A DNA stretch of 49,650 bases. Origin: Blastocladiella britannica (lineage: Eukaryota > Blastocladiomycota > Blastocladiomycetes > Blastocladiales > Blastocladiaceae). The position numbers and the translations under genes were made by a program. Positions within the stretch are counted from its first letter, which is position 1, and each line of letters starts with the position of its first letter. The DNA lies in contig MU624576.1 of NCBI GenBank assembly GCA_025349905.2, positions 1-49,650 on the forward strand, written 5' to 3'. Shown piece after piece: positions 1 through 49,650 of the stretch. The notes under the pieces are model-generated. The model did not search any database, was not told where the DNA came from, and saw only the letters and a program-made list of their open reading frames with translations.

Positions 1-103
1 TTTTTTGCACTGGGCGCCAAGTCCGGATCCAGTCTATCCATTACGGTCCGATCCAATCCACGAAAATCAAAAACTAAACGAAACCATAAAATGGATAAAA
101 TAG

Positions 104-3100
104 GTGGAACACACGACCGGCCTGCTGACCACGTTCTTGGTCGAAAAGTTCATTCCGCACGCGTCCGCCGAGGAGCACTACATTTGCATCCAAGCAGTGC
201 GCAACGGCGATCTCATTTACTACTCGACGCAGGGCGGTGTCGATGTGGGCGACGTGGACTCGCACGCCAAGCGGATCCTGGTCCCCGTGCTCGACGCGTA
301 CCCGGCGGCCGCCGTGCACGATACGCTGCTGGCCGGGATCGCGGACACCAGGACGCGCGGGATCGTGGCCGAGTTTGTGACGCGCCTGTATGCGGTGTAC
401 TCGGACTGCCAGTTCACGTACCTCGAGATCAACCCGCTGGTGGTCATGGCCGACGGCAAGATCCACGCGCTCGACCTGGCAGCCAAGATTGACCAGACGG
501 CCGAGTTTGAGTGCGGCACCAAGTGGTCCCGCGCGCTCGGCAGCGCGCCCGAGTTCCGCGTCTCGGCAGCGGTCTTCAGCCCGACGTCGGGCGCCGCCAA
601 CAGCGTCGAGGCCATCACAGGCCCTGCCATGGAGTTCCCGGCGCCGTTTGGCCGCCAGCTCACCCGCGAGGAGGCGTACATTGCCGAGCTCGATGCCAAG
701 ACGGGCGCGTCGCTCAAGCTGACGGTGCTCAACCCGGAGGGCAAGATCTGGACCATGGTGGCCGGCGGCGGCGCCTCGGTCGTGTACTCGGACGCGATTG
801 CCGCCCTCGGGTACGCGCACGAGCTGGCCAACTACGGCGAATACTCTGGCGCGCCGTCGGAGGCGCAGACGTACGAGTACGCCAAGACGGTGCTCGACTT
901 GATGACGCGCGGCCTGCCCCGCACCGACGGCAAGGTCCTCATCATTGGCGGCGGTATCGCCAACTTCACCAACGTGGCATCTACATTCAAGGGCATCACC
1001 CGCGCGCTCAAGGACTTCCAGAAGCTTCTGCAGGCCCACGCGGTGCGCATCTTTGTCCGCCGCGCTGGACCCAACTGGCAAGAGGGACTCAAGCTCGTGC
1101 GCCAGCTCGCGGCTACCCTCAGCATCGAGATGCACGTGTTTGGCCCCGAGACCCACATCACCGCCATTGTTCCGCTCGCGCTCACCGGTACCATGCCCAC
1201 GCTCGGCGTGACGGAGCTCGACGCCCACAACCGCAGCTCGTACGATCCCCTCGGCACCGCCGAGCCCGGTACCACCTCGCCCACGAGCGGCGAATCGACT
1301 GGTGACGTTTCTGCTGCCGCCACTGCGGCCGCCAATGCCTCCTCCACATCAGCCGACAAGAAGCCCGCCAAGGTGACGGTGGGCCCGCGCGGACCCGCGC
1401 ACTTCACCGAGACGCCCACCACCCCCGGCCCGCACAGCGAGCAACCGTTCACGGCCAGCACCCGGTCGTTCGTGTTTGGCATGCAGCCGCGCGCTATCCA
1501 AGGCATGCTCGACTTTGATTTCATGTGCGGCCGGTCGCTGCCGTCGGTGGCGGCCATGATCTACCCGTTCGGCGGGTCGCACGTGCAAAAGTTTTACTGG
1601 GGCACCCAAGAGACACTGGTCTCCGTGTACCCGACGGTTGAGCTGGCGGCCGCCAAGCACCCCGAGGTGGACACGGTCGTCAACTTTGCGTCGTGCCGGT
1701 CCGTGTACTCGTCGACGCTCGACCTGCTCAAGCAAGACCAGATCAAGACCATTGCCATCATTGCCGAGGGTGTGCCCGAGCGCCGCGCCCGCCAGCTCCT
1801 GCACGCGGCCAAGCGCCGCGGCGTGCTCATCATTGGCCCCGCCACGGTCGGCGGCATCAAGCCCGGGTGCTACAAGATTGGCAACACGGGCGGCATGATG
1901 GACAACATTGTCGCGTCCAAGCTGTACCGCGCCGGATCGGTGGCGTACGTGTCCAAGTCGGGCGGCATGTCCAACGAGCTCAACAACATCATCTCGCGCA
2001 CCACCGACGGCGTCTACGAGGGCGTGGCGATTGGCGGCGACCGGTACCCGGGCTCGACGTTCATTGACCACCTGCGCCGGTTCCAGGCCGACCCGAACGT
2101 CAAGATGATGGTGCTGCTGGGCGAGGTCGGCGGCGACGAGGAGTACGCGATTGCCGAGGCGGTGGACAAGGGCACCATCACCAAGCCGGTGGTGGCGTGG
2201 TGCATTGGCACTTGCGCCAAGATGTTCACGACCGAGGTGCAGTTTGGCCACGCGGGTGCGCTCGCCAATTCGGACCGCGAGACGGCCGAGGCCAAGAACC
2301 GCGCGCTCGCGTCCGCCGGCGTGCACGTGCCCCGGACGTTTGAGGAGATGCCGGCGATGCTGTTCAAGGTGTACCAAGACCTGGTCAAGGCCGGAACCAT
2401 TGTGCCCAAGCCCGAGCCCGAGGTGCCGCAGATCCCGCTCGACTACTCGTGGGCGCAGGAGCTGGGCCTGATCCGCAAGCCCGCGGCGTTTGTGTCCACC
2501 ATCTGCGACGACCGTGGCCAGGAGCTGCTGTACGCGGGTATGCCGATCTCGGACGTGTTCAAGCAAAACATTGGCATTGGTGGGGTGGTGTCGCTGCTGT
2601 GGTTCAAGCGGCGCCTGCCCGATTATGCTTGCAAGTTTATTGAGATGGTGCTGATGCTCACCGCCGACCATGGACCCGCGGTCTCGGGTGCGCACAACAC
2701 GATCGTGACGGCGCGTGCCGGAAAGGACCTGGTGTCATCTATCTGTGCTGGTCTGTTGACGATTGGCGAGCGGTTTGGCGGCGCGCTCGATGGCGCCGCC
2801 GAGCAGTTTAGCACCGCTTTTGACCGTGGGCAGACGCCGCGCGAGTTTGTGGACTCGATGCGCAAGCAAAACAAGCTGATTTTGGGCATTGGCCACAAGA
2901 TCAAGTCGCGCACCAACCCGGACCTGCGCGTCGAGATCATCAAGGAGTACGCGCGCAAAAGCTTCCCTGCGACCCCGATCCTGGACTATGCGACCGCGGT
3001 CGAGAACATCACGACCTCCAAAAAAGACAACCTGATCCTGAACGTGGATGGCGCCATTGGTGTGCTGTTTGTTGACCTGCTGCGGTACTCGGGTGCGTTC

Positions 3101-3301
3101 ACGCGCGAGGAGGCCGACGAGGTGCTCAAGATTGGCACCCTCAACGGCCTCTTTGTGCTCGGCCGCTCGATCGGGTTCATTGGCCACTTCCTCGACCAGA
3201 AGCGGCTCAAGCAGGGCCTGTACCGCCACCCGTGGGACGACATTTCGTACCTGGTGGGCAAGGACGAGTCGGCTCGTATTCTTGCGTCGGCGACGAACTG
3301 A
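104..3301 (+). CDS. ACLY: ATP-citrate lyase, single-chain type, 5'-partial (last exon)
   Basis: Cytosolic enzyme that makes acetyl-CoA and oxaloacetate from citrate, CoA and ATP. The exon begins just after an intron acceptor (TAG at 101-103) and reads [19 protein letters not shown], matching about residue 110 of animal ACLY; the first ~100 residues of the ATP-grasp part lie upstream of the window. Visible in order: citrate/ATP-grasp region ([25 protein letters not shown]), a disordered Ser/Thr/Ala linker (about residues 385-450 of this fragment), the CoA-ligase region ([16 protein letters not shown]), the phosphohistidine loop [10 protein letters not shown] (His codon 2249-2251), and the citrate-synthase-like C-terminus ([25 protein letters not shown]). 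Both halves are fused in one chain as in animals and basidiomycetes; ascomycetes split them. About 30 extra residues after [10 protein letters not shown] match my memory of fungal ACL1. No internal introns. The stop is TGA at 3299-3301. Confidence 0.96.
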
Positions 3302-4003
3302 ATGAAATACTCTGTTTTTCCCGCTTACATCACTGTTTTCGATTAATGAATTTCGTGTGGCTGAATCGGCCGAAAAAGGTAAAACTCGAAAAGTCCACAC
3401 GTTTGACGCGAAGACAGGGGGGCGGTGGGGTCGGCATGCTCGCGTCCGTGGTCCGTGCTCCTCCTTTGTATTCCTCCGCCTTGATTTCTCTCTCAACCTG
3501 ACTTTATTATACTATTTTACGTTGCAAAGTCTCAATCAACCGAGCAGGAAGTTTGGTCGTCGTGCTCTTGTTCGCCCTTCAAAAGTGTGTCAACTTTGCC
3601 CCCGCGTTCCACTCCACAAACCACGTGGCGTCAACAGGGCAAGCGAGTGCACCAAGCCCGTCCCTCGACGCCGATTACATTATAGACCTTAGAGACGCTA
3701 GACTGTAATATCACCCATTTTCGCCCTTGCTGGAAGTGCCACACCACCATCCATTCGACCCAGCAGAAACCACAAGGATGATTCTCCATAAATTTCTTGG
3801 GTGCGTTTCATTTTTCCCTCGTTCTTCCGTCTGGCGTCATTGGATTACACCCAGCCAAAAGACGGCAAAAGCAAAAGGAAAGGAGTGTCCGCCTGGCTGG
3901 CCAACATTACGCACTGCGGCACTTTCCGAAACTTGGACGCCGACGCCGACCGTCCGACGCACCTCTAAATATTTACTCATCGGTTTTCCTGCTGAAACAA
4001 TAG
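3302..4003. other. intergenic region downstream of ATP-citrate lyase
   Basis: About 700 bp of lower-GC sequence. I see no conserved protein, tRNA or clear repeat. Short open stretches exist, but none shows a recognisable domain. A 5' exon of the following membrane-protein gene may lie here: a pyrimidine-rich tract with an AG sits just upstream of the first membrane segment, and ATGs occur at 3778 and elsewhere, but no donor/acceptor pair is convincing. It should also hold the 3' UTR of the lyase and the promoter of the next gene. Confidence 0.5.
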
Positions 4004-6601
4004 CGTCGTTCTCTCGCCCACATTTCCCGTCCAGCCCGATGTGGCAGTCGCGGAACTCGTGTTTGATTTGGTCATGCAGCTGACGTCCAGCTACATGCTC
4101 TTTCTCACGTACCGCGCGTTGACGCGGACCGATGACATCTTGTTCTTTGGGTCCATTTGCCTGAACCGGTTTGTGGCCGTGCTCGACACAATCATGCTCT
4201 TGGCGGTCGACAATGCGTCGTCATCGTTCCTGGTCCACTTTTCGTTTGTGCGATCGCTCGTACGGTACCTGGCATTGTGCATCGCTGTCGGCTACATGTC
4301 GCAGCGACGCGTGCTCCGCGCATCGCGACTTGTCCTCCGCACACACGAGGAGCTGCTCAGCTACTTTATTCTCGGCATTGCGATTCTCGCCGTCTTGATC
4401 GGCGGCGGCACCGTCGTGGCCTATTTCGTATCGAGCCTGATTGCCGTGAGCGCCAGCGACTCGCTCCTGGACGCACGCCCCAACGCATCGGCATCAGAGG
4501 TGCTGCGGGCCCAAACGCTTGCCGTATCGGACGTTCCACCCGAGATGTTTGAGGTCATGATGGCCGTCAATTTCCCAGTCATTCACGGCCTGCAGATCCT
4601 GATTGACGGGTTCTTTTACAGTACGTTTTTATTAATTTTGCTCATGTAGCGATCATTGCTCAAAATTAAAGCCAAAAAATAGCCGTGATTTCAGGCATGT
4701 GGGCAACCACCTTCATCAACGTGCGCAAGCTCACGGCACGCAACTGGGCCTTGATTTCGCTGCCGTACCTGGCCACACTTTTGCTGCACTTGCTCGTGAT
4801 GGTGCTCACCGCCATCTCGCGTGCCGGCTCGCCGATCGAATTCGTGGTGGAGCTGGGCCAGTTTGCGTTTGCCGTCGACTGGTACATTTTCATCAACAAG
4901 ACGGAACCGCTTTTGCGCGACGTGCAAGCGACTGAAGTCGACGTCTCAGTCATGTCGTCGCAGTCGGGTGGCTCGGGCGGCGGCAACCGCTCGCGCCAAG
5001 GCAGCCGCGCCCGGCCCGTCATTGTTACTAAGGGCCGCAATCCGCCAAAACGCGAGGTGATTTACCAGAAAAAGTCGCTCCCGCCAACGCCGCTGTCGCC
5101 CACGTCGCTCACGTCCGGAAACGGAATGCCGCTGTCGTCGGCGTCATCCGGTGGTGCCGCTGCCGCTGCGCGCGCAATGGCGGCTCACGAGGACATCTTG
5201 GGCACGGCCGTGCTGCCCACCACCATGATGCCCGCGTCGCAAATGATGGGCATGTCGCCGCCATCGCAGCCGCTCTCACCCGCCCTGTCGCAACCCGCTG
5301 GCGTCTACTTTGCGCGGCCGGCCACGCCCGGAACCACGCCCGGAACCACGCCACAGGGATTGTACGCGTCGCACAAGCACATGCTTGGTGCTGGTCTGTC
5401 CATCAGCCCCAACTCGGGCAAGTCGTTCATGACGGCGCATACGAGCAGCGGTGGTGGATCGCGCGGGTCGGCGTCCATGTCACGTCAGGGGACGGACAGC
5501 AGTACCCGTGGATCCATGGCACCTGAGGTGAGCGAGCAGTACGAGCTGTCCAACTACTACTCAATGGATAGAAAGGAACCGTCGCCGCCGCAACAACAAC
5601 AACAGCAGCAACCGCAAAAACAACAACACCAGAGGCAACTCTCGTCGTCGTCGTTTACCAAGCCAGCGACATCCCCACTACCGATCGCAGCCGGGTCCGA
5701 TCCCGCGTGGCGCTTCCTGTCGTCGCTGCAATCCTCGCAACAGCTGCTGGCGTCCGAGGACGACGCTGGCCAGTACCACGCTGGTCTTGCCCTCGGCGAC
5801 GATGGAGCGACCAGTGTGGCCGGCGTCTCGGGGTCGACGGTCATGGGACCACTTTCGCGCGAGAGCATGATGGGACGACGTTCCGTTCCCCTCGCCACTC
5901 CGGAACCAGCAGCAGTAGCAGCAGTAGCGACGGCGACCGCGGCGGTGCCGGCTGGGGCGGCGGTCCCACCCACGTACGATTCATTTGAGGTGGAGGAGTA
6001 CATTGAGCTCTCGGACACGGCCGGGTCGCGCGAGCGGCCGTCGCGGCGGTCCACGTCCGACTTCACCGTGCACGCGTACTCGACTATGCCCGCCACCGTC
6101 AGCACCGTCTCGAGCCCTCCGCTTCCTCGCGATGCGGCGGCCGCAGCCGCGGACGTGCTGCTCCGTGCCTCGGGCACTCAGCCCTTGTCGCCCCAACGCC
6201 AGGCCTACGTCCAACTGCAGCAGCAACAGCACCAGCAACCAGCGGCCCTGTTCCCTCTCCCACAGCAATTGCCCGCGCCACCTGAGTACCAGGCAGCCGA
6301 GGACCGCTGGCGTCGTGCGCGCGCTGAGTGGGAGGCCAATACCGCTGCTGGCGACGCAGCCGAATCTGGGCAGCTGGCGCGGCCGCCGCACACGATGGCT
6401 CTGGGCCGGGCCGCCGCCGAGGGAGACACGGTGTTGGTCCTGGACGACGGAGATGTACCCTTGCGGTCGCCGTCGGGAGTACCGCTGGCTCCGTTCGAGG
6501 TGGCCGAGGAGCGCTGGCGCCGCGAGCGCGCCGAGTGGGACCGGAAGCAGCTCGAGGCCGTCCGCGCCGAGGCCCAAAACGCACGCCGGGGCATCCCGTG
6601 A
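4004..6601 (+). CDS. multi-pass (about seven-helix) membrane protein with long low-complexity cytosolic tail
   Basis: Not assigned to a family. The 5' end is uncertain: the reading frame is open from 4004 after a TAG acceptor, but the first in-frame ATG is 4074. One intron fits well, 4621-4694 (GTACGT...TCAG), joining GFFY to SMWATTFINV. The first ~270 residues hold about seven hydrophobic segments, for example LVMQLTSSYMLFLTYRAL, YFILGIAILAVLIGGG and LISLPYLATLLLHLLVMVL. The remaining ~550 residues are Ser/Pro/Gln/Ala-rich with Q-runs near 5590-5640 and 6220-6240. Two near-copies of an AExRWRRxRAEW motif occur in the tail, at about 6297-6330 and 6504-6540; the second is near the C-terminus. 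The layout resembles a receptor with a signalling tail, but I see no diagnostic GPCR motif. Product is about 817 aa from ATG 4074. Confidence 0.7.
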
Positions 6602-7079
6602 TTCTTTTTTTTTTTCCTATACCATCCCCAATACACACGGCTGGGGAGAGTCGGAATAAAATCCGGCGGAGAACAGTCAAAAAGCTTCAGGATGAACAGG
6701 GCAAGAAACTATCCGCAGGAAACTGGAACATCACCCAGAATCCGCCAAACTTTTTCCTTTGGATTGTTGCCTGGTCAAAGCCGTTGCCGCTCCTGGATTC
6801 CCTTGGATTTTTTCTTCATTTTCCTCAGGAATCGGACTTGATCACCTTTTCCAGTGGACTTGCAACGCTTTTCCAACGGAATTTGGCTCCAAAATCCAGC
6901 CGAATCTGAATCCAATTTCCAAAATCACCACTTACATATATATACTTTTCTTTTAACAAATACTCGGTCTCGATCATATCCAAAACCCGCTCGAACTTGA
7001 TTGCACACAAAAGAAACCTATACAAAAGAAATAAAAGAAATAAACATGTTGGCCATATGCTCGTTCGCAAGATAGTACT
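6602..7079. other. AT-rich spacer upstream of the Fanzor-like gene, with an imperfect inverted repeat
   Basis: About 480 bp, markedly more AT-rich than the neighbouring genes. It contains GGAATTTGG (6878-6886) facing CCAATTTCC (6912-6920), with the internal arms TTGGCT/AGCC-GAA, so a hairpin of about 43 nt is possible. I searched it by eye for the missing N-terminal half of the Fanzor protein and found no GC-rich coding stretch. It probably holds the 3' UTR of the upstream membrane-protein gene and possibly the left end of the Fanzor element, but I recognise no terminal inverted repeat or target-site duplication. Confidence 0.45.
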
Positions 7080-8453
7080 TTGAATTGGGGTGAGTGTGAT
7101 TTCATAACCCAGACAAAATTTGACCATGGCACCGACGAGGAGCGCATGGCGGCGATTGCGGAGCGCGTGTTCGGGTATGTTTATTCCTCTATTCTATTTT
7201 GTTTTGTGCATTTTTTCCTGACGCCCCCTTCCCAATCCGGCCACAGCTTCAGGAAGCTGATCGGGTCGGATCCGGGTGCGACCAAGGCGCAGTCGCTGGT
7301 GATCGTGGAGACCGACGGCACGTCGAGGGATCGCGCGCTCTCGCGGAAGGAGTACAGCCACGGGTGCGGCAACAACATCGCGAACGCCAAGCGCAAGGCG
7401 TTGGAGGCCAGGTCGCCCGAGATCAAGGCCATCAACGCCCGCATGCCGTCGCTTCAGGTCCCGACGATGGCGGCGATCGTCGACCTGTTCAAGTACCGGT
7501 GGGGCCACGCCATGGCTCTGCGCAACTTCTACCACGCTCCCATCCAAGCGCGCATCAAGCATCGGAACGAAGTGCAGCGGAAGCAATTCCAGGAGAAGTT
7601 TGTGCGGAGCCTTGCGCCCGAGTGCCAGACGCCATGCGAGCGGGTCGGCGTGATCGTGGTGACGGGCGACTCGGGTCGGTTCGCGTCGCTTCGCGGTTTT
7701 GCGCCGGCAGCGGTGGGCTGGTTCGAGCCCACGTGCCTCCGCCGCGGGTACACGGTCGTCCGGATGGACGAGTACCGGACATCCAAGCTCTGTTGTGGGT
7801 GTCACAACATCCTGGAGACCGTGCCCGGGAGCCCGTGGGGGACGCGTGCATGCTCCACGTGCCGTTACATTGTCGATCGTGACGCGAACGCAGCTCGCAA
7901 CATGGTCGCCTTGTTCCTGCACATGGAGCTGCACGGTGGTGCGCGACCAGCCCGATTCGCGCGCGACCAGAAGCCGCCCGCCGCGCGTCCTCGCCTCGAC
8001 AAGTGGCGCGCCATCAAGAGGCCCCGCATCGAGTGGAGCACCTTGGTGGGGTGCCCCAAGACCCACTCGCGCCCCGCCCTCAAGAAGGCGCTCCGCTCGC
8101 AGCGGAAGGAGCTCGCCCTGGCCAAGGAGATTCCTGGTGCGGCCACCGCCGTCGAGAGGGCCGCTGCCGTCGAGAAGGCCGCCGCCATCAAGAAGGTGAT
8201 CAAGGGCCCTCTCGACGCGCTCAACGTGTTCAGGGACCACCACCGCAAGCAGTGGGCGGCCCTGGTCGATGAGTGCGAGGAGGGCGAGCGGCCGCTCAAT
8301 GTTCGCAGGCACGAGACCGAGGCGGACATGGAGGGGTGTCGCCGAGGCCTCTGCACCAGTGACGGCAGTGGTGGGGGTATAGCTTTTTCTTTTTTCTTCC
8401 ACCCCAAACCCCCTTCTACCTTCCAACTGGGCTTATACCCCACCCTCTCTTGA
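7080..8453 (+). CDS. Fanzor1-like (TnpB-related) RNA-guided DNA endonuclease, N-terminally short
   Basis: Eukaryotic relative of TnpB/Cas12. RuvC-I is LIGSDPGATKAQ (Asp codon 7269-7271), followed by LSRKEYSHGCG, a signature I associate with Fanzor1. RuvC-II region: VIVVTGDSGRF. Then MDEYRTSKLCCGCH (Glu codon 7770-7772), a zinc ribbon with CxxC pairs near 7793-7801 and 7850-7862, and RuvC-III VDRDANAARNM (Asp codon 7881-7883). An intron at 7175-7246 (GTATGT...ACAG, 72 nt) joins ERVFG to FRKLIGSDPG. The frame is open upstream to 7080 but the first in-frame ATG is 7146, giving about 411 aa. Known Fanzor1 proteins carry a long WED/REC region before RuvC; here only about 15-40 residues precede it, so this copy looks 5'-truncated or has unseen exons. 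After RuvC-III comes a ~150-residue basic, Ala-rich extension not expected for the family. Codon use matches the host, so it is not a very recent arrival. Confidence 0.85.
   Translation: MNWGECDFITQTKFDHGTDEERMAAIAERVFGYVYSSILFCFVHFFLTPPSQSGHSFRKLIGSDPGATKAQSLVIVETDGTSRDRALSRKEYSHGCGNNIANAKRKALEARSPEIKAINARMPSLQVPTMAAIVDLFKYRWGHAMALRNFYHAPIQARIKHRNEVQRKQFQEKFVRSLAPECQTPCERVGVIVVTGDSGRFASLRGFAPAAVGWFEPTCLRRGYTVVRMDEYRTSKLCCGCHNILETVPGSPWGTRACSTCRYIVDRDANAARNMVALFLHMELHGGARPARFARDQKPPAARPRLDKWRAIKRPRIEWSTLVGCPKTHSRPALKKALRSQRKELALAKEIPGAATAVERAAAVEKAAAIKKVIKGPLDALNVFRDHHRKQWAALVDECEEGERPLNVRRHETEADMEGCRRGLCTSDGSGGGIAFSFFFHPKPPSTFQLGLYPTLS
8370..8444 (+). repeat. inverted repeat / hairpin at the 3' end of the Fanzor-like gene
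   Basis: GGTGGGGGTATAGC (8370-8383) faces GCTTATACCCCACC (8431-8444). The arms pair over 13 base pairs with one bulge on each side, around a pyrimidine-rich loop of 47 nt. The structure spans the last codons and stop of the Fanzor reading frame. In described Fanzor and TnpB loci the guide RNA scaffold overlaps the 3' end of the nuclease gene, so this is a candidate part of such an RNA. That role is inferred, not shown. Confidence 0.5.
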
Positions 8454-9062
8454 TTCGCCTTTCCTTTTGGCAAACCTGTACAGCAGTAGTACAGGATCGA
8501 GATCACGTTGTTTCAGCTCTTCCCATTTCCTTGGATTTCCGGATTGGTTGTGACAGGCGTGCAATACACTAGACTGCTTTTTTTTTTTGCGGCGTTTGTA
8601 TGCACAACCTTCCCCTTTGGGAAAGCGCCGCGTCCTCAAGCAACGACAATTTGTTAATCATGCCAGTCCCTTGAATTATTCTCCTTAGCTGGCTGGTTCA
8701 TTCTATTATATTCGCGAGTAATAATCACTTTTTTACTTTTGACTTGCACTCGTTGTGCATTTGCGAAAGCGCCGTCACCACCAACGAATCCAATTGTCAA
8801 ATTCGAAGCGATCGCCGCTCTATTTCTTTACGACTTCGAAAGACACCAAAGATAGCACTGCTTGCTGCCTTGCGGAATGGTCCGTATGCCCGTTTTCAAT
8901 TTTCTTTTTACAGTGTGCGCTGCCGCCTGCGCGCGTCTCCAAACTCTCGAAGCGCAACTCTTAAAAAAATAATGGTGGAGAAAAGTCGAGTGTGCGCTCT
9001 CGAATCGACCCGTGCACGCGATCCGTGTAATGCAACAGAGCAAAGTGAAATTTACTCACAAA
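8454..9062. other. spacer between Fanzor-like gene and kinase: candidate structured guide-RNA region
   Basis: About 600 bp without a protein gene. It holds an exact 7-bp hairpin (8475-8495: CCTGTAC, 7-nt loop, GTACAGG), a 40-bp sequence repeated at 45354-45393 (8522-8561), a T-run (about 8578-8588), and a compound hairpin at 8589-8631. In the last, GCGGCG (8589-8594) pairs with CGCCGC (8626-8631) and encloses TTCCC-CTTT-GGGAA (8610-8623). The rest, 8640-9062, is AT-rich and presumably the kinase promoter and 5' UTR. The run of hairpins next to a Fanzor gene fits a guide-RNA scaffold and element end, but no transcript evidence is available. Confidence 0.5.
8522..8561 (+). repeat. 40-bp dispersed repeat, copy 1
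   Basis: This 40-bp stretch (starting CCCATTTCC and ending ACAGGCGTG) is identical, base for base, to the reverse complement of 45354-45393. Similarity stops abruptly on both sides. It lies 68 bp after the stop codon of the Fanzor-like gene, between two hairpins. It is most likely part of a mobile-element end or scaffold; a shared regulatory element is the alternative. Confidence 0.85.
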
Positions 9063-11579
<2,517 letters not shown>

Positions 11580-11706
11580 GCATCCCTTTTTTTTGACGTT
11601 GGCGCATCTCGTTGCAGATGATGCCATGGCGACTTGAGAAAATTTAAAAGGTTTTTCACAATTCCCCCCCCCTTTCGCCGCACTGTTACCGCAACAGAAA
11701 CAGTAA

Positions 11707-14241
11707 ATGGCTCCTACGAACCGCAGCCCCTCGCCAGTGGTACCTGCAACGGCCGCACCCACCATGAGCGGCGCTGGGTCAGACTCGGACCCCGACGTGG
11801 TCATGGTGCACATGCCCCTGCCGCCAGCGCCGTCAGCGACCGCGCCAACTGGGCCACCGCCGCCGCCCGACGTGATCATGTACATTGTGCACGGCATGGG
11901 CCGGCAATCGTGGCTCCCCGTCAATGTGGCGGCCGTGCAATCCACGCTGGCAGAGCTCGCCGAAGACCCGCGGCTGACATCCCCTGCTACCGCGAATGAC
12001 GGCACACCTGGTCCAACTAGCCGCCGCCACGTGGCCATTGTCCCCGTCGAGTACCACAGCCGCGTCCATGCTCGCACGCGCGAGACGGTGGACGCGATTC
12101 GGCTCCAGAGCTGCCCTGCCCTGCGCGTTGCGATCAACGACTTTGCCGTGGATCCGCTGTACTATTTCAGCGCCGAGAATGGTATTTTGGCCCCCCCAAG
12201 TATCCTCAAGCTCGATCCAATTCAATTAAAGTAAAAGGAAGGAAAAATAGGTCAATTCATTCGTACCCAGGTCGTCCGCCAGATCAACGAGCACTACCAG
12301 CGGTTCACGGCATCGCACCCGACCTTTTCGGGCGAAGTGACGGTTCTTGCGCACTCCATGGGCGGTCTGGTCATGTATGACATTATGAACGCGCGGCCGG
12401 GCGGATCTCCGGGCATTCCGCCAGCCACCGTGCAACTGTTGCCGCCCATCAAACGCGTGTTTTGCGTGGGCAGCCCAATATCTAATGCGCTGGTCCTACG
12501 CGGCCACCACGGCGCTCTCGCGCGCGAATACTACGCGCCGTCCGCGCGCTTCTTTAACATCTACCACCCGCTCGACCCAATCGCCTACCGGCTCGAGCCA
12601 CTGTACGATCCGGCCTGGCAACACACGGCGCCGGTGTCGGTCGATACCTATGTGCCGCCCACCACCGCGGGCGGCGAGGCGCTGCATTGGCGCCTCCTGG
12701 GGTCCATTGCCGCACGCGTCCCCGCGGTGCCCACCCTGCCGCCACTCCCAATCCCGGGTATCCCTGATGTGGTCTCGCGCGGTGTTCGCGCCATCATGGC
12801 GACCATGCGTGGAGTCACATATCCCACGGGACCCGGTGGGGGCGTGTTTCTGGTCGGAAACGGCGATGCCGATGCGGATATGACGACTACCGCCAGCGAA
12901 GAAGAAGTGGAAGACGACGGCTACTTGACGGATAACGAGGCCGAGGATGGCGATTCGCGCGAGGTGTCCGACATGGAACTCGACGATGCCGTGGTGCCTT
13001 CCCCGCATGGACCCGCGCCAAGCGCGCGTGCGCCGCGCCGAAAACGCACCGAGGCAGCAGCAGCAGCAGGAAAGAGCCGATCCGAGTCTGCACGCTTTGG
13101 CGTGTCAACGAGTGACGGCTCTCCTGCTTCTGTGGTCACGGTATCGCAACGGCTGGTTGCTCGACCCCGCGTGGTTCGCCAAGGTTTACGACATGGCCCT
13201 TTTAACCCAAAGACCGACTCTCCGGCGAGCGCCACCGAACCGAGCGATAACGACAGCTCCTCGGCACTGCAGGCGGGTGAGGCGCGGGCAACGCGCAAGC
13301 GACGCCGCGTTGAGCTCGAGTCTGGCAAGTCCCAGGCACACAATGTGCAGAACGGGGAATCCAATTTCGCCGGTGCCAAGGACTGCGACTTGGCACCCAA
13401 TGGCAACGATATGAATGACGCCTGCGCCTATTCCTCCGACTCGAATATGAGCACGGCAGAGGAGGCGGCGGCGGTGGTAATGGTGAGCGACCGCGGCCGC
13501 TCACCGTCCATCCAAGACGCGGTTGGGGCGCTTGCCGCCACCTTCTGGGCCATGGTCGGTGGCACGAGCCCGAGTGTGACTGCTGTCACGACCGTGACGA
13601 CGACCGGCGATGGGCTCTCGGAATCGCCGCTTCGGTCCCGATCGCCGCCGCCGCGCGAGCCCGTATCGGCGACGGGGTGGTCGTCCTGGCTTGCGTCGCC
13701 CGTGGACGCCATCGGTGCACCTGCCGACCCATTTTCGTTCGCTGTGCCGCCGGCGATCGCCGCGCTCGGGGTTACCGACGGCAATGATGACGACGGCTAC
13801 CACCGCAGTCAAGCCACGGCTGTGCCCGAGCCCAAGCCCGCAGTCGTCGCTCCTGTCGAGGCCATCGCGAGCGAGGTGGCATCACCCTCGCCGCCGCTCG
13901 AATCGCTGCTGGGCGGCCATCGCCTCGACTATTGCCTGCCAATGGGCCCGGCGCCACCGGGAAGCGGGCGAATTCCGCGCGTCGATGCCGTGCACGAGTA
14001 CTTGCGGGCAATGCGTGCACATTTCGACTATTGGCGATCGCGCGACGCGCTATGGTTCATTCTGTGCGAGCTCAATGGTGGTAGTATGGACGATGCATCT
14101 ATTGCTGCTCCCACCCTCGATGACGCAATTATTGGAGCAGCATCAGCTTCTTCACCTGCGCGCGTATCGGTGGAGAGCGTGGATGGCGTTGCTGGTGGCG
14201 TATCGGTCGTGCAGCGTGCGGACTCGCGAATCGGGTCCTGA
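11707..14241 (+). CDS. DDHD-domain phospholipase (PA-PLA1/iPLA1 family)
   Basis: Intracellular phospholipase A1 type enzyme related to DDHD1/DDHD2/SEC23IP, expected on the cytosolic face of ER, Golgi or mitochondria. Two exons, 11707-12181 and 12251-14241 (intron GTATTT...ATAG), giving 821 aa. After a Pro-rich start come YIVHGMGRQSW, VEYHSRVHA and DPLYYFSAENGQFIRTQVVRQINEHY. The nucleophile elbow is LAHSMGGLVMYD (serine near 12355); the first position of GxSxG is Ala. Then FCVGSPISNALVLRG and RFFNIYHPLDPIAYRLEPL. A long acidic/Ser-rich insertion of about 450 residues separates these from the C-terminal block GHRLDYCLPM ... YLRAMRAHFDYWRSRDALWF, which carries the DDHD-type Asp and His. It is therefore much longer between the two halves of the DDHD module than I expect from animal members. 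Confidence 0.88.
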
Positions 14242-14568
14242 TTTGTGTGCTATGTTGTGAATATATCATATTCGTTTGCACGTGGACGGAGAAGGGTCGA
14301 CAATCCGACGTTCGTCCGCGTACCTCGGCGGGGGATTGGCAATTGACTGGATGACATGGCAAAACACGGAAAGTTGATGCAACTTGCTTTCGATCCGTCA
14401 CGCACTGTTTTGGCGAATAAATACCCTCGCATTCCCTTGCTCCCTTGCTCATCCCAACTTCAGGGACTCCCTGAAAAAAATATTCGATAATCCGTCAACG
14501 CGCGGCGCCCGATTCCCTACCTGCATTCCAAATCATTTAATCGGCGCTTTTAAAGGAAATCAAAAGAA
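14242..14568. other. intergenic region between DDHD phospholipase and ABC transporter
   Basis: 327 bp of AT-richer DNA between two genes on the same strand. I see no open frame, RNA gene or repeat. It presumably holds a 3' UTR and the ABC transporter promoter. Confidence 0.5.
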
Positions 14569-17500
14569 ATGACTACGGAAGCCGCCACCGAAGCCGTGCC
14601 TCTCGGCTCGGTCACCCCCGCAGCAGCAGCAGTGGACGCGACCACAGCGGACGCGCCTGCCAAAGGCGACGCCGCAAAGGACCCCCTCCTCGAGGAAAAG
14701 GAGGTTCCCGGGCCCGAGCCCGTCCCGTTCATGCAGCTGTTTCGCTATGCCGACGGTAAGGACAAGGTCCTGATGGCATTCGGTCTTCTTTCTGCCATTA
14801 TCTTTGGCACTGGTACTTTTTTTTTAATTTTGTTACAGGAATTTGAGATCTGGGAAATGTTACTGGACTGACTCCCACACAATTGACCACTGACTCCCAT
14901 CATAAAAAAACAAAAAAGGACTGCCCATGATGACGATCGTCTTTGGACAAATCACCGACTCGTTCACGACCTACGCCAAGGCAGTGATTCTGACCCCTCC
15001 GGGCGGGATTGTCGACCCGGCTGCGAAACAGGACCTTGAAGACAAGATTGTCCTCTCGGTCATTTACTTTATCGTCATTGGCTCCGTTGCTTTCCTGTGC
15101 GCCTACGCCGCCCAGGCGCTGTTCATGGTTGCGGGCGAGAACCAGGCCAAGCGCATTCGCCAAAAGTACATCAAGAGCGTGCTCCGCGCCGAGATTGCGT
15201 ACTACGATGCCGTGTCACCCGGAGACGTGACGACGCGCTTGACGAGCGATATCTCTCTTGTGCAGGACGGTATCTCGGAGAAGGTGTCGCTCACGGTTCA
15301 GTATGCGGCCACGTTCATTTCCGGGTTTGTTGTCGCCTTCACCAAGGGCTGGCAGTTGACCCTGGTCCTGCTTGCGGTGACGCCTCTCATGGCCCTTACT
15401 GGAGCCCTGGTGCGCTATTTTTTTCTCTTTTTTCTGAATGTTACTGTAGCGCTCACATTCATCATACGATGTATAGATGGCGAACATTGTCGGCGCTTCC
15501 TCCAATAAGTCGCAGGCATCGTACGCATCGGCTGGCGCGATCGCCCAGGAAACTCTCATGTACATTCGTACGGTCGTGTCGTTTGGTGGCGAGGAGCGCG
15601 CGGCCCAAGAGTACGAGCGCCGCCTCGAGAACGCCTACAGGGTCAATGTTCGCAAGGCCGTCTTCACCGGTCTCTTCCTCGGACTTTTCATGCTGATCAT
15701 GTTTGGCACTGTGCGTTTTCTTCTTCCTTTTTTTCGGCATGAAGATGTGGAAATTGACCCGACTCCAAAATTTAGTATGCCCTGGCCTTTTGGTATGGCT
15801 CCAAGCTCGTGTACGATGGCCAGTCCACGGGCGGTACCGTTCTCAACGTCTTTTTCGCCGTCATTATTGGCGCCCAGCAGGTACCTTTATATTTCTTTCA
15901 ATATTATAAAAAATCATTTCTAACAAAAAAGAAAAAAAAAATCATGAAAACAGCTCGGTATCGCCGGACCCAACGTCCAGGTCATTGCCACCGCTCGCGG
16001 CGCCGCCGCCAAGGTGTTTGAGGTGATTGAGCGCGTCCCCACCATCGATACCCAGTCGGACGCCGGCACCCGCATCAAGTCTGTTCGCGGCGACATTGAG
16101 CTGCGCAACGTCAAGTTCCACTACCCGACGCGCCCCGATGTGCCGATTCTCAAGGACTTTTCCCTGACCATCAAGGCTGGCGAGTCGGTTGCGCTGGTGG
16201 GCGAGTCTGGCAGCGGCAAGTCGACCATCATCCAGTTGGTGGAGCGCTTCTACGACCCGGTCGAGGGACAGATTCTCGTTGACGGCGTGGACATCAAGGA
16301 CTACCATTTGCAGACGTTCCGCGAGCACCTTGGCCTCGTGAGCCAGGAGCCGGTCCTATTTGACGCGACGATCGCCGAGAATGTGGCGCTCGGCGCCATC
16401 AGCGAGCAGGAGGTCACGCGCGAGCAGATTGTTCATGCATGCGAGCTCAGTAACGCCGCCAAGTTTATCGGCAAGCTTCCCGAGGGCTACGACACCCCCG
16501 TCGGTGAGCGTGGTGCGCTCCTCAGTGGCGGCCAAAAGCAGCGCGTTGCGATTGCCCGTTCGATTCTCAAGGACCCCAAGATTCTGCTCCTCGACGAGGC
16601 CACCTCGGCGCTCGATACCGAGTCAGAGCGCGTCGTGCAAGACGCTCTTGACCGCGCGGCCGAGGGCCGTACGACTCTGACCATTGCTCGTACGTGTTTT
16701 TTTTTTTTCATTTATAACTTCAACAAAGTACTCAATAACGGCAATCTTGACACAGACCGCCTCTCGACCATTCGCAACTACGACAAGATCGTCGTCATGC
16801 GCAAGGGCGAGATTGTTGAGGTTGGAAACCACGCTGAGCTCATCGCTCGCGGCGGATACTACTCGGAGCTCGTCCGCGCCCAGGAGGTGCGCACCGACAA
16901 GGCCGCCGAGGCGGGACCCGTGGCCGACGTGGACGAGGTTGTCATTTCTCACAACCACCTGGACGCCTCGGGCAACCGCTCCACAGTGCTCGCCATGGAC
17001 GGCGTCACCCCGGACCTGGCCCGCGTCAAATCGGCCGAGAAGCTCGGAGCTGCCGCGGCCACGTCCGATTCCGACTCGGAGGACGAAGTGGCGGTCGCCG
17101 AAAAGGCCAAGAAGGTGAACGTCAGTCTGACGCGCCTCTTCAAGATGCAGCTGCCCGAGCTCCCGATGATTGCGTTCGGCATCCTTGGCGCTGCCGGAAA
17201 CGGAGCGCATATGCCCCTCTTTGCAGTCATTTTTTCGCGCATCCAGTCCGTCTTTGGCAGCCCCGACCGCGAGAAGGTGTACCACGATGCCCAATTCTGG
17301 GTATACATGTTCCTTGCGCTCGCTGGCGCCTGCTTCTTCATCAACTTGGTGCAGCACTCCATGTTTGGCATTTCTGGCGAGCGCCTCACGCGCCGCGTCC
17401 GCGCCATGGCCTTCCGTTCCCTGCTTCGCCAAAACATTGGCTTCTTTGACGAGAAGAAGCACGGCACTGGCGCGCTGACGCACCACCTCTCGGACGAGAG

Positions 17501-19060
17501 TGACCGCATCCAGGGCGCGACAGGCGTTTGGGCCGGCCAGATTGTCCAGCTGTCGGTGACGCTCGTGACGGGCATGACGATTGCGTTCATTTCGTCGTGG
17601 AAGCTCACGCTGATCATCATTGCCTGCGTGCCGATCATGGCGGTGGGTGGTGCCTTGCAGATGAAGGTGCTGAGTGGCGGCGGCAAGAAGACGGCTGCTG
17701 CGTACTCGGCCGCCGCCCAGGTCACGGTCGACGCGCTGACGAGCATCCGCACGGTGGCGTCGCTGACCAAGCAAGAGTACTTTTACAAGCGGTTCTGCGC
17801 CGACATTGAGATCCCTTACAAGATTTCGCTGCGCAAGGCCTGGATCGGATCGCTCGGCACCGGTTTCTCGCAGGGCGTTATGTTCTGGGTCTTTGGCGCC
17901 GCATTCTATGCTGGCTTCCGACTTGTCTGTTCGTATCCTTCTTTTTTTTTGCACTTTTTCAGTTTAATTAACCACCACCAAATCCATGGGTACTAGTCGA
18001 CGATGGACTTGATGTTGGTGACATGTTCCAGGCTCTGTACAGTGTCGTATTTGGCGCCATGGCTCTCGGCCAAATGTCTACGTTCGGGCCCAACATTGGC
18101 AAGGCTCGCATTGCGGCTGCATCCTTCTTTGAGCTGATTGACCGCGTGCCTCCGATCGACTCGCTGTCGACGGAGGGCGAGACCCACAACGACATTGACG
18201 GCAGCGTGGACGTCAAGGATGTTCACTTTGCGTACCCGACGCGCGCAGATGCTCCCATTCTGCGTGGGTTCAACGCGGCGATCCCTGCTGGCAAGAAGAT
18301 TGCGTTGGCTGGCGCATCCGGCGGTGGCAAGGTAAGTTTTTTTTTCCATTTCTATTGCGTCCATTATGAAAACACATTCTTATCGGTTGTATTACAGAGT
18401 ACCATCATTGGCCTGCTGGAGCGCTGGTACGACGTTGGATCTGGCAGCGTGAGCGTGGACGGCACCGACGTCAAGAAGTGGAACCTGAGCAACATGCGCA
18501 GCCACATTGCGCTCGTGGGCCAGGAGCCGCAGCTCTTTGACTTGTCGATCGTGGACAACATCAAGTACGGAAAGCCCGACGCGACCATGGCGGAGGTGGA
18601 GGAGGCGGCCAAGCTTGCCAACATCCATAACTTTATCACGTCGCTTCCCGAGGGTTACGAGACGCGCATCACCGGCGCCATGGTTAGTGGTGGCCAAAAG
18701 CAGCGGTACCTATTCATTTTTTTAGATCTGTTTTGGGTCAATCTCATTTTAGAATGTCATAGGATTGCCATTGCCCGCGCGACTCTGCGCAAGCCCCGCA
18801 TCTTGTTGCTCGACGAGGCAACATCGGCACTCGACTCCGAGTCGGAGCATGTGGTTCAAGAGGCGCTGGATCGCGCATCCGAGGGCCGTACCACGGTCAC
18901 CATTGCCCATCGCTTGTCGACCATCCAGGATGCTGATCTTATTCTGTGCCTCCGCGACGGCGTTGTTGTCGAGCAGGGCACCCACGATGAGCTGTACCGC
19001 AAGAACGGTTTGTACGCGTCGCTTGTGAACCAGCAGCGTCTTGGCCAGCCCTCGGTGTGA
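14569..19060 (+). CDS. full-length ABC-B (MDR/P-glycoprotein type) exporter
   Basis: ATP-driven exporter with the order TMD1-NBD1-TMD2-NBD2. Nine exons give 1,307 aa: 14569-14812, 14919-15409, 15477-15710, 15776-15880, 15954-16689, 16756-17928, 17997-18331, 18398-18705, 18763-19060; every junction keeps frame. NBD1: Walker A GESGSGKST, signature LLSGGQKQR, Walker B ILLLDEATSALD, H-loop TIAHRLSTI made by splicing at 16690-16755. NBD2: Walker A GASGGGKST (split by the intron after GGGK), signature MVSGGQKQR (Val for the usual Leu), Walker B with Glu, H-loop TIAHRLSTI. Both sites look catalytically complete. TMD2 shows VVFGAMALGQ, as in P-glycoprotein. The linker is acidic (SDSDSEDEVAVAEKAKK). 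The N-terminus is cytosolic and Ala/Glu-rich with no signal peptide. Substrate cannot be told from sequence. Confidence 0.96.
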
Positions 19061-19137
19061 TCCTTGTTTTTTTTTTTCTCGCAGTTTTTGCTCCCTTTCC
19101 ACTACAATTTCAATACAAATAAGTACGATACAATCGC

Positions 19138-19569
19138 ATGTCGACGGTACCTGATGCGCCCGTGACATCGTATGCAGCCAGAGTCCAGGCACTGAATACC
19201 GATCTGGTCAAGAGTGAGTTATGCACGCACTTGGTCAAAATGACACTCGGGCAATTGGCTGAAATAAATTGATTTACAGACGTGGACGCGATCCGACGCG
19301 ACTACCGGTCCGTTTCGACCGCGATTACCGAGGCAGAGACGCGCAAGAGCGAACTGGAACGGCAGATTGCCGCCATGCAGTCAGAGTTGCAGGGAACATC
19401 CCAAATGCTGGAGGGATTGCAAGCGACCAAGGCCCGGCTGGCACGCTCACTTGCCGAGGCCGACCGAACGTACCAGCAAATCATTCAGTCGTCCGAAGCA
19501 CTCTTGTCGCTCTTGCAGCGCGAATCGCACGATGTGGTCCTTCCCCGCCCATCACAGCCGCCGCGGTAA
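19138..19569 (+). CDS. SSNA1: SSNA1/NA14/DIP13 microtubule and basal-body protein
   Basis: Small coiled-coil protein of centrioles, basal bodies and axonemes that self-assembles into fibrils on microtubules. Two exons, 19138-19213 and 19280-19569 (intron GTGAGT...ACAG), giving 121 aa against 119 in human. The product contains ALNTDLVKNVDAIRRDY, then an uninterrupted coiled coil, then RTYQQIIQSSEALLSLLQRE, which aligns without gaps to the human [21 protein letters not shown] region. The Ser/Pro-rich end is short. It converges with the coiled-coil gene on the other strand, 21 bp away. Its presence implies an organism with centrioles or a flagellum, which is why I infer a zoosporic fungus. Confidence 0.9.
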
Positions 19570-19590
19570 TTATCAATATATTTCGGTTAT

Positions 19591-22500
19591 TTATTGCATG
19601 GCATTTGGCGGCTTTGCGTCACGGTGCTGCCCGCCACTGCTGCCGCTGCTACCGCCCAGGGTGCGATCGGATGTGCTTGATGCTGTGGGCGCCTTTGGCT
19701 TGGCAGTTGCAAATACATACTCTGTGCGTGGCGGCCGTGGTGGAGATGCTGATCGCTGCTGCGCGGCGTACTGCGAATACGCTGGCCGGCGATGATTGGT
19801 TGCTGGCGAAGAGGACGGTTGCAGATGCGGTGAGAATCCGACCTGCTCTGTCGACACCAGCTCGTCAAAACCAGTCATGATCGTGGTCTGCTGCGCACCC
19901 ATTCCCCCGGCAGCCGTATCCTGTGGATCTTGCGAGTCCGGGAGCATCATTGTGGACCCGAGCTCTTCAAACGCCTGTCGGACCGCTGCGCTCGCCGCAT
20001 TGCGCCGTTGCTCGTGTTGCTGTGCCACCGATGGGCCCACTGGCGCACGCAGTGCGCCCGTATTGCGAACCGAGGGGCTTGTTTGGCCTGCAGATGACGT
20101 CGGTTGCTCCCAGCGGGAAGTTGACGTTGAGAGGCGCGACTGCATCGGATCATCGCGCACTGGTGGCGGTGCAACCCGCATTGGCGACGAGTGCGTGCTC
20201 TGAGAAAGGGTGCTTCGTGCTCTCCCGCTACCACCAGCATAGCTACCAGCACCAGCAGCAGAATCCGAGGTCAAGTAGGTCCCCCCTACGTTGGCAAACG
20301 CGCGGAGCCGGCGCACCTCATCGTCCAACCGACGAACGGCCTTGGCCGATGCCTCGAGTTGCAAGCGCTGAACGCTTAGATCGGCATCCCGCGTCACAAG
20401 TGTGGCTTGCGTGCCCTCCAGCTCATTGCGGAGGGAGCGGGCGTCATTCTCATACGTATCTGCCCGGCGCTGGAAGTCATCGCGCTCCTTGCGCGCCGTC
20501 TCGATCTGGGCAGCAAGCGCCATCATACGGGCATCCCGCTGAGTGACAGCGTGCTCAAGGTCGCTGATGCGGTTGGCTTGCTCGACCATGGCGTGCTCGT
20601 ACGCTTCTTTCACTCGCTTCGCTTCGGCAGCAGCGCGTTCCCGATCCTCGGCACGCGACGCTTGCTCGGTGCCAATGTCGTCATGCATGCCGTCGATCCG
20701 AGCATGAAGTGCGTGCGTTTCTTGTTCGGCATTGGCTACCGTCTCGCGCAAGGTTTCCTCGGTCGCCGCCAGCTTTTGGGCTCGTGTCTCGGCATTCACG
20801 AGCGCGTCCTCGAGAACTTCGATGCGCGCCTGCAAGTGCTCTGAATTGCGTACCCACCGCTCGCGCTCGCTCTCTGCTGCTTGTTGCGCATCGTCGGTGG
20901 CGCGCCGGGCTGCGGTCAGGTTGCCCTTGAGCTGTGCGACCTGCTCCTCGAGCCTGACCAGCGCAGTGGCCCTGTCGGCAAGCTCCATGATGCGGTCCTT
21001 TGCGGCGGCCTTGAGCTCGACCACCGCACGGCGCTCGCTGTCGAGGAGCAATTCCGTTTCTTGCAACAGTCGCTCAACGTCCTGCAGGTCGCGTTCCTTG
21101 GCTTCAAACGCGTTGTGCACCTGCCGGTTTTCCTTTAGCAGGGCTTGCTTTTCGCGGCCCCATTTTTCCTCGGCAGCTTCCAGGGTGACGACGCGAATCG
21201 ACATAACCTCGAGCTTCTTTTCCAGATCGTTGCGCTTGGCCTTGTTGGACGCTAATGCGCGCGAGAGGTCATCCACGTCGCTCGACAGTTTGCGCTCGCG
21301 CGCCGACGCAGCGGAAGCATCCTGCATCATGGCGGACTGGCGGTCAAGGAGAACGTCCACCTCGGCGCGGGCCTTGATTTCGCGCTCGCGCGTCTCGTCC
21401 AGCTCGGCTGCGCGCGATGCCTCGCGCTGCCGCGAGAGCTCGAGTTCGTGCAGCACCTTCCGATGAGCGAGGGTCTCTGAGTCCAAATCGGAAGCAGAGC
21501 GACGTGCGTGTGCGTGGGCCTTGTCGAGCTCCGCGTTCAGGATCTTTTCGCGCGACTCGCACTCGGCCACCTCGCGAAGGAGCGACTGGGCCTGCGGCTT
21601 GAATGGCGCCAACTCGTCGGCTTCCGAGCGTGCGCGCGCCAGGAGTGCCTGCGTCGACGTGATTTGGTCGTCGCGCGAGGCCACCGCGTGCTCGAGCTCG
21701 AGCACCTTGACTTCCAGTTTCATGCGCTGCTCCTTTTCCGACAGCCAGTCCGTGTCCTTGGCCTTGAGCGTTGACATGAGCTTCTTCATTTCGCGCTCGC
21801 GGTGCGACACTTTTTCCAGCAGCGATTTCCGAACCGCGTGCAAGTCAAGCAGCGCTTTTTCTTGCCGCGAGACGCGCTCCTCGGCCGTCGATAGGGTCGC
21901 TTGGAGTTTGGCCGCCTGGCCGTCGAGGCGCTCGGCGCGGCCAGACCATACCAGCACATCGTCCGCGTGCTTGGAAGTGGCGCTTGATAGCTTCTTGGCC
22001 AGGGCGTTGCACTCGTCGGCTTTTTCCAGGAGCGACCGCTGCATGCTGCGGACATCAGCTTCGCGAGCGAGGGTAATGTCCTTGATCTTGGACTCGTAGG
22101 CGCGTTTTGTGGCTTCCAGTTCGGCCAGCAGTGCCCCGTGGTCCGTTTCGAGCTGGAGGGACTTGGTGCGTTCCTCTTCGAGCATCAAGAGCAGTGATCG
22201 TGGGGTTTCGTAGTACTATTGTTTTTTTTATTGAGTATTCTCCTGCTTGATCCGATTTGGGAACTCGAAAAGGTACCTTGCCACGCGCAGCAGTTGCCGT
22301 GTCCACCATATTCGACCATGCATTGCCGCCCGAGACGCTCATTTTGCGAGCCTTGTCGCGAGCCGCTGCGACCGCCCGAGCGACGGCCCGCTCCCGCTGA
22401 TCAGACGAATCCTGGGCCACCTTGGCGCGCATATCGGCGGCCATCTTTTCTTGCGACGCAATCGAGCGCGCGCGGTCCTTGTACGCGGTTTCCAGGGCCT

Positions 22501-22759
22501 GCAATTCGAGCTCCTGCTCCTCGCGCTGCATTTTCGCCTCGCGCGACTTTTCCTCTCGCGCAGTGGCATCGCGGGCGACTCGCTCATGTGCAGGATCCAG
22601 AGGCTGGGCGGGGGGCGGGTTGAGGGTGCCGAGGGCAGGTCGCGGAAACGGCCGGCCTGGCTGATTGAAAGTGGATCGTGGGGCGGTCGCGAGGAGGGTG
22701 GTGGGACCAGGGCGCGAACTCCTTCGGGAGCCAGCTGCAGCTGCGGATGCTGTTGGCAT
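19591..22759 (-). CDS. long coiled-coil protein, family unknown
   Basis: Two exons on the minus strand, 22759-22277 and 22215-19591 (intron 22276-22216, GTACCT...ATAG), giving 1,035 aa. Residues 1-60 are low-complexity, 65-130 are a charged helix (REEKSREAKMQREEQELEL), then KYYETPRSLLLMLEEE leads into about 600 residues of near-continuous heptad coiled coil rich in Ala, Glu, Arg and Leu. The last ~200 residues are disordered (Ser/Pro/Gln). I do not recognise a family. The setting next to SSNA1 and the long rod are what one would expect of a centrosomal or flagellar structural protein, but that is inference. It shares a 221-bp divergent promoter with the WDR3 gene. Confidence 0.85.
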
Positions 22760-22980
22760 TATATCTATATTTTTACTTTAAGCTGTTGGCGACACAATAG
22801 CAGTCCGATCTCTCTTGCGGAAATTCGATTTATTGGATTTTGCAGTGCATTGGAAAGAGCGATTTGATGTGAAAGTTGATGGGAAAAGTCGCGAAAAGTT
22901 GCAACTGATCACGGGAACACAGAATTTTGACAGAATTTTTCGCGAAATAATTGCAATCGCTCCGTACAGAATAATACGAA

Positions 22981-25945
22981 ATGGTCAAGGCATACCTGCG
23001 CTACCAGGAACGCGATGTATTTGGTATTGTCGCCTCGACCGTCGCCAACCTCGCATCCGATATTGATGGCCGCCTCGCCGTGACCCCTGCCCTGCAGCGC
23101 GTCAATGTCTGGGACACTAAAAAGGCCGAGCTCGTGTCGTCGTGGCACGATCCCGATAACACTTCGCACGAGGTGTCGTGCATTACCCGCGCCCCGAACG
23201 GCAAGGACTATGCGGTCGGGTGCGGCATTCTTTCGATTTCAACACCTTCACCATTACCGTCCCAACTAACGGCTCTTCAAAATAAATAGGTACACGGACG
23301 GCAGCGTCAGGATATGGACCATGCCTGCGCCGATCTTGCACCACCAGTCGGTGCCATCCACCATTTACGTCCACGAGCCTGCGCACTGGTTCCAGGGCCA
23401 CTCTGGCTCGGTCACTGCGCTCGCGTTTGACGCGTCGGGCACGATTCTTGCCTCGGGATCGCAGGATACAAACATTGTCATTTGGGATGTGGTTGCGGGT
23501 GCCGGTACCGCGCGTCTGACGGGCCACAAGGACCAGGTCACTTGCCTCGATTTTGTGTCCACCGCCGCCGCCATGAACACCAGCAGCGATAACGCCTCGG
23601 ATGCGCGGAACCCCGCTGGCCCGGCGTCGCACCTGCTCTCGGGCTCCAAGGACACGACAGTCAAGGCCTGGGACCTGACCACGCGCGCCTGTGTCGAAAC
23701 CGTTGTCACGCACCGGTCCGAGGTGTGGGCACTGTGCGTGACAAGCATGTGGCAAGACGCGGCTGAGGGGATTCTGACGGTGATCTCGGCCGGCGATGAG
23801 TGCAAGGTGCACAAGCTCGACTGCCGCGTGCTCGCAAGCATCCTTGACGCACCAACGCCCGCAGAGGAGGGTGACAACGATGCTGCCGATGTCGCAACCG
23901 TGAGCACCCCTGCTCGCGCGCTGGTCCACGCTGCCGATCTCAAAAAGCACTCGACGCAGCGCGCAACCTCGCTTGCTCTCTCTCCGTGCGGCGGCTACCT
24001 GGTGCTTGCTTGCGTCGACACGCAGGTTCAGATTCTGCGGTTCCTGACTCCCGAAGAGTCCAAGGGCAAGCTGACGCGCCGCCGGCGTAAAGTCCGCGAG
24101 GCGGCGGCCAAGGCCGGCATGGACCCCGAGGCGGCGGTGGCGGCGGCAGCACTCTCGGTGGCGGACCAAATCGCCCCGCTCTTTTTGGCCGTGGCGTCGG
24201 CCAAGGTGCGGTCAGTGGCCATGTGTCCGGGCGCTGCCAGCAGTAACGCGTCGGCTGCACTGGTAGCGGCTCGCGGCAAGGGCAAAGCGGCCATGCCTCT
24301 TTTTTCGTTCTTTGCCACGCGCGCCGACAATGCCGTCGAGGTGTTTGTCGTGACCAAGGACGAAGTGCAGCATGGATCCACCGTGGACGTTCCTGGCCAC
24401 CGCGGCGATATTCGCGCCATCGCTCTCTCGCCCGATGACGAGATGCTCGTGACGGGTGGAACAGCCCTTGTCAAGGTCTGGAATGTGCGCAACGGTACTT
24501 GTGTCCGTAGCATGGAGGCCGGTTATGCACTTTGCGTTGCGTTTGTGCCGGGCGGGAAATTTGTCCGTACCTTTTCGTTTTCGCGTATAGGCGAGGCCTC
24601 ACTGACATTTTAAAACACACATGATTAGATTCTCGTTGGTACAAAGGCAGGCGAGCTGCAAATCTTTTCGATTGCGTCGTCCGAGCTGGTCGAGACCATC
24701 AAGGCACACGACTCGGCCATTTGGTCGATCGCGGTCCTCCCCGACAAGACGGGCTTTATCACAGGCTCGGCCGACCACGAGGTCAAGTTCTGGGACTTTG
24801 CGCTAGTCCGCGAGGAGGCGTCCCGCGTGACGGCCATGCACACCCGGACGCTCAAACTCGCCGACGAGGTGCTTTGCGTGTGCGTATCTCCGAACCAAAA
24901 GCTCGTGGCCGTGTCGCTGCTGGACGCGACGGTGAAAGTGTTTTACCTCGACTCGCTCAAGTTTGCGCTCTCGCTTTACGGGCACAAGCTGCCGGTGCTG
25001 TGCATGGACATTTCCTCGGACAGTGCGCTGATCCTGACCGGGTCCGCGGACAAGAACATCAAGGTGTGGGGCCTGGACTTTGGCGACTGCCATCGGTCGC
25101 TGTTTGCGCACGGCGAGGCGGTGATGCAGGCCAAGTGGGTGTGGGGCACGCACTACGCATTCACGGTTAGCAAGGACCGCCAGGTCAAGTACTGGGACCT
25201 CGACAAGTACGCGTGCATTTCGACGCTGGCTGGCCACGTGGGCGAGATCTGGGCGCTGGCGATCGGCAAGTTTGGGTCGTTTGTGGCCACCGCCGCGCAC
25301 GACCGGTCCATCCGGATCTGGGAGCGCACCGACGAGCAAATGCTGCTGCAGGACGAAAAGAACCGCGAGCTGGACGACCAAGCCGACGAGGCGCTTGTCT
25401 CGGCGGCCAACGATACCAACGCTGACGGCGATGCCGGGGTGGCGGTGGCGAACGCCGAGTCGCTCAAAGCCGGTGAGCGGATTGTGGAGGCCCTGGAGAT
25501 GTGCGCGGACGCCGCCGAAAAGAGTGCACTGGCCCTTGCCGCCGGCGAGCCCGAGCCGGCACTCCCACCATTGCTGGTCGCCATGGGCATCCCAAGCGCT
25601 CCCGCTTACGTGCTGCGTGCGGTCCAGCGGGTGCGGCCCGCCGACCTCGAGGCCGCACTTTTGGTGGTGCCGTCCGCACACGTCCCGCTCCTTCTCGAGC
25701 TTGCGCATGACTGGGCACGGACTGGCGGATCGGCCCTTGCTGCTGCCTGCCGCGTTCTGTTCTTTGTCCTCCGCGTGCACCACCACCAGCTGGTTGCGGC
25801 GCGCTCCCTGCGGCCACTACTCCAAAAGTTGCAAACAGAGGTTCGTGGCGCCATTGAGCGGCAACGCAATATGGTCGGCACCAACATGGCCGGGTTCAAG
25901 TACTTGAAGCGCGAGAAGGAGCTGACGACGGGGGCCGCGTTCTAA
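22981..25945 (+). CDS. UTP12: WDR3/Utp12 (Dip2) U3 snoRNP WD-repeat protein
   Basis: Component of the UTP-B module of the small-subunit processome, needed for 18S rRNA maturation in the nucleolus. Three exons: 22981-23219, 23290-24562, 24629-25945, giving 942 aa; human WDR3 is 943. The start MVKAYLRYQERDVFG is typical. Twin beta-propellers of WD repeats run to about residue 690 (LASGSQDTNIVIWD, VLCMDISSDSALILTGSADK, NIKVWGLDFGDCHRSLFAH), followed by the helical Utp12 domain (GIPSAPAYVLRAVQRV ... RQRNMVGTNMAGFKYLKRE). Splicing joins AVG to YTDGSVRIW and PGGKF to ILVGTKAGEL, matching the family without gaps. That second junction requires a GTCCGT donor, which is unusual. It converges with the BIR1-like gene at 25 bp. 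Confidence 0.95.
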
Positions 25946-25970
25946 AAAAATAAATAGTATTTGTTACATT

Positions 25971-28900
25971 TCAATCGTAGTGGAGCACGTTTTGGGCCGC
26001 TCGCATCGTCCCGTCGCCGAGCACGCGAGGCAATGGATCGTGCATTCGCTCGACATCCCCTGGGCAGGCGATGCGCGCGCGATTGACCCGCTCCAATGCG
26101 TCCACGTACCCGGACTCGGCCACGATCCGCGCCGAGTAGCACATGGCAACAAAGTCGAGCATGCTCCGACACTGGCCCAACTCACTCGGGGTCAACAGCG
26201 CGGCGCGGGACCGAAAGTGGTCCATTTCCTCTTGACTGAACCGGCTAATGATGGCCTCGCATTCCTGTAGTATGAATCGTCAACCTCTTTTCAAAAAGGG
26301 CCAAAAATAAAAATAAAAACACGCCATACCGATTCGTTCAGCCATCCTTGCGATTGGGCCGACACACTTGGCTCATAGTATGATGCCATCGAAACAGTTA
26401 CCGGCCGCGGCTCGGGCGGTGGCGGCGGCGGCGGAGAGGCGACCTTTTCGATCGCCACTGGGCGTGGGATACTATCGAGGCGCGCCTGTGCGGCCTCGCA
26501 CTGCTCCTCAAGCTTGCGCACCTGTCCCTCCAGATGGCGGACGGCATGTTGTTCGGCCTCCTTGTGCACCAAGGCCGTTTCCACCAACCGAGTGGCCTCT
26601 TTTTCCCGCACCTGCAGCTCGTCCAGACGCTGTTGGGCAGCTGCCGCCAAGTTGCCAGCCGTTTCAATCTCGGCCCGGATGTTCTGCAACCGATCCAGTC
26701 CAGTTGCTTCCTGCTCGGCGATCACTGCCAGAACCACGCGGGCCTGTGCTTGCCGGTGATCAAAGTCGGCGCTGGCGGCGTCCGCGCGCGCCCGCGTCTC
26801 CGTCTCGCGGGCCATGTGGTCCACGATCTGACGCTGCAGCTCCGCGACCTGGCGCTGCAACTCCTCTAGTGCGGTGCGGTCGACCGATGCCGACTCGGCC
26901 TCGGCCCGATCACGAGCCTGTAATGCCGCCAGCCCCTGTTGCAGCTGTTGCTCGCGTGCGGCTGCCTCGTCCAGCCTGCGCTCGACAGCAGCGCGGGCTA
27001 GCTGCTCGCTCACCAGCTGCTGCATGCCCTGCATGTGCGCCTCCTCGGTCATCTTGAGGTGCATTTGAAGCGTGGTCACCTTCATTTCGGCCGCGTCTTT
27101 GCCGCTGCGCAGGCCCACGTACTCGGACACCAGCACCTCCATCTTTTCGGAAGTCGGTGACCGCAGAACCGACTGCGACAAGTCTGTGGAAGAAGACGGC
27201 GGGCCCAGAGCCGAAGAAGTGCTGCCAATAACCGGGGACGACCTCAAACCGAACTGCAGTGCCGGGCTCTTGTTGGGAGTTAAGGACACGGACAACCGTC
27301 GTGGGTCAATACGACGAGGAGTAGCCGATGGGGGCCGGGACCGCGCTGCCACTTCGTCGAGGGTACTGCGATTGCCATTCGGCTGTGTCGGCGTCACTGG
27401 GAACAAAGTCGCGGCATTTGTTGCCGCCGCCGCGCTCGGAGAAAGTAACGGTGCCGCTGCCAACGTCATTGCCGGCGGGGTAAACGGCTCTGTCGGAAGC
27501 AGAGCTGGTGCAGCGGGCTGGGTGGCAGGAACTGTGCTTGCGACCGGTGCGGCCGCTGCTTCTTTGGGCGCCGTGACAGCCGCTGCTGCCATTGGCACCG
27601 TTACACCCGCTGCTGCTTTTGGCATCGTTGGAGCCGCCGCTGCTTTTGGCGCCTTTGCAGCCGTCTTTGTGCGAGGCCGGCCGCGTCGAGGTGGTGGCGG
27701 CGGCGGCGACGAGGGAGATGGCGGGGTCGTATGGACCGGGGAATCCGGCGGGGGAGCGGTAGAGGCGTTAGGAGCAGGAACAGGAGCAGGAGGAACAACG
27801 GCCGCCTCCTCTGGGATGATCCCCGATTCGCTGGCGGCACTTGCTTGGAGCTTTCGCGCAGCTTTGGTTCGGGCGGCGCGCGGCGCAGAAGTCGTTCGGC
27901 TTGTCGTCGTTGAAGGCGCTGCTGCAGCTGTTGTCGCTGCGGTCTGGCCACGAGTTGCCGAAGTAGAACGCAACGTGCGGCGGGTCGACTTTGGCGGCTC
28001 TTGCACCACGACGGGAAGCATGTCGCTGGGCGGTGGAGCGTCCGACATAGTGGCGAGAAGAGATGGAGGCACTGGCATTTGATTGGGACTCGTTGGATAA
28101 GACGCCGATGACTCGGCTGCAGCTTCTTCCAAGGCGAGGGACGACTGGCGACGCGTTTGACGCGGTGGTACCGCTGCGGTCGCTCGACCACGCCGCGAGC
28201 TGCGACCACGGGTTGGTGGTTGGATTTGCTCCTGCTGTTCCTTTTCTTGTTGTTGCTGCGAGTTTTTGATGGGAGGATCGAGGACTGGTGCGACAACAAC
28301 CATTGCAGAAGAGCCATTTGCCAAGGAGCCAGGGGGAGGAGGAGGGGCCGTAAGCAGGCCGCGATCAACAATCGAAGAAGCAACCCGGGCAATGGCATCC
28401 AGTGCTGCCTCGTCCTCTGCGGCCAACGTTAGCGGAGGTGGAGGTGCAACCAGTGCTGGCGGAGAGACTGCGGCCAATGCTGGTGGCGGCGGTGGTGCAC
28501 CCACAAGAAGAGGTGCTACGACAACAGAGCTCGAGCCCGCATTATCCGGCTCCGGCGTCTTTGTGGGCGATGAGATGGACGAGACGTCGGACGAGGTTGG
28601 CGAGATTCGCGGTGGCGAGGCCGGCGGCGGCGGTGGAGCTGCACGCGGTGGCGGTGGAGCTGCACGCGGTGGCGCGGCAGGCGCCTGCGGTACGCCCGGT
28701 TTAGTTGGATCAGCTGCCGCACGGCGCTTCAGCGGCGGAAGTTGTGGGAAATTGGCGGCAACTGCATTTCGTTTCGTTGGCGGGCGCATGATCCGCACAA
28801 AGAAGGGGCATTGCGGGTTTCGCTTCTTGTGCTCCATGCTACATGGAATGGCGTTAATTGGTGGCTCAAGCTTCAAAAGAAAAGTATACATACAATGGGT

Positions 28901-29767
28901 TGTCGGTTGCCACCCACCCGTCAAGGTTGGTGCGGCAGTAGGCGCAGGTACACGTATCGTCGGGCTCGTCGAGCTCAATTCCCGAGGTCGGATCCTCGCC
29001 TTGCGGGTTGAAAAAGAAGCCTGCTCGGGCAAGCTGTTTGAGGGAATCAAGGTCAGTCAGCCATTCAGCTCGAAAATGGAAAAGAAATGATAGCTCCATA
29101 CCTTTTCGGGAGTCGGCAACCAGTTTGGCTTTCCATTGTGAGGCCAGCGGGCGGTAAAAGTGTCGAGCCGCGCCGTGATCATTTCCTCTGCCTGCGGGTA
29201 CGTGGTCGGATCCGACTCAATGTACGGCTTGGGCATCGACCGCGGGTTGGTCCGCAGCGCAATCGCCACCAGAGACGCGGGCAAGCAGCTCGCTCGTGCA
29301 AATGCGCAATCGGGCTCGTGCGTGTAGTGCTCGTACGCGGGCTCATCGTCGGGCGAGAAGCTGTCGCCGCGCCAGCCGCACCAAAAGCAGATCGCAGTGT
29401 CGGGGCTATCGACTGCCTCCTTTGGATCAAAGTAGAAGCCGGCGCCGGCCATCTTTTTTTCGTGTTGATTTGTTAGTCCTTTGTCAATGGCCAATGTCGT
29501 GGTTACAAGTTGGCGTACGTGATTCGCACGCGGCTGCTCATGCGGCCAATGGCCCTTGAAACTCGCGAGGCGCGTGTGAAACTCTCCGTACTTGACATTG
29601 GCGTCCAGGGTATCCGCGTCAGTATCATTCTTTCCTCGGCGCGAGGACGCAGCCCCACCGGTGCGGCCATTCTTCCGGGCGACAGTTCGGGCGCGAGGTT
29701 TGGCGACCGCTGCCTTGCTTTTACCAGAGGACGACGACGACGACGCAGGCGCTGCGCGTGGAGGCAT
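25971..29767 (-). CDS. BIR1: BIR1/survivin-like protein with two BIR domains, AT-hook-like motifs and coiled coil
   Basis: Probable chromosomal passenger complex subunit (with Aurora B and INCENP). Five exons, minus strand: 29767-29519, 29452-29102, 29033-28894, 28838-26330, 26264-25971, giving 1,180 aa. BIR1 (about residues 60-140): RLASFKGHWP joined by splicing to MAGAGFYFDP, then CFWCGWRGDSF and EHYTHEPDC. BIR2 (about 180-260): RLDTFTARWP, LARAGFFFNP, CAYCRTNLDGW, MEHKKRNPQC. Both show the CxxC...HxxxxxxC zinc ligands. The middle is Pro/Ala-rich with AT-hook-like RRGRPRTK and RGRSSRRGR. A coiled coil of about 230 residues follows, then a conserved-looking last exon (ECEAIISRFSQEEMDHF). Two tandem BIRs plus a long tail is the layout of yeast Bir1. 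The start is 45 bp downstream of the SPT3 stop. Confidence 0.9.
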
Positions 29768-29812
29768 GATATTTTATTGGGTTGAGCTTTTTCGAATGAG
29801 AAAATGTTGTTG

Positions 29813-32144
29813 CTATAAATTCCGCGATCGCGCCGCCAGAGTCCCTCCACGGTACAAGCGCGTGAACGTGTGCGGCGTCATCAGCTGTCGGTATGCCTCC
29901 TGAATATGGACGACTTGGAGCGGCGTTCGCGGTGTAGTCGAAGTGGAAGTCGCTGACTTGTGGTGCTGCTGCTCGCTGCTGCTGTGGCTCGGATCCAGCT
30001 TGTGGATCAGATGGTCGTCGGCGTCCATAGCCCCATCGTCGTCATCGCCATCGCCATCGCCGTCCATGTCGTGTCTCGGCGGTGCGGGCGGCGGCGCCTC
30101 ACGCGCCCGCGCTTCGCGCGTCGCGATATCAATGTACGCGTCGGAAAACAGCGACGCTGGTGGGACGCCAGCCAAGAGCGGCACGGGCGGGATTTCCACA
30201 TGCGAAAGCGGGGTATAATGCAGGGCCGACGAGGCGAGCATGGAGTGGGGCTTGTACGCGAGGTGCCCTTGGTGGAAATCGCTGTCGTTGCTCTCCTCGG
30301 CGTCCAGGTGGGAGTGCTCGGATGAAGCCAGAGCCACTTGGTTCAGGGACTTGGCTTTCGCGCTCTCTGCTGCTACTGCTGCTGCAGTTGCGGCAATGGA
30401 GGCGGCGGTAGCAGCCGATTTGCGCGATCGGCCTTTCCCTGCTGGCTTGGTCGTGGCTCGTGCGTCTGCATCGTCGTCGCCGGCCGTTGTTGATGTTGCT
30501 ACCAGGTCAGCCTTGCGCTTGCGCTTTCGACTTGCTGCAGCCGGAGTCGGTGCAGGACTGGCGCCTTTGGGAGCGGCGGCCGCATTGGCTCCTCCATCCA
30601 TGTCCAGGCCCGCCGTCGATCCGCGCTTGGTTGCCAAGCCGCGGGGACGAGCGCCAGCATTGGCGGCGTTTCGATTGCCCCCCATGTTGGCAGGCGACAA
30701 GTGCATGGTCGAGTGCGAGGCGCCGTGCATCTTTGCCTGTGGTGGTGGCTGGAAGAGGAGGTGGCCGACGATCGGCGCGTCCATGCGAATCAAGCCCACA
30801 GCCACCGCGGTGGCCACGTGCTGCGTGCTCAGCGGCTCGTCAGCGGTCGAGCTGCGGCCGCTATTGCTCGTGCGTCGAAGGGAATCGGCGCGAGCCACAG
30901 AAACAGACGATTGCGAGGACCCATTCTCTGCCGGCGCTGATCCAGGTGCTGGTGCTACGACAGTGCCGCCGCCAACAGCAGGAGAGGCAGCCAAGTCGGG
31001 TTTGGCAGTCACCGCGTCGGCTCGTCCGGACGTGGAGCGCTTGATTTCGAGCGCCGTTTCCGTGAGGGCGCGGATCATCTCGTAGCACAAAAACCCCACA
31101 ACGTCGATCACGTCGTCCGAGGGCTTGGTGTCGAGGTAGTCGCCCATGAGCGACCAGTCGCGAAACTTTTTCCCCTTGCGATGCGTAAACGACGCCTGCT
31201 TGGCGTTGGCGTAACCCATGTACTCTTCGCGCGACATGGACTTGGTGATGTCGTCAGCTTGCTGCAAATATTATGTTGTGCGTGTGTCCACTTGTCAGCA
31301 GCAGTGGTGACGGCGGCAGCAGCCATGCGTGTTTGGTTTGGATGCTACGTCGAGCCCAGAGCCGTACCTTGAGTCGGAGCATTGTATCGCGGTAGGCTTC
31401 AATATCTTCCTCGTCCTCGTCGTTCGAATCGTCTTCGAGGTGGTCATGGAACTTTTTTTTTTTCGTTTTTTCGTTTGGATCGTCAATCCCGTTTCCAAAA
31501 TCCAACATAATGAAAAGGAAGGTTTCCGGACCTCCTTTGCATACTCCCAAGTAAATCGAATTCGTTTTTTTGTTGGCGGCGCTGCCTCTGTTTTGCAAAA
31601 GGAGAATGAGCTCCGCGATCGGAGGAAGATTACATGTGAGAAACAAGTGGTACCAGTGTCGTCGTCGTCCATGTCAATATCCTCGTGATCCTCGGTGGAT
31701 TTGGCTCGTTTTCGCACATCCTTCCAGCCGAGGTAGTCCTTTTGGAGACCCACTGTGAGTAATCGCTCCATTTCATTGCCAAAGTTGGAGGCATACCTTG
31801 AGACGGTTCACCTTTCCGCGATCGTGCCGCACGAGAAAGACAAAGTCGTCCACCGCAACAGCTTTACCTCCGCGCATCCGAACCACTGCACCTGCCTTTG
31901 CGGCCTTGGAGACGAAAACAAAGAGAAGATACCGCGTCAAAAGAAACAGAATAGTCGAAAATGCCCGGTATAGAGGGCGTACCAAGTCGCGCGTGTGGTT
32001 GCGCACAATCTCCTCTACTAGACGCGTCACGTCCTCGCGCGGGTTGCGGACTTCGCCAAAGACGTACATCATGTTACTGATTTCGTCCTGGTACCGGACT
32101 CCAGAGGCGCCATCGGCCATGGGAAGCTGGACAGACATTTGCAT
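29813..32144 (-). CDS. SPT3: SPT3, histone-fold subunit of SAGA, with a large insertion
   Basis: SAGA/TFIID-related factor that helps TBP loading. Six exons, minus strand: 32144-31983, 31904-31797, 31738-31654, 31587-31532, 31451-31368, 31261-29813, giving 647 aa. Histone fold: YQDEISNMMYVFGEV, LVEEIVRNHTRDL, then VDDFVFLVRHDRGKVNRLK, DYLGWKDVRKRAK and RIRFTWEYAKEF. C-terminal Spt3 region: QADDITKSMSREEYMGY, QASFTHRKGKKFRDW, DVIDVVGFLCYEMIRALTE. About 360 low-complexity residues (NLS-like SRKRKRKADL) are then inserted before the final conserved helix VVHIQEAYRQLM. Yeast Spt3 is 337 aa, so this is nearly double. Exon 4 uses a GTCCGG donor, and two acceptors follow A-runs. ATG 32144 is the first in frame. 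Confidence 0.92.
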
Positions 32145-32544
32145 GACTATTCTTTTTCGGGAAGTGCTGCTCTGCGATGAATATGAAGCGGCGGGGCTCT
32201 GCAACGAATATGAAGTGGGCTAATACTTGTAGTACGCGCTGTACGTCCACGCGTAAATAAGGCAAGGAGCACCAGTCCAGGGAAAATAAAAACACAACCG
32301 AGTGTCTCGAATCGATCCTCTCGAGAGCAGGTGTGGATATCTAAAATTACAGGGAAATATTTTGAGAGAGAAGAAATTGGATCCAACCTCATTTCATCGA
32401 AACATGAAAGGTCGCAGGCCCACACGGTATTCACAAGGATCCGTCGTTTGTGGTATCGAACCGACGTTACGAAATAGAGTATCGGCGTTGTACTCGGGCA
32501 GTCTCTCTTTCCCTCAGCCTTCTGCTGACATTCATATTCGCAAA
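32145..32544. other. divergent promoter region between SPT3 and farnesyltransferase beta
   Basis: About 400 bp between two outward-facing genes. The frame of the farnesyltransferase gene is open upstream to about 32302 but shows no family similarity before ATG 32545. I see no RNA gene. Confidence 0.5.
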
Positions 32545-34259
32545 ATGACGGCGCTTCGTTTTCCAAACACTGTCGCGCTCACCGCACACCTGCTGGACGA
32601 CGAGAAGTACGCTACCGAGTCCTCGATCGCCCAGGAAGGCATTGAGGACGACATTTACTCGCTGTACCACCAGGCCCTGATCGATGTGGCCACGGCTGCG
32701 CAGCTCGAAAAGGCAAAGGCAGCAGCAGGGGGAGCAGAAGAGCCCCGTTCGTACACTCCCGATGGCGGCGACGCGCACCTCGGTGCCCAGGGCGAAGTCA
32801 GTGCTACCGATGGAAGCCGCGCTACTGCCGCGGCCAAAAGCCCGCTGACATTTCAGCGCAAGCGGCACGCGGCGTACTTGTCGCGGTGCATTGCAGCGCT
32901 CCCTCCGGCCATGACGGCGCTGTCGGCGTCGCGGCCATGGATCGTCTTCTGGCTGCTGCATGCGGCGGACCTGGTCTCGGTCGGCGAGCCGTTGTCGGAC
33001 GTGCTTCGGCTCCGGGCCGCGTCCACGCTCCTGCGGTTCCAGCATCGCGAGCTCGGCGGGTTTGGTGGCGGGATCGGCCAGTTGCCGCACTTGGCCGCGA
33101 CGTACGCCGCGATCCACGCACTCGCCATGTGCAGGGACAAGCAGGTGTGGGCGTCGGTGGATCGGCGCGGGATCTACCATTTCTTGATGCGGTGCAAGCA
33201 ACCCGACGGGAGTTTCCGCATGCACGAGGCGGGCGAGGTGGACATTCGGTTCATATCACTTTCCTGTTTTTTTTTCTTCCTGTTTTCTTTTTTTTTTGTT
33301 TTTGACCTGATCGTATTCATTACAGCGGATCGTACTGCGTGCTGTCGGTGGCGCGTATGCTCGACATTCTGACGCCCGAGCTCGCGGACGGATGCATGGA
33401 CTTTATCGTTCGGTATGACCATTTATCAATGATTTTTGTGACTACCATTTACCTGATAATCATATTCAACTGAAAATTAGGTGCCAGTCGCACGACGGCG
33501 GTCTAGCAAGCGTCCCGCACCTGGAAGCGCACGGCGGGTACACGTTCTGTGGCCTAGCGGCGGCCCTGCTGCTTGGTGAACCGCACCGGCTGGACCTAGA
33601 TGCGCTGCTCGGGTGGACGATCCGGCGGCAAATGCCGATGGAGGGCGGGTTTCAGGGCCGTCCCAACAAGCTGGTGGACGCATGCTACTCGTGGTGGTGT
33701 GGAGCCGTGTTTTCGCTGCTGGACGCGGCGTTCCTGGTGCGCGAAAGCACCAAGCGCGGTGGAGTGACGCCGGCGCACGCCGGGCTCGGGTCGTCACCCT
33801 TAAGTGCGTCCATCATCTCGCGGCCGTCTGAGGCGTGGGACCGCGTGGCGCTGCAAGAGTACTTGCTGATTGCGGCCCAGCACGAGAACCGCGGGGGTAT
33901 GCGCGACAAGCCGGGCAAGAACTCGGACGCGTACCACACTTGCTATGCGCTGAGCGGCCTGTCGGCTGCCCAGCACGTGTTTGACGTCAACTTTGGGCCC
34001 AAAGGGTGGGGCGACGTGCTGTTTTCGACCCAGGACGACGCCGAGGTGACCGTGGTTGGGTCCATGGACAACCTTCTTGTACGTTTTTTCTTCTTTCTTT
34101 GTGGTTTACCTGGATCAGTGGATTCATGAATTACAACAGCACTCGACGGATCCGATCCACAACATTCGATTCGATGCCTTGGATGCCGCAAAAGAGTTCT
34201 TTAGTTCCCAGCCCATCGTGCTCGAGGCCCACGCGCCGACAGTGGAAGAGTCGGCCTGA
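32545..34259 (+). CDS. RAM1: protein farnesyltransferase beta subunit
   Basis: Catalytic zinc subunit that attaches farnesyl to CaaX proteins such as Ras and a-type pheromones, working with an alpha subunit not in the window. Four exons: 32545-33248, 33326-33412, 33481-34078, 34119-34259, giving 509 aa. Alpha-alpha barrel repeats are clear: GGFGGGIGQLPHLAATYAA, DGSFRMHEAGEVDIRGSYC, GGLASVPHLEAHGGYTFCG, GGFQGRPNKLVDACYSWW, GGMRDKPGKNSDAYHTCYAL. Zinc ligands: Asp and Cys of LVDACY, and His of YHTCY. The N-terminal ~100 residues include a poorly conserved Ala/Gly-rich insert. The last intron is only 40 nt (34079-34118) and the first uses a GTTCAT donor. It ends 35 bp before RIB7. Confidence 0.95.
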
Positions 34260-34294
34260 TTCGAAAAGCAAGTTTCTTTTTCAAAACATTTAAT

Positions 34295-35287
34295 ATGATT
34301 CAGCACCCGCTCCTCGATCATATTGTCCGCAGTGTCTTTGTGCCGGCAGGTATCGCGCCGCTCGTGCATGGTGAGCCGCCGGTCCTCCTCGAAGACGGCT
34401 ACCCATCCGATCTGCCATGGATCACGGTAACCTGGGCACAAACTCTGGACGGCCGCATCTCTGGACCTAACGGTGCTCCGCTGGTCATTTCGGGCGACCC
34501 GGCATGGGCCATGACGCATTTGTAATTCATATAGTATATCGATTCGATTTGGAAAAATTATAACATAAATCACAGACTACGACAGACGCACGACTCGATT
34601 TTGATTGGTGCTGCGACTTTGTGCAACGACAATCCGAAATTGAATGGTATTTCGCTCGATTGGAACGTTACAAGTGGTCCATTATCACCCTGACGTCCAT
34701 TGTTGTATAGTCCGACTTGACTCGATCCTCGTGGACCGGCTGGGCATGCCTGCATCGGGCCTGGTCCCGCGCAACCCGCAACCCGTGATCTTGGACGCGC
34801 AGTTGACAATTCCACTGACCTGTCACTTGCTCACGTCGGACGAGTGCCGGCGGCCATGGATCGTTGCTGAGCCGGCTGTAATTGCCGCGGTTCCTGACAA
34901 AGTTGCCGTACGTACGTCAACCTTACTCCAAGTCGCGAGTAACTAAACATAAAAAGTTAGTCATTTGAGGCGATGGGAGCGCGGATCCTCCCCGTGGCGC
35001 GTGCTGACGGTCCCCGTGCCGTATTTGCCGCGATCCGGGCCGCCGGCGCACGCTCGGTGATGGTCGAGGGCGGCGCGCGAGTGCTAGCAACGGTGCTCAA
35101 TGCCGGGTTGGCGAATGCCGTGGTGGTGACCGTGGCGCCCAAGACGGCTGCTGCGGGTACTGTTGGAGAAGTAGATGGAGGCGCAACTGTCAATGCGGCG
35201 ATTCCGGGCACTGGCCGGTCGTGGAATGCATGGAGCGTTGTGGGCCAGGATGTGGTCGGGGTGTGGAGTCTGACGCCAGGCAGCTGA
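34295..35287 (+). CDS. RIB7: 2,5-diamino-6-ribosylamino-pyrimidinone 5'-phosphate reductase (riboflavin pathway)
   Basis: NADPH-dependent reductase of the fungal riboflavin route, equivalent to the C-terminal domain of bacterial RibD. Four exons: 34295-34521, 34576-34646, 34711-34907, 34961-35287, giving 273 aa. Features: WITVTWAQTLDGRIS near the N-terminus, MTHLLRQTHDSILIGAATL (first splice), NDNPKLNVRLDSILVD (second splice), PQPVILDAQLTIP, and VMVEGGARVLATVLNAGLAN for the nucleotide-binding C-terminal half. The fungal enzyme is a stand-alone reductase without the deaminase half, as here. Confidence 0.92.
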
Positions 35288-35415
35288 ATAGGAAGGATGC
35301 TATATTTTCCACGTTCGGGCGGTTGGGGGCCAGGAGCGCTGGCCACTTTCCGCGTTGGCAAGAGAAAAAAAAGTATACAGAGAAAGCAAGATTAGTAAAA
35401 GAAAAATCATGCCAG

Positions 35416-38400
35416 CTACTGCTTGGGGAGTGGAGGAATGGCGCCGAGCGGTGGTGGCACCGGTGGCGGTGTAGCGCTAGCGACACGCTGTGGTGGAGGC
35501 GTGGACGACGAGCTTGAAGAAGCCACCGCTGGTCCCCCACTGAGCGCATTGGGTGGTGGGCGAGATCGTGCGGGTGACGACACACCACCACTACTTGTCG
35601 TTCCCGTCACTGTTGAGGTGGAGCTGAGGCGGACTGACGCCACCAGATCCGCCAGGCTCGCGTGCACCTCTTCTGCCAGAGTGGCTGGGTCGAGTGCGCG
35701 GCCCCGAGTCGCCAGCCGCTCCACACAGTCGACGGCCATGGCGTACCGCGGCGATGCGGCCGGAAGCTGGGTGAGGGACTGCAAGAAGTTGATAGACGCG
35801 CCGAGGAACTGTGACCGGGCCGACGTGTCGGCGTCCGGCGGGTGTGGCGACGGCATCCCCGCGGACGCGGCGTCGGCGGCGCGCGACCGGATCAATATGT
35901 CCATGAGCGACTGGATGGCCGCGTCGAGGCGCCGGTCGGACGACCCGCCACTGGTTGCTGCTGCTCCTGATGACGACGGTGCGGTGGCTGATGTTGTTGC
36001 CGCGGCTCCAGTAAGGGGCGGGACCATGGGGACGGGTGGCGCGGACTGGGGCCCGCTCACGCCAAATCCATGCGTGTCAATGGTCATGGGCATGACCCCG
36101 GACTTGCGGCGCGCGGCCCGGTCGTCCATGGCGGACCCAATGCTCGCCATGGACATGCCGCGGATCAGGTCGGGGGCAGGCGATGGCGGACGTGGGCGCT
36201 TTGGGAGGTCGGTTGGCGGTGCCACCCCGCCACCAGCCGAAGCAGCAGCGGCAGCGGCAGCGGCTACGGCAGCAGCAGCAGAGCGGTCAGCGGCGGCCTT
36301 GCCCTTGGACGACAGTGTCACGTAGCAGCTGGGTACCCATCCGCGGCCCCCGTCATTGGACTCGGCCAAGAGCCAGTGCTGGTACCCTTTAATGAGGCGC
36401 AGTGTTTCGCCCTTTCGGATCGACAGCTCATTGGGCCCGATCTTGGCATAGTCGTAAAGGACACGGCCCGTGGTGCCCTCGAGTCGGTCCTCGCCCATGT
36501 TCTCCTCCACAAGGCACCCTGCAGGGACCCAGCCCGTCTCGGTGCCCTTGTCGACAACGCACCAGCCCGTGGACCGCGATCGCACGACCACTGCGTCACC
36601 AATGATCAAGGACAGCTCGTCGGGGCGAGCGGCGGCGTACTCGTAGACGGCCACCGCACGGGACGCTTCCGTGGGTGACGGGAGCGGGTTGACACCGGTC
36701 GAGGGGGATGTGAGCGAGTGCGAGGGACCAGCACCAGCACCAGGGGCAGCAGATGGCGACAGCGGCGGTGGTGGTGGCGTTTGGGCGGAGCCGGCGGCGC
36801 CCGTACCAGTCGGGTCGTCTAGCAGCGATGAAAACGCCTTGGCAACCGCTGCAGACGAAACCGTGGTTGGAGATGGTGGGACAGCTGCATTGGTGGGCAC
36901 CGCTGGCGGCAATGGCGGAACAGCGGCGGTCGCCCCTGCCTGCCCATTGGGGGAGGTGGAAGAAGACGGACCGGAGGCACTGGGCGCCCGGCTGCGTGCT
37001 GCCGAGGCGGCGGTCGCATATGCCACCGTGGGGCTTTCGGCCGACTGGCGTCCATCGGTCGGATCGCGCGAAACCAGCTGCAAATGCAGCCCCGCTTGCT
37101 TGATGTGGCGAAGCACAAAGTATGGTTCTGGCGATGCGGGAGCAGTGACAAAGTACTCGTTGAAGACGCGCAGCATCTTTTCGTCATACCCAAGGCACCG
37201 TTCGGGGGCGTTGGACGGCACCACAAACAGCGCGTACTGGTGCCAGTCGTCGGCGATCTTGTGCTTTTTCAGCACAATCGGGAGGAATGCCGAGCACGTG
37301 TCGTTGAGCGACACCCGGAATGACTTGTACCCGTCGTGCAGGCGAGAGGGGAGACGGTCGCCAAAGACCTTGATGGTGCCGGTGGTGCTGTCTTCTTCAT
37401 CGCCGGGCAGGCCAGAGCTGGCCGGTGGCGGCGACCAAGGGGCGGATCCGAGCGCGGAAGGGAGCGAGGGGGTGCTAACTGAATGTGGGACGGCCGCTGG
37501 CGTGCCGAGCGAACGGGCTAGGAGAGTTGGGGACTTGCGCGAGGCACGCGGCGTGGCGTTTCCTTGCGCGGCCCCGGTGGCACCCGCTGCCAGCGTGCCC
37601 GAGCCAAAGCTGCCCATGGACGTCATACGGGCGGCGCCCAAATGCTCGCGGACGTGTTGCAGCTCCGTCATCACAAAGGCCAGATCGTTTGTGAGTCGTG
37701 CGATTTGATCACCTGTTAAGGATAAGGTCAGAAAAAAATGTGCAAGAATGGAATGAAATGGACGAGAACAAACCCTGCTGGCGAAGCAGGTCAACCAATT
37801 TCTTGTTGTCGGCGGCCTCCGTGGATCCGTGGTCCCAGAGGCCAAAGAGGGTTCGTTTCCGCTCGGTGCCGCCAGCCATTGCGGGTGTCTATGGACGACA
37901 AATCGACGTGTTAATGCATGAATCGATTTAAGAAAAGAGAAAACGCACTCCTCCCGATCTACCGACTTCAGAGCTAGGCTCAGCCACTGCGATAGTAAAA
38001 TACGTGGTAAGAGAACTGGCGCAAAATTACTCCAGTAAGCACAATGACATACCCAATGGTATAAAGTCACCAGGCTCCAAGGGGACTCCGTGCATTCGTT
38101 TCAGCGAATGAATGGCCTTGAGAATGGCCAGGCGCGTGCCAACCTTGTCGATCCCGAGCTCTCGGAGAAACTCGTCGTTTAATCGCACGAGAACATCGCC
38201 GGAAATGTCGTTTTCTATATTATACACCAATACATATTACGAGGGCGACGGGAGAGTGAGGAGAAGAAGGAAGAGCAGCGAGAAAAAAATCAGTCAATAT
38301 CAACGACAACGCCTCACTGGCTGACTGTGGCACATCGCAGCAGGGCAGGAATACGAGGACGAACCAAGGAAGCGACGATCGTAGCCCTGAAATCCGGCAG

Positions 38401-38584
38401 AAATGACCCACGAGGCGACGCGTGCAGTGTCCCAGGCAAGAACGTGGTTGGCCGAGTCGGTCGACGGTGGGCCGATGCCAGGTGGGGGACCAATCACGGC
38501 CGAGGTGGTGGCGGCAATGGCGGAGGCGGTCCGCGGCGGAATGACGGCGGCGGCCAGCGATGCCGAGAACAAGGCGTGTGCCAT
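35416..38584 (-). CDS. STE50: Ste50/Ubc2-like adaptor: SAM, coiled coil, RA, two SH3
   Basis: MAPK-pathway scaffold linking Ras/Cdc42-type signals to an MEKK. Five exons, minus strand: 38584-38365, 38214-38053, 37986-37949, 37888-37774, 37712-35416, giving 943 aa. SAM domain (about residues 40-120): LAWDTARVASWVISAGF, RRFL joined by splicing to ENDISGDVLVRLNDEFL, then LGIDKVGTRLAILKAI. A short coiled coil (ARLTNDLAFVMTELQHVRE) follows. RA domain: GTIKVFGDRLPSRLHDGYKS to YFVLRHIKQAG. SH3-1: VAVYEYAAARPDELSLI, ETGWVPAGCLVEE. SH3-2: RVLYDYAKIGPNELSI, GRGWVPSCYVTL. SAM-RA plus C-terminal SH3 domains matches Ustilago Ubc2 and Cryptococcus Ste50; ascomycete Ste50 lacks SH3. A helical domain follows the SH3s (about 70 residues, RLDAAIQSLMDILIRSRAA). 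Confidence 0.9.
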
Positions 38585-38703
38585 TGATGTCAAGTGGTGG
38601 GATGGGGCTCTCTCTTTTGTCGCGGAAACTAATTTAAGCCGAGCGATCGATATTCTTGACACTTGGCCGGCAAAGAGAACCGAATAAAAATATTTAAAAA
38701 TAA

Positions 38704-39332
38704 ATGTCCCTATCACGTCCACGCGTCGGCCCCGCTCGCCACGCCGCCGCTGATGCCATGCGCGCCGGAGAGCACATTCAGCTGGGTGACGACCTGCAGC
38801 TCGCGCGCTGCCTGTCCACCGCCGAGGTGCACCTGTTCCTGGCCGACCCCAACCGCACGCTGCTTCTGCGCGTACCCCCATCGGGCGGTGGTGGCATTCC
38901 TGGAGGGCCTGGTAATCTTGCGGGCGGTACTGGTCCCGACCCCAAGCACGCCGCCAACGTGGCCAAATTCAACGCCTACTGTGCCAAATTCGCCATTTCG
39001 ACCGATCCCAACGCGGTGGTGGAGCTGCGCAAGTAAGTTGCCCTTATCTGTATTCCATTTTGGTGTACTTATAGTGAATGTTGTAATAGATTGATCGAGG
39101 ATGACCCAGAGCTGGGCAACGAGTTGCACGAGTTCGAGATTGCGCAGTTGCTCAATCTGGCTCCGAGCGAGATTTCGGACCTTCGAGCGCTGATTCCGAG
39201 GTACCTCTTTTTTTTTTATCGTATTCATGGACAACCAAGACTGACACAAGTATAACGGACAGCATGGCCCGATTCAGCGAAGCAGCGCTGCAGGATCTCG
39301 TCGACGCATTGCTCATGGCCCTCCGCTTCTGA
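38704..39332 (+). CDS. RPB4: RNA polymerase II subunit RPB4
   Basis: Stalk subunit of RNA polymerase II, partner of RPB7. Three exons: 38704-39032, 39090-39200, 39263-39332, giving 169 aa. Hallmarks: LSTAEVHLFLAD near the N-terminus, HEFEIAQLLNLAPSEISDLR, ALIPSMARFSEAALQDLVD and a C-terminal ALLMALRF, which is the HRDC-like RPB4 fold. A Gly/Pro-rich insert separates the two parts. It converges with RAI1 at 18 bp and diverges from the Ste50-like gene over 119 bp. Confidence 0.9.
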
Positions 39333-39350
39333 AAATACATTTGCTTTTTG

Positions 39351-40714
39351 TTATGACGACGATAGCTGCAAGAACCACGCCGGCAACACGTCCCGCGTCA
39401 CGTAGGGCGGCCGCACGTCCTCCATCTCAATACACTGCTGCTGGGGTACGTACCGCACCGTCAAGTACGTCCCCTCGGGCCTGTTGCATGCCGCATCCAG
39501 AATCACGTCCAGCACGCTGCCCGCCCACATCAAACACGCGTTTGGGTCCCAGTCAGGCGCATTGGACGATCGATGTTGCCGTTGTTGCGGCTGACGGTAT
39601 TGGTCCTCGGATGCGGCGTACCGCACGATTTCGGGTACCTGGAGGGTCCCGATCCGCTGTGCGCCGACCACCGCGCCGGACACGTCGTCGCGGTAGCCTA
39701 CTAGCACCTCGGGAACGCCCGCCAAGTAGCTCTGGGCCCAGACCCGCAGCAGCTTGGCGCGCCATCCGCGGGCCGGGGCGCCGGCACGGTGCGTCTTGAG
39801 TTCCATGTACACGCGCCGCTGCTGCCGCCGAGACGCGTCATCTTCGTTCTGATCGGCAGAAACAGGTGGAATCCGGCAGCAGTCGACTTCGGCCCCAACC
39901 ACTACCCGGTGCCGGCCCCCAATTCGCGTTTGCACCACCGTGCAGAACTGGGCGCGCGGAGAGGGAGCCGTGTGCGTGCGGTCCGCACGGTGCGCCGCCA
40001 GTGCCTCTTCAGCGGCGACGGAGTTAATGTCCGAGGGGTCGATCGGGTTGGTGGATAGGTGCTCGAACCGGTACCCGGCGTAGGTCGGGCGAGCGCGCGC
40101 CGGGTCCGCGTGCGACGCGGTCTCGGCTGCCTGGGCCGCCGGCGTCACATGCTCGCACATGAACAGGGTCCCGCGGTGCATGGTGGCGCCGAGTCTGTAG
40201 GTCAAATGTTAAGTCCATCCTGCACCTCAATTAGAAAAAGAATGAACACGCACTCCCACCCGTCGCTGCCGCGATCAGGGTACACGCTGGTCATGAGCTT
40301 GACGACGATCCCGCGCCAAGTGACCAGGTTGGCCGCCGCGCCCTGACCAACTCCGGGCCACTGCCGCGAGTGCACCAGTGCGTGCAGCAGATTGTCGAGC
40401 GGCTCGATCCCGCCCAGCGCCCGCGGGTCCCACGTGTCCAGTCCTTGCGTCAAGTCCACCTCGGCCGGAATAGGGTCGTTCACGTCCATGGCCGGTGGTA
40501 CCATGGGAGCCGTCGCCTCGCTTGGGTGCGCCACCACGGTTACGGGCAGCTGGCTCGGCGGGTCCCAGTACCGCAGCGACCGCTCGTCGTGGTGGAGCGT
40601 GCCCTCTTCGTCGATCGAAAACGTGGCCACCTCCACAGGCCGCGGGAGCGACAGTCCGCCCGTCGGTACGCGTTGTAAAAGAGCCTCGGGTCGGGGAACG
40701 GGGATTCGGAGCAT
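39351..40714 (-). CDS. RAI1: RAI1/DXO decapping and 5'-end quality-control nuclease
   Basis: Removes defective or non-canonical 5' caps from nuclear RNAs, usually with the Rat1/Xrn2 exonuclease. Two exons, minus strand: 40714-40254 and 40194-39351 (intron GTGCGT...ACAG), giving 434 aa. Motifs in order: VVKLMTSVYPDRGSDGWELG (completed by splicing), EVDCC and YMELKTHR (metal-binding acidic residues), and KLLRVWAQSYLAGVPEVLVGYRDD. ATG 40714 (MLRIPVPRPEALLQR) is chosen over 40771 because the intervening stretch looks like a leader with a splice-like CAG. Confidence 0.93.
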
Positions 40715-40793
40715 TTCTAAGTTGCTGAAGTAAAGAAAGACGAAGAAGAGGCAACAACAAAAGTCGTGCATTTCTTTTTAAGAAGAAAATTTA

Positions 40794-41454
40794 AGCAGTC
40801 TTGGACTTGGTGTTCAGCTCCTGGTACTGGGGGAACTCAAAGTGCACGTCCTTGCCAGTCAGCTGCTTGTACACGGCCGAGAACGTGTCAAGCTTGTACT
40901 CGAGCAGGGTCGCGTCCTTCTTGTCCAGGTACACCTTGGTGGTCTTGGAGCCGTCCACACGCAGCTTGGTGCGCTTGCCGACAATCTCGGTGGGGTACAC
41001 CAGGTCGTCGAGGATCGACTCGTGCACCGACGTGAGGGTGCGCGAGCGGGGACGCTGCTGCTTCTGGCGAGTGTGGCGGGTCGGGCGAGCCATCACGCGA
41101 CGCTGGGCGACAATGAGCACGTGGCGGTCCGAGAACTTCTTCTCGAGCTCGCGCACAAGACTAGTATATCGTTTGGTGTGAGTGTGCTGCCTCGTGATGA
41201 AGGAAATAAATAAATAAATACCGCTGCTGGATCTTGTGGAACTGCTTGAGCTGGGGAACAGGCACAAACACAATGATCGCCTTGCGGCCCTTGCCAATGT
41301 CAACCTCCTTGGCGGCGTGGATCTGGACGGCGCGGAGGTCACCCTTGAGCTCGGCAACGTTGTTCTCCAGATCGTAGATGGCCTGGGCCACCGACATCTC
41401 GAGCTCATCGGGCTGCACGTTCGCGGGCTTGATGATCTTGGAGCGGGCCGACAT
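40794..41454 (-). CDS. RPS7: ribosomal protein eS7 (RPS7)
   Basis: Small-subunit ribosomal protein. Two exons, minus strand: 41454-41222 and 41160-40794 (intron GTATTT...CTAG), giving 199 aa. The product starts [10 protein letters not shown] and contains [19 protein letters not shown], then after splicing [42 protein letters not shown] and [14 protein letters not shown]. All are close to human and yeast eS7. Confidence 0.97.
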
Positions 41455-42508
41455 TTTTTGATATACTTGATAAATTTGACTGGTGAGTATTCCAAAATCA
41501 ACCACCGCAACGCAAGGACGAATCCAGAGCGAGGCGAGGTGAGAAAAACTGCAAAACAAGTCAACACAAAAAACAAAAAAGACACGAAAAAGTAAAGGAT
41601 ATAACAAAAGTAAAGAAACAATCAAAGAAAGAAGTAATAAAAAAAGAGGGCAGGCGGGTAGGGCAAACCACTGAAATGATACTTCTGCATGCAAGCACAG
41701 TACAAAAAGGGGTTTTGGATCCCATGTTTTTGAATTGTAGGCTGCGTGTAGTGCACATATCGCGGCGCCGCCTCTCGCAATGCACAAGGCAAAGTGAGAG
41801 GTCCGCGAGCCGGGTCCATTTTTTTTTCCTTTTCCGTTTGGATTTCTTAGAAATATCTGTCAGCAATCCCAAAAACAAATATTCAAAAAGAAAAGAGCCA
41901 AATAGGAGTAGCAAAAAAAAAGAGGACGAAATGGCACTAAAAGTGACATTCTACACTTGGTGTGGGTACACCAAGTGGACCAAGCGCGGATTGGGGGTGG
42001 TGAGCCTCCCCGCACGCAACGCTTGAGCGGCTCGTAAATTTGGTATTTTCGGATCCATGCGAACGGGTTTCAAGTGAACGCAGGACGGCGCCGCGGGCAA
42101 AAGTGCAACAACAACACAACAACAATAGAAATACCGGGCATGGTACCGCATGCAGCCGGCTTGGAACTTTTCATTTCAGTGTACCCCTACGTCGCACAAC
42201 CCATTTTTGATTTATCTTCTTCAAAAGTTCCACTTTCTTTTGCGATTTCGTTTTCGTTTTCGTTGCGTTTTTTTCGTTTCGGTATTTCGTTGCTTTTTCT
42301 TTTGCGACGTTTTTCATCACCGCGCGTCGTCTCGCGTGAGAAAAGGCACATACACAGTGGGTAAATCCGCGAATTGAGGGAAAGAGACTGACCAGTGAAT
42401 GGCGCAGTCGGTGAACATTTTTTTGACAGCGTTTGGTTGCTCTAACATCAGCTGATGCGTCGGCGCGGACTGTTTTGATCCCCTTCCCGTATCTCAGTTC
42501 AACCAAGA
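41455..42508. other. long AT-rich divergent intergenic region (eS7 / vezatin-like)
   Basis: About 1.05 kb, the longest spacer in the window. It contains A- and T-runs, repeated TTTTCGTTT words near 42245-42310 and a GC-rich patch at 41760-41820. Open frames exist but show no recognisable protein. I found no tRNA A/B boxes. It presumably contains the strong eS7 promoter. Confidence 0.5.
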
Positions 42509-44294
42509 ATGGATCAATCAGAACACCACCACGAGCCCGTCCCGTTCGAGGAGACGCCGTTCTCGGAATACCTGGCTGAATTTGGACTGGTCGACGAGCT
42601 CGAGGCTGCGCTACCGGCCACGGACCCGAACAATGTCCCAGCCGCTGACCATTCGCCCTTTAGGCGCGTCTTGGCCACGGCGGCACTGGCAACAACCATT
42701 GCCACCGTCTACTTTTCGTCCAGGTCTCGCTTCCCCCTTGGTTTCCCTACTGTCCACTCGCCGTGGATTCTGGTGTGCCCTTTTATATTTTTACGTATGA
42801 CCGAGGCCGTGGTCTCAATTATTCCAATTACAATGGTTACTAGTCCTCTGCTGCATGTGCTGTAGCAGTCGTAGCAGTGACTGCTCGCCCATTGACGCGG
42901 ACGGTACTCCGGTGGCGCCGCCGCCGCCATCGCGCTCACTTGGTCCACGCACTCGCCACCACCTGGAACGACCTGGACGCGCTGGTCGCTGCGCGCATGC
43001 GTTACCTGCGCGAGGTAGATGTCGTGTACCGCGGCTACCGACTTCAGTACACCCATTTTTCACACATTACCATACCTGGGTTTCACCCAAAATACATTGT
43101 AGGGCAGTGACATCGGCCGGACACGTCGGTCAGGATTCGTACCTAAAGCCCGATCTCCGACGCCTCCTCGCAACGCACCTCGCATCGATGTGCACCTTGT
43201 CGTCGCAAGTGCTGGCCCGGACCTCGCCCGACCCCGACCCGGACCTCGAAGACGCAGTGGCCGATCTGGTGGGCCGCGCAGTGCCCAATCCGAACTCGCT
43301 GGTCATGGAAGACGGCGTGCTGCAAGCGCGTGCGCCGACGCCCACACTGGTAGCATTGCGCGAGCTGGCCGACTGTGCGCGCATGCTCGTGGACTTGGCG
43401 ATCCGGGACTTGGACGCCTGGAGCTCTCATACAGCCAGCAAAAACGAGACCATTGATTCACCGGTGTGGGGACTGGCAAAGAGCCTTGTGGACGCGGCGG
43501 CAGCAGCGCAGCTGGCGCTTGTGCGGCACGATCCAAGTGGGCCGGTTCCCTCCTCCTCGTCGTCGTCTTCACTGCCGGCATCAACAGCATTGGCGGAGAC
43601 TGGCGATCGCGGCGGGACTCCCGATCGCGTGCGCGCGGCGCTGACGCACTTGCACGCGCACTTGCACACGATGACGGTCAAGGCGCATGTGGCCATGGCC
43701 GACGACCCGCATGCGCGCGCTGGCGAACTCCACAGGATGGCGCACCGGCTTGCCGCTGACCTGCCCGGCGACTTGGACCACTTGCGGGTGCTGCACGCGC
43801 AACTATCGGCGCTTTTGGCTTCCCAAGGATCCGTTGCGTTGCCCGAACCTCGGGACGATGGCGGTGGTGATGAGGTGGCGCATGATGGCATAGAACAGGG
43901 CCACCGGATCACTGCCGCCGCCGAGGAGGACGACGACTCGTTAGATCCACTCTTTGCGGACGGCGGGTGGGTCGTGGAGGCCGATTTGGACGATCCGCAA
44001 GGGGAGGAGGCGCACAAGCGCGGGCCACGATTGACGCGCGAGCAGCGTATCGCCCAGCAGCAGCAGCGGCGCCAGCAGCAGACAGCCGACCAGGTGACGT
44101 CGTCGGCATCGCGGGTCATGATGGGCGAGTTGCAGGCGGTCCTGGAGCATCGCCAGGTGTTTATGGGCCCCAATACCGTTCCGGTTGTGACGACGGTGGC
44201 ACCTCCTGTTGTCACGTCACAGCTCACCGACGCGCTCGAGAGCCACGTCATGGCCGAGGCGACATTCGTCCCATCTGAAATCGATACAAAATAG
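42509..44294 (+). CDS. vezatin/Inp2-family membrane protein (myosin-binding type)
   Basis: Three exons: 42509-42794, 42866-43046, 43103-44294, giving 552 aa. The N-terminus has two hydrophobic stretches (VLATAALATTIATVYF; WILVCPFIFLPVVAV, the second formed by splicing), followed by a basic patch (RWRRRRHR) and LDALVAARMRYLREVDVVYRGYRL. The E-x-D/E-x-V-x-RGYRL motif is what I know from the vezatin family, which includes yeast Inp2, the peroxisomal receptor for the class V myosin Myo2. The rest is helical and acidic (LREQRIAQQQQRRQQQ-like near the end). A role in organelle inheritance is inferred from the family; peroxisome targeting is not visible. The exon 1 donor (GTATGA at 42795) is the option that keeps frame. 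It converges with TAD3 at 8 bp. Confidence 0.68.
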
Positions 44295-44302
44295 ATTATT
44301 GT

Positions 44303-45322
44303 CTAGTAGTGCCAGTCGATCCCCATCTCCCCGACCTGCTCGCGGACCTCATCCTCGCAACACCCGCGCCACGCCATGAACTTGTGGTTGAGTTTCCGCT
44401 CCGTGTGCACTTTAGCCCACGATCCCAATCCACCCGTCGCCGGGGACGGGACCGCGTACACGACGCCGGCCACGCGCGAGTGAAGCAGTGCCATGGCGCA
44501 CATGATGCATGGCTCGTGCGTCAGTACCACCATCAGGTTGCTGCACAGGTGCTGGCTGTCCTGGGACCGGCGCTTGCGTGATACCGACGCGTCATCGAGG
44601 CCTCCATGTATAAGATGATCGGTGGCAGTGGGTCGCTTGGTGCGTGGGAGGGCCGCTACCGCCGTAATCACATTCATGGCCGCGTGTTGGATCAGGGGGC
44701 GGCCGGGCACGTGGCGGGTGTCGACGGACCGAGCAAGGACTGTGCGCGTATTGGGATTGTAGGCCAGTCCTGCCCCACATGGTCGCTACATTTTTATAAC
44801 GTGAGGTACGTGCTATGATTCCAAACCAATAAAAAAGCGTACATGGGACGAAGAAGCAACCACCACGTCAGCAATCAGGCCCTGCATCAGCTCGCCGTAC
44901 TCGAGTTGATCGGCCGCAGACGTCATGGGATTCTTGCGCGCGGCACTCTCGCGCCAGTACATTGGCCACGCGGGCGAAAACGCCGCAAATTGGTCGCGGG
45001 TCAGTGCTGGCCACCGCGATACACCCACGACGCGTACGTTCGATACCAGAGGCGCGACAGCCGCATTCCATTCTGTAAGTTTTGCAACGACTGCCTCGGC
45101 AGTGCCCAAGTCGGTGGTGTTTATGGGCGCCAAAAGGATAGAGAGCGTCCCCACATCATCGTTGGTTTTGCGAAGGCGCTTCAGGTGTGCGAGCTCGCGG
45201 ATCGGGAGGTACTTGTTTAATACGGTCAAGAACGCCTTGGTGTCGTTAGGAGCAATGTCGCCGACCCACATGTCCAGCGCATCAAACGGACGCGACTCTT
45301 CGTCCGACAGCACGAACTCCAT
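44303..45322 (-). CDS. TAD3: ADAT3/Tad3, non-catalytic subunit of tRNA adenosine-34 deaminase
   Basis: Partner of Tad2 in making inosine at the tRNA wobble position. Two exons, minus strand: 45322-44843 and 44785-44303 (intron GTACGC...GTAG), giving 320 aa. The zinc site is present (IQHAAMNV; THEPCIMCAMALLHSRV), but the catalytic Glu of the HAE motif is replaced by Ala (HAA), as expected for a pseudo-catalytic Tad3 (human has HAV). The conserved end is LNHKFMAWRGC. The N-terminal ~190 residues carry the Tad3-type RNA-binding region (YLPIRELAHLKRLRK). A 40-bp repeat sits 31 bp upstream of the start. Confidence 0.92.
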
Positions 45323-46004
45323 TTTATGAAAGGCAAGATAAGAAATAATAATACACGCCTGTCACAACCAATCCGGAAATCCAAGGAAATGGGTTATATT
45401 CAAAGGATTAAAACCTGCTTGCTTGGAGGAAAGAGAGGTGAGGTCCAGGAGATAGTTCTCCCAGTACAACACTCATCTTGTCCTCCCCATCCCCAACATA
45501 TAATAATAGCGTGGAAAACGAAAGAGTGAGAATGTATGGTGCACACACTTGCCTCAACCATCCGAAAAAAGGGATAGCACAGGTACGAGCGGCACGCCAA
45601 AGACGCTTTACCCATGTTCTAAAGCTCGCAACGTCGGAAATGTGCACACAATAAAGGGCGGAACGTGCGGGTAGTTAAGACTGGGATATCAAAAAAGACT
45701 AGCAAAACAAAAAAAGGAAGACATTTCGCCCCGCGCAACGGCTCTACTCTGCGAAGTTGCAAGCAAAGAGGTGGTCCGAGTACGCACGGCCGAGACCCTT
45801 GAGCGGGCCGACTCTCCGACGGGGGGAACGTGCTGGCCACGACTGACGCGCAGATGCCAACAAACTATATCCCGCGTGATTGGATATATTGTTCAATTGA
45901 ACTAAGAAGAGGGAAAGCAGGGTTGATGCGAAAGGTTTTATATGAAAATTATGCAACTATTTTTAGCTACCCCGTGCTCAGTATCCATCCAGCGCCCCAC
46001 TTCT
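45323..46004. other. intergenic region between TAD3 promoter and bestrophin 3' end
   Basis: About 680 bp of AT-richer sequence between two minus-strand genes. It contains the second copy of the 40-bp repeat. No protein or RNA gene is recognisable; short open frames look random. Confidence 0.5.
45354..45393 (-). repeat. 40-bp dispersed repeat, copy 2 (inverted relative to copy 1)
   Basis: Reverse complement is identical over 40 bp to 8522-8561. No similarity extends beyond either edge. It lies just upstream of the TAD3 start codon, probably within its 5' UTR or promoter. Confidence 0.85.
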
Positions 46005-47942
46005 TCACGAACGGCCGCCGAAAAGACCGCGAAGACTGCTCCGTTTCGGCGGCTCACCGGCACCGGCATTGCCAGAGCGTACGCTGCCCCCCTGCTCGCC
46101 GTCCGACTGGCGCAACGTGCTGTGCGGGCTGCCAAAGTTGTCGCTGCTGGCCATGAGCCGGTCGTACGCCGAGGTGCCCGACCGGTGGAACATGCGGTGC
46201 GACGGCGACATGGACGGCGACGACGAGCCCGGCTCACGGCTGACGGGCGCCAGCGTCTGCGCGGGAACGTCCAGATCCCACTCGCTCAGCGTGACGGGCG
46301 CCGAGGCCACGAGCGCCCCGAGCTCTGCCCGCATGGCGTCCACGTACGAGTCGATCGGGAGATCTGTTTATTTATTTGTGTAAATGCTGACCAGGATTCA
46401 GTGAAATGAAAAGAGAAGTAAAAACGAACCATTCAAATCGTAACCAAAGGCTGCATAAATAGGAATGTTTTTTTTTTTTTTTCGGTGAGGCGACAACGTC
46501 CCAGGTTATAGAGAATAAAAGAAACGTACGGTTCTCGATCTCATCGCCAACACTCTCAACACCAAGCATGGTAAAGGCAGCCAAAAACACGACCAGGATC
46601 GACAATCCATTGAAGGCAACGACGAGTTGGAAGGCTGTTGATAATCCGTGGTGAGACCTCCTGCCAAAAAATAAGGGAAAATATTGAGAACATACGAAGC
46701 ATGAACAGGTAAATGTAGAGGGCTGTTGATAGAGTTGTGAGGTGAGTAACTCCATGTAATTTCTCAGACTAAAAAATGCATACCCTGCTTCAAGTGAACC
46801 GAGTACGCAAGAGGGATCGGACTCGTCAGGACGCGCTCCAAGTTGCTGATCGTGTCCACCATGTTGGACAGGAGCGAGGTCATGGCACCATCTATTGTTG
46901 TCTCTTCCAATGAGAAAATGGGAAAAAACCAATAAAAAGTATTGAAAGACATACACTGGGGAACGTCCACCTTCTCGCGACGGCGCTGGGTGATAATGTA
47001 GGCAGAGAGGAGATGCGAAATGTCCACGGGAATGTTGGAGCACTCGTGGGCAGCAAACCCGTGGCTCGTGGGAGTGGGAGAACCAGGAGCACGCTGCTGC
47101 TCGTCGTCACCGCCAATGGTCACGCCAACGTGGCCCGAGACTTCGCGCGCATTACGGGCCCGAAGACGGTTCTGCGCCGATGCAATATCACCAAGACCAC
47201 TGGGCGAGCCAGGGACCGCGATGCCAGCCAGCTCCTGGGCCTTCTTTTTCGGGATCAGCGCCACAAGTTCCGAACGCCAGTTGCCCTGCTCGTCCTTGAG
47301 ACCAAACTCGCCACGGAGGTGGTTGCGGGTGGCTACAAACAGCCCGAGGACCAAGTTGATGGCCGCGAGCTTCTCGCGCGTGTCGCGCAGCTCGGACTCG
47401 GCAATCGAGACCCACATGAGCCGCACAATGTTGCGACTGTGGATAATGAGGCTGGCCCAGAGCTATTGTTTTTCTTCTGTGAGAAACCATTTCGATGGCG
47501 TGGACAGCATAAAGGGAAAAAAGTGTCACCTTGCGGCCCTCATTGTACCGATCGTACGCAGTGTTGGTGCTGTCCACACACAAAAAAATGAATTGTCAAA
47601 ACAACGAAAATGAAATGAATATTAAAAAAAAAACACGTACCGGAACACGAGAAGCAGTGAAAGCACCAGCGAAATGATGGTAATGAAGGTGGCGGGCAGC
47701 GAGAACGACGCGACCGTCTTGAAGGCGAATTTCCCAATCAGCCAGACAATGGTAGCCCAAGTGGTAAAGATGAGCACCGCCGGCGCGACATTGGGAATCA
47801 CGGTGCCGTGGTACTTTAAGGCACTCGGCCAGCCAAACGTCTTGGACTTGACGCGGATCTTGGACAGAGCTGGCGCGTGGCGGGGTACAGGCCGTGCGCC
47901 GTGGTTGCCGCCACCCGTAAAGCGTGCAAGGAACGAGGACAT
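46005..47942 (-). CDS. fungal bestrophin-like (UPF0187 / bestrophin-RFP-TM) anion channel
   Basis: Pentameric chloride or anion channel family. Eight exons, minus strand: 47942-47641, 47569-47530, 47462-46955, 46891-46784, 46722-46696, 46634-46530, 46450-46430, 46363-46005, giving 489 aa. All phases agree, and splicing rebuilds the family motifs: FRTNTAYDRYNEGRKLW, IPLAYSVHLKQALYIYLFML, PFQLV, LGVESVGDEIEN then PFGYDLNDLPID. Two exons are tiny (27 and 21 nt). Membrane segments: VAPAVLIFTTWATIVWLIG, FITIISLVLSLLLVF, and those around YIYLFMLPFQLV and LSILVVFLAAFTML. The C-terminal ~100 residues are Ser-rich and probably cytosolic. The seventh intron has a GTTCGT donor. Confidence 0.92.
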
Positions 47943-48170
47943 TTTATATTTTATGTATGCTGTGCAATACGACACAGTTTTGCAATTTCAAAGAGAAGGA
48001 AAGCGGCGGGGCGTGCTCAAATATGCAGCCTGCTGGGGAAAGAGGCCGACGACCGAAATGGCACCTGGTTGTTTGGAAAGCCACAATTGACTTCACACCG
48101 CTCGCGAACTCTCCCTTTTTTGTGAATTTCCCATTGCGGATCACCACCAAGAGACAACACAAAAAGCAAC

Positions 48171-48842
48171 ATGGAAACTGCACGCCCGCCCTCGGCACCC
48201 AAGCCCTCGATCCAGTCTCCCCGCACGGTCGCGGCTGCTGCCACTACAACCACGAGCCCCACTTCACGCACATCGCCGTCCAAGAAGGGCGATAATGCGA
48301 TCCGCGACAGCCTGGAAAAGTTGAAAAAGGGTGGCAAGGCCGCGATGCCGCCCATTTTTCAAAGGTTCTTCACTTTTTATTGAATGAAGACGAGAAATTT
48401 ACTTATGCACACCTGAAAAATGCAGCCAAACCATGGCACCAGCACCTGGCCAAACTTACTACCAGGTGTGTGTGGAAGAAACGCGTGTGGTACATTACCA
48501 TTTGAAATTCCCAGTTGGTAGGCAGATCCTTGACGCTTGTGCTTGAAATGCATGCACAGCTTCTGCGCGATTGGCCAAAGTTGCGCTACTCCCAGGCCAT
48601 GGCGCATCAGATTGCATCGCCTGGTCAAGTATCCGTATCCTTGGAAGAGTATGCTGACGATGGCATCAAGGACAAGATTTTGGAGGTTCCCCTTTCACTT
48701 TACCTTATTTGTTGCGATCCGCGTTACTTACAATGCACAACAGGTCTTTGGTGCCGAGATTGAGCACCAGATCTCGGAACACGTCAACCAGCTCCTCGCT
48801 CGCAACCGTGACAGCAGCGGCAGCGTTGGACAAGCACCGTGA
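48171..48842 (+). CDS. unknown small protein (150 aa), Ser/Thr/Ala-rich head and helical tail
   Basis: Three exons: 48171-48364, 48526-48685, 48744-48842. The intron phases fit and join PPIFQR to SLTLVLEMHAQLL and DKILE to VFGAEIEHQISEHV. Both donors are GTTC-type (GTTCTT, GTTCCC). Residues 1-45 are low-complexity with basic SPSKKGD; 46-150 are predicted helical (EMHAQLLRDWPKLRYSQAM). I do not recognise the family. It diverges from the bestrophin gene over 228 bp and converges with MGR2 at 59 bp. The exon 1 donor and the long first intron (161 nt) are the least certain parts. Confidence 0.65.
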
Positions 48843-48901
48843 CTTGCAATGAAAATGAAAGAATAAATTACGCTGTTTTTTTTGGATGCGATGATGTTTT
48901 G

Positions 48902-49328
48902 TCAGATGCGCTCGCCATGCACGTCCGACGCAGCAAAACGAGCAAAGGCGGATTGCGCGTCAGGAGGCGCGGTCGGCGATGCCCGCAGCACGCGAACCGG
49001 TGCGCGAGACGCGAGCAAAGGACGCGACGCGTCCGCATCCGAGCGCACGACCGACCCGATCATCATGAACAGGCCAAAGCTGACGCCGGACGTGGTCATG
49101 GCGTTGGAGAGGGTGCCGAGGTAGCCCTTGCCGCGGGCGCCGTACATGAGGTACGAGATGTTTCCCAAGATAAAGCCAAGGCCGAGGCCGACTCCGGTGC
49201 CCCTTTTTTTTGCGTCGTCGTTCTTCAGTGTTGGGCATTCTCGAGTGCAGGTAAAAAGGGACAACATACATGAGCGCGCCCATCTTGAGCTTGTCGGCAA
49301 TGGTGGGTCCTTGGTGCTCGTGAGACAT
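48902..49328 (-). CDS. MGR2: MGR2/ROMO1 inner-membrane protein of the TIM23 translocase
   Basis: Mitochondrial inner-membrane gatekeeper that couples TIM21 to TIM23. Two exons, minus strand: 49328-49270 and 49202-48902 (intron GTATGT ... A-run AAG), giving 119 aa. The core is DKLKMGALMGTGVGLGLGF, then YLMYGARGKGYLGTLSNAM and TTSGVSFGLFMMIGSVVRSD, aligning to human ROMO1. Two glycine-rich membrane hairpins are visible. The C-terminal ~45 residues beyond the ROMO1 core are an Ala/Arg-rich extension. Confidence 0.92.
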
Positions 49329-49545
49329 TTTTTTCTTTCTTTTCTCGAATAAAATTGGTATGCGATGCGCGTGTTGGGAGGGATTCGTCGTGCAATAGAC
49401 ACGGCTGAGTGGGCTTTCGAAAGTTTCCATCTCACCAGCGATCTCGTCCGCTATGCGGGCGCTACACCAATTGTGCGACTGGTGCAGCAGAGAGTGGTAG
49501 CCGTTTTTGGCTCCGGGAAAGTAAAGGAGAAGAAAAAAACAACAA

Positions 49546-49650
49546 CTACGGCGACGCCGCCTTGGCTGCCGCCGTCTCGGCCGCCTTGACCTTGGCCGCC
49601 GCCGTTTCGGCCGCCTTGACCTTGGCTGCTGCCTTGGCCTCTTGCGCCTT
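49546..49650 (-). CDS. Lys/Ala-rich C-terminus of a protein, 5' part outside window
   Basis: The minus-strand frame is open from the window edge to TAG at 49548-49546 (34 residues). It encodes a Lys/Ala repeat: a 10-residue unit AKVKAAETAA occurs twice, from a 30-bp tandem repeat. Such tails are seen on some ribosomal proteins (for example eL14) and on other basic proteins; identity cannot be decided from this fragment. Confidence 0.5.
   Translation of the reverse strand, partial: KAQEAKAAAKVKAAETAAAKVKAAETAAAKAASP

Follow-up and report, generated by a model that had tools for sequence, protein, structure and literature searches.

A Fanzor1-type gene most likely gutted by internal deletion within a transposon copy of Blastocladiella britannica

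The window analyzed here is the whole of one contig (C37, 49,650 bases) of Blastocladiella britannica, a member of the zoosporic phylum Blastocladiomycota. A stop-to-stop frame in the open reading frame list spans positions 7044 to 8453 (469 aa), and the motifs SDPG (7266), GDSGRF (7665), DEYRTSK (7767), CCGC (7791), CSTC (7851) and DRDANAARN (7875) start within it. An intron-like stretch of 72 nt (7175-7246, GTATGT...CACAG) lies ahead of these motifs, and splicing it out joins AERVFG to FRKLIGSDPG in frame. The surviving coding block (7239-8340, on the plus strand like the other features of the element given below unless stated) is delimited by Pfam, a family profile and the motifs. It encodes 367 aa comprising a RuvC domain, a TNB zinc ribbon and part of a C-terminal tail. 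The RuvC triad can be compared by motif with that of SpuFz1 (D383, E541 and D606; PMC11423790). The RuvC-I aspartate of SDPG (7269-7271) compares with D383, the RuvC-II glutamate of DEYRTSK (7770-7772), six residues ahead of the first CxxC, with E541, and the RuvC-III motif DRDANAARN (7875-7901) with D606. The zinc ribbon CCGC...CSTC (7791-7862; PF07282 and motif) is placed between RuvC-II and RuvC-III, as expected of a Fanzor1 nuclease. In the window copy, DPG accompanies the triad and the rearranged glutamate stands six residues ahead of the first CxxC, the arrangement by which PMC10711439 recognizes a Fanzor1 triad.

PF07282 (Cas12f1-like TNB) is the sole Pfam family above cut-off, and its score (39.3 bits against a curated cut-off of 26.3) places the match far beyond chance. 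When the single window sequence was searched against solved structures, the TnpB-like protein L79 led (E 0.0047), other TnpB/Cas12 relatives were weak, and SpuFz1 was absent from the matches. A family profile built from nine B. britannica pieces (A1) ranked SpuFz1 (8gkh) at the top, with E 1.8e-4 over 138 positions of RuvC; L79 followed with E 4.7e-4 over 56 positions, which cover the zinc ribbon only. The locus most likely encodes the nuclease half of a Fanzor protein of the Fanzor1 type, the choice of Fanzor1 over Fanzor2 being that of one profile ranking. The preliminary description had proposed a Fanzor1-like relative, short at the N-terminus, in a probable zoosporic fungus. The host agrees with that guess, every motif named is present where it was placed, and the frame does run on once the 72 nt are removed. 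The Pfam match and the profile ranking support the kinship itself.

The shortness of the N-terminus also holds. The sole in-frame ATG ahead of RuvC-I is at 7146, and once the frame is spliced it leaves 17 residues before the RuvC-I aspartate. Another ATG (7126-7128) has a strong context, and it is out of frame with RuvC. The WED and REC region that should precede RuvC-I is missing from the window copy. A structure prediction for the window protein (alignment A4, 6 sequences) gave a mean pLDDT of 44.6 and a pTM of 0.24 and was not used. An antisense frame of 412 aa (7194-8432, minus strand), without a Pfam match, lies over the RuvC block and is most likely a by-product of GC-rich codons. A scan of the window against Rfam gave nothing at gathering scores.

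The coding block lies within a mobile element copy of 1,925 bp (6637-8561), at whose limits the homology to other copies ends. It is flanked by two copies of CAATACAC (6629-6636 and 8562-8569), a probable target-site duplication recognized from the sequence and a comparison of flanks. The element begins with (C)ACGGCTGGGGAGAG, its left boundary being ambiguous by one base, and finishes with GACAGGCGTG; a short imperfect inverted repeat is formed by CACGGCTG and CACGCCTG. Homology to the sibling copies stops sharply at about 6636 and 8561. The left block (6637-7125) is taken as non-coding, and copy alignments show part or all of it to be common to gene-bearing and short gene-less copies. The family is numerous. 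Searched against the assembly, the 373-aa protein matched 53 stretches, which group into 29 loci, the window included, each with at least one match at E <= 1e-7. A genome DNA search with window 6600-9060 gave at least 73 matches in the best 40 of 140 candidates. The short gene-less copies have about 250 bp from the left side and 163 bp from the right side of the element, and no gene separates the two. Eight such copies were aligned, among them L057, which is without a left end.

Flanks were compared for the 10 copies with both ends located; C278 was left out, its left "end" being a false match. The longest words common to both flanks were 8, 7, 4, 6, 5, 2, 8, 3, 4 and 2 bp. Four copies thus share words of 8, 8, 7 and 6 bp, and the other six, which share 2-5 bp, have no convincing flanking duplication. 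Among the 90 non-cognate flank pairs, none shared 8 bp, one shared at least 7 and four shared at least 6. In L056 and L060 the shared word sits 2 and 5 bases off the right end. The window locus is a transposon insertion with a probable target-site duplication. The element contains seven further open frames of 122-412 aa; none matched a Pfam family above cut-off, so that no transposase was recognized among them.

Comparison with the siblings indicates how the window copy came to lack its N-terminal region. The remnant of exon 1, GTDEERMAAIAERVFG (7128-7174), in which the only in-frame ATG is that at 7146, has the counterpart GETDEARMTAIALRVYEY in C264, a copy of another subfamily. The first 51 nt of the intron-like stretch (7175-7225) can be aligned throughout, with gaps, with C264 intron 1; in C32, the corresponding place matches 19 nt of them. 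None of 300 simple shuffles reached either score; the alignment to the C21 intron is weaker (9/300). Downstream of intron 1, C264 and C32 run into exon sequence that is missing from the window. The window intron stops just past a branch-point-like CTGAC, and the RuvC block is joined 12 nt further. The candidate acceptor, CCACAG, is former coding sequence within the RuvC block and appears fortuitous. By these alignments, the "intron" is the first 51 nt of the family intron 1, fused to the RuvC block by deletion of the intervening exons.

Other deletions accompany this one. C215 and C112 open at the counterpart of the out-of-frame ATG at 7126, read MATTPYLK...GTDEERMAAIAERAFG, and keep about 100-120 bp of exon 1 that are deleted after this ATG in the window. 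Between exon 1 and RuvC-I they have about 210-235 bp, and the window has 60 unrelated bases. C3- lacks the exon 1 part and keeps the part from exon 1 to RuvC-I. The middle exons are also absent from C215, C112, C3- and C256, in which GTACAG at the end of exon 1 is followed directly by the linker. Intron 1 survives as about 51 nt in the window and as 3 nt in C215 and its like. The window copy thus cannot have inherited their loss of the middle exons, which were therefore lost at least twice. Toward the 3' side (8341-8400), other copies have extra sequence: 111-180 bp at 8341 in C104, C341, C278 and C112, and 186 bp more at 8400 in C278. The gap at 8341 is read, from the copy alignments, as a probable deletion of the end of the C-terminal tail in the window; the 186 bp reflect either a deletion in the window or an insertion in C278. 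A domain beginning GACRSV, located upstream in C461 and kept in C21, C104 and C341, is absent from the window copy.

Sequence belonging between exon 1 and RuvC-I is carried by relics in C264, C32, C278 and C366. C264 has an exon 1 ending in GETDEARMTAIALRVYEY, an intron, an exon reading MFAGWYAGG...VDMYKIM, a second intron and a stretch ending in GPTFRGVLSTDGTKCCLLMDV; the genome search with the window protein gave no RuvC match on its contig. In C32, what survives is the end of intron 1 and the beginning of a second exon of the C264 type. C278 has about 60 residues before the linker, ending in HFDKKGNPTSFVGREFGGHIYSDGTTCRLKMVNKA, and C366 has a version of the third stretch of C264, in another frame, ahead of RuvC. 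The missing exons most likely encoded the REC and WED parts, as judged from their position ahead of RuvC-I and from a TDG-like motif, a typical feature. Some siblings are damaged in the nuclease domain too: the counterpart of 7674-8182 is gone from C112 and that of 7511-7906 from C3-, which breaks RuvC in both, and C215 has an assembly gap in RuvC.

Several further members of the family were observed. C104 (L064, 1498-2754) and C341 (L065) are 94% identical and are a mirror image of the window copy: the N-terminal domain and C-terminal tail are kept and RuvC is cut out. Between these two, dN/dS is 0.54, and a stop in C341 is a Trp in C104. At least two further Fanzor subfamilies of varying completeness are present, one with C2, C461, C64, C161, C420 and C264 and the other with C3+, C499, C1, C81 and C353; C420 resembles a gene-less copy related to C64. 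Apparent Fanzor fusions in C173 (L066) and C256 (L067) were rejected because their frames of more than 1,000 aa run through N.

Four relic queries were searched against the whole assembly (E <= 0.1, best candidates). The first matched C104, C341, C2, C21 and C461, the second C278, C32 and C264, the third C264, C32 and C1, and the fourth C264, C65 and C278; C37 was not among the matches of any of them. No intact Fanzor gene was found in the assembly with the window protein and these four queries. Contig ends truncate ten copies (C348, C427, C498, C461, C341 and C21 at the end; C353, C161, C99 and C2 at the start), and for this reason an intact gene may be missing from the assembly. When relatives of full length were sought among known proteins, B. 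britannica proteins were returned, plus three distant ones whose source is jgi or ena. An N-terminal relic gave nothing at E <= 1 among 100 candidates of the protein database, and N-terminal relics gave chance-level matches only against solved structures and Pfam. One of the proteins, P0007 (jgi source, 392 aa), is distant and Fanzor-like, with PF07282 and about 140 residues before DPG; as its contig is 1,511 bases long, the protein may be incomplete. Pairwise, a relic and P0007 share a single 11-residue match (E 1.6).

Constraint on the family and constraint on the window copy are different matters. Against the divergent copies, dN/dS of the window is 0.38 (C3+), 0.36 (C499), 0.32 (C1), 0.33 (C81), 0.38 (C2), 0.59 (C366), 0.42 (C461) and 0.38 (C64), from gapped nucleotide alignments with stop-containing codons dropped. 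Values of 0.32-0.42 in seven of the eight, C366 being the exception, are a sign of past constraint on the family. Against 13 close pieces the range is 0.20-1.2, the lowest values coming from short pieces (second piece of C112, 0.20; C348, 0.21; C498, 0.26) and the rest lying at 0.35-1.2. Of the 14 scorable changes found in the window copy alone, 5 are synonymous and 9 nonsynonymous (codon positions 5, 6 and 3; synonymous sites 24%); some fall at sites for which just two other copies are available. They look neutral and match drift, small numbers leaving room for weak selection, and the purifying selection of a domesticated gene was not seen in them. The comparison with relatives suggested in the preliminary description gives a sign of past family constraint and no such sign in the changes private to the window copy. 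The same description had noted that the frame stayed open with host-like codon use. The frame is indeed open, which is no evidence either way because 3.3% of single changes in the stretch create a stop and, after 14 changes, a neutral copy would still be open with a probability of 0.63; the 412-aa antisense frame is open as well. Codon use is not especially host-like, as third-position GC is 0.875, against 0.757 and 0.672 in stretches of two neighboring open frames.

The best conserved part of the compared copies is the right-end block (8399-8561), whose 11 full-length matches have 89-97% identity to the window. For left blocks this identity is 76-93%, across 118-292 aligned positions. In 36 pairs among the 9 copies having both blocks, the 163-bp right block is closer than a 136-bp left piece in 35 (mean 95% against 89%). 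A terminal hairpin (CACGUUGUU...GACAGGCGUG, 8504-8561) closes on the last base of the element and, from its fold and by analogy with the system described in PMC10432273, is a candidate for the end of a guide-RNA scaffold. The last 59 bp are nearly invariant in 14 copies, and their fold has a modest z-score of -2.1, with 7 of 200 shuffles folding as well. Across these 14 copies, 262 cells are paired and 4 unpaired (gaps included), with 2 one-sided changes and no two-sided ones, the hairpin being too conserved for covariation. The count leaves out C215, C112 and C104 (right ends without the cutting motif), the divergent copies and C3-; the right ends of C215 and of the divergent C3+, C499, C1 and C81 fold otherwise. 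A second small hairpin, CCUGUACAGCAGUAGUACAGG, lies at 8475-8495, about 65 bp before the right end, and is kept in seven of the eight short copies.

The locus very probably holds the insertion of a non-autonomous transposon copy, derived from a Fanzor1-bearing DNA element, whose gene was gutted by internal deletions and which is an inactive relic. This reading draws on direct observations: the anatomy of the sequence, the duplicated flank, the siblings and what the window copy has lost relative to them, and the lack of a relic-exon match on C37. The copy has ends and sequence in common with fuller copies of the same genome, and deletions relative to them. The ancestral element would have carried a Fanzor1-type gene with exons ahead of RuvC-I. 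The main deletion would have begun within intron 1, ended where the RuvC block starts and taken out the intervening exons; smaller ones would account for the 100-120 bp missing from exon 1 and for the lost end of the C-terminal tail. These would have left a RuvC core, its triad residues in place, and the zinc ribbon. Movement of the copy presumably depended on a transposase from another source. Since the guide- and target-binding lobe is gone and the start codon is not well placed, the copy would most likely fail to yield a functional RNA-guided nuclease. Because of the missing WED and REC, it is not filed as a Fanzor nuclease, though it descends from one.

Among the three options that the preliminary description had left side by side, the truncated copy is the one favored by the retained exons of the siblings and the junction in intron 1. 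The intact triad and zinc ribbon and the open frame speak against a relic, as a long-dead copy need not have them, and they are also the points in favor of the fungus keeping the short protein as a small nuclease of its own. Such a host-retained RuvC module is highly improbable, however. The copy is still bounded by the transposon ends and by CAATACAC, it has many siblings and no good start codon, its private changes look neutral and without constraint, and its open frame is expected by chance with the probability given above. C215, C112, C3- and C256 also lack the middle exons, as deletion derivatives would. That REC and WED are encoded further upstream and spliced in is scarcely credible: upstream exons and introns do exist in other copies of the family, but the relic searches (E <= 0.1, best candidates), with their matches in ten other contigs, never reached C37. 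Moreover, about 490 bp separate the left end of the element from exon 1, and some 35 bp ahead of that end a 643-aa open frame terminates. The assembly does hold reciprocal halves, namely RuvC without N-terminal exons (the window, and C215 with its gap in RuvC) and N-terminal parts without RuvC (C104, C341 and C264). C112 and C3-, with RuvC broken, do not count among the RuvC halves. There is the slimmest of chances that these halves are both expressed and, with the right-end RNAs of the many gutted copies, cooperate or compete in a Fanzor system that is split or limits itself. Three other candidates were rejected. An assembly chimera is opposed by the flanking duplication and the sibling copies. 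A viral origin found no relative in a scan of viral contigs with a single protein, a weak test that reaches close relatives only. Nuclease-dead TnpB-like repressors exist, and here the triad residues are in place.

A further proposal is compatible with a relic. The right end of the gutted copy might be transcribed into a guide RNA for an intact Fanzor made elsewhere, a role that is possible though on balance doubtful. The greater likeness of right than of left blocks, the almost unchanged last 59 bp and a hairpin ending on the last base of the element are consistent with it. It also has a parallel in S. punctatus, where, according to PMC10432273, the right ends of ghost Spu-1 elements resemble the wRNA region of Fanzor loci, at which wRNA has been shown. 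Against it stand the modest z-score, the hairpin's want of two-sided changes, the failure of the searches to show an intact Fanzor gene, and the right ends that fold otherwise (C215, C3+, C499, C1 and C81) or are without the motif (C112 and C104). Conservation of the right end could instead serve the need of a transposase.

The relic reading explains an apparently minimal, RuvC-only Fanzor: its missing domains would have been lost by deletion within a transposon copy. Blastocladiella thereby joins the fungi in which Fanzor1-type elements occur together with gene-less siblings, and its many near-invariant right ends offer a second zoosporic lineage in which the supply of guide RNA by gutted copies can be tested. 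A literature search found no paper joining Fanzor with Blastocladiomycota or Blastocladiella. Allomyces macrogynus belongs to the same fungal phylum as Blastocladiella. Three Fanzor1 families are listed for it in PMC3627910 (Table 1). Protein searches gave no Allomyces-named match at E <= 1e-3, and none at E <= 1 among the best 7995 candidates; the Allomyces families are either far apart from the window family or were missed.

SpuFz1 of Spizellomyces punctatus (8gkh) has the triad order D...E...D and the TNB zinc ribbon of the window copy. It has 382 residues before the RuvC-I aspartate, including WED and REC, in contrast to about 17 in the window. The D-E spacing is 167 in the window and 158 in SpuFz1, and the E-D spacing is 35 or 37 (the two aspartates of DRD) in the window and 65 in SpuFz1. 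Partial, truncated and ghost Fanzor copies are already known (PMC3627910 and PMC10432273). The Chlamydomonas Fanzor1 elements CRe-1 to CRe-3, like the window's, show frequent truncation and internal deletion with intact 3' ends. They are treated as Helitrons in PMC3627910, whereas the seven other frames of the window element show no transposase by Pfam. Parallels also come from PMC10432273. The SpuFz1 element, like the window's, is about 2 kb, with the gene between two ends; its inverted repeats are 30 nt, against about 8 imperfect nt here. In S. punctatus, Fanzor genes, full in 19 cases and otherwise partial, occupy 42 loci, beside 134 ghost loci (PMC10432273), whereas no full-length gene was seen in searches of the B. 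britannica assembly. The wRNA of S. punctatus comes from the right end of Fanzor loci, where this RNA has been shown (PMC10432273); the right end in B. britannica is a candidate for the same role. Right-end RNAs of S. punctatus extend 14-15 nt into the flanking DNA. Ghost Spu-1 elements have both ends, no gene and a length of around 550 nt, and the short copies of B. britannica are about 400-550 bp. In both fungi, partial gene copies occur alongside short gene-less ones (PMC10432273 for S. punctatus).
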